Assembly (NCBI RefSeq): GCF_000144695.1
Contig: NC_014378.1
Coordinates: forward strand, 532,781-596,780
DNA from: Acetohalobium arabaticum DSM 5501
Lineage (GTDB): Bacteria; Bacillota; Halanaerobiia; Halobacteroidales; Acetohalobiaceae
Direction of reading: 5' to 3'
Length of the DNA: 64,000 bases
Shown here: positions 1 to 64,000 of the stretch, piece by piece
Numbering within the stretch: the first letter of the stretch is position 1
How the letters are laid out: each line of letters opens with the position of its first letter
Position numbers and translations under genes: made by a program
The notes under the pieces: model-generated
Told to the model about the DNA's origin: nothing
What the model saw: the letters and a program-made list of their open reading frames with translations, nothing else
The model's database searches: none

Positions 1-1
1 A

Positions 2-358
2 CAGAATAATCAAAAACTCCATAAACTACCTTTTGATATTATCTATCACCAGCTAGAGTATAAACTTAATTTACAAGGGATTACTTTAATCAAGAAGAGT
101 GAAAAATATACCAGCCAATGCAGCCCTTACAGTAAAAAAGTAACTAAGAAATATGCTAATAAATCTAACCGAGTTAAAAGAGGGCTTTATATTGATAAAG
201 ATAACAATCAAGCTTTTAATGCCGACAGCATAGGTGCATTTAATATCTTACGCAAATACTTACAGCAGCGACGTAAAGGGCCAGATATTACTCTGCAGGT
301 AAAAGGGTTATCAAATCCGGTTAAATATAACTGGAATAATCATCAATTTGCAGCTTAA
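2..358 (+). CDS. tnpB: TnpB RNA-guided nuclease, C-terminal fragment (5' end outside window)
   Basis: The reading frame is open from base 2 to the stop at 356-358 and encodes the last 118 residues of a TnpB-like protein, the transposon-encoded RNA-guided DNA nuclease. The segment holds the C-terminal RuvC part: a KRGLYIDKDN stretch and the third RuvC acidic residue in FNADSIGAFNI. The zinc-finger region is reduced to a single cysteine (SQCSPY), unlike the four-cysteine form of typical TnpB. The homologous part of copy 2 is about 90 percent identical. Whether the full gene is intact cannot be told from here. Confidence 0.85.
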   Translation, partial: QNNQKLHKLPFDIIYHQLEYKLNLQGITLIKKSEKYTSQCSPYSKKVTKKYANKSNRVKRGLYIDKDNNQAFNADSIGAFNILRKYLQQRRKGPDITLQVKGLSNPVKYNWNNHQFAA

Positions 359-502
359 AAGTACCTCCAAGTCCAGCCAGTATTAACTGGATAGGAGTAG
401 TGGCGTTGGACACGCCGAATGGGTAACTTGCTTGATATTACGGGTAACTCCCATAAAAGCAGGCGACCATGAAGCTCGGTATTTCAATGCCGAGTAGTTC
501 AC
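359..502 (+). ncRNA. putative omega-RNA (reRNA) scaffold in the transposon right end, copy 1
   Basis: The non-coding stretch after tnpB is conserved between the two copies and contains several short hairpins: CCAGT/ACTGG near 380, GGCGT/ACGCC near 403-417 and CTCGG/CCGAG near 475-495. In TnpB systems the guide RNA spans the 3' end of tnpB and the right end, and its roughly 16-nt guide is the DNA just outside the element. Here that would start at 503 (AGGAAAATATTCCAAT), inside the interrupted DUF1445 gene. The RNA itself is inferred. Confidence 0.6.
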
Positions 503-912
503 AGGAAAATATTCCAATTAGGCATATAGAAGCTGGAAAAAATGTTCCTATGTATATTACGAATAAACAATGCAAAACTGCAGGAAAATTCAAAGGACCA
601 ATGGTTGTTTCTATGAGACCTATTCCTAGTGATTTAATTACAGATACGATTCAAATAACTGCTAAATATAAAACGGTTCACGGAACTCCAGTACAGGTAG
701 GTTCTCCTGAAAAGTTAGGAATAGAAAATATTAATACTCCAGATTTTGGAGACTCTGTAAAGATTAAAGCAGATGAAATTCCTGTTTTTTGGGCTTGTGG
801 TGTTACTCCTCAAGCAGTAGCAATGAAAGTTAAACTATCAATTATGATCACTCACTCACCTGGTCATATGTTTATAACTGATCTTGAAAATAAAGAGTTA
901 AAAAATTATTAA
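469..912 (+). pseudogene. DUF1445 (YcsI-like, putative hydro-lyase) gene, 5' half replaced by IS end
   Basis: From about base 503 the frame encodes the C-terminal half of a DUF1445 protein, recognised by GKNVPMY, GPMVVSMRPIP, VHGTPV, PVFWACGVTPQA and SPGHMFITD. Full members are about 260 residues; only about 136 remain. The first 11 residues (MKLGISMPSSS) come from the transposon right end, so the open frame is a chimera starting at ATG 469. In Bacillus ycsI neighbours kipI-kipA (pxpB-pxpC), which follow here too. The N-terminal half may lie left of the window. Activity of the remnant is unlikely but not excluded, since the fusion is in frame. Confidence 0.85.
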
Positions 913-989
913 GGAGTATTATCACAATTGATGGTCTTAATGATGGGGATTTCTCATAGATGTTGTATTAGAATAAGGGGGGAGTTGTT

Positions 990-1706
990 TTGTGTCTGCA
1001 AGCAAAATATAAGCCTGCAGGAGATAAGGCTGTAGTTATTGAGCTTGAAAATGTAGTTTCGAAAGAGATAAATCAACGAATAAGAGCTCTGATGATAGCT
1101 ATAGAAGAGAAAGAAATTGATGGGGTTTTAGAAGTTGTACCGACATATTCTTCTTTAATGGTTCATTATGAGGTTCAAAAGATAAGTTATGATCAACTTA
1201 TAAAAAAACTTAAAGTTTTAGAAGAACAGCTTGAAGATTTAGAGTTATCAGAACCTAAAACTATAAAGATACCTACAGTTTATGGTGGTGAGTATGGGCC
1301 AGATATTGAAAAGGTGGCAGAATATAATGGATTGACAGTAGATGAAGTAGTTGAGATTCATACTTCAAAGCCTTACCTAATATATATGTTAGGATTTGTT
1401 CCTGGTTTCCCTTATTTGGGCGGAATGGATGAACAAATTGCTACGCCAAGGTTGGAAAATCCTAGAACAAAAATTCCTGCTGGCTCTGTAGGTATTGCTG
1501 GAAAACAGACGGGAATTTATCCTATAGATACTCCTGGAGGTTGGCAGTTAATTGGTAGAACACATATTAAATTATATGAGCCTTATAGTGATGATCCTTT
1601 TTTATTGAAAGCGGGGAATTATGTTAAGTTTGTACAGATAAGTGAGGAAGAATATAAAAGTAAAAATAAGAATGTAGAGAGGGGAAAGCAAAAGTGGGAG
1701 AAATAA
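990..1706 (+). CDS. pxpB: 5-oxoprolinase subunit B (KipI-like)
   Basis: This 238-residue protein is subunit B of the ATP-dependent 5-oxoprolinase PxpABC, which opens pyroglutamate to glutamate in the cytoplasm. The family signature GFVPGFPYLGGM, followed by TPRLENPRTKIPAGSVGIAG and IYPIDTPGGWQLIGRT, is complete and the length is normal. The start is TTG at 990, chosen because AAGGGGGGAG ends about 5 bases upstream and no better in-frame start exists. It overlaps pxpC by 13 bases, which suggests coupled translation. The homologue KipI in Bacillus inhibits the KinA sensor kinase, an alternative role. No pxpA (LamB/YcsF) gene is visible. Confidence 0.9.
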   Translation: MCLQAKYKPAGDKAVVIELENVVSKEINQRIRALMIAIEEKEIDGVLEVVPTYSSLMVHYEVQKISYDQLIKKLKVLEEQLEDLELSEPKTIKIPTVYGGEYGPDIEKVAEYNGLTVDEVVEIHTSKPYLIYMLGFVPGFPYLGGMDEQIATPRLENPRTKIPAGSVGIAGKQTGIYPIDTPGGWQLIGRTHIKLYEPYSDDPFLLKAGNYVKFVQISEEEYKSKNKNVERGKQKWEK

Positions 1707-2881
1707 AAATAATTAAATCGGGGATGCTGACCCTCATTGAAGATGATGGAAGATATGGTTATCAGCAGTATGGAGTTCCCGTCTCTGGAACTATGGATTT
1801 TTTTGCTCATAGATTAGCTAATATTTTAGTTGGTAATGATGAACTGGAAAGTGTATTAGAAACTACGATAATAGGACCTGAAATTGAATTTCATGATGAT
1901 ATGGTAATTGCTATAACAGGAGCAGATTCATCTCCGATTTTAAATGGTAAAAGTATTCCTTTATGGCAGAGTATAAGAGTTCACAGGGGAGATCATCTGA
2001 GTTTTAATGGAATCAAAGATGGCTGTAGGAGTTATATTGCTTTTTCTGGTGGATTTGATGTTCCCGTTGTAATGGATAGTAAGTCAACTTATATTAAAGC
2101 AGGGATTGGTGGGTTTAAAGGAAGAGCATTAAATCAAGGTGATGTACTCAGGATTGGAGAGCCTACAGAAGAGATAACTGAACTAGAAGGACGTAAGATT
2201 CCTCAAGAATATATTAATTATCATCTGCAAGATAATATTAATATTCGAGTTGTATTAGGCCCTCAAAAGGAATATTTTACTGCTAAAGGAATTGAAGCAT
2301 TTTTATCGAATAAATATGAAATAACTAATGAATCTGATCGCATGGGGTATAGATTGAATGGAGAAGAGATTGAACATAAAAAAAGTGCTGATATACTATC
2401 TGATGGTATTGCAATGGGAGCAGTACAGGTTCCCAGTAATGGACAGCCGATAATTATGATGGCTGATAGGCAGGTAACAGGTGGATATACTAAAATAGCA
2501 AATGTAATTACAGTCGATTTACCTAAGATTGCACAGGCTAAACCTGGACAAGAGATTGAATTTGAAGCGATAACAGTTCAAAAAGCACAGAAATTATTAA
2601 GAAGCTTTGAAAATAAAATTAATTTTATAAAAAGGGTATTTAAGTTGAAATTAAAGAATAATAAGAAACTAATTACTTATAGATTAGATGAATTGTCGAA
2701 GTTATTCCTGGATAATATTAAAGATGAGGTGAAAGATTGTACAGATAAAAGAGAAGAAATAAATTTAAGTAAAATTAAAGAGTTAGTTAAGCTTTTGAAT
2801 GAAACTGATGTTTATGAAATCAACTTTAAAAAGAATGATATTAAAATAAACATTAAGAAAAGAAGTGCTAGAAATTTCTAG
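1694..2881 (+). CDS. pxpC: 5-oxoprolinase subunit C with an AccB-like C-terminal tail
   Basis: Residues 1 to about 320 are a standard PxpC/KipA domain (GYQQYGVPVSGTMD, ITGADSSP, RMGYRLNG, SDGIAMGAVQVPSNGQPI, DRQVTGGYTKIA), the partner of PxpB in 5-oxoproline hydrolysis. The protein then runs about 75 residues beyond the usual end. Residues about 355-388 (INLSKIKELVKLLNETDVYE and following) resemble the N-terminal segment of biotin carboxyl carrier protein AccB, a gene often placed next to pxpBC. The biotinyl domain with its MKM lysine is absent. Translation starts at GTG 1694 inside pxpB, and the stop lies inside a large palindrome. The tail could be a degraded accB fused to pxpC. Confidence 0.85.
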   Translation: MGEIKIIKSGMLTLIEDDGRYGYQQYGVPVSGTMDFFAHRLANILVGNDELESVLETTIIGPEIEFHDDMVIAITGADSSPILNGKSIPLWQSIRVHRGDHLSFNGIKDGCRSYIAFSGGFDVPVVMDSKSTYIKAGIGGFKGRALNQGDVLRIGEPTEEITELEGRKIPQEYINYHLQDNINIRVVLGPQKEYFTAKGIEAFLSNKYEITNESDRMGYRLNGEEIEHKKSADILSDGIAMGAVQVPSNGQPIIMMADRQVTGGYTKIANVITVDLPKIAQAKPGQEIEFEAITVQKAQKLLRSFENKINFIKRVFKLKLKNNKKLITYRLDELSKLFLDNIKDEVKDCTDKREEINLSKIKELVKLLNETDVYEINFKKNDIKINIKKRSARNF

Positions 2882-2901
2882 CACTTCTTTTCTTAATGTT
2901 T
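2848..2901. terminator. 54-bp perfect palindrome over the pxpC stop codon, probable bidirectional terminator
   Basis: Bases 2848-2874 are the exact reverse complement of 2875-2901, with no spacer. The left arm carries an A-rich tract and the right arm a T-rich one (TTCTTTTCTT), as in bidirectional intrinsic terminators. The pxpC stop TAG (2879-2881) lies inside the right arm. Confidence 0.7.
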
Positions 2902-2934
2902 TATGGCGTAAAATACTTAAAAGTGAAAGGTGAT

Positions 2935-2964
2935 TTGATATAAGTCTACAAAACATGATATAAT
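2935..2964 (+). promoter_or_regulatory. putative sigma-A promoter
   Basis: TTGATA (2935-2940) and TATAAT (2959-2964) are separated by 18 bases. The next gene starts at 3213, so the leader would be about 240 nt. The stretch 2902-3212 has no credible gene; it holds only this promoter and a small GCTAA/TTAGC hairpin just before the next gene. Confidence 0.5.
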
Positions 2965-3212
2965 GACGCAAATATTTATAGTAATAATAAATATGTAGTA
3001 GATTTTCAGTTTTGGCTAATTTAATTCGTGAATTACATGATCAGGCTAAGAAAAAAGTGATATTATAATTTCTCAGTTAGCTACACTAAAAAAGAGAGTT
3101 AAAATTTTGGATAAGAAGTTAGTTATCATTTTATAGTTGCTTAATAAAGTCAATACATGATTTATTTATATTGCTAATTTTATAGTTAGCTTAAATTAAA
3201 GGGGAGAAAAAA

Positions 3213-4112
3213 ATGTTTCATAGTTTTGCACAATCAGTCTACTTTGCTCCACGGGGTAAAAAGAGATTAATGTTGCTGGGAGATAGCTTAAGCCAGAAAT
3301 ATTTAAGTCCTACTGATAAACTGATCGGTTTGATCGGTGAAGGAGGTTCCGGTAAATCACTCTTGATTAAAGGAATGTTTCCTGGATTAAATTTAACCAA
3401 TGATGATAATGGAGTAGAAGTACGTCCGCTTCCTTTATGGGAAGGGTCTGAGAAGAATAACTTTACTAATCATACTTATCATGTGGATGCTAAGTTTGAA
3501 ACAGCATTTATGCAGCCCTGGGAGCTAGGTTCTGCGATTCAGAAAGCAATAGATAATGAGCGGCGGGTTGTGATTGAACATTTTGAGTTAATAGCAGAAT
3601 ATTTGAGAATGGATGCTGATTTATTAGTGGGGATCGGCGAAGAAGTTTTAATAACCAGACCGGGAGTCTTTGGACCACAACCGGAGGAAATAGTAGAGAT
3701 AGTCTTTAAATCAATTAAGCATAGGCGGATGGCCCATACTGTTGAGGATTTGACTTCTAAAGTATTAGAAGAAGAACTGGGAGTAGAGAAGCCTACCTAT
3801 CACAGTGATGTAAAGAGCGGCTTTGTACTTCAGTTTGATGAGAAGCCAGAGTTTGACTTTGAAGAGTTAGAAACTAGAGTAAAGGAGATTATAGATAAGA
3901 ATCTACCGGTAAGCTTTCATGATGAAAGCAGTATTAATATTGGAGAGGATACGTATTCATGTACTGGACCAAGAATCCATGTTAATAAGACAGGAGATAT
4001 TAATTACTTTAGATTAATTAAGGAATTAAAGTATGATGCAAAGATTGGGCGTTATTTATTAGCAGGATTTGTTGGTAGGGAGAGAAGTCAATTTGAATTA
4101 AGCCATAAGTAG
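3213..4112 (+). CDS. P-loop protein with alanyl-tRNA synthetase SAD-like C-terminal domain (copy A)
   Basis: This 299-residue protein begins with a P-loop NTPase-like part (Walker A GEGGSGKS at 42-49). It ends with a segment resembling the second additional domain of alanyl-/threonyl-tRNA synthetases: H170-x4-H175 in HRRMAHTVEDL, and C250/H256 in CTGPRIHVNKTGDI, which parallels the CGGTHVxxTG metal-binding motif. This matches a family annotated as 'alanine-tRNA synthetase second additional domain-containing protein', whose function is not known to me. The start follows AAAGGGGAG. The next gene is a paralogue of identical length 24 bases downstream, so the pair is a tandem duplication, probably one operon. 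A tRNA-related or nucleotide-dependent role is only a guess. Confidence 0.75.
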   Translation: MFHSFAQSVYFAPRGKKRLMLLGDSLSQKYLSPTDKLIGLIGEGGSGKSLLIKGMFPGLNLTNDDNGVEVRPLPLWEGSEKNNFTNHTYHVDAKFETAFMQPWELGSAIQKAIDNERRVVIEHFELIAEYLRMDADLLVGIGEEVLITRPGVFGPQPEEIVEIVFKSIKHRRMAHTVEDLTSKVLEEELGVEKPTYHSDVKSGFVLQFDEKPEFDFEELETRVKEIIDKNLPVSFHDESSINIGEDTYSCTGPRIHVNKTGDINYFRLIKELKYDAKIGRYLLAGFVGRERSQFELSHK

Positions 4113-4136
4113 TTGAAAGAGAAAGGAGTTAGGAGA

Positions 4137-5036
4137 ATGTTTGATTGTCTTGCTCAATCAGTCTATTTTGCTCCGCGGGGTAGAAGGAGATTAATGTTAT
4201 TGGGGAAAAACCTAGCTCAAAAATATTTAACTGATGATGACAAAATAATAGGTTTGATTGGAGATGAGGGTTCCGGTAAGTCATTATTGATTCGCGGTAT
4301 GTTTCCCGGATTAAATTTAGTTAATGATGATAAGGGGATCAATATTAAGCCTTCATCCATTATACAGGATGCAAGAGAGAATAATTTTAATAGCCATACG
4401 TATCATGTTGATGTCAGATTTGAAACTGCTTTTGTGCAGCCCTGGCAGTTAGGAGAGGTAGTTCAGAAGGCAGTAGATGACGGACAGCGGGTTGTTATTG
4501 AGCATTTTGAATTATTAGCTGATCATCTTGAACTAGATGCCGATTTATTGTTAGGTATTGGGGAGGAAGTCCTGACTATGCGTCCAGGAGTTTTTAGCTC
4601 TCATCCAGAGGAGATAGCAGAAATAGTCTTTGATTCAATTAAATATAGGCGGATGGCCCATACTGCTGAAGATTTAACTTCTAAAGTGTTAGAAGAGGAG
4701 CTGGGAGTAAAGAAGTCTACTTATCATAGTGATGTAAAGAGCGGTTTTGTGCTTCAGTTTGAAGAAAAGCCGGAGTTTGACTTTGATGATTTAGAAACGA
4801 AAATAAATGAGGTTATTGCTGATAATAAACTAGTGAAATTTCATGATAGAGAACATATTAAGATAGGAGATGAAACCTATCCTTGCAGCGGGCCCCGTAT
4901 TCATGTTAAGAAGACAGGCGATATAAAGAACTTTAGATTGATCAAAGAGCTGAAGTATGACTCCAAGCAAGAACGTTATTTATTAACAGGTTTAGTTGGA
5001 GATGAACAGAGCCAGTTTGAATTGAGTAATAAATAA
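4137..5036 (+). CDS. P-loop protein with alanyl-tRNA synthetase SAD-like C-terminal domain (copy B)
   Basis: This is a close paralogue of the preceding gene along its whole length, with Walker A GDEGSGKS, the RRMAHTAEDLTSKVLEEELG helix and CSGPRIHVKKTGDI. I placed the start at ATG 4137, just after GGAGTTAGGAGA; this gives 299 residues, the same as copy A, whereas a TTG start at 4113 would add eight residues with no homology. Both copies keep all motif residues, so both are probably functional. Sequence differs most around residues 65-85 and in the linker before the C-terminal domain. Function unknown. Confidence 0.75.
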   Translation: MFDCLAQSVYFAPRGRRRLMLLGKNLAQKYLTDDDKIIGLIGDEGSGKSLLIRGMFPGLNLVNDDKGINIKPSSIIQDARENNFNSHTYHVDVRFETAFVQPWQLGEVVQKAVDDGQRVVIEHFELLADHLELDADLLLGIGEEVLTMRPGVFSSHPEEIAEIVFDSIKYRRMAHTAEDLTSKVLEEELGVKKSTYHSDVKSGFVLQFEEKPEFDFDDLETKINEVIADNKLVKFHDREHIKIGDETYPCSGPRIHVKKTGDIKNFRLIKELKYDSKQERYLLTGLVGDEQSQFELSNK

Positions 5037-5114
5037 TCTACCATTAATAAAGGAGAAAGTTAATAATTATTGAAATAATACAAAGGCTAATAAGTGGAAA
5101 GGAGTATTAATATA

Positions 5115-5870
5115 ATGCGTGTTGATGGAAGAGATAGAGATGAATTAAGAGAAGTTACTATTACTAGAGATTTTACTAAGTATGCTGAAGGATCAATTCT
5201 AATTTCTACTGGAGATACAAAGGTGATCTGTAATGCTTCAGTAGAAGAGAGTGTGCCGTATTTTTTGAGAGACCAAGGACAGGGTTGGATTACTGGTGAA
5301 TATGCTATGCTGCCGCGGGCTACGGAAAGCAGAAATATTAGAGCAGCAGCTAAGGGGAAGATCAGCGGTCGGACTAAAGAAATTCAGCGGTTGATCGGCC
5401 GGGCCATGAGATCAGTTATTGATTTAGATAAATTAGGAGAAAGGACTATCTGGTTGGATTGTGATGTGATTCAGGCAGATGGAGGTACAAGGACAGCTTC
5501 GATAACTGGTGCCTTTGTAGCTTTGATCGATGCTTTAGATTACTTGTTAGAAAAAGATAAGATAGATGAGATGCCGGTAAAATCCTTTATTGCTGCTACT
5601 AGTGTGGGAATTATTGATGGTGCTCCGGCTTTAGATCTCTGTTATAAGGAGGATTCATCAGCTCAGGTAGATTTAAACCTAGTTATGACAGAAGAGGGAA
5701 GAATTATTGAGATCCAGGGTACCGGTGAAGAGAATCCCTTTACGCAGCAGGAACTGGATAAATTAGTTGAGTTAGGGGAAAAAGGAATTAAAGAATTAAT
5801 TAGATATCAAAAGGAAGCACTAGGAGATAAGGCTGAATTATTAAATCAAAAGGAAGATGATAATGCGTAA
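5115..5870 (+). CDS. rph: ribonuclease PH
   Basis: RNase PH is a phosphorolytic 3' exoribonuclease that trims tRNA 3' ends. The protein matches the family throughout: [12 protein letters not shown] at the N-terminus, [13 protein letters not shown], the signature [16 protein letters not shown], then [14 protein letters not shown] and [20 protein letters not shown] chose ATG 5115 because the family starts with MRVDGR; GTG 5094 would add seven residues. The end overlaps the next gene by 8 bases, and the order rph, XTP pyrophosphatase, YfcE-like phosphodiesterase is that of Bacillus rph-ysnA-ysnB. Length 251 is normal. Confidence 0.95.
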
Positions 5871-6465
5871 GATCTTTTTGGCTACCGGTAATGAAGGTAA
5901 AGTGAAAGAAATGAAGGATTTATTGGCAGAATTAGAAGTAGAGCTTGTAACTACTTTTGATCTTTCGGAAGTGCCAGAAGTAGTAGAGGACGGCTCAACT
6001 TTAGAAGAGAATGCTATCAAAAAGGCTAAAGAGCTTGCTGATTATACAGGGTTATTAACGATTGCAGACGATACTGGATTATTAGTTGATGCTTTAGCCG
6101 GTAGACCGGGAGTCTACTCAGCGCGGTATGCTGGAGAAGATGCTACTTATGATGATAATAATCGTAAGTTATTATCAGAATTAGATGGTATATCGCTAGA
6201 AGACCGAACAGCTCGTTTTAAGACGGTGATGGCTCTAGTAAAGTCGGAGGGAGAAGTAAAGACAGTGGAAGGAATCTGTAAAGGGAAGATTGGCTTTAAG
6301 CCGGAAGGGAACCACGGTTTTGGCTATGATCCGTTATTTATACCTCAGGGTTATAATGTTACTTTTGCTGAAATGAAGTCAGAAGTTAAGAATAAAATTA
6401 GCCATCGGGCTAAGGCTTTAGATAAATTAAAGGAGATTCTACAGTCGGATTGGATGGATCAATAA
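5863..6465 (+). CDS. rdgB: RdgB/HAM1-family XTP/dITP pyrophosphatase
   Basis: This enzyme hydrolyses XTP, ITP and dITP to monophosphates and so keeps deaminated purines out of nucleic acids. The motifs are complete: [13 protein letters not shown] at the N-terminus, [40 protein letters not shown] and [12 protein letters not shown]-like [13 protein letters not shown] 5863 is preferred over ATG 5857 because AAAAGGAAG lies seven bases upstream and the family begins with an xxIFLATGN strand. It overlaps rph at its start and the phosphodiesterase start codon at its stop, so the three genes form one translationally coupled operon. Confidence 0.93.
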
Positions 6466-6932
6466 TGAAGATATTATGTACCAGTGATACCCATGGCAAT
6501 ACAGAAAAACTAAAAGAGGTAGTAAAATCAGTAGAAGGAATTGATATTCTATTGCATGCTGGGGATCATATTGGAGATGTTGATGCTATCGATCAGAGTG
6601 AGTTTGATGTCTTTAAAGTTAAAGGCAACTGTGACCGGGGAGTTAAAGGTAAGTCAAAAGAGGTAATTACTATGGAAGATAAAAAAATACTGTTAACCCA
6701 CGGCCATCAATACGAAATTAAGTATGGATTACAGAAACTCTCTTATCAGGCAGCAGAGGTAGAAGCAGATATAGTAGTTTTTGGCCATACTCATAGAAGT
6801 CTATCTCTGAATGAGGAAGGGATTTTATACTTTAATCCCGGTAGTATCACTTATCCTCGTGATGATTCTGCTTCATGCGGTATCCTCGAAATTAAAGATG
6901 GTAAAGTTGAGGGTGAGCTCAAAAGATTATAA
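6465..6932 (+). CDS. YfcE/MJ0936-family metallophosphodiesterase
   Basis: This is a 155-residue calcineurin-like phosphoesterase. The metal-ligand motifs are all visible: SDTHGN (residues 8-13), AGDHIGD, KGNCD, THGHQY and FGHTHRS, followed by NPGSITYPRD. Such enzymes hydrolyse phosphodiesters in vitro; their physiological substrate is usually unknown. ATG 6465 overlaps the stop of the upstream gene; the longer frame from 6450 adds only MDGSI. Bacillus YsnB occupies the same position, supporting orthology. Confidence 0.88.
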   Translation: MKILCTSDTHGNTEKLKEVVKSVEGIDILLHAGDHIGDVDAIDQSEFDVFKVKGNCDRGVKGKSKEVITMEDKKILLTHGHQYEIKYGLQKLSYQAAEVEADIVVFGHTHRSLSLNEEGILYFNPGSITYPRDDSASCGILEIKDGKVEGELKRL

Positions 6933-7027
6933 AACTGAATATTCTCGTAACTCGTAGAAAATAAAAGTTTAAATAAGAAATGAGTAGTTAAATGAAGATA
7001 AAAGGGTTAGAAGTTGATTTGAGTTCT

Positions 7028-7056
7028 TTGACGGTTGTGAGATTTTAGGTTATACT
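7028..7056 (+). promoter_or_regulatory. sigma-A promoter of the tRNA operon
   Basis: TTGACG (7028-7033) and TATACT (7051-7056) are separated by exactly 17 bases and lie 26 bases before the first tRNA. Confidence 0.8.
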
Positions 7057-7082
7057 ATTAATTGTCCTAAGTAATGGGACAG

Positions 7083-7159
7083 GCGGGAATAGCTCAGTTG
7101 GCTAGAGCACCAGCCTTCCAAGCTGGGTGTCGCCGGTTCGAGTCCGGTTTCCCGCTCCA
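7083..7159 (+). tRNA. tRNA-Gly (anticodon TCC)
   Basis: The acceptor stem GCGGGAA/TTCCCGC, a D-loop AGCTCAGTTGGCTAGAGC, an anticodon loop CTTCCAA with TCC, and GGTTCGAGTCC in the T arm are all present. The terminal CCA is encoded. Confidence 0.97.
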
Positions 7160-7166
7160 TTAGCGA

Positions 7167-7243
7167 GCGCCTGTAGCTCAGGTGGATAGAGCAATGGACT
7201 TCTAATCCATGCGTCGGGGGTTCGAGTCCTCCCAGGCGTACCA
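7167..7243 (+). tRNA. tRNA-Arg (anticodon TCT)
   Basis: Acceptor stem GCGCCTG pairs with CAGGCGT (one G-T pair). Anticodon stem-loop ATGGA-CTTCTAA-TCCAT gives TCT. CCA is encoded. Confidence 0.97.
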
Positions 7244-7251
7244 TTCATTGT

Positions 7252-7329
7252 GGTGGGTGTAGCTCAGCTGGTTAGAGCGCAGGATTGTGGCTCCTGAGGC
7301 CGTGGGTTCGACCCCCATCACTCACCCCA
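7252..7329 (+). tRNA. tRNA-His (anticodon GTG)
   Basis: Anticodon loop TTGTGGC gives GTG. The extra 5' G typical of tRNA-His is encoded at 7252, ahead of acceptor strand GTGGGTG, which pairs with CACTCAC. CCA is encoded. Confidence 0.97.
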
Positions 7330-7339
7330 TATTATATAT

Positions 7340-7416
7340 GCGCCCGTAGCTCAACTGGATAGAGTCGCAGACTTCGAATCTGAAGGTTGGAGGTTCGAGT
7401 CCTCCCGGGCGTGCCA
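7340..7416 (+). tRNA. tRNA-Arg (anticodon TCG)
   Basis: Acceptor GCGCCCG pairs with CGGGCGT; anticodon stem-loop GCAGA-CTTCGAA-TCTGA gives TCG, reading CGA and possibly other CGN codons. CCA is encoded. Confidence 0.94.
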
Positions 7417-7424
7417 TTTATCTT

Positions 7425-7500
7425 GGGCCATTAGCTCAGCTGGAAGAGCATCGGACTTTTAATCCGAGTGTCGGAGGTTCGATCCCTCCATGGCTCACCA
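7425..7500 (+). tRNA. tRNA-Lys (anticodon TTT)
   Basis: Acceptor GGGCCAT pairs with ATGGCTC; anticodon loop CTTTTAA gives TTT. CCA is encoded. Confidence 0.97.
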
Positions 7501-7525
7501 TCTTTACAATTAATGCAGATGATGA

Positions 7526-7600
7526 GCGGGAATAGCTCAGGGGTAGAGCGTCTCGTTGCCAACGAGAAGGTCGCGGGTTCAAATCCCGTTTCCCGCTCCA
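7526..7600 (+). tRNA. tRNA-Gly (anticodon GCC)
   Basis: Acceptor GCGGGAA/TTCCCGC; anticodon stem-loop TCTCG-TTGCCAA-CGAGA gives GCC. With the TCC tRNA at 7083 it covers all glycine codons. CCA is encoded. Confidence 0.97.
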
Positions 7601-7618
7601 TTAAAGAAAGAATATTTA

Positions 7619-7663
7619 ACCTCGGAACGACAGTCTGTGTCGTGACCCGAGGTATTGTTTTTA
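7619..7663 (+). terminator. intrinsic terminator of the tRNA operon
   Basis: ACCTCGG (7619-7625) pairs with CCGAGGT (7647-7653), with an inner ACGACA/TGTCGT stem, followed by ATTGTTTTTA. Confidence 0.85.
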
Positions 7664-7785
7664 TGTAATGATAATGAAGGAAATAAACATAAAGTCTAGA
7701 AATAATTAAAATGGATATAAAGACAATAGAAGATAAACAAATTAAATCACAATTACATATAATTCTTAATAAGGGGGAAGCATAA

Positions 7786-9066
7786 ATGAAGGTAAGCCAA
7801 GAAATGATTGAAGAAAATAAAGTTAAACTAGATGTAGAAGTGGAGGCTGAAGAAACCAACAAAGCTTTAGAGGAAGCCTATAAAGAAGTAGTTAAAGATG
7901 TAGAGATTGATGGATTTAGAAAAGGAAAGGTTCCACGGCAGGTTCTGGAAGCAAAATACGGAAAGGAAATTCTACACAAAGATGCGCTGGATATTCTAAT
8001 TCCTAAAGCCTATCGAGAAGCAGTAGAAGAAGCCGGAATTGAGCCTATTGATCAGCCGGAGATAAATGATTTCTCTATTGAAGAGGATAAACCGACTACT
8101 TTTACAGCAGAAGTAGAGATTAAGCCTGAAGTAGAATTGGGTGAATATACAGACTTAGATATTGAACAGGAAGCTGAAGAGATTACAGAAGAGGATGTGC
8201 AGGAAGAATTAAATAACAGAAGAGAGCGATTTGCTGAATTAAAAGTAACTGATCGTGATGAGGTTCAGGAAGGTGACTATGTAGTTATTGATTTTGAAGG
8301 ATATGTTGATGGCGAACCTTTCGAAGGCGGTTCTGCAGAAGAATATACATTGGAGATCGGTTCCGGTGACTTTATTCCTGGATTTGAGGAACAATTGGTT
8401 GGAGCTAAAGTAGGAGAAGAGGTTGAGGTTGATGTAACTTTTCCCGAAGAGTATCAACAGGATGATTTAGCCGGCGAAGGTGCTGTCTTTAAAGTAGATG
8501 TTAAGGAGATTAAAGAGAAAGAACTACCGGAATTGGATGATGAGCTAGCCCAAGAAGTTGGAGATTTTGAAACATTGGATGAATTAAAAGATGATATTAC
8601 TAATAAACTAAAAGAAGAAGCAGAACGGAAAGCTAAAAATAAATTCACAAATGAATTAGTAGAAGCTATTTCTGAAAATGCAGAAGTTAATATTCCAGAA
8701 ACTATGGTTGAAGACGAACTGGATCTGATGGTGGATACTATGAAGCAGAGATTACAACAGCAGGGAATGGACTTTGAACAGTATTTAGAGATGACAGGAA
8801 ATGATGAGGCAAGCTTCAGAGAAGAAAACAGGGAAGAAGCTAGAAAACGGGTTAAATCAAGCCTTGCTCTGGAAGAAATTGCAGAAGAAGAGGATATTGA
8901 TGTAACAGAAGAAGAAATTGAGAATAAAATAGAAGAAATAGCAGATCAACAGGAGCAGGATCCAGAGATGGTAAAGGCAATGCTTCAGATGCAGGGACAG
9001 TATGAATCATTAATTGAAAGTATTCAGAATGAAAAAGTACTTGACTTTTTAACAGAGAATAATTAA
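7786..9066 (+). CDS. tig: trigger factor
   Basis: Trigger factor is the ribosome-bound chaperone and prolyl isomerase that meets nascent chains. The N-terminal ribosome-docking signature GFRKGKVP is at residues 43-50. An FKBP-type domain follows at about 155-240 (GDYVVIDFEGYVDGEPFEGG, GDFIPGFEEQLVGAKVGEE, VTFPEEY), then a long helical C-terminal arm. Length 426 is typical. The protein is very acidic, as expected for a salt-adapted organism. The start follows AAGGGGGAAG. It heads the proteolysis block with clpP and clpX, the usual Firmicute arrangement. Confidence 0.97.
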   Translation: MKVSQEMIEENKVKLDVEVEAEETNKALEEAYKEVVKDVEIDGFRKGKVPRQVLEAKYGKEILHKDALDILIPKAYREAVEEAGIEPIDQPEINDFSIEEDKPTTFTAEVEIKPEVELGEYTDLDIEQEAEEITEEDVQEELNNRRERFAELKVTDRDEVQEGDYVVIDFEGYVDGEPFEGGSAEEYTLEIGSGDFIPGFEEQLVGAKVGEEVEVDVTFPEEYQQDDLAGEGAVFKVDVKEIKEKELPELDDELAQEVGDFETLDELKDDITNKLKEEAERKAKNKFTNELVEAISENAEVNIPETMVEDELDLMVDTMKQRLQQQGMDFEQYLEMTGNDEASFREENREEARKRVKSSLALEEIAEEEDIDVTEEEIENKIEEIADQQEQDPEMVKAMLQMQGQYESLIESIQNEKVLDFLTENN

Positions 9067-9131
9067 AATTAATTAACTTTTCTTATTAATAAGAATAAGG
9101 AAATTCAGAAATCGAGGGGGAGTGAAATCAG

Positions 9132-9731
9132 ATGAGTGGATTAGTGCCTATGGTGGTAGAACAGACAAACCGTGGTGAAAGATCATATGATATTTATTCT
9201 CGATTATTAAAAGATAGAATTGTGTTTATTGGTAGTCCAATTAATGATGAGATAGCTAATTTGGTAATTGCTCAGCTATTGTTTTTAGAAGCAGAGGATC
9301 CGGATAAAGATATTTACATTTATATCAATAGTCCTGGAGGTTCTGTAACATCAGCTTTAGCCATTTATGATACTATGCAGTATATTAAGCCGGATGTATC
9401 TACCATTTCTATGGGATTAGCAGCCAGTGCTGGAGCCTTGTTATTAGCTTCTGGTGCTGAAGGTAAGAGATATGCTTTGCCTTATTCTAGAATAATGATT
9501 CATCAGCCAGCAGGTGGTGCTGAAGGTAGAGCAGCAGATATTGAGATTCAAGCCCAAGAAATCTTAGATCTACGTAAAATCTTAAATAATATTCTAGCTG
9601 ATCATACAGGACAGCCGCTAGAAAAGATTGAAGAAGATGTTGATCGCGATTTCTTCATGTCATCAGAAGATGCTAAAGAATACGGTATTATTGATGAGGT
9701 TATCTCCCGCCAAGAGGATTTGGATGGTTAA
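9132..9731 (+). CDS. clpP: ATP-dependent Clp protease proteolytic subunit
   Basis: ClpP forms the tetradecameric serine-protease barrel that degrades proteins unfolded by ClpX. The catalytic triad is visible: Ser99 in [14 protein letters not shown], His124 in [10 protein letters not shown] and an Asp near 173 in [27 protein letters not shown] is the family signature. Length 199 is normal. GAGGGGGAG precedes the ATG. clpX follows 20 bases downstream, so the two are co-transcribed. Confidence 0.97.
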
Positions 9732-9751
9732 TTAACTAAAGAGGTGATAAA

Positions 9752-11002
9752 ATGTTTAAGTTTGGTGACGAAGAAGAGGGCCAATTAAAATGTTCTTTCT
9801 GTGGAAAGGTACAGGAACAGGTTCAGAAGTTGGTAGCAGGTCCTGGTGTATATATTTGTGATGAGTGTATTGAGCTCTGTAATGAGATTATAGAAGAAGA
9901 ACTGAACGAAGAGATGGATGTAGGTTTTAATAATGTTCCTAATCCGCAGGAGATTAAAGATATTCTTGATCAGTATGTTATCGGTCAGGAACGGGCCAAA
10001 AAGACTTTATCCGTAGCCGTTTATAATCATTATAAACGGGTTAATTCCGGAATGCAGGTTGATGATGTAGAATTAGAAAAGAGTAACATCTGTCTGATTG
10101 GACCGACAGGCTGCGGAAAGACATTACTTGCCCAGACGCTTGCTAAGATTTTGGATGTCCCGTTTGCAATTGCTGATGCTACTTCTTTAACCGAAGCGGG
10201 ATATGTAGGAGAAGATGTGGAGAATATTCTCCTTAAGTTAATTCAAGCTGCAGATTATGATGTAGAGAAAGCTGAGCAGGGAATTATCTATATTGATGAG
10301 ATAGATAAGGTAGCCCGCAAATCGGAAAACCCATCGATTACCCGCGATGTTTCAGGAGAAGGGGTTCAGCAGGCTCTGCTTAAGATTTTAGAAGGGACAG
10401 AAGCCAGTGTGCCGCCTCAGGGTGGACGAAAGCATCCCCATCAGGAGTTTATTCAGATCGATACTACTAATATTCTATTCATCTGTGGTGGAGCTTTTAA
10501 CGGTTTAGATGATATAATCAAGTCCCGTATTGATGAAAAGGTAATGGGTTTTGGAGCTGATATTAAGAGCGAAAAGGATGAAGATATTGGAGAAGTTTTA
10601 AAACATGTTAAGTCTCAGGATGTTTTAAAGTACGGTTTAATTCCTGAATTTGTAGGGCGGATTCCAGTTCTAGCAACTTTAGACCAGTTGGGTGAAGATG
10701 CTTTAGTTGAAATCTTGACTGAACCACGGAATGCATTAGTTAAGCAGTATACCAAGTTCTTTGAACTAGATGGTGTAGATTTAGAGTTTACAGAGGATGC
10801 CCTTCATGCTATTGCTGATAAGGCTCTAGAACATGATACAGGAGCAAGAGGATTGAGATCAATTGTTGAAGAATCAATTTTAGAGATTATGTATGATCTT
10901 CCATCACAGAATAATATAGAAAAATGCATTATTACTGAAGATGTGGTCTATGAAGGTGCTACTCCTAAATTAGTCAGAATTAATCAGGAAGAGACTGCTT
11001 AA
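9752..11002 (+). CDS. clpX: Clp protease ATP-binding subunit ClpX
   Basis: ClpX is the AAA+ unfoldase that feeds substrates to ClpP. The N-terminal zinc-binding domain has Cys14, Cys17, Cys36 and Cys39. Walker A GPTGCGKT lies at 117-124, Walker [10 protein letters not shown] near 175, and the pore-loop region GYVGEDVE is present. [21 protein letters not shown] marks the C-terminal sensor-2 region. Length 416 is standard. The stop codon lies within a perfect palindromic terminator at 10990-11021. Confidence 0.97.
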
Positions 11003-11021
11003 TTAAGCAGTCTCTTTTTTT
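10990..11021 (+). terminator. intrinsic terminator after clpX
   Basis: AGAGACTGCTTAA (10990-11002) is the exact reverse complement of 11003-11015, and a run of T follows. The clpX stop codon is inside the left arm. Confidence 0.9.
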
Positions 11022-11143
11022 ATCAAACAGGAACTTTATAATTTCTTACCTTCTTAAAATATTTATGATAAAAAAGCTTGCTTTGGATATAATAAGTAAT
11101 GCTGATTAAATACTACCTTTAAGGAGGTAAGATACAGATTACT

Positions 11144-12820
11144 ATGAATATATTTGGTATCGTTCAGTTCTTTTTTGCAGTAGTTATTGGACTTTATTTC
11201 TGGAATCTATTACGCAAACAGCAGAAGAATAAACGGGCAGTAGTTAAGGAATCAAAAAAAGAGATGAAGAAGTTAAAGAAAATGAGACAGCGTTCGCTAA
11301 CTGAACCTCTATCAGAAAAGACCCGCCCGGATGATTTTGAGGAAATTGTGGGTCAGGAAGACGGTCTTAAGGCATTAGAAGCAGCCTTATGCGGTCCTAA
11401 TCCACAGCATGTAATTGTTTATGGACCGCCTGGTATAGGTAAGACAGCAGCAGCCCGTTTAGTATTAGAAAGAGCAAAGCAGAATGAAGATTCTCCTTTT
11501 AATGAAGAATCGAAGTTTGTAGAATTGGATGCTACTACTGCTCGATTTGATGAACGAGGAATAGCAGATCCTTTAATCGGTTCTGTCCATGATCCTATTT
11601 ATCAGGGAGCAGGTGCTATGGGGTCGGCTGGAATTCCTCAGCCTAAGCCTGGAGCTGTAACTAAGGCCCACGGTGGTCTCTTATTTATTGATGAGATCGG
11701 TGAATTACATCCAATTCAGATGAATAAACTGCTTAAGGTATTAGAAGACCGTAAGGTATTTCTGAAGAGTTCCTATTATCATGAAGAAGATGATAATATT
11801 CCGCAGTATATTCATGAAATATTCCAGCAGGGGCTGCCGGCAGATTTTCGAATGGTAGGTGCTACTACTCGCAAGCCGGAAGAGATTCCTCCTGCTATTC
11901 GTTCCCGTTGTTTAGAAGTTTATTTTAAGCCACTAACGCCTAAAGATATAGATAAGATAGCTCGGAATGCTGCCAATAAAGCAGGATTTGCTATTGAAGA
12001 TGGAGCTGTAGAAGTAATTAAGGATTATTCCAATAATGGACGGGATACTGTTAATATGGTTCAGACAGCTGGCGGATTAGTTTTATCCGAAGATAGAAAG
12101 GTGAAAAAGATTACTACTGCTGATATTGAATGGGTAGTTAATAGCGGAAAGTATGATCCTCGTCCTGATAAAGATGTTAATGATAAACCACAGGTGGGAG
12201 TAGTTAATGGTTTAGCAGTAAAAGGGCCCAATTTAGGCATCTTAATTGAACTAGAGGTATCTGCTATAGAGGTAGAATCAGGTACAGGAGATATCAACGT
12301 TACTGGGATTATAGAAGAAGAAGAAGTAGGTAATCGCCAGCGGAAAGTGCGTAGGAAGAGTATGGTTAAGGGTTCAATTGAGAATGTGATGACTACACTG
12401 CGTAAATTTATCGATGTTAATCCTAAAGATTATGATCTCCATGTTAATTTTCCCGGAGGTATTCCTTTAGATGGTCCTTCAGCTGGAATTACAGTAGCTA
12501 CAGCTATTTACTCAGCATTAACGAAGAAACCGGTGGATAATTCAGTAGCCATGACTGGCGAGCTTTCTATTCGCGGTTTAGTTAAGCCGATTGGAGGCGT
12601 ACTCTCTAAGATAGAAGCTGCTAAACGGGCTGGAGCTAAAAAAGTAATTATTCCCGCTGAAAACTGGCAGGAGAATTTTGCTGAGTTTGATGAAATTGAG
12701 ATTATTAAGGTCAATAATTTAAAAGAAGTTTTAGATAATGCAGTCTTGAATGAGGAAGTAAAGATAGATTCTCAGATAGAAGAAAATGTTAACTTCTTGA
12801 CTGCTTCTTCAATAAGTTAA
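11144..12820 (+). CDS. lonB: ATP-dependent protease LonB (membrane-anchored Lon-like)
   Basis: This 558-residue protein has a hydrophobic segment at about residues 3-20 ([17 protein letters not shown]), an AAA+ module with Walker [11 protein letters not shown] and Walker [11 protein letters not shown], and a C-terminal Lon protease domain with a Ser446/Lys489 dyad (DGPSAGI and [10 protein letters not shown]). Dyad spacing is the usual 43 residues. It lacks the long N-terminal domain of LonA, which places it with the LonB family of spore-forming Firmicutes. AAGGAGGT lies 15 bases before the ATG, a long spacing, so the true start could be slightly upstream at a rare codon. Confidence 0.93.
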
Positions 12821-12894
12821 GTGATAATGCAGGAATTTTATTAGATTGATAGAATAGTATTTAAGTGTTAAAGTAAATATTGGAGGGATAGGCA

Positions 12895-15231
12895 ATGGTC
12901 GAGGAAATTGATACAACTGAGATTAAGGATGAATTACCTTTATTAGTATTAAGAGGTCTAGTGGTCTTTCCTCATATGGTAATTCCCTTATTAGTAGGGC
13001 GGGATAAATCAGTAGAGGCTTTAGAAGAAGCTATGGTTGAAGATAGATTGATTCTGTTAGCCGCTCAGAAGGATGAAACGGTAGAAGAGCCTGAAACTGA
13101 AGAGATCTATGATATGGGGACTGTAGCTCAGGTAAAACAATTAGTAAAGCTACCTGATGGTACAATTAAGATTTTAGTAGAAGGTTTAAAGAGAGCTAAA
13201 ATTGATGAGTTTTTACAAGAAGATCCGTACTTTAAGATTAGATTACAGGAGATTGAACCGGAAGAAAAAGAGTCAAAAGAACTAGAGGCTCTAATGCGGA
13301 GTTTAGTTAACAGGTTTGAAGAATATGTAAAGTTGAATCAAAAGTTACCGCCAGAGACAATGATGACAGTCGCAAATGTGGAAGATCCTGGACGGTTGGT
13401 AGATGTTATGGTTTCCCATATGTCGCTTAAAGTAGACCAGGAGCAGGAGATTCTGCAGGCTGTTTCCTATAAAGAGCGGTTAAAACAGTTATATAAACTG
13501 CTTGATGAAGAGATAGAGGTATTAGAAGTAAAGGATAAGATTAACTCAGAGGTTCGCGAACAGGTAGAGAAAAGACAGAAAGAGTATTATCTAAAGGAAC
13601 AGTTAAAGGCCATCAAAAAAGAGTTAGGCCAGGATGAAGAAATGTCTGATGAGATTGAAGAGTATAGAACCAAGATAGAAGAGGCTGATCTGCCGGAAGA
13701 AGTCGAAGAGAAGGCCTTAAAGGAAGTTGATCGATTAACCAGAATGCCGCCGATGGCTAATGAAGGAGTAGTAGTCAGAAATTATCTGGACTGCATTTTG
13801 GATCTACCCTGGAATGAAAAGTCTCAAGATCGTTTAGTTCTGGATGATGCAGAAGAGATTTTAGAGCGGGATCATTATGGTCTAGAGGATGTTAAGGATA
13901 GAATTCTGGAGTATTTAGCTGTCCGCAAATTAACAGATGAGATGAAGAGCCCGATTCTATGTTTAGTGGGACCGCCGGGAGTAGGTAAGACTTCATTAGG
14001 TAAGTCGTTAGCTGAAGCTATTGGACGTGAATTCGTCCGGTTATCCTTAGGTGGACTGAAGGATGAAGCAGAGATTCGCGGTCACCGGAGAACCTATGTA
14101 GGTTCCAGACCGGGACGGATTATTAATGCAATTCGAGATGCTGGCACAAATAATCCGCTCTTTTTGTTAGATGAAGTGGATAAGATTCAGAGTGACTTTA
14201 GAGGAGATCCGGCTGCGGCTTTATTAGAAGTTTTAGATCCGGAACAGAATGATACCTTTACTGATCATTATCTGGAGCTGCCTTTTGATCTATCCGATGT
14301 AATCTTTATTACAACTGCTAATGTTACGCATACAATTCCTGGACCGCTGCAGGATAGAATGGAAGTAATCGAGATTGCTGGTTATACAGAAGAGGATAAG
14401 GTTAAGATTGCTCAGGAACATCTGCTTCCTAAACAGATTGAGAATCACGGTTTGAGTGAAGACCAGATTAATGTATCGGAGAATGCTATCCGCAAGCTAA
14501 TTCGTAATTATACCCGTGAATCTGGGGTTAGAAACTTAGAAAGGAAATTAGCCGGTGTCTGCCGTAAAGTTGCTAAAGAAGTAGTTAAAGGAAAAGAGAG
14601 ATTAAGCCGCGTTACAGTTCAGAACGTAGATAGCTATTTAGGTATTGAGAAATTTAATTATGGTGAAGTTGATGAAGAATCACAGGTAGGTGTAGCTACT
14701 GGTTTGGCCTGGACTAAAAGTGGCGGAGATATCTTAAAGATAGAAGTTTCAGTAGTTCCTGGTAAGGGCAAGCTCCTATTAACCGGTAAATTAGGCGATG
14801 TAATGAAAGAATCAGGACAGGCAGCCTTAAGTTATGCTCGCAGTAAGATTGAGGAGTTTGAGCTAGAGGAAGACTTTCATGAAAATTATGATATCCATAT
14901 TCATGTACCTAAAGGGGCAATTCCTAAAGATGGACCGTCAGCAGGAATCACGATTACAACAGCTATTATTTCAGCTCTGTCTGGTAGAAAGGTTAATTCT
15001 AAAGTAGCTATGACTGGTGAGATTACCCTGCGCGGTAGAGTTCTGCCGGTAGGCGGAGTAGAAAGCAAGGTTTTAGCAGCCCATCGAGCAGGAATTGAGA
15101 CAGTAATTATGTCCGAAGAGAATGAGAAGAATTTAGATGAAGTTCCTGATAATATTAAACGTGATTTAGAATTTAAGTTTGTAGAACATATGGATGAAGT
15201 AACGGATACTGCTTTACTAAAGGAGGAGTAG
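12895..15231 (+). CDS. lon: ATP-dependent protease La (LonA)
   Basis: Classical cytoplasmic Lon: N-terminal substrate-binding domain (LPLLVLRGLVVFPHMVIPL), a coiled region around 190-250, AAA+ with Walker A GPPGVGKTSLGKS near 359-366 and Walker B PLFLLDEVDK, and a protease domain with Ser682 (KDGPSAGIT) and Lys725 (GGVESKVLAAHRAG). Length 778 is normal. The RBS TGGAGGGAT precedes the ATG. It follows lonB and is followed after 2 bases by engB, exactly the Bacillus order lonB-lonA-ysxC. Confidence 0.97.
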   Translation: MVEEIDTTEIKDELPLLVLRGLVVFPHMVIPLLVGRDKSVEALEEAMVEDRLILLAAQKDETVEEPETEEIYDMGTVAQVKQLVKLPDGTIKILVEGLKRAKIDEFLQEDPYFKIRLQEIEPEEKESKELEALMRSLVNRFEEYVKLNQKLPPETMMTVANVEDPGRLVDVMVSHMSLKVDQEQEILQAVSYKERLKQLYKLLDEEIEVLEVKDKINSEVREQVEKRQKEYYLKEQLKAIKKELGQDEEMSDEIEEYRTKIEEADLPEEVEEKALKEVDRLTRMPPMANEGVVVRNYLDCILDLPWNEKSQDRLVLDDAEEILERDHYGLEDVKDRILEYLAVRKLTDEMKSPILCLVGPPGVGKTSLGKSLAEAIGREFVRLSLGGLKDEAEIRGHRRTYVGSRPGRIINAIRDAGTNNPLFLLDEVDKIQSDFRGDPAAALLEVLDPEQNDTFTDHYLELPFDLSDVIFITTANVTHTIPGPLQDRMEVIEIAGYTEEDKVKIAQEHLLPKQIENHGLSEDQINVSENAIRKLIRNYTRESGVRNLERKLAGVCRKVAKEVVKGKERLSRVTVQNVDSYLGIEKFNYGEVDEESQVGVATGLAWTKSGGDILKIEVSVVPGKGKLLLTGKLGDVMKESGQAALSYARSKIEEFELEEDFHENYDIHIHVPKGAIPKDGPSAGITITTAIISALSGRKVNSKVAMTGEITLRGRVLPVGGVESKVLAAHRAGIETVIMSEENEKNLDEVPDNIKRDLEFKFVEHMDEVTDTALLKEE

Positions 15232-15233
15232 TC

Positions 15234-15818
15234 ATGAATCTAAATAATGTAAAGTATCTCTGTAGTGCTACTTCCCCGGCTGATTATCCCCGACATAACC
15301 TGCCAGAGATTGCCTTAGCTGGCAGGTCTAATGTCGGAAAATCTTCACTTATTAATCAGATGGTAAATCGCAATAGATTTGCCCATACTAGCTCTAAACC
15401 GGGTAAGACTCAGACACTGAATTTTTATAATATTGATAATATCTTTTCTTTTGTAGATCTACCGGGCTATGGTTTTGCTCGTGTGCCTGATGAAGTGAAG
15501 GATAAGTGGTCGGAGATGATTGAAGAGTATCTATTCCACCGTTCTAATCTGGCCGGTGTAATCTTAATTGTAGATGCTAGACATGAACCAACGGATGATG
15601 ATCTGATGATGTATGAATGGCTATTAGAGATGCAGCTACCTCATTTAGTAGTAGGAACGAAAGTAGACAAGCTATCCAACAGCCAGCTTAAGCCTAACCG
15701 TAAGCAGATCTTTGATAAATTGAGATTAGAGCCTCAGACGCCTTTTACTTATTTTTCTGCTGAAGAGGGTACGGGGAAGAATGAAGTATGGAGTTTTATT
15801 AAGGAGATAACTTCTTAA
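15234..15818 (+). CDS. engB: ribosome biogenesis GTPase YsxC/EngB
   Basis: EngB is an essential GTPase needed for large ribosomal subunit assembly. The G motifs are present: G1 GRSNVGKSS (30-38), G2 threonine in SSKPGKTQTLN, G3 DLPGYGFA and G4 GTKVDK. Length 194 fits the family. The start is two bases after the lon stop, with AAGGAGGAGT overlapping the lon end, indicating translational coupling. Confidence 0.95.
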   Translation: MNLNNVKYLCSATSPADYPRHNLPEIALAGRSNVGKSSLINQMVNRNRFAHTSSKPGKTQTLNFYNIDNIFSFVDLPGYGFARVPDEVKDKWSEMIEEYLFHRSNLAGVILIVDARHEPTDDDLMMYEWLLEMQLPHLVVGTKVDKLSNSQLKPNRKQIFDKLRLEPQTPFTYFSAEEGTGKNEVWSFIKEITS

Positions 15819-15897
15819 AAAGTAGTTTTTGTAGCAGTAACTTAATTAAGTGTCAAAATACTATGTACTAGTAATAGCTGTAAAAGGGTGAGTTTAA

Positions 15898-16401
15898 GTG
15901 AAGAGTGAATATCCTATTGATCAGACGGGAGAGATCTTTCCTCATTTTCCAGTAGTGTTAACTACTATTGGTGATAATATTATTACTTTGGAGTTTGTAC
16001 AGTTTTTTAGCTTTGAATCTCCAATTATCGGGATCGGAATTAATTCTGATAATTATTCCCATCAGTTGCTTAAAGAAGAGAAAGAATTTGTAATTAATAT
16101 TCCCACTACAGAATTAATAGATGAAGTTAAATTCTGTGGTAATAATTCTGGGCGGAATCTGGATAAATTTTCAGCTACGGGATTAACTTCAAAGCCTTCT
16201 GAAATAATTAATAGTTGGTTAATTGAAGAATGTCCAATTAATATCGAATGTAGAGTGATTCAGGAAGAAAGAATTGGTAACTGTGATTGGTTCTTTGGTG
16301 AGATAATGAAGGTTCATGTAACTGAAGACCATAATAGGTTAAATGCTTTACTTTATAGTGGTAATTCGGCCCAGGACTTTAAATTAAGAGAGTTAAAATG
16401 A
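15898..16401 (+). CDS. flavin reductase-like (FMN-binding split-barrel) protein
   Basis: The 167-residue protein resembles the flavin-reductase-like family: FPVVLTTIGDN near the start, SFESPIIGIGINSDNYSHQLLKEEKEFVINIP, then FCGNNSGRNLDKFSATGLT, the region that usually contacts FMN. Members reduce flavins or act as small flavoproteins with partners; the specific role is unknown here. The start is GTG 15898 after AAAGGGTGAG. It lies between engB and the menaquinone cluster and might supply reduced flavin to the UbiX/UbiD pair, but that is speculation. Confidence 0.7.
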   Translation: MKSEYPIDQTGEIFPHFPVVLTTIGDNIITLEFVQFFSFESPIIGIGINSDNYSHQLLKEEKEFVINIPTTELIDEVKFCGNNSGRNLDKFSATGLTSKPSEIINSWLIEECPINIECRVIQEERIGNCDWFFGEIMKVHVTEDHNRLNALLYSGNSAQDFKLRELK

Positions 16402-16484
16402 ATAATTAATAGTTGATTTAAAAAGAGATATGATGATAGTAAGAAAAATATAGGATTCTCTTAAGAAAGGTTGATGTAAAACAG

Positions 16485-17936
16485 ATGGCTTATAAGAACC
16501 TAAAAGAATTTATTAAGCTGTTGGAAACCGAGGGATTATTAACAAGAATTACAGCGGAAGTGAGCAGTGAGCTGGAGATTACCGAGATTACAGACCGGAT
16601 TTCGAAGGAAGTAGGTCCGGCGTTATTGTTTGAAAATGTTAAAGAATCCGAGTTTCCTGTTTTGATTAACGCTTTTGGTTCTTATGAACGAATGGAAGCA
16701 GCTTTAGAGGTTGAAGATTTAGATGATATAGGAGCCAGAATTGAAGAGTTATTTGACTTACCTAATCTCAAGGATAAGAGTCTATTGGGGAAATTAAAGA
16801 CATTACCTAAACTCAAAGAGATCAGTAATTATTTTCCCAAGACTGTAAGAAAGGCACCCTGTCAGGAAGTAGTTGATAAGGATCCATCGCTGGATGAACT
16901 GCCGGTTTTAAAGTGTTGGCCGCAGGATGGAGGTAAGTTCATTACGCTTCCTTTAGTCTTTACTAAGGATCCTGAGACTGATATTCCTAATGTAGGAATG
17001 TACCGACTACATGTCTATGATGAGCAGACTACAGGAATGCACTGGCATATGCATAAGGATGGAGCCGATAATTACCGCAGCTATGAAGATGAAGGTGAAA
17101 GAATGGAAGTGGCTGTAGCCTTAGGAGGTGACCCAGCAACTATCTATTCGGCTACTGCGCCGCTGCCGAAACAGATAGGTGAGATGTTATTTGCCGGATT
17201 TTTGAGAAAAGAGCCGGTTGAGATGGTAAAAGCCAAAACTGTAGATATTAAAGTACCCGCAGAGGCAGAGATAGTTATTGAGGGATATGTTGAGCCGGGA
17301 GAACGGAGACGGGAAGGTCCGTTTGGCGATCATACCGGTTACTATTCATTGGCCGATGATTATCCAGTCTTTCATATTACCTGTATTACTCACCGTAAAG
17401 ATGCTGTTTATCCTACAACGATTGTCGGTAAACCCCCAATGGAAGACTGCTATATGGCTAAAGCAACAGAGCGTATTTTCTTGCCACTGCTTAAAATGCA
17501 GCTGCCTGAGATAGTTGATATGAATCTACCTTTAGAAGGGGTCTTTCATAACTGTGCTATTATTTCTATTGATAAACAGTATCCTGGACATGCCCAGAAG
17601 ATAATGAATGCTGTCTGGGGGCTAGGACAGATGATGTTTACCAAGATAGTAATTGTAGTTGATAAGGATGTTGATGTGCAGAATATATCTGAAACAGCCT
17701 GGAAGGTCTTTAATAATATAGATCCTGATCGTGATTTAACAGTGATGAAAGGGCCGCTGGATATTCTGGACCACTCTTCTTCAGTGGCTAATTTTGGTTC
17801 TAAGTTAGGGATTGATGCCACAAAGCCGCTGCCTGGCGAAGGCCATAACCGTGAGTGGCCGGATGAGATAGTAATGAACCAGGAGATTAAAGATTTAGTA
17901 GACCAAAGATGGGAGGAGTATGGTTTTGAAGATTAA
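16485..17936 (+). CDS. mqnL: UbiD-family menaquinone biosynthesis decarboxylase
   Basis: UbiD enzymes are prenylated-FMN-dependent decarboxylases. The protein shows the family pattern throughout its 483 residues: LPVLKCWPQDGGKFITLPLVFTKDP, NVGMYRLHVYD, TGMHWHMHKDG, EGPFGDHTGYYS and PGHAQKIMNAVWG. The menaquinone assignment (decarboxylation of 1,4-dihydroxy-6-naphthoate or its prenylated product) rests on location: the next gene is a prenyltransferase overlapping by 11 bases, three futalosine genes follow, and a UbiX that would make the cofactor closes the cluster. Confidence 0.88.
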   Translation: MAYKNLKEFIKLLETEGLLTRITAEVSSELEITEITDRISKEVGPALLFENVKESEFPVLINAFGSYERMEAALEVEDLDDIGARIEELFDLPNLKDKSLLGKLKTLPKLKEISNYFPKTVRKAPCQEVVDKDPSLDELPVLKCWPQDGGKFITLPLVFTKDPETDIPNVGMYRLHVYDEQTTGMHWHMHKDGADNYRSYEDEGERMEVAVALGGDPATIYSATAPLPKQIGEMLFAGFLRKEPVEMVKAKTVDIKVPAEAEIVIEGYVEPGERRREGPFGDHTGYYSLADDYPVFHITCITHRKDAVYPTTIVGKPPMEDCYMAKATERIFLPLLKMQLPEIVDMNLPLEGVFHNCAIISIDKQYPGHAQKIMNAVWGLGQMMFTKIVIVVDKDVDVQNISETAWKVFNNIDPDRDLTVMKGPLDILDHSSSVANFGSKLGIDATKPLPGEGHNREWPDEIVMNQEIKDLVDQRWEEYGFED

Positions 17937-18771
17937 GCTAATTATGAAACTAATTAAGTTTGAACATACCATCTTTGCTCTGCCCTTTGCATACCTGGGG
18001 GCAGTTATGGCAGCTCAGGGGATTCCAGCTATAGGAAAGATAGTTTGGATTACTTTAGCCATGGTAGGTGCTCGTAGTGCTGCTATGGCTTGGAATCGAT
18101 TGACCGACTGGAAGGTAGATGCTGTTAATCCTAGAACTGAAGATCGAATACTGCCGCAGAACTTATTATCTAAAGCTGAAGTTATTTTATTTATTATTGG
18201 TTCTTTAGGTTTATTGTTAGTAGCTGCCTGGCAGTTGAATCCCTTAGCCTTTAAGTTATCTCCATTAGCTGTTTTTCTGTTGATCTTTTATTCCTATACT
18301 AAACATTTTACCTGGCTCTGTCATCTAGTATTAGGGCTTACATTAGGAATGGCTCCCCTAGGAAGCTGGATTGGAGTAACCGGTAGTCTTTCTTTACCAC
18401 CGGTATTAGTAGGGGCAGCAGTGATGTTTTGGGTAGCAGGGTTTGATATTATTTACTCGATTCAGGATTATGAATTTGATTTTAATTATGGTCTTTATTC
18501 GATTCCAGTAAGATTTGGTCCTCAGAAAGCCCTACGGATTACTGTTATTTTTCATGTTCTTACCTTTCTGCTGTTGATTACTGTAGGCTATTATCTTAGT
18601 CTAAACTGGTTATATGCTGTAGGCATCATAATTGTAGGGATTCTATTATATATTGAGAATTCATTGGTTAAAAAGGATTTTGAGAAGATTAAGTTTGCTT
18701 TCTTTAATATCAATAGTGTAGTCAGTATTACTATCTTTATCTTTACTCTAATGGATTATCTCTTAACTTAG
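17926..18771 (+). CDS. mqnP: UbiA-family prenyltransferase (menaquinone, futalosine route)
   Basis: This integral membrane protein has about eight hydrophobic segments and the UbiA aspartate motif NRLTDWKVDAVNPRTEDR near residues 60-77, plus a second region DIIYSIQDYEFDFNYGLYSIP. MqnP attaches the polyprenyl chain to the naphthoate head group. I favour TTG 17926 (seven bases after GGAGGAG) over ATG 17920, which sits too close to the RBS; ATG 17944 is a third choice. It overlaps the UbiD gene, so the two are coupled. A polyprenyl donor synthase is encoded at 58098. Confidence 0.88.
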   Translation: MKIKLIMKLIKFEHTIFALPFAYLGAVMAAQGIPAIGKIVWITLAMVGARSAAMAWNRLTDWKVDAVNPRTEDRILPQNLLSKAEVILFIIGSLGLLLVAAWQLNPLAFKLSPLAVFLLIFYSYTKHFTWLCHLVLGLTLGMAPLGSWIGVTGSLSLPPVLVGAAVMFWVAGFDIIYSIQDYEFDFNYGLYSIPVRFGPQKALRITVIFHVLTFLLLITVGYYLSLNWLYAVGIIIVGILLYIENSLVKKDFEKIKFAFFNINSVVSITIFIFTLMDYLLT

Positions 18772-18795
18772 AGTGGAGATGAAAGGAAGTGACTA

Positions 18796-19893
18796 ATGGT
18801 GAATGAGCTGTTTAGTGATTCGGAGTTAGAAGAGATTGGAGATAAAGTATTGGCTGGAGAACGTCTGACGCGGGAAGATGGAATTAAGTTAATGAAGAGT
18901 AATGACCTGTTGACTATCGGCTATCTAGCAGACTATAGGCGACAAGAGAAGTGCGGTGATGAGGTCTATTATATCAAAAATCGCCATATTAATCATACCA
19001 ATGTCTGTGAGGTCCAATGTAGGTTCTGTGCCTTTGGACGTGAAGAGGATGAAGACGGCGCCTATACTATGGAGTTGAATGAGATAGCTGAGGCTATTGA
19101 CAAGTCGCCAGATGGTATTTCAGAATTGCATATTGTAGGCGGCTGTCATCATGATCTGTCGCTGGAGTACTTTGAGGAAATGTTGAGGCTGGCTAAAGAT
19201 AAGCTGCCTGAAGTCTATATTCAGGCCTTTACTGTTGTGGAGATAGCCCATCTAGCAGATAAATCAGGTCTGACAGTCAAAGAGACGCTTAAGCGGTTAA
19301 AGCAGGCTGGTTTGGATTCAATTCCCGGCGGTGGAGCTGAAGTATTCAGTCCCCGGGTGAGAGAGAAAGTCTGTAAGGATAAGGTCAGCGGAGAGCGGTG
19401 GCTCTCAGTAATGGAGACGGCCCATAATCTAGGAATCAAGACCAATGCTACGATGTTATACGGACATGTGGAGACGCCGGAAGAGAGGATAGATCATTTA
19501 ATTAAGCTGCGTGAACTCCAGGATAAGACCGAGGGCTTTTTAACCTTTATTCCACTAGCTTTCCATCCTGAGAATACCGAACTTAACTATCTTTCTGCAA
19601 CAACTGGTTATGATGATCTAAAGGTGCTAGCTATTGCTAGGTTGATGCTGGATAATTTTGCTCATATTAAGGCTTTCTGGATTATGTTAGGGACTAAGCT
19701 GGCCCAGATCTCTTTAAGCTTTGGTGTGGATGATTTAGATGGAACAGTAGTTGAAGAGAAGATTACTCACGATGCCGGAGCTCAGACTAAACAGGGTCTG
19801 ACTGAAGCTGAGATTGTTAATATGATCAAAGAAGCCGGTAGAATTCCAGTAGAGCGGGATACAGTTTATAACCGCGTTGGGGATGTGAAGTAA
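18796..19893 (+). CDS. mqnE: aminofutalosine synthase (radical SAM)
   Basis: MqnE joins 3-enolpyruvylbenzoate to the SAM adenosyl radical to give aminofutalosine. The radical-SAM cysteines are Cys71, Cys75 and Cys78 (NVCEVQCRFCAF). GGCHHDLSLEYF, DSIPGGGAEVFSPRVR and TNATMLYGHVETPEERIDHL are the features I use to tell it from MqnC. Length 365 is normal. GAAAGGAAG precedes the ATG, and mqnA starts two bases after the stop. Confidence 0.92.
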   Translation: MVNELFSDSELEEIGDKVLAGERLTREDGIKLMKSNDLLTIGYLADYRRQEKCGDEVYYIKNRHINHTNVCEVQCRFCAFGREEDEDGAYTMELNEIAEAIDKSPDGISELHIVGGCHHDLSLEYFEEMLRLAKDKLPEVYIQAFTVVEIAHLADKSGLTVKETLKRLKQAGLDSIPGGGAEVFSPRVREKVCKDKVSGERWLSVMETAHNLGIKTNATMLYGHVETPEERIDHLIKLRELQDKTEGFLTFIPLAFHPENTELNYLSATTGYDDLKVLAIARLMLDNFAHIKAFWIMLGTKLAQISLSFGVDDLDGTVVEEKITHDAGAQTKQGLTEAEIVNMIKEAGRIPVERDTVYNRVGDVK

Positions 19894-19895
19894 TT

Positions 19896-20744
19896 ATGAC
19901 TGAATTAAAGTTAGGTGTTGTAGAGTATATTAACTGCTGGCCGGTGCATTATGGTTTTGATTATGATGAAGTAGATATCGAGGCTGAGATTGTTGCTGGA
20001 CCGCCGGCAGAGTTAAATGAGATGTTTTTGCGCGGTGAGATTGATATTACTCCGATGTCTTCGATTGAGTATGCCCGTAACTTCGATGACTGTTATATTC
20101 TGCCTGATTTAGCCATTGCTTCTGATGGGCCGGTAGGCAGTCTCTTTTTATTTAGTGAACTGGAGATCGAAGATTTTAATGGTAAGACGGTAGCTTTGCC
20201 TGAGGATTCCCGGGCTACAGTAGCATTACTTAAGATTCTGTTGGAGCGCTATTACCAGGTGGATGTTGATTATATTACCTGTGAACAGGATCTGGATTAT
20301 ATGCTGGATGTAGCTGATGCTGCTCTTTTAATCGGAGATCCGGCTTTGAATGGCTATATTAAGTATCGGAATTCTGAGTTAAAGATAACTGACTTAGGTG
20401 GTGCCTGGAAGAATCTAACCGGCGAAAAGATGGTTTATGCTATCTGGGTGATCAGAAAGGAATTTGCTGACAGGAATCCTAAGTTAGTAGATGAAATAAG
20501 TGATAAATTATTAGAATCAAAGTATTTAGGATTGGATCAGTTTGAATTGCTGGCTAAAAGAGCTAGTAAAGAGCTAGATATTTCGGAAGATATCGGTTTA
20601 AAGTACTTTCAGAGTCTGCGCTATGATTTTGATGAAGACTATCAGCAGGGCGTTATGGAGTACTTTACTGATGCCTATGAGCTCGGCTTAGTAAAAGAAA
20701 AGCCTGAGCTTCATATCTGGGGTGAAACTGATGGCAGAAGTTAA
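19896..20744 (+). CDS. mqnA: chorismate dehydratase
   Basis: MqnA dehydrates chorismate to 3-enolpyruvylbenzoate, the first step of the futalosine route. The 282-residue protein has the periplasmic-binding-protein-like fold expected of MqnA/MqnD: VVEYINCWPVHYGFD at the N-terminus, DITPMSSIEYARN, GPVGSLFLFS, LPEDSRATVALLKILL and ALLIGDPAL. SSIEYARN and the IGDPAL motif favour MqnA over MqnD. It is packed between mqnE (2 bases) and mqnC (14-base overlap). Confidence 0.9.
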   Translation: MTELKLGVVEYINCWPVHYGFDYDEVDIEAEIVAGPPAELNEMFLRGEIDITPMSSIEYARNFDDCYILPDLAIASDGPVGSLFLFSELEIEDFNGKTVALPEDSRATVALLKILLERYYQVDVDYITCEQDLDYMLDVADAALLIGDPALNGYIKYRNSELKITDLGGAWKNLTGEKMVYAIWVIRKEFADRNPKLVDEISDKLLESKYLGLDQFELLAKRASKELDISEDIGLKYFQSLRYDFDEDYQQGVMEYFTDAYELGLVKEKPELHIWGETDGRS

Positions 20745-21810
20745 AGATATTTTAGCTAAAGCCCAGCAGGATAAGCGGCTAACTTTAGCCGAGGGAGTTA
20801 AGCTGTTGGCCAGCGATAAGCTATTGGCTATCGGTAAGGCAGCTGATAGAGTTAGAAGAAGGCTTCATTCGGAGAATAAAGTTACCTTTGCCATTGATCG
20901 GAATATTAATTATACCAATGTCTGTGAAGCCGGCTGTAAGTTCTGTGCTTTTTATCAGCAGTTGAATGACAGCGAAGCTTATCTTTTAGAACATGATGAG
21001 ATCTTTCGTAAGATTGAGGAAACAATTGAGTTAGGAGGCACTCAGATTTTAATGCAGGGGGGCCTACATCCCAAACTGGATATAGATTACTATCTTGAAC
21101 TCTTTAGAGCCATTAAAGAGCGGTTTAAGATTCATCTTCATTCTCTTTCTCCACCTGAGATAGCCTATATAGCCCAGCAGTCGAATTTAACACTCAAGGA
21201 AACGTTGACTAGATTACAGCAGGCCGGTCTCGATTCACTCCCTGGTGGTGGAGCAGAGATGCTAGTTGACCGAGTGCGGGAGGAGATCAGTCCCAATAAG
21301 GTAACTTCTGATGAATGGCTGGAGGTAATGCAAACGGCCCATGAGATCGGCATGAGGAGTACGGCTACAATGATGTTCGGCAGTATCGAGACATTGGCCG
21401 ATCGGATTGAGCATTTAATTAAGATAAGAAAGCTGCAGGATAAAACCGGAGGTTTTACTGCCTTTATTCCCTGGGCTTTTCAGCCGACTAATACAGCATT
21501 AGAGGATCATCCAAAGGTCTCTAAGGTAACAGGAAGCGAATATCTTAAGATGGTAGCAGTAGCCAGAATTGTACTGGACAATGTGGATAATATTCAGGCC
21601 TCCTGGGTAACACAGGGAGCCAAGGTAGCCCAGGTTTCTTTAGAGTTTGGAGTCAATGACTTCGGAAGTACTATGATCGAAGAGAATGTAGTTAAAGCAG
21701 CCGGTGCGTCGTATCGGGTTCCGCTAGAAAAGATAGTGGAGCTGATTAAAGATACAGGCCGTAGACCGGTACAGCGCAATACGCTCTATCAGGAGTTAAA
21801 GGGGTACTAG
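20731..21810 (+). CDS. mqnC: cyclic dehypoxanthinyl futalosine synthase (radical SAM)
   Basis: MqnC cyclises dehypoxanthinyl futalosine. Radical-SAM cysteines are at about 65, 69 and 72 (NVCEAGCKFCAF). ILMQGGLHPKLDIDYY, HLHSLSPPEIAYIA, DSLPGGGAEMLVDRVRE and STATMMFGSIET match MqnC rather than MqnE. ATG 20731 is preferred because GGGGTG lies seven bases upstream; GTG 20722 is the alternative. It overlaps the mqnA end, so the pair is probably coupled. Confidence 0.92.
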   Translation: MAEVKDILAKAQQDKRLTLAEGVKLLASDKLLAIGKAADRVRRRLHSENKVTFAIDRNINYTNVCEAGCKFCAFYQQLNDSEAYLLEHDEIFRKIEETIELGGTQILMQGGLHPKLDIDYYLELFRAIKERFKIHLHSLSPPEIAYIAQQSNLTLKETLTRLQQAGLDSLPGGGAEMLVDRVREEISPNKVTSDEWLEVMQTAHEIGMRSTATMMFGSIETLADRIEHLIKIRKLQDKTGGFTAFIPWAFQPTNTALEDHPKVSKVTGSEYLKMVAVARIVLDNVDNIQASWVTQGAKVAQVSLEFGVNDFGSTMIEENVVKAAGASYRVPLEKIVELIKDTGRRPVQRNTLYQELKGY

Positions 21811-21830
21811 TCTAGAAAGGAAGTTATAGT

Positions 21831-23177
21831 ATGATTCTAACTGCTCAGTGGGTACTACCAATTGAAAGAGAAGCCATATCGAATGGAGCAGTAGTGGTTG
21901 AAGATGGCTATATTGAAGCTGTAGGCCACAAGGATGAGATTGTAGATAACTATCCTGAAGAGGAAGTGAAGGATTTAGGTTCAGCTATTATTCTGCCGGG
22001 AATGGTTAATATCCATACCCATCTGGACTATACAGCTTTGCGGGGAGAGAATGATAATCTGCCCTTTCTGCCCTGGATTGGTAATTTAGTCCATAAAAGT
22101 CGGGCCTTGACCCAAGATGAAGTGCTGCTGTCAGCAAAACTGGGGGCTTTAGAGCTTTTAGCCAGCGGCGTGACTGCTGTTGGTGATACTACAGCTACTG
22201 GTGCTTCTCTACAGGCGGCTGTCTGGTCAGGGCTGCGGGGGGTTGTTTATCAAGAAGTATTCGGTATGGATGATGAGAAGATAGATGAGACTTTATCTGA
22301 CCTAGAAGAGAACTTTAGAAACTTAAAGGAAGATAGTAACTCTAGATTAAGCGTCGGTCTATCGCCTCATGCTCCCTACTCGGTTTCCAGATGGCTTCTT
22401 AAGGAAATAAGTAGCTGGGCAGAGCAAGAAGGAATTCCACTGTCGATGCATCTGGCCGAGACAGAAGAGGAATTAAGCTTTCTCAAAGAAGGAACCGGCC
22501 CCTTTGCTACTACTTATCGGCAGGCAGTAGGCTGGGAGGATATTCCCTGGCAGGAGCCGGGCCTATCTCCTGTAGAATATTTAGCTGATTTAGATATATT
22601 GACTGAGAATCTATTATTGGTTCATCTGGTTCAGACTGAAAGGGAAGAATTTGATTTACTACAGCAGTTTGATGTTAAAGTAGCACATTGTCCTAAAAGC
22701 AATGCTAAATTAGGGACAGGAATAGCTGATCTGTCGGCTATGCTGGATTCAGACTTAACAGTAGGCTTAGGAACTGATAGTGCTGCCAGCAATAATTCAC
22801 TAGATTTATTCTCCGAGATGGAGTTTGGAGTTTTACTCCAGCGGGCTAACCAGAAGAAGGCTGATGCTGTAACAGCAGAAGAGATAGTAAGGTTAGCTAC
22901 TATTAAAGGAGCTGAAGCTTTGGGCTTGGATGAAGAGATAGGTAGCTTAAAGCCAGGCAAGAAGGCTGATTTAACAGCAGTCAGAATTGATAATCCTGCC
23001 AACCAGCCGGTCTATGATCCTTATTCAGCATTGGTTTATACTGCTTCCAGCCGTGATGTGATCTTAACTATGATTGCTGGTGAGGAAGTATATGAAGCAG
23101 GAGAGTTCAAGAATATAATAGTAGATGATGTAGTGGCTAAAATAGATTGGATAACTGACAAAGTAGATAAGTTATAG
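21831..23177 (+). CDS. mqnX: aminodeoxyfutalosine deaminase (amidohydrolase)
   Basis: This is a 448-residue amidohydrolase of the chlorohydrolase/adenosine-deaminase-like group. Metal ligands are visible: H62 and H64 in MVNIHTHLDYTALRGE, a histidine in SMHLAETEEEL, another in LLVHLVQTE and the aspartate in GLGTDSAASNNSLDLF. Related enzymes deaminate adenosine derivatives. Its place inside a futalosine cluster that has MqnE (which makes aminofutalosine) points to aminofutalosine deamination. An S-adenosylhomocysteine or guanine deaminase is less likely here. Confidence 0.8.
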   Translation: MILTAQWVLPIEREAISNGAVVVEDGYIEAVGHKDEIVDNYPEEEVKDLGSAIILPGMVNIHTHLDYTALRGENDNLPFLPWIGNLVHKSRALTQDEVLLSAKLGALELLASGVTAVGDTTATGASLQAAVWSGLRGVVYQEVFGMDDEKIDETLSDLEENFRNLKEDSNSRLSVGLSPHAPYSVSRWLLKEISSWAEQEGIPLSMHLAETEEELSFLKEGTGPFATTYRQAVGWEDIPWQEPGLSPVEYLADLDILTENLLLVHLVQTEREEFDLLQQFDVKVAHCPKSNAKLGTGIADLSAMLDSDLTVGLGTDSAASNNSLDLFSEMEFGVLLQRANQKKADAVTAEEIVRLATIKGAEALGLDEEIGSLKPGKKADLTAVRIDNPANQPVYDPYSALVYTASSRDVILTMIAGEEVYEAGEFKNIIVDDVVAKIDWITDKVDKL

Positions 23178-23194
23178 GTTGGGAGGTTGAATTA

Positions 23195-23767
23195 GTGAAG
23201 CGCTATATAGTAGGTATCACAGGAGCCAGCGGCAGTATTTATGCGAAACGGCTGCTGGAAGTGCTGGAAGCAAAAGAAGCTGAAGTCTATGTAACAGTTA
23301 CAGAGGCCGGCCGGCAGGTCTGGAATGATGAACTCGAAGTGAATATTAGACAGCAGTTAGGAGATAATAAAGACAGTAATTCCATAATTTATCTCGATAA
23401 TCAGAATTTATCGGCTCCGATAGCCAGCGGCTCCTTTCAGACTGATGGAATGATTGTCATTCCCTGTAGTATGGCTACTTTAGCCAGCATTACGCAGGGC
23501 CATTCATCGAATCTATTGGAGAGAGCAGCTGATGTAGCTTTAAAAGAGAAGCGGCAGCTGATAGCTGTTCCCCGGGAGACGCCGCTGAATACTATTCATC
23601 TCGAGAATATGTTGAAGTTATCGAAGTTAGGAGCAGATATTATTCCGCCCATGCCGGCCTTTTATAATCAGCCAGAGACGATAGATGATTTAGTGAACTT
23701 TGTTGTCGGCAGAGTTCTGGATAGATTAGGTGTTGAGCATGATATCTATCAGAGATGGAAAGATTAA
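23195..23767 (+). CDS. mqnM: UbiX-family flavin prenyltransferase
   Basis: UbiX prenylates FMN to the cofactor used by UbiD decarboxylases. The FMN-binding start GITGASGSIYAKRLLE, IASGSFQTDGMIVIPCSMATLASI, ALKEKRQLIAVPRETPLN and IIPPMPAFYNQP are all present; length 190 is normal. It starts at GTG 23195 after GGGAGG. It closes the menaquinone cluster and is the natural partner of the UbiD-type gene at 16485. The valS promoter begins immediately after its stop. Confidence 0.9.
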   Translation: MKRYIVGITGASGSIYAKRLLEVLEAKEAEVYVTVTEAGRQVWNDELEVNIRQQLGDNKDSNSIIYLDNQNLSAPIASGSFQTDGMIVIPCSMATLASITQGHSSNLLERAADVALKEKRQLIAVPRETPLNTIHLENMLKLSKLGADIIPPMPAFYNQPETIDDLVNFVVGRVLDRLGVEHDIYQRWKD

Positions 23768-23768
23768 T

Positions 23769-23797
23769 TTGACAAATCACCCGAATCATTGTAAGAT
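23769..23797 (+). promoter_or_regulatory. sigma-A promoter of the valS T-box transcript
   Basis: TTGACA (23769-23774) and TAAGAT (23792-23797) are spaced by exactly 17 bases, just after the UbiX gene and before the T-box leader. Confidence 0.8.
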
Positions 23798-23814
23798 AAA
23801 ATGTAAAATAGGAT

Positions 23815-24072
23815 ATTTATAAAGGCGTTGAAGAAGAGTAATAGGTAATTTAGGTTTCTAGAGAGGAGTATCCTAAGGCTGGAAGATGCTCTAAGCTGTA
23901 AATTACTGAAGTAGCTTCTGAGCTGCTGGGTTGAACAAATTAAGTAGGTCCAGTCGGTAGCTAGCCGTTATCTAGTCTGAGCGTCTAAAGCTTTTGGTTT
24001 TAGAAATTAAGGTGGTACCACGGAAGTAAGATCTTCTTTCGTCCTTGTGATGGGGATGGAAGGAGTTTTTTT
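23815..24072 (+). promoter_or_regulatory. T-box leader, valine specific, with attenuator
   Basis: The T-box sequence AAGGTGGTACCACGGA is at 24009-24024. Stem I can be traced: base strand AGAAG (about 23832-23836), loop E AGTA (23837-23840), TAATTTA pairing with TAAATTA, then GAA followed by GTA (23911-23913) in the specifier position, so the specifier reads valine GUA. The terminator pairs CTTCTTTCGTCC with GGATGGAAGGAG, followed by seven T. Uncharged tRNA-Val would stabilise the antiterminator and allow valS transcription. Confidence 0.93.
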
Positions 24073-24121
24073 ATTTATAAATTAATTATTTATTCACGAA
24101 ATGGATAAAGGGGGAAGATGA

Positions 24122-26773
24122 ATGAGTAAGAAAAAGATGGCAACAACCTATGATCCAGCAGCTGTAGAGGATAAGTGGTATGAATATTGGATGGAGAATG
24201 ATTGTTTTGGGGCAGAAGTAGATGAGGATAAAGAATCATTTACAATTGTGATGCCTCCTCCTAATGTAACAGGGCAGCTACATATTGGACATGCTCTTGA
24301 TAATACGCTCCAGGATATTCTGATCCGCTGGAAGAGAATGCAGGGCTATTCTGCGCTCTGGATTCCGGGAACTGACCATGCAAGTATAGCCACAGAAGTG
24401 AAGGTAGTTAATAAATTACGAGAGGAAGAAGGGCTAGAGAAGGATGATGTAGGCCGAGAAGGATTTCTAAAGCGGGCCTGGGACTGGAAGGAAGAGTACG
24501 GCGGTCGAATTACTGACCAGCTGAAGAAGTTAGGAACCTCCTGTGACTGGAGTAGAGAACGCTTTACTATGGATGAAGGCTGTTCGAAAGCTGTTAAGGA
24601 AGCCTTTATTCAGCTTTATGAAAAGGATTTGATCTATCGCGGCGACTATATCATTAACTGGTGTCCTGACTGCGGGACTACGCTGTCGGATATTGAGGTG
24701 GAACATGAAGAGATTCCAGGCCATTTCTATCATATTAAGTATGATCTTAAGGATAGCGATGATCATCTAGTAGTAGCTACTACTCGTCCTGAGACGATGC
24801 TTGGGGATACTGCTATTGCTGTTAATCCTAGTGATGAACGCTATCAAGATCTAATCGGTAAGACGGCTATTCTACCGGTAGTAGGTCGAGAATTACCGAT
24901 AATTGCTGATGAGTTTGTCGATTCTGACTTTGGAACCGGGCTAGTAAAGGTTACACCGGCCCATGATCCTAATGACTTTGAGATGGGACAGCGCAATGAT
25001 TTAGAGATAGTAAAGGTTATTGATGATCAGGCCAAGATGACAGCTGAAGCCGGTAAGTATGAAGGAATGGACCGCTATGAATGTCGTGAGCAGCTGGTAG
25101 AGGACTTAAAAGAGACTGGACAGCTAATTGAGATTGAAGAACACGACCACTCTGTCGGCCACTGTTATCGTTGTGATACAGTAATTGAGCCTTTGGTTTC
25201 AAAACAGTGGTTTGTGAAGATGGATCCGCTGGCTAAGCCGGCTATCGAAGCTGTAGAAGAATCAGAGACAGACTTTGTTCCTGACCGCTTTACTAAAGTC
25301 TACCGTAACTGGATGGAGAATATCCGCGACTGGTGTATTTCCCGTCAGCTCTGGTGGGGACATAGGATTCCTGTCTGGTACTGCCAGGACTGTGAAGAGG
25401 AGATTGTAGCGAGAGAAGAGCCTGCTTCCTGTCCGGAATGCGGCGGTGATGATCTAAAGCAGGATGAGGATGTATTGGATACCTGGTTTAGTTCTGGACT
25501 CTGGCCTTTCTCTACGCTAGGTTGGCCGGAGGAGACGGAAGAGCTTGAGTATTATTACCCTACATCGGTCTTAGTTACCGGCCGGGATATCATTTTCTTC
25601 TGGGTAGCTAGAATGATCTTTTCTGGTCTTGAGTTTATGGAGGAGACGCCGTTCTCTGATGTCTTAGTCCATGGACTGGTCAGGGATGCTCAGGGCCGTA
25701 AGATGAGTAAGTCTTTGGGCAACGGTATTGATCCAATAGAGTTTATCGATGAATACGGAGCTGATACCTTACGCTTTACTTTAGTTACTGGGAATACTCC
25801 TGGTAATGATATGCGCTTTAGACAGGAGAAGGTAGAGGCTAGCCGTAACTTTGTTAATAAGATCTGGAATGCTTCTAGATTTGTTCTGATGAATTTAGAA
25901 GACTTTGATCCTGAAGAAGTAGAGGAGTTAGATTATACATTAGCTGATAAATGGATTATCAGCCGTTTGAATGAAACAGCACAGGAGGTTACGCGGACTT
26001 TAGATAAGTACCAGATCGGTAATGCCGCTCAGACCCTTTATGACTTCATCTGGAATGAGTTCTGTGACTGGTATATTGAATTAATTAAACCGCGTCTCTA
26101 TCAGGATGAAGATCAGGTAGTCAAAGAGACGGCGCAGTATGTTGTATCTTCTGTTTTAGAACAATCCTTACGCCTCTTGCATCCATTTATGCCTTTTGTT
26201 ACCGAAGAAATCTGGCAGAAGCTGCCTTATGAAGGCGAGACGATTATGACGGCTATCTGGCCTGATGAAACAGAGACAGAAACTTATGAAGCTGCCGAAG
26301 AGAAGATGGAAGTAATCATGAATGTAATTACTGCAGTTAGAAATATCAGAAATGAGATGAAAGTAAATCCTGGTAAGGAGATAGAAGCCATTCTTGAGCC
26401 GGAGAATGATAAGAAAGAGGAAATCTTAACAGTTGGCCGCGATTATATTATGGATCTAGGCAAGATCTCTAATCTGAAAGTTGAACAGGATTTGGATGAA
26501 ACGCCTGAGAAGGCATCGACAGCCATTACTGATAATATAGAGGTTATATTACCTCTAGCTGGAATGGTGGATTTAAAGAAAGAGATAGAGCGGTTAAAAG
26601 ATGAATTAGACGAAGTGAAGTATGAAATTGAACGGGCAGAAGGGAAATTAGCTAACGAAGGCTTTGTTAATAATGCCCCTGAAGAGTTAGTTGAAGAAGA
26701 AAGAGAGAAGGTCAAGGATTATAAAGCCAAGAAGGAACAGCTGCTTGAGCGGCTGGAGATGTTAAAAGAATAA
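24122..26773 (+). CDS. valS: valyl-tRNA synthetase
   Basis: Class I synthetase of 883 residues. HIGH is at 54-57 ([19 protein letters not shown]) and KMSKS near 527-531 ([14 protein letters not shown]). The editing domain carries [17 protein letters not shown], and CxxC pairs ([20 protein letters not shown] and CPECGGDD) lie in zinc-binding insertions. The last 80 residues form the coiled-coil tRNA-binding arm. It is controlled by the T-box upstream. In many Firmicutes folC follows valS directly; here it lies 21 kb away. Confidence 0.98.
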
Positions 26774-26786
26774 ATAATTTTGTATT

Positions 26787-26826
26787 AAGAAGCAGATGGT
26801 ACTCATACCATCTGCTTCTTTTATTT
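26787..26826 (+). terminator. intrinsic terminator after valS
   Basis: A perfect 15-bp stem (26787-26801 with 26806-26820) with loop CTCA is followed by TTATTT. Confidence 0.9.
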
Positions 26827-26972
26827 GGTTTGAAAATAGAGAATTAAAAGTTGAATCTGTTTATATGTTTTGGATGGAATTGTTAGTAGTTTTTAACTTA
26901 TAGAAAGAGGAATTTGTTTAATTATATCAAAATATGTGATTGTATGTGGTTGATTTTAATGGATATGATTAT

Positions 26973-26988
26973 TGGTATAAAATTTGCA
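26973..26988 (+). promoter_or_regulatory. sigma-54 promoter of the activator gene
   Basis: TGGTAT-AAAAT-TTGCA has GG and GC exactly 12 bases apart, as required for -24/-12 recognition. It is 77 bases upstream of the activator gene, which suggests autoregulation. Confidence 0.75.
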
Positions 26989-27065
26989 TTTAAATTAATT
27001 AGTGAAATTATTTTTACATAAAAGTAGGTATATATTAATTATGGTGGCCTACCGGAGGGATATAG

Positions 27066-29129
27066 ATGTCTAATAAAGAATTAGCAGTTGTAACTATTAG
27101 TGAAGCAACGAATAACTTATTGAAAGAGCAATTAAAGGAAATATTACAGGATAGAGTGAAGGTAAAAGGATATCAGATTAATGAAATAGGGTCTAATACT
27201 ATTAATTCAGATTTGGTATTAGCAACTAATTCTTTACAGGGAGAAATAGATAATTACATAACTGGTGTTGATGATATTATTTTTGCTAGGAGGTCTCTGG
27301 ATTTTTCCTCTTTAGAGATGTTGATTAAATTACCTGATGGTAAAGAAGTTTTGTTAGTTAATAATACTGAGATGGCAGCTTATGAAACTAAATCGATGTT
27401 GGAAAAAGTAGGTATTGATCATATTAATTTGCAGCCTTTTTATCCCGAAAAAAAATTAAATAAAGAAATAGACTTGGCTATTACTCCTGGGGAGAAAGGG
27501 TATGTTCCTGATACTGTTGAAGATATTATTGATATTGGTAGTAGAGTTCTTAGTTTAACAACAATTATTGAAGCTTTGATTAAGTTAGATTTATTGGATG
27601 AGAAGGCAGATTTGTTAGTAACTAAACATATTAAACAGTTAGTAAAATTGAGCAATAGATTATATGGAAATACAAAGAAGGTTGAAAGAATTAATCAGAT
27701 GTTGGAAGCTGTAATTAATCATGTGCATGATGGTGTAATCTATATTAATCAGCAGGAAGAAATTGAAATATTTAATCAAAAGGCTGAGGAAATTTTTGAG
27801 ATGAAGGCCAAAGAAGCAGTGGGAGCTAAAGTGGAAGAGAAGATATCCAATACTAAATTAAATTCTATTCTTAAGACAGAAGATAAGCACTTAAATGATT
27901 TGCAGGATATAGTAGAAAAGAAGATTGTAACTTCTAGAGTGCCGGTTAAATTAGATAATGAGGTTATTGGTGCTTTAGCTACTTTTAAAGATGTAACAGA
28001 AGTAAAGAAGTTAGAGAAGAACTTAAGAAGGAAGTTAAAGGATAAAGGACATATTGCTAAGTATGAATTTTCTAATATAGTTGGTAATAGTACTCAAATT
28101 AATCAAACTATCAAAAAGGCAAAGGATTTAGCTGAGAGTGAATCTACCATTCTGATTCAAGGAGAAAGCGGAACAGGAAAGGAACTATTTGCTCAATCGA
28201 TCCATAATTATTCTAATCGAGAAAAACAGCCCTTTGTAGCTGTTAATTGTGCTGCTCTGCCGGAAAATTTATTGGAAAGTGAATTATTTGGTTATGAAGA
28301 AGGGGCCTTTACTGGAGCTAAAAAAGGAGGGAGACCGGGGGTTTTTGAACAGGCCCATACTGGAACAATCTTTTTGGATGAGGTTGGTGATATTCCGCTT
28401 AAGATTCAGACTAATCTATTGAGGGTTTTGCAGGAAGAAGAGGTAATGAGAATAGGAGGAACTAAGGTAATTCCAATTAATATCAGGGTGATTGCTGCTA
28501 CTAATAAGAACTTACGTAAGTTAGTTAAAGAAGGTAAGTTTCGAGAGGATCTATATTATCGCCTTAGTGTTTTACCATTAAAGGTACCAGCTTTAAGGAA
28601 ACGAAAAGAAGATATTCCGCTTTTGATCGAATTCTTCTTACAGAAGTTTAATGCTGGGGATTTGGTGTTTTCAGAAAGAGTAAAGAGCAGATTATATAAT
28701 TATAATTGGCCTGGTAATATCAGAGAATTGGAGAATTGTATTGAATATATTTCTCAGACATGTAATGAGAGGGTAGAGATAGGAGATTTACCTTCACATT
28801 TTCATGATGAAGATAATATTTTAAGGAAGAGTATAGAAGATATAGATTGTGAAATAGAAGATATAAAGAGTGAATTAGAAGAATTAGGGGATATAAAAGA
28901 GTATCTATTTATTTTGAATGAACTCCATCTGGCAAAGCAGGAAGGGAGGAATATAGGGAGGCGGGAGATAGCTAAGAATGCTAAAATTAATAACTTACAT
29001 CTTTCTTCTCATATGGTAAGAAGCAGATTAAGGAAGTTGGAATCTTGCCGACTGGTTAATATTGGTCAAGGAAGACAAGGGACTAAAATTACTGAAAAAG
29101 GAATCGAGTTTTTAGAAAGAACAACTTAA
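27066..29129 (+). CDS. sigma-54-dependent transcriptional activator (PAS-AAA+)
   Basis: This 687-residue enhancer-binding protein has an N-terminal sensor-like region of about 190 residues without a receiver signature, a PAS domain at about 210-315 ([32 protein letters not shown]), and an AAA+ domain with Walker A GESGTGKE near 366, the sigma-54 contact loop GAFTGA at 413-418, Walker [12 protein letters not shown] and [12 protein letters not shown]. The C-terminus is not a Fis helix-turn-helix but looks like a winged helix ([20 protein letters not shown], then [10 protein letters not shown]). Sigma-54 promoters lie before this gene, before 29404 and before 34046, so it probably activates the aspartate/peptide genes downstream. 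The ligand is unknown. Confidence 0.9.
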
Positions 29130-29144
29130 ATTAATGGGTGAAAT

Positions 29145-29187
29145 GGGGGAGTTAATACCAGATTAATTATTTTTTTACCCCCCTTTT
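29145..29187 (+). terminator. possible terminator after the activator gene
   Basis: GGGGGAGTTAAT and a later ATTAAT...CCCCC can pair as an imperfect hairpin, followed by TTTTT. The fit is weaker than for other terminators here. Confidence 0.45.
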
Positions 29188-29317
29188 TAAAATATGGAGA
29201 TTAAATTGATAGGATATGATTATATATTTAATAGTTATTTTAATATATTTCATTTAATTTGTATAAAAGTTAAGAAAAATAAAATTTTGTAGATTAATAA
29301 TTATTTTTATGCATAAC

Positions 29318-29333
29318 TGGTATGAAAATTGCA
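29318..29333 (+). promoter_or_regulatory. sigma-54 promoter of the M20 peptidase gene
   Basis: TGGTAT-GAAAA-TTGCA with the GG/GC pair 12 bases apart, 70 bases before the start codon at 29404. Same form as 26973 and 33980. Confidence 0.78.
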
Positions 29334-29403
29334 ATTTATAAATCAATACAGATAATAATCAATTTTCTGAATATAGATTTGTTAAAAGAAAGGAGTTATT
29401 TAT

Positions 29404-30543
29404 GTGGATTTTAAAGAAGAAATTCTTCAATTTATTGATTCTAATCTAGATAGGTTTATTGAAGAAAGTATTAAGATCCAACAGATCCCTGCTCCAACTT
29501 TTCACGAAGAGAATAGAGCAGATTATATTAGAAATAGGCTAGAATCATTTGCAAGAGGTAAGGTGCAGATTGATAAAGTAGGTAATGTAATAAAGACCTA
29601 TACTGTAGATGAAGATCTGCCTACAGTTATGATTGCTGCTCATTTGGATACTGTCTTTTCGAAGGAAGTAGATTTGGAAGTGAAAAGAGAAGGAAATGAA
29701 ATTTATGGGCCTGGACTCTGTGATAATAGTTTAAGCTTAGAGGGCTTAGTAATGATAGCAGAAATAATGGATAAATTTGAGCTGGAACTTAATTATAATT
29801 TGATATTAACTTCTACAGTAGGTGAAGAGGGTAGAGGCAACTTAAAAGGTATGCAGCAGGTGATGGAAGATTATCAAGATAAGATAGATACAGTTATTGT
29901 TTTGGAAGGAGATGGTCTAGGTAGAATTACTCATCAGGCAGTTGGCAGCAGCCGCTGGAAGGTAGAGTTTAGTGCTAAAGGCGGACATAGCTGGGGAGAC
30001 TTTGGAAATTCCAGTGCGGTTCATACTATGTCAAAGATAATCAGCGCTTTATCCGATTTTGAGTTGCCGACTGAACCGAAAACAACCTTTAATGTTGGCA
30101 AGGTAGCTGGAGGCCGAGCAGTTAATGCTATTGCTTCTAAGGCAGAAATGTTATTGGAAGTTAGGTCAGTAGGTGAGGAGGCTTTAGCAGAAGTAAGCCA
30201 AGAATTTAAGAAGATTATTCAAGAAGTTTGTCGGCAGAATGGAGTTGAAGTTGGATTTGAGAATATAGGTAAGAGGCCGGCTGGTGGGCTTAATAAAGAG
30301 CATCAGTTAGTAAAGCTATTAAAAAGAATTCATCAGAGACTGGACCTAAGTTCTAGCTTTAAGCCTGGAAGTACCGATGGGAACTTACCATTAAATTTAG
30401 GGATTCCTGCTGTAACTATAGGATTAACTAAAGGTGTAAACTTACATTCAACAGATGAATATATAGAAGTTAAACCGCTGAAGAAAGGATTACAGCAGTT
30501 AATTTTAATAGTTTTACAGATTGAAGATTATATTAAGTCTTAA
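29404..30543 (+). CDS. M20-family metallopeptidase
   Basis: This 379-residue zinc peptidase resembles PepT/ArgE/DapE enzymes. Metal ligands can be placed: H80-x-D82 in AAHLDTVF, an Asp in GPGLCDNSLS, Glu-Glu in TVGEEGRGN, an Asp/Glu region in VLEGDGLG and a C-terminal His in GVNLHSTDEYIE. The dimerisation domain runs about 185-290. The substrate cannot be fixed from sequence; a di- or tripeptidase or N-acyl amino acid hydrolase would fit a regulon that degrades amino acids. The start is GTG 29404 after AAAGGAG. It is the first gene after a sigma-54 promoter. Confidence 0.82.
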   Translation: MDFKEEILQFIDSNLDRFIEESIKIQQIPAPTFHEENRADYIRNRLESFARGKVQIDKVGNVIKTYTVDEDLPTVMIAAHLDTVFSKEVDLEVKREGNEIYGPGLCDNSLSLEGLVMIAEIMDKFELELNYNLILTSTVGEEGRGNLKGMQQVMEDYQDKIDTVIVLEGDGLGRITHQAVGSSRWKVEFSAKGGHSWGDFGNSSAVHTMSKIISALSDFELPTEPKTTFNVGKVAGGRAVNAIASKAEMLLEVRSVGEEALAEVSQEFKKIIQEVCRQNGVEVGFENIGKRPAGGLNKEHQLVKLLKRIHQRLDLSSSFKPGSTDGNLPLNLGIPAVTIGLTKGVNLHSTDEYIEVKPLKKGLQQLILIVLQIEDYIKS

Positions 30544-30675
30544 AAAATAGATATAAATGACTTATAAAGGAGGTGATTATGGAATTATAGTTCAGAGTTT
30601 ATAACAGCCGGAATCTCAATAGTCTATTAAGATGAGAAAATTCAATAAAGTAAATTAAAAGGGAGGCAATATTAA

Positions 30676-32082
30676 ATGGAAAAAACGAAAGAGTTACCTT
30701 CAATGGGGAAAGTATTTCTAGTATTAGGTGGTTTTTTAGCATTAGCTTTTGCTTTTACTACTTTAGGAATTTCAATTCATTTGGCTATATTTAGCGGTTG
30801 GTTTCTAGCTATTGGTGTAGGTTTATCACTAGGTTATACTTATGAAGAATTGGAAGATGCAATTTCTGATGGTATCCATAATGGTATGAGTGCAGTAATA
30901 ATTTTATTAGCAGTAGGTGCTTTAGTTGGAACCTGGATTTCAGGTGGAATTGTGCCTACTATAATTTATTATGGTTTAAAAACAATTCATCCATCTATCT
31001 TTTTCTTAGCAACTTTAATTATTTGTACTCTGACTTCTCTTTCTACAGGTACTTCCTGGGGAGCTGCAGGAACAGCTGGTATTGCTATGATGGGTATAGG
31101 AGCTGGTTTAGGTGTTCCAGACCCAATGACAGCAGGTGCAGTTTTATCTGGTGCTTATTTTGGAGATAAGCTGTCTCCATTATCTGATAGTACAATTTTA
31201 TCGGCTTCGATGTCTGATGTTGATGTAATCGAACACGTTAAAGGTATGTTTCCAGCTTCTGTAGTAGGTTATGCTATAGCAGCGATAGGATTTACAATTT
31301 TAGGATTTAATGTTGGTGGCGGTTCTACTGATTTAAATAGAGTTAATGAGGTTATGAATGCTATTGAGGGTATGTATAATATTAATCCTTTGTCTTTTCT
31401 TCCTTTGGTAATAGTGATTGGATTACTAATAATGGAAAAGCCGTCGATTCCGGTTATAACTTTTGGATCAGTATTAGGTATAATCTGGGGAATAGGTTTC
31501 CAGGGGTTAGAGCCTGTAAAAGCAATTGGAACAGCCTGGAGTCAAATACCTAAGGATACAGGTATGGAGTTTATTGATAGTATTTTAAGTCGAGGCGGTA
31601 TGCAGTCTATGCTTTGGTCTGTAGGAGTTATTTTATTCGGTTTAGGCTTTGGTGGATTATTAGATGAGATAGGTATTCTGGAGGCTATTGCTAAAAAGGT
31701 TGAAAAAGGAATTAATTCTGGTGGTTCTTTAACAGTTACTACAATTCTTGTTGGTTTTCTTGGCAACCTATTTGGTAGTGCAATGTATGTTTCATTAATT
31801 TTAACTCCGAAGATTATGGAGAAAAAATATGATGAATTAGGGTATGATAGAAAAGTTCTTTCTCGAAATACTGAGTTTGGAGGTACTTTGACGTCAGGTA
31901 TGATACCTTGGAGTGATAATGGAATTTATATGGCTGGAATATTAGGAGTATCAACGCTTGATTACCTACCATATATGTGGTTAGCATTTGCTTGTATTGG
32001 TGTATCCATTATTTACGGCTTTACAGATAAATTTATGTATAGAGTAGATGATGAAGCAACTGATGATGGAATGACAGTATAA
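30676..32082 (+). CDS. NhaC-family Na+/H+ antiporter
   Basis: This 468-residue membrane protein has about eleven hydrophobic segments and the NhaC signature GTSWGAAGTAGIAMM followed by GVPDPMTAGAVLSGAYFGDK and LSPLSDSTILSASMS. NhaC proteins exchange sodium for protons; the related MleN swaps malate for lactate with these ions. Its place in a block that makes and consumes aspartate, fumarate and malate leaves substrate-linked exchange open. It lies 132 bases after the peptidase gene, probably in the same sigma-54 transcript, with its own RBS GGGAGG. Confidence 0.88.
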   Translation: MEKTKELPSMGKVFLVLGGFLALAFAFTTLGISIHLAIFSGWFLAIGVGLSLGYTYEELEDAISDGIHNGMSAVIILLAVGALVGTWISGGIVPTIIYYGLKTIHPSIFFLATLIICTLTSLSTGTSWGAAGTAGIAMMGIGAGLGVPDPMTAGAVLSGAYFGDKLSPLSDSTILSASMSDVDVIEHVKGMFPASVVGYAIAAIGFTILGFNVGGGSTDLNRVNEVMNAIEGMYNINPLSFLPLVIVIGLLIMEKPSIPVITFGSVLGIIWGIGFQGLEPVKAIGTAWSQIPKDTGMEFIDSILSRGGMQSMLWSVGVILFGLGFGGLLDEIGILEAIAKKVEKGINSGGSLTVTTILVGFLGNLFGSAMYVSLILTPKIMEKKYDELGYDRKVLSRNTEFGGTLTSGMIPWSDNGIYMAGILGVSTLDYLPYMWLAFACIGVSIIYGFTDKFMYRVDDEATDDGMTV

Positions 32083-32103
32083 GCAAGTTAAAAGTTAAAT
32101 TTA

Positions 32104-32659
32104 ATTGATATTATGTGTCACTCTGCAATCTTTCCACGCATATATTCGATCATGATATTGCAGGAATAGTCAATATGTATCCGCCGCTTGTCGTTCGCTC
32201 AACGTCCTGTTTCGCTCACTGTCAAAAACTGGCCCTCCATCATCCGTGATTCCGGGCTAGTTTTAAGAATCGCTCTGGACACATATTGACTATCTGTAAT
32301 AAAGTATCATCACCGATGGAAGCTACTTTAGGTGTATGATAATCTATTTTGGATTACAAATAGTCAACATTTCTCTGAAGCGACTCTTAAAACTGATTCG
32401 GAACCATGGAGGCTGTAGAGAAACTGATTTTAGCTCTTTGTCTTTAAATCAGAGCTTTAATATTATCTCTTGGCTCAGTAAGTTCATCCCATAGCCAGCA
32501 TTGGTTTGTATGCTGGATATGGTGGAGAATCAGTTTTTGAGAACGAATGAGGCAGGACGCCGAATGAGTGGCAAGCGTAAGAGATTTGTTGACTATAATC
32601 TGCAATATCATGAAAGAAACTATATTAGCTACAAATGGAAAGTGACACATAATATCAAT
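32104..32659. repeat. composite palindromic element (about 556 bp) with nested inverted repeats
   Basis: Outer arms: 32104-32122 with 32641-32659 (19 bp, perfect) and 32151-32163 with 32600-32612 (13 bp, perfect). Inside are three units bounded by ATAGTCAA/TTGACTAT: 32166-32293 (13-bp perfect ends ATAGTCAATATGT), 32286-32300 with 32353-32367 (14 of 15), and 32360-32596 (10-bp perfect ends ATAGTCAACA). The third unit holds an expanded inverted copy of the first (for example CAAAAACTG and AGTTTTAAGA blocks). It fills the 606-base gap between nhaC and the asparaginase gene and is richer in GC than its surroundings. No protein is credible here. It may be a MITE-like repeat or a structured RNA. 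Confidence 0.8.
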
Positions 32660-32688
32660 ATAATTTCATAAGTTATGGAGGGATAATT

Positions 32689-33729
32689 ATGAAGAAAATA
32701 CTTTTCATTACAACTGGAGGAACTATTGCTTCTTCTGAAGGGGATAATGGATTAGAGCCTTCTTTTGATGCTGAGGAATTATTAGCTCATATACCTGAGA
32801 TCAGGGATCTTTGTGATATAAATGGAAAGTTAGTTATGAATATAGATAGTACAAATATGAGACCTACTTCAGTAAAGAAGATAGCTGAAACAGTCTTTGA
32901 AAATTATGATGATTATGATGGATTTGTGGTAACTCATGGTACTGATACGATGGGATATACTTCATCATTATTAACATATATGTTGTCTAATATTAAAAAA
33001 CCGGTTGTTGTTACAGGTTCTCAAGTTGCAATAGGCCAACCTTATACAGATGCCAAAAAGAATATTTCAGATGCTGTAAGATTTGCTCTTGAAGGAGTTC
33101 CAGGAATATTTGTAGCATTTGATGGCAAAATAATTAATGGAACAAGAGCAATAAAGATGAGAAGTAAAAGCATGAATGCTTTTGAGAGTATAAATAGACC
33201 TTATGTAGCTTCTATTAAGTTGGGTAAAATTACATATAATGGAGATAGCAGGGGAAATGAGTATGAGAATGAATATGAAATAATGAATATTGATCCAAGT
33301 GAACCTTTTAGATTAAGAACTGATCTATGTACAGATGTATTTGTTTTAAAACTTTATCCTGGTATTGATCCTGATATCTTTGATTTTATAAAAGAAAATT
33401 ATAAAGGACTAGTTATTGAAACTTTTGGGCTTGGTGGTATTCCAAATTTAGAGGATTATAATATTGTTTCTAAAGTAAAAGAGGTTATTGAGGCTGGGGT
33501 TGTCGTTGCAGTAACAACGCAGTGTGTTGAAGAGGGAGTTAATTTAGGTGTTTATGAAGTGGGGCGAGATTTAGCAGAGCATAATAAAGCAATAATTACT
33601 GGTGATATGAATACTGAAGCAATAGTTGGTAAATTAATGTGGGCGTTAGGAAACTTTAATAATTTGAGTGACGTTAAGTGTTTTATGGAAACTCCTATAT
33701 TTGGAGATATGAGCGTTGAAGAAAAATAG
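32689..33729 (+). CDS. ansA: type I L-asparaginase
   Basis: The enzyme hydrolyses asparagine to aspartate and ammonia. The first catalytic threonine motif FITTGGTIAS lies at residues 6-15 and the second, HGTDTMGYT, at about 84-92; GSQVAIGQPYTDAKKN and TQCVEEGVNLGVYEVG are also typical. Length 346 without a signal peptide indicates a cytoplasmic enzyme. The RBS GGAGGG precedes the ATG. Its product feeds aspartase two genes downstream. A 36-bp perfect palindromic terminator follows, so the next genes have their own promoter. Confidence 0.9.
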   Translation: MKKILFITTGGTIASSEGDNGLEPSFDAEELLAHIPEIRDLCDINGKLVMNIDSTNMRPTSVKKIAETVFENYDDYDGFVVTHGTDTMGYTSSLLTYMLSNIKKPVVVTGSQVAIGQPYTDAKKNISDAVRFALEGVPGIFVAFDGKIINGTRAIKMRSKSMNAFESINRPYVASIKLGKITYNGDSRGNEYENEYEIMNIDPSEPFRLRTDLCTDVFVLKLYPGIDPDIFDFIKENYKGLVIETFGLGGIPNLEDYNIVSKVKEVIEAGVVVAVTTQCVEEGVNLGVYEVGRDLAEHNKAIITGDMNTEAIVGKLMWALGNFNNLSDVKCFMETPIFGDMSVEEK

Positions 33730-33741
33730 AAAATAGCTGTT

Positions 33742-33784
33742 AAAATAAGCTCAGGCCTTAAGGCCTGAGCTTATTTTTATGCAG
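33742..33784 (+). terminator. intrinsic terminator after the asparaginase gene
   Basis: 33742-33759 is the exact reverse complement of 33760-33777 (18-bp arms, no spacer), with TTTTT in and after the right arm. The rest of 33785-34045 has no gene; it holds the sigma-54 promoter at 33980 and a perfect AATGAAA-AAG-TTTCATT repeat just before it. Confidence 0.88.
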
Positions 33785-33979
33785 TAAATTTTCAAGTGGT
33801 AAAATGGGTAATCTAAAATAGTAATTGGGGGATATTGGGGAAGCTTCAAGCGATTAAAACCGATAATTTATTTACTTTTATTATCAAATATTAAAATTAA
33901 TGGTTGCTTTAGAGCATAAGAACAGTAAAAAATGGGATTTAATTATTTTTTGAAATGAAAAAGTTTCATTAGGATATTC

Positions 33980-33995
33980 TGGTATGGAATATGCA
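33980..33995 (+). promoter_or_regulatory. sigma-54 promoter of the malic enzyme-aspartase-fumarase operon
   Basis: TGGTAT-GGAAT-ATGCA with GG and GC 12 bases apart, 50 bases before the malic enzyme start. The inverted repeat AATGAAA-AAG-TTTCATT ends about 9 bases upstream. Confidence 0.72.
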
Positions 33996-34045
33996 ATTAT
34001 AAAATAGTAAAGTAATTTTAAAAGCAGATAAAAGGAGGATATAGA

Positions 34046-35266
34046 ATGAGTTTAAAAGAGAAAGCATTAGACTTACATGAAGATAATCAGGGAAAATTAA
34101 AGGTAGATACAAAAGTCAAAGTTGAGACTGAAGATGATTTATCTTTAGCTTATTCACCAGGGGTAGCTGAGCCCTGTCTTGAGATTAAAGATGATAGAGA
34201 GAAGATATTTGATTATACAAATAAGTCCAATTTTGTAGCTGTGGTCAGCAATGGTAGTGCAGTATTGGGATTGGGTGATATAGGAAGCGAAGCATCTATG
34301 CCGGTAATGGAAGGAAAATCAGTACTATTTAAAGAATTTGGAGGAGTAGATGCCTTTCCAATCTGTTTAGATGAAGAAGATCCAGACAAATTGATTGAGA
34401 CGGTTAAACGTATGGCGACGACCTTTGGCGGTATTAATTTAGAAGATATCAAATCACCAGAATGTTTCTATATTGAAAAGCGGCTTAAAGAAGAGTTGGA
34501 TATCCCGGTTTTCCATGATGATCAGCATGGAACAGCTATAATTGTTCTGGCTGGCTTAATAAATTCTTTAAAGCTGGTAGGTAAAGAAAAAGAGGATGTT
34601 AGAGTAATTGTCAATGGAGCCGGCGCAGCAGGGACAAGTGTTACTAAACTATTATTGGCAGAAGGAATTGGAGAAGTGATTGTTGTTGATAAAGAGGGAG
34701 CTATCTATGAAGGACAGGATAGTTTGACTGAAAGTCAAGAGGAGTTGGCTAGATTAACCAATCCTGAAAATGAAAAAGGAAGTTTAAGTCAGGTAATTAA
34801 AGGAGCAGATGTCTTTATTGGCGTTTCAGTAGCCGGCGTGTTGAAAAAAGAGATGGTACGGAAGATGGCTGATGATCCTATTATCTTCCCTATGGCCAAT
34901 CCTGAACCTGAGATCTGGCCTGAAGATGCTTTTGCTGCAGGAGCAAAGATAGTAGGTACTGGCCGTTCTGATTATCCTAATCAGGTTAATAATGTTATGG
35001 CCTTTCCTGGGCTCTTCCGCGGAGCCTTGGATGTAAGGGCTAAAGATATAAATGAAGAGATGAAGGTGGCAGCTTCTTATGCCTTGGCTGAACTTGTCTC
35101 CGAGGAGGAGTTAACAGCTGATTATGTAATTCCTAAGCCTTTTGATGAACGAGTAGGACCTTATGTAGCTGCAGCTGTAGCCCAGGCAGCAGTTGAGAGT
35201 GGGGTAGCACGGATTGAGCTTGATTATGAAACGGAATTAGAGCAGGCTAAAGAATTGATGGCTTAG
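34046..35266 (+). CDS. NAD(P)-dependent malic enzyme
   Basis: Malic enzyme decarboxylates malate to pyruvate with reduction of NAD(P). The short bacterial form is recognised by YSPGVAEPCLEI (catalytic Tyr), GSAVLGLGDIGSEASMPVMEGKS, FHDDQHGTAIIVLAGLIN (metal Asp pair), the nucleotide fold NGAGAAGTSV and FPMANPEPEIWPEDA. Length 406 is normal and no C-terminal phosphotransacetylase domain is present. AAAGGAGG precedes the ATG. With fumarase encoded downstream it turns fumarate into pyruvate. Confidence 0.93.
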   Translation: MSLKEKALDLHEDNQGKLKVDTKVKVETEDDLSLAYSPGVAEPCLEIKDDREKIFDYTNKSNFVAVVSNGSAVLGLGDIGSEASMPVMEGKSVLFKEFGGVDAFPICLDEEDPDKLIETVKRMATTFGGINLEDIKSPECFYIEKRLKEELDIPVFHDDQHGTAIIVLAGLINSLKLVGKEKEDVRVIVNGAGAAGTSVTKLLLAEGIGEVIVVDKEGAIYEGQDSLTESQEELARLTNPENEKGSLSQVIKGADVFIGVSVAGVLKKEMVRKMADDPIIFPMANPEPEIWPEDAFAAGAKIVGTGRSDYPNQVNNVMAFPGLFRGALDVRAKDINEEMKVAASYALAELVSEEELTADYVIPKPFDERVGPYVAAAVAQAAVESGVARIELDYETELEQAKELMA

Positions 35267-35300
35267 AGGATTATAAAAAATTATTAGGAGGGGATTAACA

Positions 35301-36716
35301 ATGTCAAGAATTGAAAAGGATTTTTTAGGAGAAATGGAGATTGAGGATGAAGCATATTATGGAGTTCAGAGTAAGAGAGCAGCCCAGAACTTTATGGTGA
35401 CTGGAGTTTCTATTTCATCAGAATTAATTCATGCGTTGGGAGTAGTCAAGAAAGCAGTAACTACAGCAAATATGAATCTGGGGTATCTTGGTAAGGAGAA
35501 AGCAAAGGCAATTATACAGGCTGCTGAAGAAGTAAGAGAAGGAAAGTTTGATGATGAGGTTATTCTGGATTCGGTTCAGGGTGGAGCAGGTACCTCTATT
35601 AATATGAATATTAATGAGATAATTGCTAACAGAGCATTGGAGATTCTAGGATATGAGAAAGGCGATTATGATCGAGTACATCCTAATACTGATGTAAATA
35701 TGGCCCAATCAACTAATGATGTAATACCTACTGCAATTAGAATAGCTACTCTTAGAAAGATTGACGGCTTAATTGAAGCTACAAATTTATTGGATAAGAG
35801 GTTGATCCAGAAAGAAGAAGAGTTTGATGATGTACTTAAAATGGGACGAACTCAGCTGCAGGATGCAGTACCGATCAGATTAGGACAGGAATTTGGTGCT
35901 TATCGAAAAACAGTTGAACGTTTTATTGATCGAATTAAGGAAGTTAGAAATGATTTAACAGAAATTAATTTAGGAGCCACGGCCGTAGGAACCGGTTTAA
36001 ATGCTGATCCTAAGTATATTGAACTGGCTATTAAGGAGTTAAGAAAGAGTACAGGTTTAAAATTGGAATCAACTGATAATCTAATTGATGGTACTCAGAA
36101 CACTGATATCTTTGTTGAAGTATCTGGACGATTAAAGACTTTTGCTAGCAGTCTATCCAAGATAGCTAATGATCTTAGACTATTAGATTCTGGTCCAAAG
36201 GCAGGATTAAATGAGATTAATCTTCCAGCAGTCCAGCCGGGATCATCAATTATGCCGGGAAAGGTTAATCCGGTGATTCCGGAAATGGTAAATCAGGCTT
36301 CTTTTCAGGTGTTGGGTAATGATCAGACAATTACTTTAGCTTCCGAGGCAGGGCAGTTGGAGTTAAATGTAATGGTACCGGTAATAGTCTTTAATCTATT
36401 ACAGTCAATTAATATTTTGACTAATGTAAATAGGATATTTGCTGAAAAGTGTATCAAGGATATTACAGTTAATAAAGAACGATGTGAGGAGTTTGTTGAC
36501 CGCAGTGTAGGTGTTGTGACAGCACTTAATCCTCATATTGGCTATGCTAAGGCCTGTGAAGTTGCTAAGAAATCTCTAAGAGAGGATCGACCTGTTAAAG
36601 AGATTATTTTAGAAGAGGATATTATGGATGAAGAGAAGTTATCCCAGATATTGAATCCAGTTGAAATGACAGAGCCGGGAATTGCAGGTAAGCAGTTATT
36701 ACCTAAGGAAGCATAA
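35301..36716 (+). CDS. aspA: aspartate ammonia-lyase
   Basis: Aspartase deaminates aspartate to fumarate. The superfamily signature GSSIMPGKVNPV is at residues 314-325. YYGVQSKRAAQNF near the start, HPNTDVNMAQSTNDVIPTAIRIA and GRTQLQDAVPIRLGQEF are also present. Context (asparaginase, Asp/Glu racemase, fumarase) supports aspartase over class II fumarase, and the DAVPIRLGQEF stretch favours it too. Length 471 is normal. The RBS AGGAGGGG precedes the ATG. Confidence 0.88.
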   Translation: MSRIEKDFLGEMEIEDEAYYGVQSKRAAQNFMVTGVSISSELIHALGVVKKAVTTANMNLGYLGKEKAKAIIQAAEEVREGKFDDEVILDSVQGGAGTSINMNINEIIANRALEILGYEKGDYDRVHPNTDVNMAQSTNDVIPTAIRIATLRKIDGLIEATNLLDKRLIQKEEEFDDVLKMGRTQLQDAVPIRLGQEFGAYRKTVERFIDRIKEVRNDLTEINLGATAVGTGLNADPKYIELAIKELRKSTGLKLESTDNLIDGTQNTDIFVEVSGRLKTFASSLSKIANDLRLLDSGPKAGLNEINLPAVQPGSSIMPGKVNPVIPEMVNQASFQVLGNDQTITLASEAGQLELNVMVPVIVFNLLQSINILTNVNRIFAEKCIKDITVNKERCEEFVDRSVGVVTALNPHIGYAKACEVAKKSLREDRPVKEIILEEDIMDEEKLSQILNPVEMTEPGIAGKQLLPKEA

Positions 36717-36733
36717 GAAAGGGACTGATAAAC

Positions 36734-37480
36734 ATGAAAAAGACTGTAGGAATTTTAGGAGGAATGGGGCCACAGGCAACAGTAAATTTATTTCAGAAAG
36801 TGATTAATTTCACTGATGCTGAGTGTGATCAGGACCATATTCAGGCTCTTATAAATAATAATCCCCAGATTCCTGATAGAACAGAATATATACTAGGAGA
36901 TGGTGAAGATCTAACGCCACATCTTATAAAAGGGGCAATTAAGCTTCAACAGCTTGGGGCTGATTATTTAGCTATGCCCTGTAATACAGCTCATTACTTT
37001 TATGATGAAGTAGTAAGATATATGGATATTCCCTTTCTTAATATGATTGAAGAAGTTGCTGCAGAGGTAGATAGAAAATACGGAAATGATTCTAAAGTAG
37101 GATTGTTAGCAACTACTGGGACTTATCAGGTTGGGATTTATGAGAAGGTCTTACAAGAATCTGGAGTAAATTTGATTACTCCAGATGAGAGTGGCAAAGA
37201 AGCAGTATATGATGTAATATATAAGGTAAAGGAAGGTTTTGATGATATTAAGTTTCAGTCAGTGAATAATCTTTTGGCTGAAATGAAAAAGCAAGGAGTT
37301 TCAGTAGTTATTCTAGGCTGCACTGAACTTCCGCTCATAAAGGATAAGTTAGATTCAGAAATTGATTATATGGACTGTACTGAGATATTGGCCCAAAGAA
37401 TTGTTGATTATGCATCTGATCAAGAAAACAGCAGTCAGATTGAAGTAGAAGCAGAGATGGTGACCCAAACAATTGAATAA
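36734..37480 (+). CDS. aspartate/glutamate racemase family protein
   Basis: The 248-residue protein starts with TVGILGGMGPQATVNLFQKV, typical of PLP-independent aspartate racemases. Both catalytic cysteines are visible: AMPCNTAHYF (about 83) and ILGCTELPLI (about 196). It would let D-aspartate enter the aspartase route. It starts 17 bases after aspA and precedes the fumarase genes. Substrate preference between aspartate and glutamate is inferred from context. Confidence 0.87.
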   Translation: MKKTVGILGGMGPQATVNLFQKVINFTDAECDQDHIQALINNNPQIPDRTEYILGDGEDLTPHLIKGAIKLQQLGADYLAMPCNTAHYFYDEVVRYMDIPFLNMIEEVAAEVDRKYGNDSKVGLLATTGTYQVGIYEKVLQESGVNLITPDESGKEAVYDVIYKVKEGFDDIKFQSVNNLLAEMKKQGVSVVILGCTELPLIKDKLDSEIDYMDCTEILAQRIVDYASDQENSSQIEVEAEMVTQTIE

Positions 37481-37532
37481 GTAAATTCTGAGTGAAATGA
37501 TTTAAAAGAAGATATAAGGAGGCAGGATAGTA

Positions 37533-38375
37533 GTGTCAATTAATGTGAATGAAATTACAGATGCAGTAGCAGAAATGTGTATGGAAGCGAATTTTATTCT
37601 TGGTGATGACATAATTGAAAGTTACCATCAGGCACTTGAGAGAGAAGATTCTCCAGTAGCCCAAGAGATATTAGAAAGATTAATTGAAAATGCTGAAATT
37701 GCTAAAGAAGAGAAGATGCCTATCTGTCAAGATACAGGCATGACTGTTGTATTTGTTGAGTTGGGTCAGGATGCCGAGATAGAAGGTGGAGATTTAACTG
37801 AAGCTATCAATAAAGGAGTCAGCAAAGGATATAAAGATGGTTACTTACGTAAATCAGTAGTAGATGGCCCATTAGAGCGGGAGAATACTGGTGATAATAC
37901 TCCGGCAGTAATCCATACGGAGATAGTACCTGGCGATAAATTGAAGCTGACAGTAGCTCCTAAAGGCTTTGGCAGTGAGAATATGAGCCAGATTAAGATG
38001 TTAAAGCCTGCCGATGGAGTTGAGGGAGTTAAAGACTTTGTAGTTCAGACAGTTAAAGAAGCCGGCCCTAATCCTTGTCCGCCGGTAGTAGTAGGTGTAG
38101 GAATCGGCGGTACCTTCGAAAAAGCGGCATTCCTAGCTAAGAAGTCACTATTGAGACCAGTTGGAGAGGCAAGTGAAGAAGAGAATATAGCTGACTTGGA
38201 AACAGAGCTGTTGGAGAAAGTAAATGAATTGAATATCGGCCCGCAGGGCTTTGGCGGTAAGACGACAGCCTTAGCAGTTAATGTTGAGACCTATCCGACG
38301 CATATTGCTGGCTTGCCGGTAGCAGTTAATATAAACTGCCATGTGACTAGACATAAAGAACGGACCTTGGGTTAA
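37533..38375 (+). CDS. class I fumarate hydratase, alpha subunit
   Basis: This is the iron-sulfur subunit of two-component class I fumarase/tartrate dehydratase. The likely cluster ligands are the cysteines in PICQDTGMTV, PNPCPPVVVGVGIGG and INCHVTRH. Length 280 is normal. The enzyme interconverts fumarate and malate and is oxygen-sensitive, fitting an anaerobe. The start is GTG at 37533 after ATAAGGAGG. The beta subunit follows 15 bases downstream. Confidence 0.92.
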   Translation: MSINVNEITDAVAEMCMEANFILGDDIIESYHQALEREDSPVAQEILERLIENAEIAKEEKMPICQDTGMTVVFVELGQDAEIEGGDLTEAINKGVSKGYKDGYLRKSVVDGPLERENTGDNTPAVIHTEIVPGDKLKLTVAPKGFGSENMSQIKMLKPADGVEGVKDFVVQTVKEAGPNPCPPVVVGVGIGGTFEKAAFLAKKSLLRPVGEASEEENIADLETELLEKVNELNIGPQGFGGKTTALAVNVETYPTHIAGLPVAVNINCHVTRHKERTLG

Positions 38376-38390
38376 AAGGAGGCTAAAAAG

Positions 38391-38924
38391 ATGAGCGAGA
38401 TTCGATTAGAAACTCCATTGACAGAAGAGAAAGTAAGAGAGTTAGAAGCAGGAGATACAGTGCTTATTTCAGGAACAGTCTATACAGCCCGCGATGCAGC
38501 CCATGCTCGCCTGGTAGATGCTTTAGACTCAGATAAAGATATGCCTTTTGAAATAGATGGTCAGGTTATCTATTATGTAGGGCCTGCACCGGCTAAGCCG
38601 GGTAAGCCTATCGGTTCTGCGGGACCGACGACAAGTTATCGCATGGACCCCTTTGCTCCGAGATTAATCAAAGAGGGTCTGCGAGGGATGATCGGTAAAG
38701 GATACCGCAATGACGAGGTAGTAGAAGCTATGAAAGAAGAAGGAGCAGTCTATTTTGGGGCAATTGGCGGAGCAGCAGCTTTGATAGCTCAGAGGATTAA
38801 AGAAGCAGAAGTAATAGCCTATGATGACTTGGGAACAGAGGCAGTAAGAAGGTTAGAGGTAGAAGATCTACCGGTACTGGTGGTAATAGATGCCGAAGGC
38901 AATAGCCTGTATGAAGTGGAGTAA
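38391..38924 (+). CDS. class I fumarate hydratase, beta subunit
   Basis: The small subunit of the two-component fumarase. GDTVLISGTVYTARDAAHARL, IYYVGPAPAKPGKPIGSAGPTTSYRMD, IGKGYRNDEVVEAM and YFGAIGGAAALIAQRI are typical. Length 177 is normal. It ends the malic enzyme-aspartase operon; a palindromic terminator begins 37 bases after its stop. Confidence 0.92.
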   Translation: MSEIRLETPLTEEKVRELEAGDTVLISGTVYTARDAAHARLVDALDSDKDMPFEIDGQVIYYVGPAPAKPGKPIGSAGPTTSYRMDPFAPRLIKEGLRGMIGKGYRNDEVVEAMKEEGAVYFGAIGGAAALIAQRIKEAEVIAYDDLGTEAVRRLEVEDLPVLVVIDAEGNSLYEVE

Positions 38925-38960
38925 TGAGATGAACAGCTGAGATAATATCAGGTATTATCT

Positions 38961-38996
38961 AACCGTTCTAGTGAATTCACTAGAACGGTTTTTTCT
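38961..38996 (+). terminator. intrinsic terminator after the fumarase genes
   Basis: 38961-38975 and 38976-38990 are exact reverse complements without spacer (arm AACCGTTCTAGTGAA), followed by TTTTCT. The outer 11 bp recur in the terminator at 40488. Confidence 0.92.
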
Positions 38997-39074
38997 ATGG
39001 TTGTTTGGTGTAAACGGCAGTTTAAACATAAGGAGAAAATATCTCAAAGGCTTGATTTTGTGAGGAGGTTCACC

Positions 39075-39103
39075 TTGTTAAATGATATAAGTTGTGGTAA
39101 AAT
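39075..39103 (+). promoter_or_regulatory. putative sigma-A promoter of citrate synthase
   Basis: TTGTTA (39075-39080) and TAAAAT (39098-39103) with 17-base spacing, 33 bases upstream of the start codon. Confidence 0.55.
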
Positions 39104-39135
39104 TAAAATAGTTTTAAAAATTTGGGGGTAAAATA

Positions 39136-40455
39136 ATGGAAATTAATAAGTGGTTAGAAGAAGTTTCTAAGCAGGCAGAAAGGGTTAATACAATTTCCGA
39201 GGATTACTATGATAAGTACGATATTAAGCAGGGATTAAGAAATTCTGACGGAACAGGAGTTGTTGTGGGTTTTACCAAGATTGGTTCTGTACATGGGTAT
39301 AAATATGTTAATGGAGAAAAAACACCTATGGAAGGAAAGCTGTTTTATAGAAATTTAGAGATTGAGGATTTAGTAGAGAATATTAGTGAGCTTGGATTTG
39401 AGAATACAATATATTTATTATTATTTGGGGAACTTCCATCCGAAGATGAAATAAATAATTTTAATGAAGTTCTGGATAACTATAGAAAGTTACCTCCCCA
39501 GTTTACTGAAAATATGATTTTAAAGAGTCCAAGTAATGATGTTATGAATAAACTACAGAGAAGTATACTGGCTTTATATTCTCATGATGAAGATCCTGAT
39601 ACTTTAGAAATAGACAAAATCTTACTTCAGAGTATAAAATTAATTGCTAGATTTCCGACAATTATTTCTTATGGCTATCAGGCAAAGGCTCATTATTTTG
39701 ATGATCAAAGTCTGTATCTACATAATCCTAAAAAAGGGATTGGAACAGCGAAAAATATTCTGCATATGATCAGGGCAGATAACTCTTATACTAAATTAGA
39801 AGCTGATACTCTTGATCTGTTATTGGTATTACATGCAGAACACGGCGGAGGAAATAATTCTGCCTTTACAACTCATGTTGTTTCGTCAAGTGGAACTGAT
39901 ACTTATTCAGCAGTAGGAGCTGCGGTAGGTAGTCTGAAGGGAGCTAAACATGGCGGTGCAAATTTAAGAGTAAGGAAAATGATTAAAAATATTCAACAGA
40001 ATATTGATGATTATACTGATGAAGCCCAATTAAAAGATTATTTAATGAAAATATTGAAAAAAGAAGTTTTTGATAAAGAAGGTTTAATTTATGGTATGGG
40101 ACATGCGGTTTATACTAAATCAGACCCTAGAGCGGTAATCTTAAAAGAAAAGGCTGCAGAATTGGCTAAAGAAAAGGGAAGAATGAATGAATTTAATCTC
40201 TATAGTAATATTGAAAGATTAACAAAAGAAATTTTTAAAGAGCTTAGAGGAGATACAAATATATGTGCTAATGTAGATTTATATTCAGGCTTTGTCTACG
40301 ATCTTTTGAATATACCTAAGGAATTATATACTCCATTATTTGCTACTGCCAGAGTAGCAAGTTGGTGTGCTCATAGAATTGAGCAACTTGTCAGTGATGA
40401 AAAGGTTATAAGACCGGCTTATAAATCATTAAAGAATGAACCGAAAGATTCTTAA
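39136..40455 (+). CDS. citrate synthase (divergent)
   Basis: The protein belongs to the citrate synthase family: LHAEHGGGNNSAFTTHVVSS and GAKHGGANLRVRKM hold the substrate histidines, GMGHAVYTKSDPRAVILK carries the catalytic histidine and NVDLYSGFVYDLL the catalytic aspartate. The N-terminal 200 residues differ from the E. coli and Bacillus forms but look like a group common in anaerobic Firmicutes. At 439 residues it is longer than the minimal enzyme. It is monocistronic, set between two terminators. Citrate versus 2-methylcitrate synthesis cannot be told from sequence alone. Confidence 0.88.
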   Translation: MEINKWLEEVSKQAERVNTISEDYYDKYDIKQGLRNSDGTGVVVGFTKIGSVHGYKYVNGEKTPMEGKLFYRNLEIEDLVENISELGFENTIYLLLFGELPSEDEINNFNEVLDNYRKLPPQFTENMILKSPSNDVMNKLQRSILALYSHDEDPDTLEIDKILLQSIKLIARFPTIISYGYQAKAHYFDDQSLYLHNPKKGIGTAKNILHMIRADNSYTKLEADTLDLLLVLHAEHGGGNNSAFTTHVVSSSGTDTYSAVGAAVGSLKGAKHGGANLRVRKMIKNIQQNIDDYTDEAQLKDYLMKILKKEVFDKEGLIYGMGHAVYTKSDPRAVILKEKAAELAKEKGRMNEFNLYSNIERLTKEIFKELRGDTNICANVDLYSGFVYDLLNIPKELYTPLFATARVASWCAHRIEQLVSDEKVIRPAYKSLKNEPKDS

Positions 40456-40487
40456 AATAGAAAATTAATCTTTAGTGAATTTTGTTC

Positions 40488-40526
40488 AACCGTTCTAGTT
40501 TAATTTGGCTAGAACGGTTTTTTTCT
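40488..40526 (+). terminator. intrinsic terminator after citrate synthase
   Basis: AACCGTTCTAG (40488-40498) pairs with CTAGAACGGTT (40509-40519), loop of 10, followed by a T run. Confidence 0.93.
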
Positions 40527-40611
40527 GTGTTGGATATTTTTCGCAGGGAAATTTAATTTGAGTACAGAAGTAAATCATAGATAATAAATGTAGGAGAGGG
40601 AGGAAATACCA

Positions 40612-43600
40612 GTGGCGGATTTATTTAATAAACAAGTATTGCAGACGCAGCTTAAGAATCATTCAATTCCTGATTATGAGGATAAACTTGATACTATTAG
40701 AAGCTGGAAGCGGAATCTCAAATCAATTATCGGTGCCAATGAAGAGAGACTGCAGGCTTCTTTTCTTAAGGGAATCTTCGGTATTGTGCTGGGCTATCGA
40801 GATATGACAGAGGCTGATGGAGATGGTGAATATACTCTCGAAATTGAACCATCAACTGAAGTGGATGCTACTAAACCTGACGGCAGCTTAGGATTTTATC
40901 ATCAGGAGGAAGATGGAAGTACTGAAGCGGTAATTGAACTGAAAGGGCCTAAGACCAGCCTTGATAAGCAGCAGAAGCGGTCAGGTAAATATTACGGCAC
41001 GCCAGTAGAGCAGGCTTTTGGTTATGCCAGTAAGTATGACGGCTGTAAATGGGTTATTGTCTCAAATATGATTGAGATTAGGCTATATACAGTAATCCGC
41101 GGTCAGGGCCATTATGAAGTATTTCGGGTTGATGAACTGGATCAGGAGGAGAACTTTAAGAAGTTTCATCTCCTATTATCCCGGAATAATCTGTTGAGCA
41201 AGCAGGGTAAGAGTATGACTCAGCAGTTGAGCGAAGAGACAGAACAGCAGGAGGAGAATATCTCGGTAGAGTTTTATAATCTCTATAAGGAGACAAGAGT
41301 GGAACTCTTTGAACATCTAAAGGAGAATAATTCTGATTATGAAGAGGATTTACTCTTGGATAAGGCTCAGAAGTTTCTGGATCGGATTATCTTTATCTGT
41401 TTCTGTGAAGATTTAGGACTGCTGCCGGCTGAGATACTCCATAAGGCTATTGACCGCGGTACGGATTCCTATAGTTTTAGTGAGGTTACAGTCTGGCAGG
41501 AGATTAAGGGTGTCTTTCGGGCGATAGATACAGGAAGTGAGCAGCATAATATCAATGCCTATAACGGTGGGCTATTTAAACCGGATGAAGTGCTGGATAG
41601 TTTGGTAATCAAGAATGACTTCTTTACGGTTATCGATGAGATTTCGGCCTATGACTTTGACAGTGAGCTGGATGTTAATATCTTGGGCCATGTCTTTGAA
41701 CAGTCTATTTCGGATATTGAGGAGATTAAGGCTGATATTCAGAATGATGATTATGACCGGCAGGAATCGAAGCGTAAAAAGGACGGTATCTACTATACGC
41801 CGGAGTATATCACTAAATATATCGTTGAGAACTCCGTCGGTAAGTACCTAGAGGATATCCGCCGGGAATTGGGCGAGAATGAACTGCCGGATATAGAAGA
41901 GGCCGATACGCCACAGCTAGAAGGTAAGTATAAGAAGAAGCATCTGGAGTTCTACCATGAGTATGAAGAGCGGTTAAAGGAAGTGAAAGTCTTAGATCCG
42001 GCTTGTGGTTCCGGAGCCTTCTTAAATCAAGCCTTTGACTTTTTACTTAAAGAGTATCAGTGGATTTATGAGCAGATTGACCGCTTACAGGAAGGCCAGC
42101 GCAGCATCTTCGGTTTAGAGTCGCTACATAAGGATATTCTGAAGAATAATATTTACGGCGTGGATATCAATGAATCTTCCGTTGAAATTACAAAGCTTTC
42201 GCTTTGGCTGAAGACTGCCAATAAGAATCAGCCGCTGACTAATTTGGATGATAATATTAAGTGCGGTAATTCTTTAATTGATGATCCGGAAGTAGCTGGT
42301 GAGAAGGCTTTTGATTGGGAAGATGAGTTTCCTGAGATTATGGATGACGGCGGCTTTGATGTAGTTGTGGGAAATCCTCCATATGTGAGACATGAACAGA
42401 TTAAGTGGATGAAGCCATATTTAAAAGATAATTACGAAGTTTATAATGGTACTGCTGATTTATATTGTTACTTTTTTGAACGAGGAATTGAATTACTAGA
42501 TGAAGATGGATATTTTTCTTTTATAGTTTCTAATAAGTTTACTAGGGCTAAATATGGTAAAGAATTACGAGAGTATCTTTTGAATTATCAGATTGAAGAA
42601 TATATTGATTATACAGATGAAAATGTTTTTAGAGATGCTACTGTTGATCCATGTGTAATAATAATTAAAAAAAGTGTAAATCAAGATGACTATTTGATTA
42701 ATTATAATAAAAATCATGTAGTACCTCGAAGAAGTCTTAGTGTTAATAATTGGAGTTTTATGACTAAAAAAGAATTTAATTTGAAGGAAATATTAGAAGA
42801 AAAAGGAGACCAATTAGAAAAATGGAACTTAGATATAAAGTTTGGTATTAAAACTGGTTTAAATAAAGCTTTTATTATTGATGAAGAATTAAAAAATGAG
42901 TTAATTTCTAAAGATCAACAAAATGAAGAAATAATTAAACCTTTACTTCGAGGAAGAGATATACGCAGATATAAATTTAACTTCAATAATTTATATTTAT
43001 TATTAACTGGTTATGATATCGATATTCCAAATGAATATCCTCATATATATGAGTATTTAAAACAATTTAAAACTGATGCTAAAAAAAGATATGATCAAGG
43101 AAAGAATTGGTGGAATTTAAGAGGTTGTGATTATTATGATGATTTTGAAGAAGAAAAAATTATATATAGAGATATTTCAGATCGTTTAATGTTTTGTTAT
43201 GATTCTGAGAATATATATTTTAATAATACAGTTTATTTTATAAATAGTGGTAATAAATATCTTTTAGCAATTCTTAATTCAAAATTAATTAATTTTTACT
43301 ATAAGTTGATTTCTTCGCAATTAGGTTCTGGTGCTTCAAGAGGATTTTCTATTTATATTAAAAAACTACCTATTCCAAAGATAATTCAAGAAAAACAAAA
43401 GCCTTTCATTGATAAAGCTAATTTCATGATTGAGGGTAAAAAGAAATTAAATCAGTTACAGCAGATTGAATTCATAAGTCTAATCAACAAATACACTTCA
43501 AAATCAGGTCCGCAGCTTGGAGATATAGTAGAAGAAGACGGCTTCTACAATAAAATTTATTCTGGACGAGCCCGCAAAGTTAGAAATATGACCGTTACGG

Positions 43601-43986
43601 TCAATGATACTATTTTAACTATCTATGCCGATAAATCCAGCAGCGGTCAGTATGAGTTGATGAAGTTTGAAGTAGAGGATAAGTATCAGCGCCGGTATAT
43701 CAAGTATTATCTAGAGAATCTCACTGACCAGCAGTTAGAGGAAGCAAATGACTTCAGCGGCGGGCTGGTCAAGCGGGTCTTGCAGATAGAGATTCCTGAT
43801 TATCATAAGTATCAGGTAGTGCGGAAGGTAGTCAATGAATGGAATGATCTCCAGCAGGAGATTGCTGACCTAGAAGAGAAGATAGAGGTTACTGACAGAG
43901 AGATAGATCAGATGGTGTATGATCTATATGGCTTAAGCGATGAGGAGATTCAGATAGTAGAGGAGAGCTTGGCTGATAATTCATAA
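40612..43986 (+). CDS. type IIG restriction-modification enzyme (Eco57I/TaqI-C-like)
   Basis: This 1124-residue single-chain enzyme likely both cuts and methylates DNA. An N-terminal PD-(D/E)xK-like nuclease motif is visible (VDATKPDG near 84, AVIELKGPK near 108). The gamma-class adenine methyltransferase follows with motif I LDPACGSGAFL near 462 and motif IV NPPY at 588-591. The target-recognition region lies at about 595-950 and a coiled C-terminus ends the protein. No separate specificity, methylase or nuclease gene is adjacent. The target-recognition part is strikingly AT-rich compared with both flanks, suggesting exchange of that segment. The start is GTG 40612. Confidence 0.87.
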   Translation: MADLFNKQVLQTQLKNHSIPDYEDKLDTIRSWKRNLKSIIGANEERLQASFLKGIFGIVLGYRDMTEADGDGEYTLEIEPSTEVDATKPDGSLGFYHQEEDGSTEAVIELKGPKTSLDKQQKRSGKYYGTPVEQAFGYASKYDGCKWVIVSNMIEIRLYTVIRGQGHYEVFRVDELDQEENFKKFHLLLSRNNLLSKQGKSMTQQLSEETEQQEENISVEFYNLYKETRVELFEHLKENNSDYEEDLLLDKAQKFLDRIIFICFCEDLGLLPAEILHKAIDRGTDSYSFSEVTVWQEIKGVFRAIDTGSEQHNINAYNGGLFKPDEVLDSLVIKNDFFTVIDEISAYDFDSELDVNILGHVFEQSISDIEEIKADIQNDDYDRQESKRKKDGIYYTPEYITKYIVENSVGKYLEDIRRELGENELPDIEEADTPQLEGKYKKKHLEFYHEYEERLKEVKVLDPACGSGAFLNQAFDFLLKEYQWIYEQIDRLQEGQRSIFGLESLHKDILKNNIYGVDINESSVEITKLSLWLKTANKNQPLTNLDDNIKCGNSLIDDPEVAGEKAFDWEDEFPEIMDDGGFDVVVGNPPYVRHEQIKWMKPYLKDNYEVYNGTADLYCYFFERGIELLDEDGYFSFIVSNKFTRAKYGKELREYLLNYQIEEYIDYTDENVFRDATVDPCVIIIKKSVNQDDYLINYNKNHVVPRRSLSVNNWSFMTKKEFNLKEILEEKGDQLEKWNLDIKFGIKTGLNKAFIIDEELKNELISKDQQNEEIIKPLLRGRDIRRYKFNFNNLYLLLTGYDIDIPNEYPHIYEYLKQFKTDAKKRYDQGKNWWNLRGCDYYDDFEEEKIIYRDISDRLMFCYDSENIYFNNTVYFINSGNKYLLAILNSKLINFYYKLISSQLGSGASRGFSIYIKKLPIPKIIQEKQKPFIDKANFMIEGKKKLNQLQQIEFISLINKYTSKSGPQLGDIVEEDGFYNKIYSGRARKVRNMTVTVNDTILTIYADKSSSGQYELMKFEVEDKYQRRYIKYYLENLTDQQLEEANDFSGGLVKRVLQIEIPDYHKYQVVRKVVNEWNDLQQEIADLEEKIEVTDREIDQMVYDLYGLSDEEIQIVEESLADNS

Positions 43987-44019
43987 GCTCAGCTTTATTG
44001 GAATATTACTGCTGTTGAG

Positions 44020-44168
44020 AGTTGATATATTTCAAACGCTGCCGAAATCAGCCCTCATTAGTTAGCAATAAATTATAATCTAGATCTAGGGCTTAAAATT
44101 TCTGCTTTATATGTTAATCATTTTTTCTTTTGGGGCTGCTTTAAGTTGCTTTTTGAAATATATCAACT
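44020..44168. repeat. MITE-like palindromic element, 149 bp
   Basis: Bases 44020-44036 (AGTTGATATATTTCAAA) are the exact reverse complement of 44152-44168. The pairing continues imperfectly inward (CAGCCCT with GGGGCTG). No coding capacity. The gap 43987-44621 holds three such palindromes and no gene. Confidence 0.75.
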
Positions 44169-44276
44169 ATAGTTGCGTAAAATTTTATTTGTGGTTATGG
44201 AATCACAGCCGGGGTTGTTTCAGACTGGAACGGTGAAACTTCCCCGGCTGAGTAACGCACTGTAATAACATAGTTG
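44166..44276. repeat. strong hairpin element next to the 149-bp palindrome
   Basis: AGCCGGGG (about 44207-44214) pairs with CCCCGGCT, with inner TTTCA/TGAAA. Weaker flanking complementarity extends to AACTAT and ATAGTT at the outer ends, partly overlapping the preceding palindrome. Confidence 0.55.
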
Positions 44277-44440
44277 ATGGCAGTTTCATTCCCGGATTTT
44301 GCTGCAAGATTCACTTTTCGAAATAATTTTGTAGCAATGGAATATTTCTTAAAGGAAGATTATCTTTCATGTTGTAATAATTTAATAGGACAAGCTTAAA
44401 GTGTTGGTTAACTTCAAAAAAGTAGTCTTAATCTATAATA

Positions 44441-44484
44441 GATATTTGCGACATTAAAGATGCAAGAAAGGTGTCGTAAATATC
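44441..44484. repeat. inverted repeat upstream of the membrane protein gene
   Basis: GATATTTGCGACA (44441-44453) pairs with TGTCGTAAATATC (44472-44484), 12 of 13 matches around an 18-base loop. No T run follows, so a terminator is unlikely. Confidence 0.6.
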
Positions 44485-44621
44485 AGAGTTATCAGAAATG
44501 GGACTGTGATAGTATTATTTTTTAGGGGGGGATGAGTTTTATTAATTTAAAAGTATTATATTAAATATTGATTTATTTTTTCATTTTTTTGATAAGACAG
44601 TTTTGAAGAAAATATAAGGAG

Positions 44622-45452
44622 ATGATTAGAATTTTTAAGAATAAATCTAATAGTTGGAAATCCAATTTAGGGAAAGTCATTATTTTAGTTGCGATAATTA
44701 TTGCTTGTACTTCTTTATTTATGGAGTGGACTTCACCAGGATCAATACAAAGCTCAGGAGATACAGTAGGAGATTTAGCAAGAGATGCTAGATTAGCAGA
44801 GGAAGGATTTGTAGCACAAGGATTTCAACATCAAGGAGTATTTTTTGTCTCTTTTATTTATTTGTACTTTTTAATTAAAGCTTTAAGAGATAAAAAAATA
44901 AGTAAAATGAATATTATTTTATTTTGGGGTGGTACTATTACATTCGGGATACTTAAATTAATGATTAGCCCATATTTTCATCGTAATGCTGATTATGGAC
45001 TTGGGATATTTTTGTTTATTTCTTCTATTATAATTCTGTTTATAGGGCTTAAACTTTATGATGATAAATTTGATAAACAAAAGGAAAAACTAAGTTTTTC
45101 AAAATTAGATATTGGTAGAAAAAGTATTATTATTTCTGCTGGGATAATAATATTTCTTATATTATCTATTAGTTTATTAGTGGGAGCACATGAAAATTTA
45201 ACCTTAAATCAAATAATATTTGATTTAATATCTTTTATAATGTTTTATCTTGCTAGCTATTTGTCTATAAAAGCAATCAATAAGAAATTTATCGACAAAA
45301 AGAAGAGTTCTATTTCTGTTTTAGTTATTTTATTAGCGTTAGCAATTTATTTGTTTGTTGAAGATGCTCCTTTTTTAATTTATCTAATAGCAGCCACACC
45401 ATTTATGATTTTATTATTTGGAATAAATAAAGTTAGTCATCCATACTCCTAA
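44622..45452 (+). CDS. hypothetical multi-pass membrane protein
   Basis: I do not recognise this 276-residue protein. It has about eight hydrophobic segments: residues ~18-35, 70-85, 97-113, 127-143, 168-188, 200-218, 232-248 and 252-270. Residues 38-65 form a polar loop after the first segment. The gene is unusually AT-rich, with AAA/ATA/TTA-dominated codons, unlike the housekeeping genes around it. AAGGAG lies a few bases before the ATG. It sits between palindromic repeats and an IS200/IS605 copy, so recent acquisition is likely. No conserved catalytic motif is visible. Confidence 0.6.
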   Translation: MIRIFKNKSNSWKSNLGKVIILVAIIIACTSLFMEWTSPGSIQSSGDTVGDLARDARLAEEGFVAQGFQHQGVFFVSFIYLYFLIKALRDKKISKMNIILFWGGTITFGILKLMISPYFHRNADYGLGIFLFISSIIILFIGLKLYDDKFDKQKEKLSFSKLDIGRKSIIISAGIIIFLILSISLLVGAHENLTLNQIIFDLISFIMFYLASYLSIKAINKKFIDKKKSSISVLVILLALAIYLFVEDAPFLIYLIAATPFMILLFGINKVSHPYS

Positions 45453-45596
45453 ATTTTAATTAAGATAACCTAATTCCATAAAGAAAGATTTAATGGGTTT
45501 GGAGAAGCTGCCTGTAGCTTCAATAACTACTTGTGGTTTTTGTTTAGGACAAAAAGTAAAGAACCCACCCTTATTTATATGGGTGATGAATTTACT

Positions 45597-45639
45597 AACC
45601 TATTCTTTGATTCAATATTAAAGAATAGGTTATTTTTTA
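45597..45639 (+). terminator. intrinsic terminator upstream of the IS promoter
   Basis: AACCTATTCTTT (45597-45608) pairs perfectly with AAAGAATAGGTT (45620-45631), followed by ATTTTTTA. It may terminate the membrane protein transcript or be part of the transposon left end. Confidence 0.75.
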
Positions 45640-45682
45640 CTTGTTTTTAAACCATGTGTAATTGCTTTAACTTTTGATATAC

Positions 45683-45711
45683 TTGATATTAAAATCAATA
45701 TATGATATACT
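45683..45711 (+). promoter_or_regulatory. sigma-A promoter of the IS genes
   Basis: TTGATA (45683-45688) and TATACT (45706-45711) are spaced by exactly 17 bases. An RBS GAGAGGTGAT and TTG start follow at once. Confidence 0.75.
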
Positions 45712-45732
45712 ATATGTGAGAGGTGATAACAA

Positions 45733-45915
45733 TTGAGCAACCAAAATAATTTAATTCATGCCAGAAGCGGTAGATTATTATTAAAAGAATTCCCTAAATT
45801 AAAAGAGCAGTTATATAAAGGACACTTATGGAATAAATCTTATTATCTAGAAACTGTAGGTAATATCTCTAAGGATACGGTTAAACAATATATTGAAAAT
45901 CAAAAATCTAAATAA
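45733..45915 (+). pseudogene. tnpA: TnpA (Y1 transposase) C-terminal remnant
   Basis: The 60-residue frame matches the last part of IS200-type TnpA: LLLKEFPKLKEQLYKGHLWN, then KSYYLETVGNISKDTVKQYI, including the tyrosine region (Tyr37/Tyr38) that holds the nucleophile in the family. The first half with the HUH metal motif is missing; a stop codon (TAA) lies two codons upstream in frame. It nevertheless starts at TTG 45733 with a good RBS and a strong promoter, so a short protein is likely made. Full TnpA is about 130-150 residues. It cannot act as a transposase alone. Confidence 0.8.
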
Positions 45916-45950
45916 TAATATTTATATAATATTGAAAGGAGGTGAGCTAA

Positions 45951-47252
45951 TTGAAGTTAGCTAAATATTTTATTCATAAACCTAATCAAACCCAACAAAT
46001 TATATTAGGTTGTTTAGCTTATGCTAGTGCTAGGTTATATAATATCGGCAATTATCAACGTAAAAATTGGTCTAAAGATAGTGATAAAGAGTATCCTGAT
46101 TGGTATAAACAAAAAAAGCAATTAAAAGAAAATTTTTGGTATAAAAATTTACCTTCTCAAACAGCACAGGAAACACTTAAAATTTTAGCTGATAACTGGG
46201 ATAGTTTTTATCAGAGCATTGAAGATTATCAAAACAACCCGAATAAATACAATGGCAATCCTAATTCACCTAACTATAAACCTAAAGACGGTAAGTTTAA
46301 CTTCCGTTATCTCAATAATGGCTTTAAAATTATTGATGGTAAGTTAAGATTATCTATTCCTAAACAGTTAAAAAAGTATCTAAAAGAGGAATACTCTATT
46401 ACCAACAAATTCTTATGGATAAGAGTGCCTAATGAGCTGTTATCCAGTAATAGAGATGTTCTTAATTCAACTACTAGAATTGAGTTTAAACCTTTAAGCG
46501 ATGATACTTATAAGGTAATCTTAACTTATAAAGTAGATACTCCTACTATTAAAGAAGATAACGGTAATTATTTAAGTATTGATCTAGGCATTAATAATCT
46601 AATGACTTGTTACAGTAATCAAAATCAGGAAAGCTTTATTATTGACGGTGGACAATATTTAGCTATTAATCGTTATTTTGATAAAAAAATCAAACATTAT
46701 CAATCTATTTTGAATGGTCAAGGTAAAAAGACTTCTAAACGTATCCAACAATTATATAAAAAAACGACGCAAGCAGCTTTTTCATTTAATCCATAGTGCT
46801 ACTAAAAAGTAGTTAATTACTGTATTGAAAATAATATATCTAGAGTAATTATTGGTGATATTAAAAATATTCGTGATGATGCTAACTTAGGCAAACAGAA
46901 CAACCAAAAACTCCATAAACTACCTTTTGATATTATTTATCATCAATTGGAGTATAAACTTAACTTACAGGGGATTACTTTAATTAAGAAAAGTGAGAAA
47001 TATACTAGCCAATGCAGCCCTTACAGTAAAAAAGTAACTAAAAAATATGCCGATAAGTCTAATCGTATTAAACGCGGATTATATGTAGACAAAAATAATA
47101 ATCAAGCCTTTAATGCCGATAGTGTAGGTTCATTTAATATCTTACGCAAATACTTACAGCAGCGACGTAAAGGAAAAGATATTACTTTGCAGGTTAAAGG
47201 TTTATCAAATCCAGTTAAATATAGCTGGAATGATCATCAATTTGCAGCTTAA
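45951..47252 (+). pseudogene. tnpB: TnpB RNA-guided nuclease, two frameshifts
   Basis: The first frame (45951-46796, 281 residues) covers the N-terminal domain and RuvC-I (LSIDLGINNLMTCYS). A run of seven A at about 46767-46773 puts the frame out by one; the reading QLFHLIHSATKK continues in the next frame until five A at 46804-46808, where one A too few shifts it back. The rest (RVIIGDIKNIRDD, zinc-finger remnant QCSPYSKK, FNADSVGSFNI) then reads to 47252. Two single-base corrections would restore about 433 residues. The RuvC-II site reads GD rather than the usual E, and the four-cysteine zinc finger is absent, as in copy 1. Confidence 0.85.
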
Positions 47253-47392
47253 AAGTAACTCCAAGTCCAGTATTAACTGGATAGGAGTATTGGCGTTGGA
47301 CACGCCGATTGGGTAACTTGCTTGATGTTACGGGTAACTCCCATAAAAGCAGGCGACCATGAAGCTCGGTATTTCAATGCCGAGTAGTTCAC
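47253..47392 (+). ncRNA. putative omega-RNA scaffold in right end, copy 2
   Basis: Conserved with 359-502, with hairpins CCAGT-ATTA-ACTGG, GGCGT-TGGAC-ACGCC and CTCGG/CCGAG. The expected guide is the DNA just outside: from 47393, TAAAGATTCATCCATT, inside the fic remnant. Expression is inferred from TnpB biology. Confidence 0.6.
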
Positions 47393-47622
47393 TAAAGATT
47401 CATCCATTCATTGATGGTAATGGTAGAACAGCAAGATTATTATTAAACTTTGAACTTATGAAAAACGGATATCCTCCAGTTATTATCAGAAATGATGATA
47501 GAGCAAGTTATTATGAAACATTAGATAAGGCTCATACTACAGATGATTATGAAGATTTTATTAAGATAATAAGAGAGGCATTAAATAGGAGTTTAGATTT
47601 GTATTTGGAATTAATAGATTAA
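47359..47622 (+). pseudogene. Fic-domain protein, C-terminal fragment joined to the IS right end
   Basis: After 11 residues from the transposon (MKLGISMPSSS) the frame enters a Fic AMP-transferase core: IHPFIDGNGRTARLLLNFEL contains the HPFxxGNGRxxR motif, followed by a helical C-terminus. Only about 76 residues of a protein usually above 200 remain. The N-terminal part should lie left of the element, but nothing Fic-like is visible between 44622 and 45730, so that part was deleted or moved. The catalytic motif is intact but the flap and dimer parts are missing. It is in frame with ATG 47359. Confidence 0.83.
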
Positions 47623-47813
47623 TTCTGACTTCATCTAATATAGGGTTAGCGGTGCGTTTTGGCAGGGGATTATCTTTTTAAAATATTAGAATAAGAGAGT
47701 GAAGGTATTTAAACAACTATCGAGAAGTATTAAATTAGTTAGAAAGGGACGATGACTGAGCATTCTAAAGACTCAGAAGAGGACAAAAAGATTAAAGAGA
47801 GGAGAAATCTACT

Positions 47814-49103
47814 ATGAAAGATGCAGTAGAATATCTTAATAAACTGGATAAATTCGGCGTTAAACCTGGATTAGAGAGAATAGAAGTTCTGTTAGACTAT
47901 CTTGATAACCCTCAAAATGAAATTAATGTTATTCAAGTCGGCGGTTCCAATGGAAAAGGATCAACTTCAGTAATGATCAGTTCTATTCTAGCGGCTGCTG
48001 GATATAAAGTAGGAACCTATAATTCACCGGAAATAGTCTCCTTCTATGAACGAATGCGGATTAATGGTGAGTATATGGAGCCTGAAGCTTTAGAGAGATT
48101 AACTAAAGAGGTAAAGCCCTACATAAAGAAGATTGAAGAGCAGGGCTTAGGCCATCCTACTTTCTTTGAGGTAGTTACAGCTATAGCCTTTAAATACTTT
48201 GCCCAAGAGGAAGTAGATGTTGCAGTAATGGAGGTTGGATTAGGCGGTCGGTTAGATGCGACCAATCTGGCAGATAATATAGCAGCTGCTGTTACCAATA
48301 TCAGCCGGGAGCATACAGAGTATCTAGGTGATACCATAGCTGAAATAGCAGCCGAAAAAGGCGGAATTGTAAATCAGGGTGGAAAGCTAGTAACCGGTGT
48401 CAAGAATGAAGCTGCTCTGGATAAGTTAAGAGAGATCTCTACTAAAAAAGAGGTCGAGATGATAGATGTTAATCAAGAGATAGAAGTTGAAAGATTGGAT
48501 AAAGATTTAAGAGGTCAAAGCTTTAAAGCTAAGGGTAAGCAGGATTATGGTAAGCTCCAGCTTGACTTATTAGGCAGATACCAGCAGCAGAATTTAAAAG
48601 TAGCTTTAGGCGTTATAGAAGCTCTACCCACTTCTTTTGAAGTTACTACAGAGGATATTCAGCAGGGACTGAAGGATCTAACATGGCCTGGTAGATTAGA
48701 GCTTTTAGGCGAGAATCCGTTAGTTATTCTTGATGGTGCCCACAACCCTGCCGGTGCCAAAGAGCTTGGCCGGGTGATTAAAGAGGATCTGGATTATGAA
48801 GAATTAATTTTAGTCTTAGGGATTCTGGCTGATAAAGATATCGAGCAGATGCTGGATATTCTCACTCCACTGGCTGATAAGATAATCCTTACTAAAAATA
48901 CAAATAAACGGGCCTCCGATCCTTATGAAGTAGCCAAAGTATTGGAGGATAGAGGTAAAGATGTAGAAGTTGTTCCTAAAGTAGCCCAAGCAGCCCAGCA
49001 AGCTATAGAGATAGCAGCTCCAGCTGATTTAATCAGTATTAGCGGTTCACTCTATACTATTGCGGAAGCTAGAAAGTTTTTAGTAAAAAATATAATAAAC
49101 TAA
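47814..49103 (+). CDS. folC: folylpolyglutamate synthase/dihydrofolate synthase
   Basis: FolC adds glutamate to dihydropteroate and folates. The ATP loop VGGSNGKGSTSVMIS is near residues 42-56, with the family features VAVMEVGLGGRLDATN, NISREHTEYLGDTIAEIAAEKGGI, DGAHNPAGAKEL and LVLGILADKDIEQML. Length 429 is normal. The start follows GAGAGGAG. In related genomes folC directly follows valS; here 21 kb intervene. A 21-codon frame (47752-47817) overlaps its ATG. Confidence 0.95.
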   Translation: MKDAVEYLNKLDKFGVKPGLERIEVLLDYLDNPQNEINVIQVGGSNGKGSTSVMISSILAAAGYKVGTYNSPEIVSFYERMRINGEYMEPEALERLTKEVKPYIKKIEEQGLGHPTFFEVVTAIAFKYFAQEEVDVAVMEVGLGGRLDATNLADNIAAAVTNISREHTEYLGDTIAEIAAEKGGIVNQGGKLVTGVKNEAALDKLREISTKKEVEMIDVNQEIEVERLDKDLRGQSFKAKGKQDYGKLQLDLLGRYQQQNLKVALGVIEALPTSFEVTTEDIQQGLKDLTWPGRLELLGENPLVILDGAHNPAGAKELGRVIKEDLDYEELILVLGILADKDIEQMLDILTPLADKIILTKNTNKRASDPYEVAKVLEDRGKDVEVVPKVAQAAQQAIEIAAPADLISISGSLYTIAEARKFLVKNIIN

Positions 49104-49189
49104 ACTGTAGCCGCATAGTATTCTAGTAACAAATTGGCTGGAAATTTGTTGAGTTAATGACTAAAATTTTAGTAAAGGAAGTGGTGATT

Positions 49190-49714
49190 ATGAAGTTTGA
49201 TCGACCGAAATTGAAGTCAGGTTTTTCCCTGGCGGCAATGGTTATCACTATGTCTCTGTTGGCTGCTGTAGTTGGTTACTTTTTAGGTAACTGGATGATT
49301 CAGTATGTAACTGCTCCAGAGGATGGTATCGAGAATGTTTCAAGCGAAAAAGTGGTTTCTGAAGAAAAGCTTGATACTTCAGAATTAGAATCAAACTCTA
49401 GTAGTGCTCTTTCTGATGAGGCTATCCAAGACCAATCTAATCAGAACTCAACAGCAGATTCAACAATGCAGAGCCAGCCTGAAGTTAAACAAGACAGCAC
49501 TAATAATCTATTTGTAGTTCAGGTTGGAGCCTTTGATAATCATGATAATGCCAAAGGCTTAGTAGAAAAACTTAAGACTAAAGGTTATTCAGCTTATATT
49601 ACTTCCCAAAATCCTTATAAAGTGCAGGTAGGAGCATTTAAGAAAGAAAAGAAAGCCAGGGATTTAGGTGAAAAATTAAAACAGGATGGCTTTCCAGTCT
49701 TTATCAGTCATTAA
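49190..49714 (+). CDS. SPOR-domain membrane protein
   Basis: A single transmembrane segment near residues 12-33 (SLAAMVITMSLLAAVVGYFLG) is followed by a Ser/Gln/Asn-rich low-complexity linker and a C-terminal SPOR domain (about 105-174, LFVVQVGAFDNHDNAKGLVE and YKVQVGAFKKEKKARDLGEK). SPOR domains bind denuded peptidoglycan at division sites or spore septa. I chose ATG 49190 after AAAGGAAG; the frame from 49157 adds only MTKILVKEVVI. Topology suggests a cytoplasmic N-terminus and an outside SPOR domain. A terminator follows. Confidence 0.85.
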   Translation: MKFDRPKLKSGFSLAAMVITMSLLAAVVGYFLGNWMIQYVTAPEDGIENVSSEKVVSEEKLDTSELESNSSSALSDEAIQDQSNQNSTADSTMQSQPEVKQDSTNNLFVVQVGAFDNHDNAKGLVEKLKTKGYSAYITSQNPYKVQVGAFKKEKKARDLGEKLKQDGFPVFISH

Positions 49715-49723
49715 TATATTTCT

Positions 49724-49754
49724 ATCCCATCTACAGGTGGGGCTTATTTTTTTG
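49724..49754 (+). terminator. intrinsic terminator after the SPOR gene
   Basis: CCCATC (49726-49731) pairs with GGTGGG (49736-49741), loop TACA, followed by a run of seven T. Confidence 0.8.
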
Positions 49755-49846
49755 TTGGCCGAAAAAAAAGGAATTAGAAAGTTATTATTGTATATAATAA
49801 TATAATGAAACTTTTCACAATGTCTGTAGTCTGAGGGAGGCAGAAG

Positions 49847-50206
49847 ATGAAATTAAAAGATATTAAAGAGGCTATAGATGCTGAAATTGTATATGGTGAT
49901 ACCAAGCTGGATTTAGATATTGTAACTGCTTGCGGTGCAGATTTGATGAGCGATGTATTAACCTTTACTGAAGAAAATACTTTACTATTAACCGGTTTAA
50001 CTAAACCCCAGGTAATTAGAACTGCTGATATGCTGAATTTAGCAGCTATTGTCTTTGTTAGAGGTAAAAATCCCAATAAGGAGACAATAAAGTTAGCCCA
50101 GAAGAATAACATTGCCTTACTTTCTACTGATTATTCTTTATATAAAGCCTGCGGTTTATTATATAGAGCAGGATTAGCTGAAGAAGAAATTAAGGAGGAA
50201 GTTTAA
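49847..50206 (+). CDS. DRTGG-domain protein
   Basis: The 119-residue protein is a single DRTGG-like domain: MKLKDIKEAIDAEIVYGDT, ACGADLMSDVLTF, LLLTGLTKPQVIRTADMLNLAAIVFVRG and LLSTDYSLYKACGLLYRAGL. DRTGG domains are small regulatory modules found with CBS domains and phosphotransacetylase. It is one base away from a CBS/HATPase gene and near a 2Fe-2S protein gene, a trio that in many anaerobes accompanies Fe-only hydrogenase genes. No hydrogenase is seen here; Rnf follows instead. Exact function unknown. Confidence 0.8.
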   Translation: MKLKDIKEAIDAEIVYGDTKLDLDIVTACGADLMSDVLTFTEENTLLLTGLTKPQVIRTADMLNLAAIVFVRGKNPNKETIKLAQKNNIALLSTDYSLYKACGLLYRAGLAEEEIKEEV

Positions 50207-50207
50207 G

Positions 50208-51110
50208 TTGGAGAAGGCTGGTTTGAGTCCGGAGTTTATTGAAGAACTAGCTGTAGATCTTACAGTTAAGGATATTATGGTTGATGATGTAATTACTTTA
50301 AATCCTGGTCATAAAATAAAGAATGCTAAAGAGATTATGCGGTTAAGAAAGATTTCAGGGATTCCTATTATTAATGATGATCAAGAATTAGTAGGAATTA
50401 TCAGTATCGATGATATTGTTACAGCTCTAGAGGAAGATAAATTAGACGAAAAGCTTATTGATTTAATGAGTACAGATTTAATAACTATTACTCCTAATGT
50501 AACGATTACAGAGGCACTGCGAAAATTTAAAAAGCATCAATACGGTCGCCTACCGGTGATAGACAGCAGTAATAGACTACAGGGCATTATTACTCCAGGC
50601 GATATTACCAGCAAATTGTTAAAAGAAGTAAAGAAGAGAGAATTAGTTGAACAAGGCGAAAATGACGACGGTATCGGAGAAAAAATACAGGTGGAAATGG
50701 AGATTGAAGGTGGTGATTTCCAAAATTCAGGTGAAGCGTCTACCAGAATCAAAAGTTTACTAGAACAGATGAATTTATCTCCTATTGTCATCAGAAAAGC
50801 AGCAGTTATAACCTATGAAGCAGAGATGAATGTAGTTATTCATGCTGAACGGGGCCAGGTAATGGCTGAAGTTACTCCTGAAGAGATTGATGTAGTAGTA
50901 GAAGATGAAGGTGCAGGTATTGAGGATATTGATTTAGCTATGCAGCCAGGATATTCTACTGCTTCTGATCATATACGTGAATTAGGCTTTGGAGCTGGAA
51001 TGGGGCTTGCTAATATTCAGCGCTGGTCTGATGAGTTAAATATAGAATCCGAAGTAGGAGTAGGAACTAAGCTTGAAGCTACTATACAGCTGCATAAAGA
51101 AAATATTTAA
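50208..51110 (+). CDS. CBS-pair protein fused to an anti-sigma/serine-kinase-like HATPase domain
   Basis: Residues about 20-135 hold two CBS repeats (VKDIMVDDVITLNPGHKIKN and DLMSTDLITITPNVTITEAL), which usually sense adenosyl nucleotides. Residues about 165-300 form a GHKL ATPase of the SpoIIAB/RsbW type, with N-box-like EAEMNVVIHAERG, G1-box EDEGAGIEDI and GFGAGMGLANIQRWSD. A linker with polar repeats joins them. Such proteins may phosphorylate partners in response to energy charge. The start is TTG 50208 after AAGGAGGAAG, one base after the DRTGG gene. Confidence 0.82.
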   Translation: MEKAGLSPEFIEELAVDLTVKDIMVDDVITLNPGHKIKNAKEIMRLRKISGIPIINDDQELVGIISIDDIVTALEEDKLDEKLIDLMSTDLITITPNVTITEALRKFKKHQYGRLPVIDSSNRLQGIITPGDITSKLLKEVKKRELVEQGENDDGIGEKIQVEMEIEGGDFQNSGEASTRIKSLLEQMNLSPIVIRKAAVITYEAEMNVVIHAERGQVMAEVTPEEIDVVVEDEGAGIEDIDLAMQPGYSTASDHIRELGFGAGMGLANIQRWSDELNIESEVGVGTKLEATIQLHKENI

Positions 51111-51157
51111 AACACATCATAATAGTAACTTATCTATCATTAGGAGGTAATGGATTT

Positions 51158-51514
51158 ATGAAATCGCTAGAAGAGCTAGATAAAATAAGACAGCAAGCCA
51201 AAGAGGAGATGAAGTTAAGGGATAATGACGAAGAAATAAGAATTAATATTCCTATGAGCACCTGTGGAATTTCCGCTGGAGCTAGAGAAGTATTAAATGT
51301 AATTTCAGAAGAATTAGATAGACAAGAAATAGATAATGTTACTTTAAACCAAAGAGGCTGTATAGGTTTATGCCATTATGAACCAATAGTAGAGGTTAAA
51401 GAGTCTGACCAAGAAGTAGTTACTTATGGAAATATTACTCCCGAAGGTGCTCGAAGAATTATAGAGGAACATATTGTTAATGGACAGATTATAGAGGAAT
51501 TAGTAATTAAATAA
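51158..51514 (+). CDS. 2Fe-2S thioredoxin-fold ferredoxin-like protein
   Basis: This 118-residue protein resembles the NuoE/HndA-type 2Fe-2S thioredoxin-like family: MSTCGISAGAREVLNVISEEL gives one cysteine, QRGCIGLCHYEPIVEV two more. Only three cysteines are present, fewer than the four of canonical NuoE; relatives with CGIxAGA look the same to me. It may donate or accept electrons for a redox enzyme. It shares a likely operon with the DRTGG and CBS/HATPase genes. AGGAGGT precedes the ATG. Confidence 0.78.
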   Translation: MKSLEELDKIRQQAKEEMKLRDNDEEIRINIPMSTCGISAGAREVLNVISEELDRQEIDNVTLNQRGCIGLCHYEPIVEVKESDQEVVTYGNITPEGARRIIEEHIVNGQIIEELVIK

Positions 51515-51635
51515 TCAAGATAGTAGTTAGAAATTTATTCAAAAAAGCCAACAAACATCCATCTAAATCTGTGATTTAGATGGTGGTTAATTGATTATAT
51601 AACTAACAAAAGTAGTAATCTACTAGTCTATGTAT

Positions 51636-51664
51636 TTGCAATTGATTAAAATTTATAGTATTAT
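51636..51664 (+). promoter_or_regulatory. putative sigma-A promoter of the rnf operon
   Basis: TTGCAA (51636-51641) and TATTAT (51659-51664) with 17-base spacing, about 118 bases upstream of rnfC. A strong SD (AGGAGGTG, 51669-51676) without a nearby start codon follows. Confidence 0.55.
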
Positions 51665-51781
51665 GTCAGGAGGTGTTTATTAAAATCATATTATAATGTA
51701 TAATCATATTAGAAACTTTTTAAAGGGATTCATTAAACTTTGTAGAAGAGATATAATTTTAAAGAAAAAGAGGTGAAAAAA

Positions 51782-53110
51782 ATGGAAGCAAAAACTTTTA
51801 GACAAGGAATTCATCCCAGTTACAACAAGGATGCAACTGCTTCTAAGAGTCTCAAGAATGCAGAACTGCCTGAGGAAGTAGTCATTCCTCTTGCACAGCA
51901 TATTGGAGCTCCTTGTGAACCAGTGGTCAATGTGGGAGACAAAGTAAAAGTAGGCCAGAAAATCGGGGATAGTGACAGTTTTGTTTCTGCTCCTGTCCAT
52001 GCCAGTATTTCTGGCGAGGTGACAGATATAAGTAAAGTTGCTACTGGTGATGGAGAGAAGACTTTAGCTGTAACTATTGCTTCTGATGGACAGGATACTC
52101 TTCACGAGAGTGTTAAACCTAAAGGTGATCTTGATACTTTATCTCCACAGGAATTAAGAGATATTGTACAAGAAGCTGGAATTGTAGGTTTAGGTGGAGC
52201 AACTTTTCCATCACATGTCAAGGTTAGCATTCCAGAAGATAAGAATGTGGATACAGTAATTCTAAATGGGGCTGAATGTGAGCCTTATTTGACTGTTGAC
52301 CACAGAACAATGGTGGAGATGTCTAAAGAAGTTGTCTATGGCTTGAAGGCAATTATGAAGATGTCAGATGCTAAGCAGGGCTATATTGGAATTGAGGTAA
52401 ATAAGCCTGATGCCATAGAAGAAATGAAAAAGACAGTTGAAGATGAGGAAAATATTGAAGTAATTTCCCTGGAGGTTAAGTATCCACAGGGGGCAGAACG
52501 ACAGTTGATTGATGCCTGTATAGGTCGTGAGGTACCATCCGGAGGACTGCCGTTGGATGCAGGAGTGGTAGTTAACAATGTAGGAACAGCCGTAGCAATG
52601 ACTGATGCTATTAAGAATGGTATGCCTTTAGTTCAAAGAACCGTAACAGTTACCGGTTCCGGAATCCAGAATCCACAAAATTTGGTCTTTAGATTAGGAA
52701 CTAAAGTTGAGGATTTGATCGAACAATGTGGAGGGTTTAAAGGTGAAGTCGGAAAAGTAATTATGGGTGGACCGATGATGGGTGCAGCCCAGCATTCTAC
52801 AGATATTCCTGCTACCAAAGGAACATCTGGTATTTTAATCTTTCAGGAAGATGAAGTTGAGGAGTATGAATCTTCTAACTGTATTCGCTGTGCTAGATGT
52901 GTAGATGTCTGTCCAGCCTTTTTAATGCCTGTTACTTTATCTAAAGTAGCCCAGGTTGATATGGTAGAAAAGCTGGATGACTATAACGTTATGGACTGTA
53001 TTGAATGCGGCAGCTGTTCTTATGTCTGTCCAGCAAATATACCTTTATTACACTGGATTAGATTAGGTAAGGATAAGTTAGCTGCTGAACAGAGAAAAAA
53101 TGAGGAATAG
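51782..53110 (+). CDS. rnfC: Rnf electron transport complex subunit C
   Basis: RnfC is the soluble NADH/FMN-interacting subunit of the ferredoxin:NAD+ oxidoreductase that pumps Na+ or H+. GGATFPSHVK, ILNGAECEPYLTVDHRTM, two 4Fe-4S motifs (CIRCARCVDVCP and CIECGSCSYVCP) and a barrel-sandwich N-terminus (VSAPVHASISGEV) are present. Length 442 is standard. ATG 51782 is preferred over GTG 51773, as AAGAGGTG lies just upstream. It opens the operon rnfC-D-G-E-A-B. Confidence 0.95.
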   Translation: MEAKTFRQGIHPSYNKDATASKSLKNAELPEEVVIPLAQHIGAPCEPVVNVGDKVKVGQKIGDSDSFVSAPVHASISGEVTDISKVATGDGEKTLAVTIASDGQDTLHESVKPKGDLDTLSPQELRDIVQEAGIVGLGGATFPSHVKVSIPEDKNVDTVILNGAECEPYLTVDHRTMVEMSKEVVYGLKAIMKMSDAKQGYIGIEVNKPDAIEEMKKTVEDEENIEVISLEVKYPQGAERQLIDACIGREVPSGGLPLDAGVVVNNVGTAVAMTDAIKNGMPLVQRTVTVTGSGIQNPQNLVFRLGTKVEDLIEQCGGFKGEVGKVIMGGPMMGAAQHSTDIPATKGTSGILIFQEDEVEEYESSNCIRCARCVDVCPAFLMPVTLSKVAQVDMVEKLDDYNVMDCIECGSCSYVCPANIPLLHWIRLGKDKLAAEQRKNEE

Positions 53111-53121
53111 GAGGGTTACGG

Positions 53122-54048
53122 ATGAGTAATAAGAGAGATCTGGTAGTAACATCTTCTCCACATGTTAGTGATGATGATTCGGTATCTAAAATTATGTATA
53201 ATGTAGTTTTAGCTTTGATGCCGGCAACTATTTTGGCTGTAAGAACCTTTGGATTACATGCTTTATGGGTTATTCTAACCTGTTGTGTAACTGCTTTGGC
53301 CGGTGAAGCTGCAGTTCAGAGAATGCGAGGGGTTCAGGTAACGATTCAAGATGGCAGTGCTTTAGTAACCGGTTTATTATTAGCACTAAGTCTACCGCCG
53401 GGACTACCTTTGTGGATGGCAGTAGTTGGTACCTTGGTAGCGATTATATTAGGTAAACAGATTTTTGGCGGTTTAGGTTATAATTACTTTAACCCTGCTC
53501 TACTTGGTCGAGCATTCTTATTGGCTTCCTTTCCAGTAATGATGACTAACTGGCAGAAGCCCTTTGTTGATGCTCAGGCTCAGGCGACACCTTTGAACTT
53601 AATGAAGATGCAGGGAGAGGCTACTCCTTATTATGATCTTTTCATGGGAACAATCAGCGGTTCCTTAGGTGAGGTTTCGGCTTTAGCAGTCTTGCTGGGA
53701 GGTCTTTATTTATTATATAAAGGCTATATTGACTGGCGTATTCCGCTCAGTTATCTAGGTACTATTGCTGTCTTTATGACTATTTTAGGTGAGGATCCTG
53801 TCTTTCATCTGTTAGCAGGTAGTGTATTGATAGGTGCCTTCTTCTATGCAACTGATATGGTTACAACGCCGATTACTAAGAAAGGACGCTGGATTTTTGG
53901 AGTTGGCGCCGGAATTCTGTTAGTCTTAATTAGAATCTTTGGCGGTTATCCAGAAGGAGTTTTATATTCAATTCTATTGATGAATATGTGTGTACCAATT
54001 ATCGATAGATATACTGTCCCATCGGTCTTTGGGGAGGTGACTGAGTAA
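53122..54048 (+). CDS. rnfD: Rnf complex subunit D
   Basis: RnfD is a multi-pass membrane subunit with covalently bound FMN. The 308-residue protein has about eight hydrophobic segments; LGYNYFNPALLGRAFLLASFP and DMVTTPITKKGRWIFGVGAG are family features, the latter matching the (T/S)xP region conserved in NqrB/RnfD. The RBS GGAGGG precedes the ATG. Its stop overlaps the start of rnfG. Confidence 0.93.
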   Translation: MSNKRDLVVTSSPHVSDDDSVSKIMYNVVLALMPATILAVRTFGLHALWVILTCCVTALAGEAAVQRMRGVQVTIQDGSALVTGLLLALSLPPGLPLWMAVVGTLVAIILGKQIFGGLGYNYFNPALLGRAFLLASFPVMMTNWQKPFVDAQAQATPLNLMKMQGEATPYYDLFMGTISGSLGEVSALAVLLGGLYLLYKGYIDWRIPLSYLGTIAVFMTILGEDPVFHLLAGSVLIGAFFYATDMVTTPITKKGRWIFGVGAGILLVLIRIFGGYPEGVLYSILLMNMCVPIIDRYTVPSVFGEVTE

Positions 54049-54596
54049 TGGCACAAGATGATCCTAAAGTAAAGATGATTATTGTTTTAACAAGCATTAT
54101 GATTGTTTCAGCAGCAGTATTAACAGGTATCTTTGTGTTTACTAAGCCTAAAATTGAAGCACACAAAGTACAGGCTAAGAAAGAAGCTATTCTAGAGGTT
54201 TTACCTGGATCTGAAGAGTATAAAACAGTTAATAAGAATGGCTTAGAGCTCTATAAAGGCTATGATGAGAATGGTAATTTAGTAGGAACAGCTATTCAGA
54301 CGGAAGGGTCAGGATTTCAGAGTGTTATAAAATTGATGTTAGGTCTTGATTTAGAAAATGATAAAATATTAGCAGTTAAAGTCTTAAGCCATAAGGAAAC
54401 CCCTGGTCTAGGAGCTAGAATGACAGAACCCTGGTTTCAAGATCAGTTTAAGGAGAAAGAGTTTTCCGATGAATTTAAGGCAAAGGAAGATGTAGAAGCA
54501 ATTGCTGGTTCGACAATTTCTAGTCAGTCAGTTGCTGATATTATTGAAAATACAATTGAAAAAGTTGAGTCTGCTACAGAGGGTGGAGGTGAATAA
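54048..54596 (+). CDS. rnfG: Rnf complex subunit G
   Basis: RnfG carries covalent FMN on an extracytoplasmic domain. One N-terminal membrane anchor (residues ~14-32, IIVLTSIMIVSAAVLTGIFVF) precedes an FMN_bind domain; AIAGSTISSQSVADII contains the S/T attachment motif. KVLSHKETPGLGARM is also conserved. Length 182 is normal. The gene overlaps rnfD by one base and is followed after two bases by rnfE. Confidence 0.93.
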   Translation: MAQDDPKVKMIIVLTSIMIVSAAVLTGIFVFTKPKIEAHKVQAKKEAILEVLPGSEEYKTVNKNGLELYKGYDENGNLVGTAIQTEGSGFQSVIKLMLGLDLENDKILAVKVLSHKETPGLGARMTEPWFQDQFKEKEFSDEFKAKEDVEAIAGSTISSQSVADIIENTIEKVESATEGGGE

Positions 54597-54598
54597 TC

Positions 54599-55189
54599 AT
54601 GGCAGAATTGATTAAAGACTTCACAAGAGGCTTATGGGCTGAAAATCCAGTCTGGGTTTTATTATTAGGAATGTGTCCTACTTTAGCAGTAACGACTACT
54701 GCAGTTAATGGTTTTGCTATGGGTTTGGCTACTAGTTTTGTACTTTTAGGGGGCGGAATTGTAAATTCGCTGCTTCGTAATATTATTCCGGATAAAGTAC
54801 GGATTCCCAGTTATATTGTAGTAATTGCTACCTTTGTAACTATTGCTGATTATGTAATGGCAGCCTATGTGCCTAATATTCATAGTTTTTTAGGGCTGTT
54901 TATTCCTTTAATTGTCTGTAACTGTTTAATTTTAGGGCGTTCAGAGGCGTTTGCTGGTAAAAATCCTGTTCATAGATCAGCTATTGATGCATTAGGTATG
55001 GGGGTTGGTTTTACCTGGGCCTTAACTTTATTAGGAATTATTAGAGAAGTCTTTGGTTTTGGCAGTGTCTTTGGAATTCAAATCTTTGGTGATTGGTTTA
55101 CTCCCTGGATTATTATGGTGCTGCCGGGTGGAGCTTTTATTACTTTAGGATTAGTGTTAGGTTTATTTAATTTGATTAAAAGTAAATAA
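54599..55189 (+). CDS. rnfE: Rnf complex subunit E
   Basis: RnfE is a six-helix membrane subunit, paralogous to RnfA with inverted topology. ENPVWVLLLGMCPTLAVTTTAVNGFAMG-like sequence at the start, PLIVCNCLILGRSEAFA (cysteine for the intramembrane Fe-S centre) and IDALGMGVGFTWALTLLGIIRE are diagnostic. Length 196 is normal. Confidence 0.94.
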   Translation: MAELIKDFTRGLWAENPVWVLLLGMCPTLAVTTTAVNGFAMGLATSFVLLGGGIVNSLLRNIIPDKVRIPSYIVVIATFVTIADYVMAAYVPNIHSFLGLFIPLIVCNCLILGRSEAFAGKNPVHRSAIDALGMGVGFTWALTLLGIIREVFGFGSVFGIQIFGDWFTPWIIMVLPGGAFITLGLVLGLFNLIKSK

Positions 55190-55226
55190 TCCTAGTTTGA
55201 TTTAGATAAAAGGAGGTTAAGCGAGT

Positions 55227-55805
55227 ATGGAACTCTTACTGTTATTTGTAGGGGCTGCTATTACTAATAACTTTATTCTAGCTAGATTCTTAGGTATCTG
55301 TCCATTTATAGGTGTATCCAAAGAGGTGCCGACTGCTTTCAGTATGGGAATGGCCACTACCTTTGTATTAACGACTTCCGCTATGGTAGTCTGGGCTGTA
55401 CAGAACTTAATTTTAGTTCCCTTTCATCTGGAATTTATGCAGTATGTATCCTTTATTTTAATTATTGCTTCCTTTGTTCAGTTAACCGAGATGGCTATCA
55501 GAAAGATCAGTGAACCGCTATATAAGACACTGGGTATCTTCTTGCCATTAATTACAACTAACTGTGCAATTTTAGGTATGGCTTTATTGATTCCTTTAAA
55601 GGGATATAGTTTTATTGAAAGTACAGTATTTGGCTTTGGCGCCGGTGCTGGTTTTACATTAGCAATGGTATTAATGGCCGGAATGCGGGAAAACTTAGAG
55701 TTTGCTGATGTACCTGAACCGCTGCAGGGAGCTCCAATAACTTTGATTATTGCCGGACTAATGGCTATTGCCTTTATGGGCTTTTCCGGTATGCTTTCTA
55801 TGTAA
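55227..55805 (+). CDS. rnfA: Rnf complex subunit A
   Basis: The paralogue of RnfE with six membrane helices. ITNNFILARFLGICPFIGVS holds one conserved cysteine, LPLITTNCAILGMALL the other; both contribute to the 2Fe-2S centre within the membrane. GFGAGAGFTLAMVLMAGMRENL is typical. Length 192 is normal. AAAGGAGG precedes the ATG. Confidence 0.94.
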   Translation: MELLLLFVGAAITNNFILARFLGICPFIGVSKEVPTAFSMGMATTFVLTTSAMVVWAVQNLILVPFHLEFMQYVSFILIIASFVQLTEMAIRKISEPLYKTLGIFLPLITTNCAILGMALLIPLKGYSFIESTVFGFGAGAGFTLAMVLMAGMRENLEFADVPEPLQGAPITLIIAGLMAIAFMGFSGMLSM

Positions 55806-55865
55806 GAATATCTGACTATAGATATTGTTAAATTATTTTATCGTTTATACGGAGGTGAAGATTCA

Positions 55866-57137
55866 GTGGATTTAAGTCTATTTAAAGTATCAATTCCAAG
55901 TATGGGAGTTATGGGGGCTATTTTTGCTGGTGGATTAGCAATTGCATCATCTAAATTAGCAGTAGAAGTAGATCCTAGAATAGAAGAGATTGAAGAGGTG
56001 CTGCCTGGTGCTAATTGTGGTGCCTGTGGAGAGCCGGGCTGTAGTAGTTTTGCTGAAGCAGTAGTAAATGGTAATGCTGAAATAAATGGCTGTCCAGTAG
56101 GCGGCAGTGAAGTAGCAGGTGAAATTGCAGAAATCATGGGAGTTGAAAGCGGCGATTCAGTACGTAGAATTGCTACATTGCTCTGTAAAGGCGGAGATGA
56201 AGAAACCTTTGCCCGCTCTGAATATCGCGGAATTGAAAGCTGTAAAGCAGCTGATATTGCAGGTGGTGGAAATAAATCCTGTGTCTACGGCTGTTTAGGC
56301 TTTGGTGATTGTGAAGCTGTCTGTTCGTTTGATGCTATTAAGATGAATGAGAATGGACTTCCGGAAGTTATTGCTGATGAATGTACCGGCTGTGGAAACT
56401 GTGTGGAGGAATGTCCTAAAGGCTTATTTACTTTAGTAGAAGAGGGCCAGGAAGTATTTATCCACTGTAGTTCTCATAGTGGAGGCAAGGATGTAAAAGA
56501 GGCCTGCAAAACAGGCTGCATAGGATGTGGAGTCTGTGAGACGAAGTGTCCAGTAGATGCTATAACTATCGAAGATAATCTGGCAGTTATAGATTATGAA
56601 GAATGTATTAATTGTGGAGTCTGTGCCGAGGCTTGCCCGATGGATACTATCGAAGCACCTAAAGCTAAAGATCAGGTGTCAGCAGTAGATGAAACAGAAG
56701 AGACAGATACTGGGGATGACAGAGAATGTAGTATCTACATTACCGAAGAATGTGTTGGCTGTGGGGTCTGTGTAGAAGAATGTCCAGTAGATGCCATAAG
56801 TAGTGAGGATGGCGAGATTCATAACATAGATCCAGAAGTCTGTATCGAATGTGAAAACTGTGTTGAAGTCTGTCCCACTGATGCAATTCAGTCTAAAGAA
56901 GGAGAAACAGAAGAAGCTGAGAAAACAAATAGTAATGATGCTGCCGAGGAAGATGATCATGAATGCAGTATCTACATTACTGAAGAATGTGTCGGCTGCG
57001 GTGTTTGCGTAGAAGAATGTCCAGTAGATGCCATAAGCGGTGAGGACGGAGAGATTCATAATATAGATCCAGAAGTCTGTATTGAGTGTGAAAACTGTGT
57101 TGAAGTCTGTCCTACAGAGGCTATCGAAACTGAATAA
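55866..57137 (+). CDS. rnfB: Rnf complex subunit B, extended with extra ferredoxin modules
   Basis: RnfB is the ferredoxin-accepting subunit. It starts with one membrane anchor and the Fes domain (GANCGACGEPGCSSFAEAV with CPVGG), followed by many 4Fe-4S motifs: CVYGCLGFGDCEAVC, CTGCGNCVEECP, CIGCGVCETKCP, CINCGVCAEACP, then two repeats of CVGCGVCVEECP plus CIECENCVEVCP. The repeats (DNA 56723-56885 and 56961-57121) are near-identical and separated by an acidic linker rich in E, T and D. Length 423 exceeds the 260-335 usual for RnfB. The start is GTG 55866. It ends the operon. Confidence 0.93.
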   Translation: MDLSLFKVSIPSMGVMGAIFAGGLAIASSKLAVEVDPRIEEIEEVLPGANCGACGEPGCSSFAEAVVNGNAEINGCPVGGSEVAGEIAEIMGVESGDSVRRIATLLCKGGDEETFARSEYRGIESCKAADIAGGGNKSCVYGCLGFGDCEAVCSFDAIKMNENGLPEVIADECTGCGNCVEECPKGLFTLVEEGQEVFIHCSSHSGGKDVKEACKTGCIGCGVCETKCPVDAITIEDNLAVIDYEECINCGVCAEACPMDTIEAPKAKDQVSAVDETEETDTGDDRECSIYITEECVGCGVCVEECPVDAISSEDGEIHNIDPEVCIECENCVEVCPTDAIQSKEGETEEAEKTNSNDAAEEDDHECSIYITEECVGCGVCVEECPVDAISGEDGEIHNIDPEVCIECENCVEVCPTEAIETE

Positions 57138-57144
57138 TTAATAT

Positions 57145-57182
57145 AAAAAATTAGAGGGCTTATAACCCCTCTAATTTTTTAT
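57145..57182. terminator. terminator after the rnf operon
   Basis: AAAAAATTAGAGG (57145-57157) pairs perfectly with CCTCTAATTTTTT (57168-57180), loop about 10. The A- and T-tracts on both sides allow action in either direction. Confidence 0.9.
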
Positions 57183-57347
57183 TAAAATAATTAGTCAAAG
57201 ATGAAGGAAATTAATGCTATATAAAGAACAAACCTAGATAATAAATATATCTATTTAGAAAATAAATGTTAAATTAAGCATTAAGATATGAAATTTTGAG
57301 CAGAATGTATTATAATAATTAAATAGGAAAGGTTTAAGGTGTAGATT

Positions 57348-58052
57348 ATGAATAAAGAAAATCGTGTTTATAAAATATTCCAATCTATAGCTTTAAAGTA
57401 TGATTTAATGAATAAATTGATGTCCTTTGGACTTGATAACCGCTGGCGTCGTTTAGTTGCCAAGCAAGCAGCTTTAAAACCGGGAGATAAGGTATTAGAT
57501 GTAGGAGGGGGAACCGGTAGATTAAGTTTGGAATTAGCTAAATTATTGAATGATAACGGTTCAGTTGTCTGTATGGACTTTAGTGAAAATATGTTACAGA
57601 AGGCTGAAAAAGATTTAAAGGATCATCGATGTTATGATCGGCTTGAATTTAAGGTTGATAATGCTATGGATATTTCATTTGCAGCTAATACCTTTGATGC
57701 TGTAACCAGTGCCTGGGTATTAAGAAATGTTGATGATATTTCGCAGGTATTAGCAGAGATGAAACGGGTAGTAAAGCCAGGAGGAAGAGTAGTTTCTTTA
57801 GATTTAGCTAAACCAAAGTCAGAATTATATAATAGTTTATATTCTTTTTATTTAGCTAAGATCATACCAGTAATCGGCCGATTGATTTATGGCCAATCTG
57901 ATCCTTATGAGTACCTTTATGATTCATGGAAATATTTTCCTAATCAGGAGCAGCTAGCCAAGAAATTCAGAGATGTGGGATTAATCAATGTAGATTATTA
58001 TGAACTAATGGGAGGAGTTCTGGCTATTCATGTTGGCCAAATGCCTTCCTAA
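57348..58052 (+). CDS. menG: demethylmenaquinone methyltransferase (UbiE/MenG family)
   Basis: The enzyme C-methylates demethylmenaquinone with SAM. IALKYDLMNKLMSFGLDNRWRR and the SAM loop VLDVGGGTGRLSLELAK (about residues 50-66) are family marks, with VTSAWVLRNVDDISQVLAEMKRVVKPGGRVVSLDLAKP later. Length 234 is normal. It stands 46 bases before a polyprenyl diphosphate synthase gene; together they supply the last steps of the quinone route begun at 16485-23767. Confidence 0.9.
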   Translation: MNKENRVYKIFQSIALKYDLMNKLMSFGLDNRWRRLVAKQAALKPGDKVLDVGGGTGRLSLELAKLLNDNGSVVCMDFSENMLQKAEKDLKDHRCYDRLEFKVDNAMDISFAANTFDAVTSAWVLRNVDDISQVLAEMKRVVKPGGRVVSLDLAKPKSELYNSLYSFYLAKIIPVIGRLIYGQSDPYEYLYDSWKYFPNQEQLAKKFRDVGLINVDYYELMGGVLAIHVGQMPS

Positions 58053-58097
58053 TCTTCAATTATTTCTGCATAATTTTAATATAGAGCGGGTGAAAAA

Positions 58098-59105
58098 ATG
58101 ATTAAATTTGAGTTGATGCCATCAATTAATAAGGATTTAAAACAGGTTGAGCAGAAATTAAAAGAGGTTACTGAAACAAAATTCAGTTTATTATATCGAA
58201 TCTCTAACCGACTATTAAATGCAGGTGGAAAGCGCTTAAGACCATTATTAGTCTTATTATCTGGAAAATTAAATGATCATTCAGCCCAAGATTTGATTTC
58301 AATTGGTGCTTCAGTAGAATTACTGCATATGGCAACCTTAATTCATGATGATGTAATTGATAATTCGCTGCATCGCCGAAGCGAAAATACAATCAATCAG
58401 GATTGGGGGAATAAGGTAGCTGTTTTAAGCGGAGATTTACTCTATACTCAGGCGCTTAAGTTATTAGTTGAACATGGTAATGATGAAATAGTTAATTATA
58501 TGCTGGATATTGTAGGTTTAATCTGTGAAGGTGAAGCTAAACAGGCGGTAACCAACCATGATCTGAATCAGGATATGAAGGACTATATTAATAAAATAAC
58601 TAAAAAGACTGCTTTATTGATTGGGGCTAGCTGTAAATTAGGAGCAATGGTTTCCCAGGTTGATGCAAAGAAAGCAGCTGCTATGGAGAGTTATGGTAAG
58701 AATTTAGGTATTGCTTTTCAGATTATAAATGATTTAAATGATATTGTAGCTGATAAAGAAGAGCTGGGCAAAGAGCCAGGAGATGACCTGCGTCAAGGTA
58801 CTCTAACTTTGCCGGTTTTATATGCTTTGGATAACTCAATAAAGAAAGAATTTTTAAAGAAAGTTATTATCAGCCGTAATAATTCCCAAGCAGAAATAAA
58901 AAAAGCCATCGGTATCTTGAAGAATTCAGGCGCAATAAAACATTCAATTGAGATTAGTCGGGATTATATTAATCAGGCGTTGGATACTTTAACTCTATTT
59001 TCTGATTCACCAGCCAAAAATGCTCTGCAATTAATTACTCAAACTGTAATTAATTCTTACAAAGGACTTGAACCATTGGAAACAGGGATTAAGATCAATA
59101 ATTAA
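58098..59105 (+). CDS. hepT: polyprenyl (probably heptaprenyl) diphosphate synthase component II
   Basis: A trans-prenyltransferase that makes the quinone side chain. The first aspartate-rich motif is in ATLIHDDVIDNSLHRR (DDxxD) and the second in IINDLNDIVADKEELGKEPG, followed by GDDLRQGTLTLPVLYAL. GGKRLRPLLVLLSG is also present. Length 335 is normal. No component I (HepS) gene is adjacent, so it may act alone or with a distant partner; chain length cannot be read from sequence. Confidence 0.88.
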   Translation: MIKFELMPSINKDLKQVEQKLKEVTETKFSLLYRISNRLLNAGGKRLRPLLVLLSGKLNDHSAQDLISIGASVELLHMATLIHDDVIDNSLHRRSENTINQDWGNKVAVLSGDLLYTQALKLLVEHGNDEIVNYMLDIVGLICEGEAKQAVTNHDLNQDMKDYINKITKKTALLIGASCKLGAMVSQVDAKKAAAMESYGKNLGIAFQIINDLNDIVADKEELGKEPGDDLRQGTLTLPVLYALDNSIKKEFLKKVIISRNNSQAEIKKAIGILKNSGAIKHSIEISRDYINQALDTLTLFSDSPAKNALQLITQTVINSYKGLEPLETGIKINN

Positions 59106-59147
59106 ATAATTTATTATTTAGGTTTCAAGATTAAGGGGGCAATAACT

Positions 59148-60431
59148 ATGACTATTGTTGCCATGGGTTTAAATCATAAAACCGCTCCTGTAGAGATACG
59201 GGAACAGATTTCTTTTACTTCACAGGAAAAAGAAGATGCTTTAAATATTATTGGCAATCAGAATAAAATTTCAGAAGGGATATTATTAGCTACTTGTAAT
59301 CGAACAGAAGTCTATGTTATAAGTTCTAATCAAGAAACCGGAATTGAATTTATTCTGGAACTGTTGAGTCAGTTTTCAACTTTAGATCAGAGTGAGTTAT
59401 CTGAATATTTATATACTTATTCTGATTTGGATGCTGTTACTCATCTTTATAAAGTAGCATCAGGGCTAGATTCTATGGTATTAGGAGAAGAACAGATTTT
59501 AGGTCAGATAAAGGAAGCCTTTGAGTTAGCTAAAGATCAGGATACAATAGATACTATTTTACATCATTTATTTACTGAGGCACTGAAAGTAGGAAAAAGA
59601 GCACGGAGTGAGACATCTATCAATGATAATGCTGCTTCTGTTAGTTATGCTGCTGTTGAATTGGCCAACAAAATATTTGGTAGTCTAGATAGGAAGCGAG
59701 TTTTGATTTTAGGAACGGGAGAAATGAGTAAATTAACTTTAAAGAATTTAGTAGACCACGGTGTTGAAGATATAGTAGTAGCTAACCGCACCTTTTCTAA
59801 GGCTCAGAACTTGGCTTTAGAATTTGATGGTCAGGCAATTAGATGGAAAGAAATTGAAGATTGGCTGAATCAGATAGATATAGTTATTAGTTCTACAGCA
59901 GCACCGCATTATGTAATTAGATATGATATGATAGAAAAAATCCTCCCGAATAGAGACCATAAACCTTTATTCTTTATTGATATTGCTGTACCACGAGATA
60001 TAGAACCTGAGATTCATAATTTACCCAATGTTTATGCTTATAATATTGATGATTTAGAATCAGTAGTTAATGCTAACCTCAAAGAGAGAGAGAAAGCTAT
60101 TAAGTTTGTGAAGCGGATTATTAAACAAGAGGTTACAGCATTTGATAAGTGGCGAAATTCCAGGAATGCAGTTCCAATTATCAAATCTTTACGTAAACAA
60201 GCTGAAGAGATTAGACAGGAAGAATTACAGCGGGCTTTTGCTAAATTGGATGATATTGGTGAGGAAGAAAAGAATATAGTCAAGAGTTTAACCCATAAAA
60301 TTGTTAATAAACTGCTGCATAATCCTACTGTTCAGGTAAAAGAGTTTGCAAATATCGAAGAAAGCCAGCTCTATCTTGAGGCAGTGAGTGAATTATTTTG
60401 TTTAAATAGTAAGGAGAATGAGCAAATGTGA
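59148..60431 (+). CDS. hemA: glutamyl-tRNA reductase
   Basis: HemA reduces glutamyl-tRNA to glutamate-1-semialdehyde, the first step of tetrapyrrole synthesis. GLNHKTAPVEIREQISF, the catalytic cysteine in LATCNRTEVYV (about residue 50), GLDSMVLGEEQILGQIK and the NADPH fold VLILGTGEMSKLT are clear. The C-terminal dimerisation helix is complete; length 427. It heads the hem cluster. Confidence 0.96.
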   Translation: MTIVAMGLNHKTAPVEIREQISFTSQEKEDALNIIGNQNKISEGILLATCNRTEVYVISSNQETGIEFILELLSQFSTLDQSELSEYLYTYSDLDAVTHLYKVASGLDSMVLGEEQILGQIKEAFELAKDQDTIDTILHHLFTEALKVGKRARSETSINDNAASVSYAAVELANKIFGSLDRKRVLILGTGEMSKLTLKNLVDHGVEDIVVANRTFSKAQNLALEFDGQAIRWKEIEDWLNQIDIVISSTAAPHYVIRYDMIEKILPNRDHKPLFFIDIAVPRDIEPEIHNLPNVYAYNIDDLESVVNANLKEREKAIKFVKRIIKQEVTAFDKWRNSRNAVPIIKSLRKQAEEIRQEELQRAFAKLDDIGEEEKNIVKSLTHKIVNKLLHNPTVQVKEFANIEESQLYLEAVSELFCLNSKENEQM

Positions 60432-60531
60432 TCCGGGCTGATCTCCTCTTTAAGATTACTTTTTTTGGAAGGAAATTATTTAATTATCTAGAATATGTTA
60501 GTAGGGAATTAATAGATTAAGGAGAGATAAC

Positions 60532-61197
60532 ATGGCAGAGTATTATCCATTAGCCTTGGATTTGGCCACTAAAGAAGTATTAGTAGTCGGAGGAGGAGCA
60601 GTAGCTGAAAGAAAGGTACAGTCTTTACTGGATGCTGAAGCAGAAGTTACAATTATTAGTCCAGGATTAACTTCTAAGCTTAAAAGACAGGCTGAAGAAG
60701 GTTTGATTTCTTATGAAGATAGAGTTTATCAATCATCTGATATAGATGGTAAATTCTTAGTAATTGGAGCTACAGATGATTCTGAAGTTAATGAACAGAT
60801 AGCTAAGGATGCTTTAGCCTGTAATTTGTTGGTTAATGTTGTAGATCAGCCGGAGCTTTCTAATTTTAATGTACCGGCAGTTATCAGGGAGGGCTCCCTA
60901 TGTTTAAGTATTTCAACTGATGGTAAGAGTCCTGCTTTATCCGGTAGAATTAGAAGAGAACTAGAAGAAGAGTTTGGTCCTGAATATGGAGAGTTTCTGG
61001 ATTTAATGGGCAGGTTAAGGAGTGAAGTTATTTCTAAAGTAGATGATATTCAAGAAAGAAGAAGTATCTTTAAAGAGTTGGCCTATTCAGAGGCTATTGA
61101 ATATATTAAATCAGAAGATTATCAGAAGGTAGAGAAGCTGCTTGATAGTATTTTACCAGAGGATATTAATCTTAAGGAGGTAGCAAATGAAGGGTAA
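60532..61197 (+). CDS. precorrin-2 dehydrogenase/sirohydrochlorin ferrochelatase (CysG-N/Met8-like)
   Basis: NAD-binding fold at the start (EVLVVGGGAVAERKVQSLLDAEAEVTIISP), FLVIGATDDSEVNEQIAKDA and NVVDQPELSNFNVPAVIREGSLCLSISTDGKSPALSGRIRREL are characteristic. It oxidises precorrin-2 and may insert iron to give sirohaem. Length 221. It sits between hemA and hemC, the place of membrane protein HemX in Bacillus, and overlaps hemC by 11 bases. AAGGAGAG precedes the ATG. Confidence 0.9.
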   Translation: MAEYYPLALDLATKEVLVVGGGAVAERKVQSLLDAEAEVTIISPGLTSKLKRQAEEGLISYEDRVYQSSDIDGKFLVIGATDDSEVNEQIAKDALACNLLVNVVDQPELSNFNVPAVIREGSLCLSISTDGKSPALSGRIRRELEEEFGPEYGEFLDLMGRLRSEVISKVDDIQERRSIFKELAYSEAIEYIKSEDYQKVEKLLDSILPEDINLKEVANEG

Positions 61198-62131
61198 TAA
61201 AGTAATTATCGGAACTAGAAGTAGTGATTTGGCTGTAGGGCAGGCGGAGATAGTAGCTGAAATGTTGGGGAAGGCTGTTTCAGAGTATGAGTTTGAGTTA
61301 GAGAAGATCAAGACTAAAGGAGATAAGATCTTAGATAGTCCATTATCACAGGTAGGCGGTAAGGGATTATTTATTAAAGAATTAGAAGTTTCTTTGCTAG
61401 AAGAAGAAATAGATTTAGCAGTCCATAGTATGAAGGATATGCCAGCAGAGCTGCCGGAAGGTTTAGCAGTCCTTGGTTTTCCAGAGCGGGTGGATTCTAG
61501 GGATGCTTTAGTATCTAATGGCGATCGTAATCTTGATGAGCTGCCAACCGGTGCTCGAATTGGAACCGGAAGTCTGCGGCGAACTTCACAGCTGTTGAAT
61601 TATCGACCTGATTTGGAGGTAGTACCGATTAGAGGAAATATTAATACTAGGCTGGAGAAGTTGACAGCTGAAGAACTGAATTTAGATGCGATTGTACTGG
61701 CTGCAGCCGGCTTAATCAGAATGGGCTGGAAAGATAAAATTACTGAATATTTAGATGATGAAGTTATGCTGCCTGCAGCTGGCCAGGGGGCTTTAGCTAT
61801 TGAAGCCAGAGAAGATGATGAAGAGATTAAGACATTGATTAATAAGATAGATGATCAAAGAACCCGTTATATTCTTCAGGCAGAACGGGGATTTTTGGAA
61901 CGATTAGATGGCGATTGTCAAGTGCCGATTGGTGCTTTAGCCGAGATAGAAGGAGAAGAGATTACGCTGGAAGGTATGGTAGCTACACTGGATGGACAGA
62001 AACATCTCCGTGATCAGATCACAGGTTCTGTTGGAGAAGCTGAAGAATTAGGAATAGAACTAGCTGAAGAGTTAATTGCTAAAGGAGCAGAGAAGATTCT
62101 ACAACAGGCAAGACAGGAGACTGATAAATAA
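61187..62131 (+). CDS. hemC: porphobilinogen deaminase (hydroxymethylbilane synthase)
   Basis: HemC polymerises four porphobilinogens. IGTRSSDLAVGQAE, KGLFIKELEVSLLEEEIDLAVHSMKDMP, GTGSLRRTSQLLNYRPDLEVVPIRGNINTRL and the cofactor-binding cysteine in LDGDCQVPIGA are all present. Length 314 is normal. It starts within the end of the preceding gene (AAGGAGGT upstream) and its stop overlaps the cobA-hemD start by one base. Confidence 0.95.
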   Translation: MKGNKVIIGTRSSDLAVGQAEIVAEMLGKAVSEYEFELEKIKTKGDKILDSPLSQVGGKGLFIKELEVSLLEEEIDLAVHSMKDMPAELPEGLAVLGFPERVDSRDALVSNGDRNLDELPTGARIGTGSLRRTSQLLNYRPDLEVVPIRGNINTRLEKLTAEELNLDAIVLAAAGLIRMGWKDKITEYLDDEVMLPAAGQGALAIEAREDDEEIKTLINKIDDQRTRYILQAERGFLERLDGDCQVPIGALAEIEGEEITLEGMVATLDGQKHLRDQITGSVGEAEELGIELAEELIAKGAEKILQQARQETDK

Positions 62132-63636
62132 TGACAAACGGGAAAGTATTCTTAGTTGGTGCTGGTCCTGGAGATCCAAAGTTGATTACTGTTAAGGGCT
62201 TAGAAGCTATTAAAGAGGCCGATGTATTAGTCTATGATTATTTAGCCAGTGAACAGTTATTGGCTAAGGCCTCTGATGATGTAGAAAAAATTTATGTTGG
62301 TAAAAAAGCTGGAAATCATACTTATACGCAAGAAGAGATTAATAACATAATTGTTAAGAAGACTAAAAACGGTAAAGTAGTTACCCGTCTTAAAGGCGGC
62401 GATCCATTTATATTTGGCAGAGGAGGAGAAGAAGCAGAGTATCTACAGGAGAATGGAGTTAAATTCGAGATTGTTCCAGGTATTACTTCTCCAATTGCAG
62501 TACCTGCTTATGCAGGGATTCCCTTGACTCACCGTGATTTTAATTCTTCCGTCTCTTTTGTAACCGGCCATGAAGATCCTGATAAAGAGGAATCCAGCCT
62601 GGATTGGGAAAAGCTTGCAACAGCTACCGGTACGATTGTCTTCTTGATGGGGGTAGGTAATCTAGCAAAGAATGTAGCTAAGTTAAAAGAACATGGACGT
62701 GATCCTGAAACGCCGGCTGCCCTAATCCGTTGGGGTACCAAACCGGAACAGGAGACAGTTTCTGGTACTTTAGATAATATAGTTGAGAGGGTAGAAGAAG
62801 CTGGTCTGAAACCGCCGGCAATTACTATTGTTGGTGAAGTTGTAGAGCTTAGGGATAAGTTGAAGTGGTTTGATAATAAACCGTTATTCGGTAAAAGGAT
62901 CTTAGTAACTAGATCCCGCACTCAGGCTAGCAGCCTATCGAAGAAGTTATATGAATTAGGCGGTCAACCTGTGGAATGTCCAGCTATTAAGATAGTACCT
63001 CCTAAAGATTTAGAGCCGTTGGATCAGGCTTTAATGGAGGCAGATGAATATGATTGGGCTGTCTTTACCAGTGTTAATGGAGTTAAATCAGTAGTTAACC
63101 GTTTAAAAGAGCTTGACCGGGATGTACGGGCTTTTGGCGATGCTAAAATCTGTGCTATCGGCTCTAAGACTGCAGCTGAACTGGAAAACTGGGGCTTAAA
63201 AGTTGATTATGTTCCTGATAAGTATGTTGCGGAATCGATTCTTGCTGGTTTAGATAATGATCTAACCGGACAGAAATTCTTATTACCCCGTTCAGATATT
63301 TCTCGTTCAGCTCTGCCAGAGGGATTAAAGGATAGAGGAGCTGAAGTGAATAATGTAACTGCCTATAGAACAGTGACTGGTGAAGGAAATGAGGAAGCTT
63401 TGGAGTTAATAGATAAGGGAGAAGTAGATATTATAACCTTTACTAGTTCCTCTACTGTTCGTAACTTCATCAAGATGTTAGGTGACCGAGACTATAATAA
63501 ATTACTGGCCGATGTAACTATTGCCTGTATTGGACCGATAACTGCTGGAACCGCTGAAGAATTTGGTTTAGAAGTAGATATTATAGCTGAAGAATATACC
63601 ATTGATGGTTTAGTAGAAGCGGTGTTAAATAAATAG
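62131..63636 (+). CDS. cobA-hemD: uroporphyrinogen-III C-methyltransferase/uroporphyrinogen-III synthase fusion
   Basis: Residues 1 to about 250 are a SAM-dependent methyltransferase (VGAGPGDPKLITVKGLEAI, RLKGGDPFIFGRGGEEAEYL, GITSPIAVPAYAGIPLTHRD). Residues about 258-501 are a HemD domain (KRILVTRSRTQASSLSKKLYELGG, DWAVFTSVNGVKSV, ITFTSSSTVRNF). The enzyme closes hydroxymethylbilane to uroporphyrinogen III and methylates it to precorrin-2, serving sirohaem and cobalamin. This fusion is frequent in anaerobic Firmicutes. Confidence 0.95.
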   Translation: MTNGKVFLVGAGPGDPKLITVKGLEAIKEADVLVYDYLASEQLLAKASDDVEKIYVGKKAGNHTYTQEEINNIIVKKTKNGKVVTRLKGGDPFIFGRGGEEAEYLQENGVKFEIVPGITSPIAVPAYAGIPLTHRDFNSSVSFVTGHEDPDKEESSLDWEKLATATGTIVFLMGVGNLAKNVAKLKEHGRDPETPAALIRWGTKPEQETVSGTLDNIVERVEEAGLKPPAITIVGEVVELRDKLKWFDNKPLFGKRILVTRSRTQASSLSKKLYELGGQPVECPAIKIVPPKDLEPLDQALMEADEYDWAVFTSVNGVKSVVNRLKELDRDVRAFGDAKICAIGSKTAAELENWGLKVDYVPDKYVAESILAGLDNDLTGQKFLLPRSDISRSALPEGLKDRGAEVNNVTAYRTVTGEGNEEALELIDKGEVDIITFTSSSTVRNFIKMLGDRDYNKLLADVTIACIGPITAGTAEEFGLEVDIIAEEYTIDGLVEAVLNK

Positions 63637-63727
63637 TATGAAGAAGAAGTGAATAGTGAAGAAACAAGAGAGTTTATAGATGATGAGGTTAAAGGATATA
63701 GGATAAGTATTAGGGAGAGTGAGTAGA

Positions 63728-64000
63728 ATGTTTTCGGAATTAATAAAACGTCCAAGGAGATTGAGAAATGATAATCTTCGTGATTTGGTTAGAGAGACTG
63801 GATTAAGTATTGAGGATTTAATTTACCCATTATTTGTAGTTAATGGAGAAAATATTAAAGAAGAAATACCTTCAATGCCGGGGAATTACCACTGGTCTCT
63901 GGATTTAGTAGTAGAAGAGATTGATAGATTGGTTGAGTTAGGTATTAAAGCAGTTATTTTATTTGGAGTTCCTGAGTCCAAGGATGAAAGGGGCTCTACA
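63728..64000 (+). CDS. hemB: porphobilinogen synthase, N-terminal part (runs off the window)
   Basis: The frame from ATG 63728 is open to the window end (91 codons). [50 protein letters not shown] and [15 protein letters not shown] match HemB (delta-aminolevulinate dehydratase), which condenses two aminolevulinates to porphobilinogen. A possible RBS GGGAGAGTGAG lies just upstream. It continues the hem operon 91 bases after cobA-hemD. Confidence 0.93.

Follow-up and report, generated by a model that had tools for sequence, protein, structure and literature searches.

Organization of the locus

The window, which means the whole stretch of DNA analysed here, comprises 64,000 nt of Acetohalobium arabaticum DSM 5501 (NC_014378.1, 532,781-596,780, forward strand). 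At 3213-5036 it contains two tandem genes whose products share 70% identity (Table 1). The family protein, in which a TsaE-like domain is combined with an SAD domain, is called SADp in the following. The tandem pair reported in an earlier note on this DNA is confirmed. The mechanical call of the second ORF (4113-5036) begins at TTG 4113, but ATG 4137 is most likely the real start since AAAGGAG/AGGAG lies just 5' of it.

Directly upstream of the pair, genes for D-glutamate cyclase (PF07286), pxpB and pxpC were found (469-2881), and genes of D-glutamate/5-oxoproline use thus adjoin both the SADp pair and the glutamate mutase operon described below. The 5-oxoprolinase subunit PxpC (1694-2881) has about 80 extra C-terminal residues (...SKIKELVKLLNETDVYEINFKKNDIKINIKK...), which resemble the N-terminal part of AccB, the biotin carrier protein; a Pfam search of this extension gave no match. 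Besides, a minus-strand ORF of 143 aa (7431-7862) overlaps the start of trigger factor and contains MERETGFEPATFSLATRRSTPELF..., which we take to be a string of the type common in spurious ORFs that derive from clusters of tRNA genes. This ORF is probably not a gene.

Table 1. Features of the SADp locus, in positions of the window
Feature	Position	Strand	Evidence
Terminator-like hairpin, strong and bidirectional, between pxpC and the SADp pair	2851-2898	.	20-pair stem
SADp copy 1, 299 aa	3213-4112	+	ORF; Ka/Ks 0.041 against the congeneric orthologue; model pLDDT 87
Copy 1, TsaE-like P-loop domain, residues ~22-131	3276-3605	+	HMM-HMM against TsaE; Foldseek 1htw, 6nak, 1fl9
Copy 1, Walker A GEGGSGKS, residues 42-49	3336-3359	+	Invariant positions in 48 homologues
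Copy 1, SAD (AlaX/AlaRS/ThrRS editing-type) domain, residues ~157-288	3681-4076	+	HMM-HMM; Foldseek 1wnu, 2e1b
Copy 1, putative metal-site motif 1, H175-x3-D179	3735-3749	+	Aligned to HxxxH of AlaRS/ThrRS
Copy 1, putative metal-site motif 2, C250-T-G-P-R-I-H256	3960-3980	+	Aligned to CxxxH, two-residue insertion
SADp copy 2, 299 aa	4137-5036	+	ORF; AAAGGAG 5' of the ATG; Ka/Ks 0.085; model pLDDT 84
Copy 2, TsaE-like P-loop domain	4200-4529	+	Pfam TsaE; Foldseek 1fl9, 1htw, 6nak
Copy 2, Walker A GDEGSGKS, residues 42-49	4260-4283	+	Invariant positions in 48 homologues
Copy 2, SAD domain	4605-5000	+	Pfam tRNA_SAD; Foldseek 2e1b, 9iuw, 2zze
Copy 2, putative metal-site motif 1, H175-x3-D179	4659-4673	+	Aligned to HxxxH of AlaRS/ThrRS
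Copy 2, putative metal-site motif 2, C250-S-G-P-R-I-H256	4884-4904	+	Aligned to CxxxH, two-residue insertion
rph, rdgB and YfcE-like phosphodiesterase genes, downstream of the pair	5094-6932	+	rph directly 3' of the SADp gene in 77/113 loci

A TsaE-like ATPase domain fused to an SAD domain

The earlier note had proposed that an NTPase-like domain and a tRNA-editing-type domain are joined in one protein, and Pfam, HMM-HMM comparison and Foldseek all agree with this. In the predicted structures of both copies a P-loop fold and an SAD fold were found, so the outcome that would have spoken against the proposal, neither fold, did not occur.

For the N-terminal half, the Walker A motif noticed earlier is present in both copies as G42-x4-G47-K48-S49. 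Copy 2 matched Pfam TsaE with 18.2 bits (E 0.0025, residues 22-131), below the cut-off of 26.6, and the score against TIGR00150 (NCBIfam) was 18.0, below the cut-off of 60.1; the Pfam tRNA_SAD and TsaE scores of copy 1 were weaker than those of copy 2. The TsaE profile was matched at E<1 in all 26 SADp relatives searched (26/26), HMM-HMM comparison with TsaE sequences from related genomes gave E 2.3e-6, and Foldseek retrieved YjeE/TsaE chains (1fl9, 1htw, 6nak, 6n9a) at probability 1.00 with the AlphaFold models of both copies. From these matches and models, the P-loop of SADp is assigned to the TsaE type specifically. It shares with TsaE/YjeE (PF02367) the P-loop fold, the Walker A motif, the YHxD motif (H90, D92) and the Walker-B-like IE(W) position (E122), and K48, S49, H90, D92, E122 and H123 are invariant across 48 aligned homologues. 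However, the W of IEW is replaced by His (H123), an additional N-terminal YFAPRGK segment and the C-terminal SAD domain are present, and the scores lie under the family cut-off. TsaE/YjeE is the ATPase of t6A tRNA modification and acts on TsaB-TsaD. The genome holds a separate canonical TsaE (L173, G000:C1:2191716-2192084, 142 bits), so that SADp is not the t6A TsaE of this genome; ordinary AlaRS and ThrRS are present as well.

The likeness of the C-terminal half to the AlaRS SAD, also claimed in the earlier note, was confirmed by tRNA_SAD, HMM-HMM comparison and AlaX/AlaRS fold matches. Pfam tRNA_SAD (cut-off 24) scored 24.7 bits in copy 2 and 18.1 in copy 1, and 22 of the 26 relatives matched it at E<1. 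HMM-HMM comparison with sequences from related genomes gave E values of 1.5e-7 for AlaRS and 8.9e-8 for ThrRS, and AlaX/AlaRS chains in PDB were retrieved by Foldseek for both AlphaFold models at probability 1.00. In the alignments to AlaRS and ThrRS alike, H175 corresponds to the first and D179 to the second His of HxxxH, while C250 and H256 align with the Cys and His of CxxxH with two residues inserted, giving C-x5-H. H175, C250 and H256 occur in 48/48 homologues, and position 179 is D in 47/48 and E in 1/48, so that the canonical HxxxH and CxxxH zinc ligands were both absent from the 48 SADp homologues. A metal site of the form H-x3-D(E) … C-x5-H is plausible, because Asp and Glu are usual metal ligands. 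A pairwise phmmer alignment had placed R171 at the first His of a canonical HxxxH; this version was dropped, as the HMM-HMM alignments agree for AlaRS and ThrRS.

The motifs of the earlier note fared differently. The C-GPR-IHV motif stands in both copies as C-[ST]-G-P-R-I-H-V, whereas the His-x4-His helix is not kept in both: position 170 is His in copy 1 and Tyr in copy 2, and it is His in only 2/48 relatives, which makes His-x4-His look accidental. In comparison with AlaX and the AlaRS/ThrRS editing domains (PF07973), SADp has the SAD fold, H175, C250, H256 and a T-G-[DE]-I...F-x-L stretch that follows the Cys motif. The differences are the Asp/Glu in place of the second His of HxxxH, the change from CxxxH to C-x5-H with a conserved Arg, and the absence of C-Ala or synthetase domains from a protein that is joined to a TsaE-like ATPase instead.

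Uridine kinase-like proteins with TGS/SAD domains exist, in which another P-loop enzyme is joined to an SAD domain; their P-loop family is uridine kinase/PRK, not TsaE. The combination of a P-loop with an SAD domain is therefore not unique as such. In the open-access literature searched there was no paper that pairs TsaE/YjeE with SAD/AlaX, deals with misincorporation of methylaspartate, mentions a 'second additional domain-containing protein' or links the SADp fusion to glutamate mutase. The family is apparently unstudied, and there is weak evidence of novelty for SADp as two known domains newly combined and attached to a known pathway. Its NCBI label is presumably SAD-domain protein. A viral origin was also considered and rejected, with no fold match to a viral protein at E<=0.001.

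Copy number and selection of SADp

Two copies of SADp were found in 2 of 113 distinct loci, those of the window genome and its congener, and all other loci are single-copy; the comparison with relatives suggested in the earlier note thus gives one copy outside the genus of the window. In the SADp tree the duplication lies inside this genus and is later than its separation from the other genera sampled in the same taxonomic family, and the relatives G299 and G300 have one copy each. Ka/Ks values between the window genome and its congener (Table 1) indicate that both copies are under purifying selection, and both were presumably kept functional after the genus-level duplication. The earlier note had suggested two non-redundant or hetero-oligomeric subunits. 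The part that stands is that both copies are intact and selected; since the tandem is a genus-level duplication, hetero-oligomerization cannot hold for the family as a whole.

Genomic neighbourhood of SADp

Genome contigs were searched with an alignment query, which gave 249 loci, whereas a scan with a single SADp sequence gave none. The context counts cover 113 distinct loci. AtuA and an MBL-fold hydrolase, merged in one cluster ('c4') through a joined 715-aa ORF, were split before counting. In the first 41 loci, SADp lies mostly between glutamate mutase/methylaspartate genes and rph-rdgB. Generally, at least one methylaspartate-pathway gene is near SADp (88 of 113 loci). Within the fetched stretches of the 113 loci, MutE (the E protein of glutamate mutase, a B12 enzyme) was found in 67, MAL in 58, AtuA in 46, DUF4387, MutS and MutL in 45 each, and the two fumarase-type mesaconase subunits in 37 and 32.

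The rph neighbourhood, which the earlier note had singled out for checking, is present in 80/113 loci, with rph directly 3' of the SADp gene in 77/113. This is only half of the picture, however, since methylaspartate genes accompany SADp also without rph (29 of the 88 loci), and SADp is therefore not simply an rph neighbour. For instance, the gene order is MutS-MutL-MutE-MAL-AtuA-DUF4387-SADp-FumA in L148 and SADp-FumA-FumA-GntR-MutS-MutL-MutE-MAL in L150. The window genome itself has a complete MutS-MutL-MutE-MAL-AtuA-DUF4387-(sigma-54 activator)-FumA-FumB operon about 9 to 19 kb upstream of the SADp pair, and the sigma-54 activator is PrdR-like.

A methylaspartate glutamate-fermentation operon, GlmS-MutL-GlmE-Mal-mesaconase, has been described, together with clusters in which MurI, HgdBC, mesaconase, citrate-lyase genes and a DUF1446 gene are named (PMC4682846). 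In Bacillota, the SADp gene recurs within or next to such operons, whereas the text of that paper on these operons mentions no alanyl-tRNA-type gene. Besides, DUF4387 (L036:6346-6702) and AtuA/DUF1446 (L061:3825-5189) are themselves regular members of the Bacillota methylaspartate operon. An apparent DUF4387-SADp fusion in G260 (425-aa ORF) was discarded, as the contig has a run of N between both genes, and a link to sporulation, where Spo0A or SpoIIR adjoins SADp in a few loci, was dropped as too sporadic.

Co-occurrence of SADp with MutE

Co-occurrence was counted in 300 genomes (299 sampled ones and the window genome), with presence thresholds of E<1e-60 for SADp and E<1e-50 for MutE. SADp is present in 58 genomes, MutE in 72 and both in 57 (Fisher p 5e-46, a value inflated by relatedness). 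Of the SADp-positive genomes only one, a MAG of 63% completeness, lacks MutE, while MAL and DUF4387 overlap with 48 and 46 of the 58. Since relatedness inflates the p-values, we also compared genomes inside families. It turned out that the presence of SADp and MutE varies in the same direction in nine families (f2, f4, f11, f15, f27, f34, f40, f54 and f123), with exceptions in f3 (two genomes with MutE and no SADp) and in incomplete MAGs of f17. All of 13 further, previously unused relatives are concordant (6 with both, 7 with neither). In G005, MutE is missing, and all that is left of SADp is a degraded gene next to rph, interrupted by a stop. The association of SADp with MutE is well supported, and by computation the dependence of SADp on the presence of MutE in its genome is near-absolute. 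This hints at a role in the fermentation of amino acids.

MutE without SADp, even by profile search, occurs in about 12 genomes, pathway-complete ones included, and SADp is thus not essential to the pathway. Ten sampled genomes have MutE and MAL without an SADp gene, among them G068 with a disrupted copy. On the MutE tree the presence of SADp changes at least 8 times, which rules out an SADp-specific MutE subclade. Together, these changes and the genomes with MutE and no SADp mark SADp as accessory and dispensable in some lineages.

In ten SADp-positive genomes the pathway seems to be missing or incomplete. Those with no MAL and no close MutS are G021, G033, G052, G065, G075, G104, G243, G267, G291 and the incomplete G260. 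The f27 genomes, G033, G075 and G052 carry SADp and a MutE homologue with no close MutS and no MAL; MutL is missing too, with G052 as the exception. In f27, G052 and G091, the MutE homologues have lost most of the residues that form the active site in Clostridium cochlearium GlmE, which we take to be R66, R100, R149-H150, E171, Y177 and Y181. Despite the degenerate MutE, SADp of f27 and G052 retains all motifs, and in G091 only the TsaE-like half of SADp is left (L052:6493-6990), adjoining the degenerate MutE. Because SADp persists beside a dead, partnerless MutE, its constant partner is the MutE protein rather than the pathway chemistry. Lineages of this kind, with a dead MutE and no MutS, offer a natural experiment in which catalysis is separated from the SADp-MutE partnership.

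Putative function of SADp

We propose, with a probability of roughly 0.37, that SADp is an ATP-gated ester hydrolase accessory to the MutE/methylaspartate system of Bacillota. The folds, the unvarying residues of the nucleotide and metal sites, the place of the gene in operons and the dependence on MutE are computed, whereas catalysis is inferred. In this view SADp combines a TsaE-like ATPase with a metal-dependent ester hydrolase (SAD) of the AlaX/ThrRS type. Acting in trans, the SAD domain would cleave an aminoacyl (or acyl) ester, and the TsaE-like domain, as it binds or hydrolyses a nucleotide, would control when substrate enters or product leaves. The most probable substrate would be tRNA mischarged with 3-methylaspartate, a non-protein amino acid and aspartate analogue made by the pathway, or with another glutamate-derived acid. 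This trans-editing reading fits since the SAD domains of assigned function (AlaX, AlaRS, ThrRS) are aminoacyl-tRNA deacylases and the pathway yields 3-methylaspartate that could be mischarged. We hold ATPase-gated editing of a pathway amino acid tentatively, at clearly less than even odds. Against it, the SAD residues are invariant even though the pathway is apparently absent or incomplete in ten SADp-positive genomes, and presumably no methylaspartate is made in the MAL-less ones, because the pathway seems absent or incomplete there; moreover, SADp has no tRNA-binding C-Ala-type domain and the proteins are acidic (pI 5.2-6.7). The full version, in which SADp is an ATP-coupled editing factor of one catabolic pathway that would clear 3-methylaspartate (or a relative) from tRNA via its Asp-substituted metal site, with the pair having a new, non-mutase function in lineages with dead orphan MutE, is decidedly doubtful.

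A close rival, although still unlikely, is that SADp acts on MutE. By analogy with TsaE, which serves TsaB-TsaD, its ATPase might power the assembly or activation of MutE, or of a complex that contains it, or reset the conformation of either, and SAD might be a binding or sensing module. No other partner is as constant as MutE (in 57 of 58 genomes; MAL in 48, DUF4387 in 46), dead MutE without MutS/MutL still adjoins SADp (GerM-...-MutE-SADp-Rph in f27), and loss of MutE accompanies decay of the SADp gene in G005. But many MutE, the C. cochlearium type included, occur without SADp, and a pure binding module would not need the invariant metal-site residues of SAD. Hydrolysis of a small-molecule acyl ester or thioester other than tRNA, such as a mesaconate/citramalate side product, coupled to ATP, would suit the many operons in which MAL, AtuA, DUF4387 and mesaconase genes flank SADp on one or both sides; it is improbable, given the orphan-MutE genomes without MAL, and we know of no SAD domain that hydrolyses small-molecule acyl esters or thioesters. 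Regulators are frequent nearby, such as the GntR-family protein of L150 and the PrdR-like activator of the operon in the window genome, so SADp might also be a sensor whose SAD domain binds glutamate or a related acid and whose P-loop signals, controlling glutamate use. With no DNA- or RNA-binding domain in SADp and fully conserved metal-site residues, such a role has poor prospects. Hardly credible, finally, is mere hitch-hiking, by which SADp and MutE would both belong to an old murI-gerM-rph cluster and be lost together. Clusters of the form murI-mutE-hgdD-hgdC-MBL-SADp-rph do exist, and the two genes, even when apart, often lie within 35 kb; on the other hand, SADp stands in or beside methylaspartate operons with no rph in 29 loci, and rph remains where SADp and MutE are absent or decayed (L053).

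With the present analysis a family seen at more than 100 sampled loci, whose automatic name would echo only AlaRS, gains a glutamate mutase setting and a testable site. If SADp is a pathway-specific editing factor, a fermentation operon would carry its own translation-quality-control enzyme; if it acts on MutE instead, this would explain why a subunit of a B12 enzyme has persisted as an inactive orphan.

Orphan MutE homologues

Orphan MutE homologues without the active site were located at L073:7814-9118, L165:4792-6009, L168:6815-8113 and L051:11201-12610. They have no MutS/MAL partners (in f27 also no MutL) and are conserved beside SADp or in the rph cluster. Besides, MurI-MutE(-HgdD-HgdC-MBL)-Rph clusters with an orphan MutE and no SADp occur in L228, L230, L231 and L232. 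These four loci carry genes of 2-hydroxyacyl-CoA-dehydratase/double-cubane-type reductases and represent a second unexplained setting of MutE.
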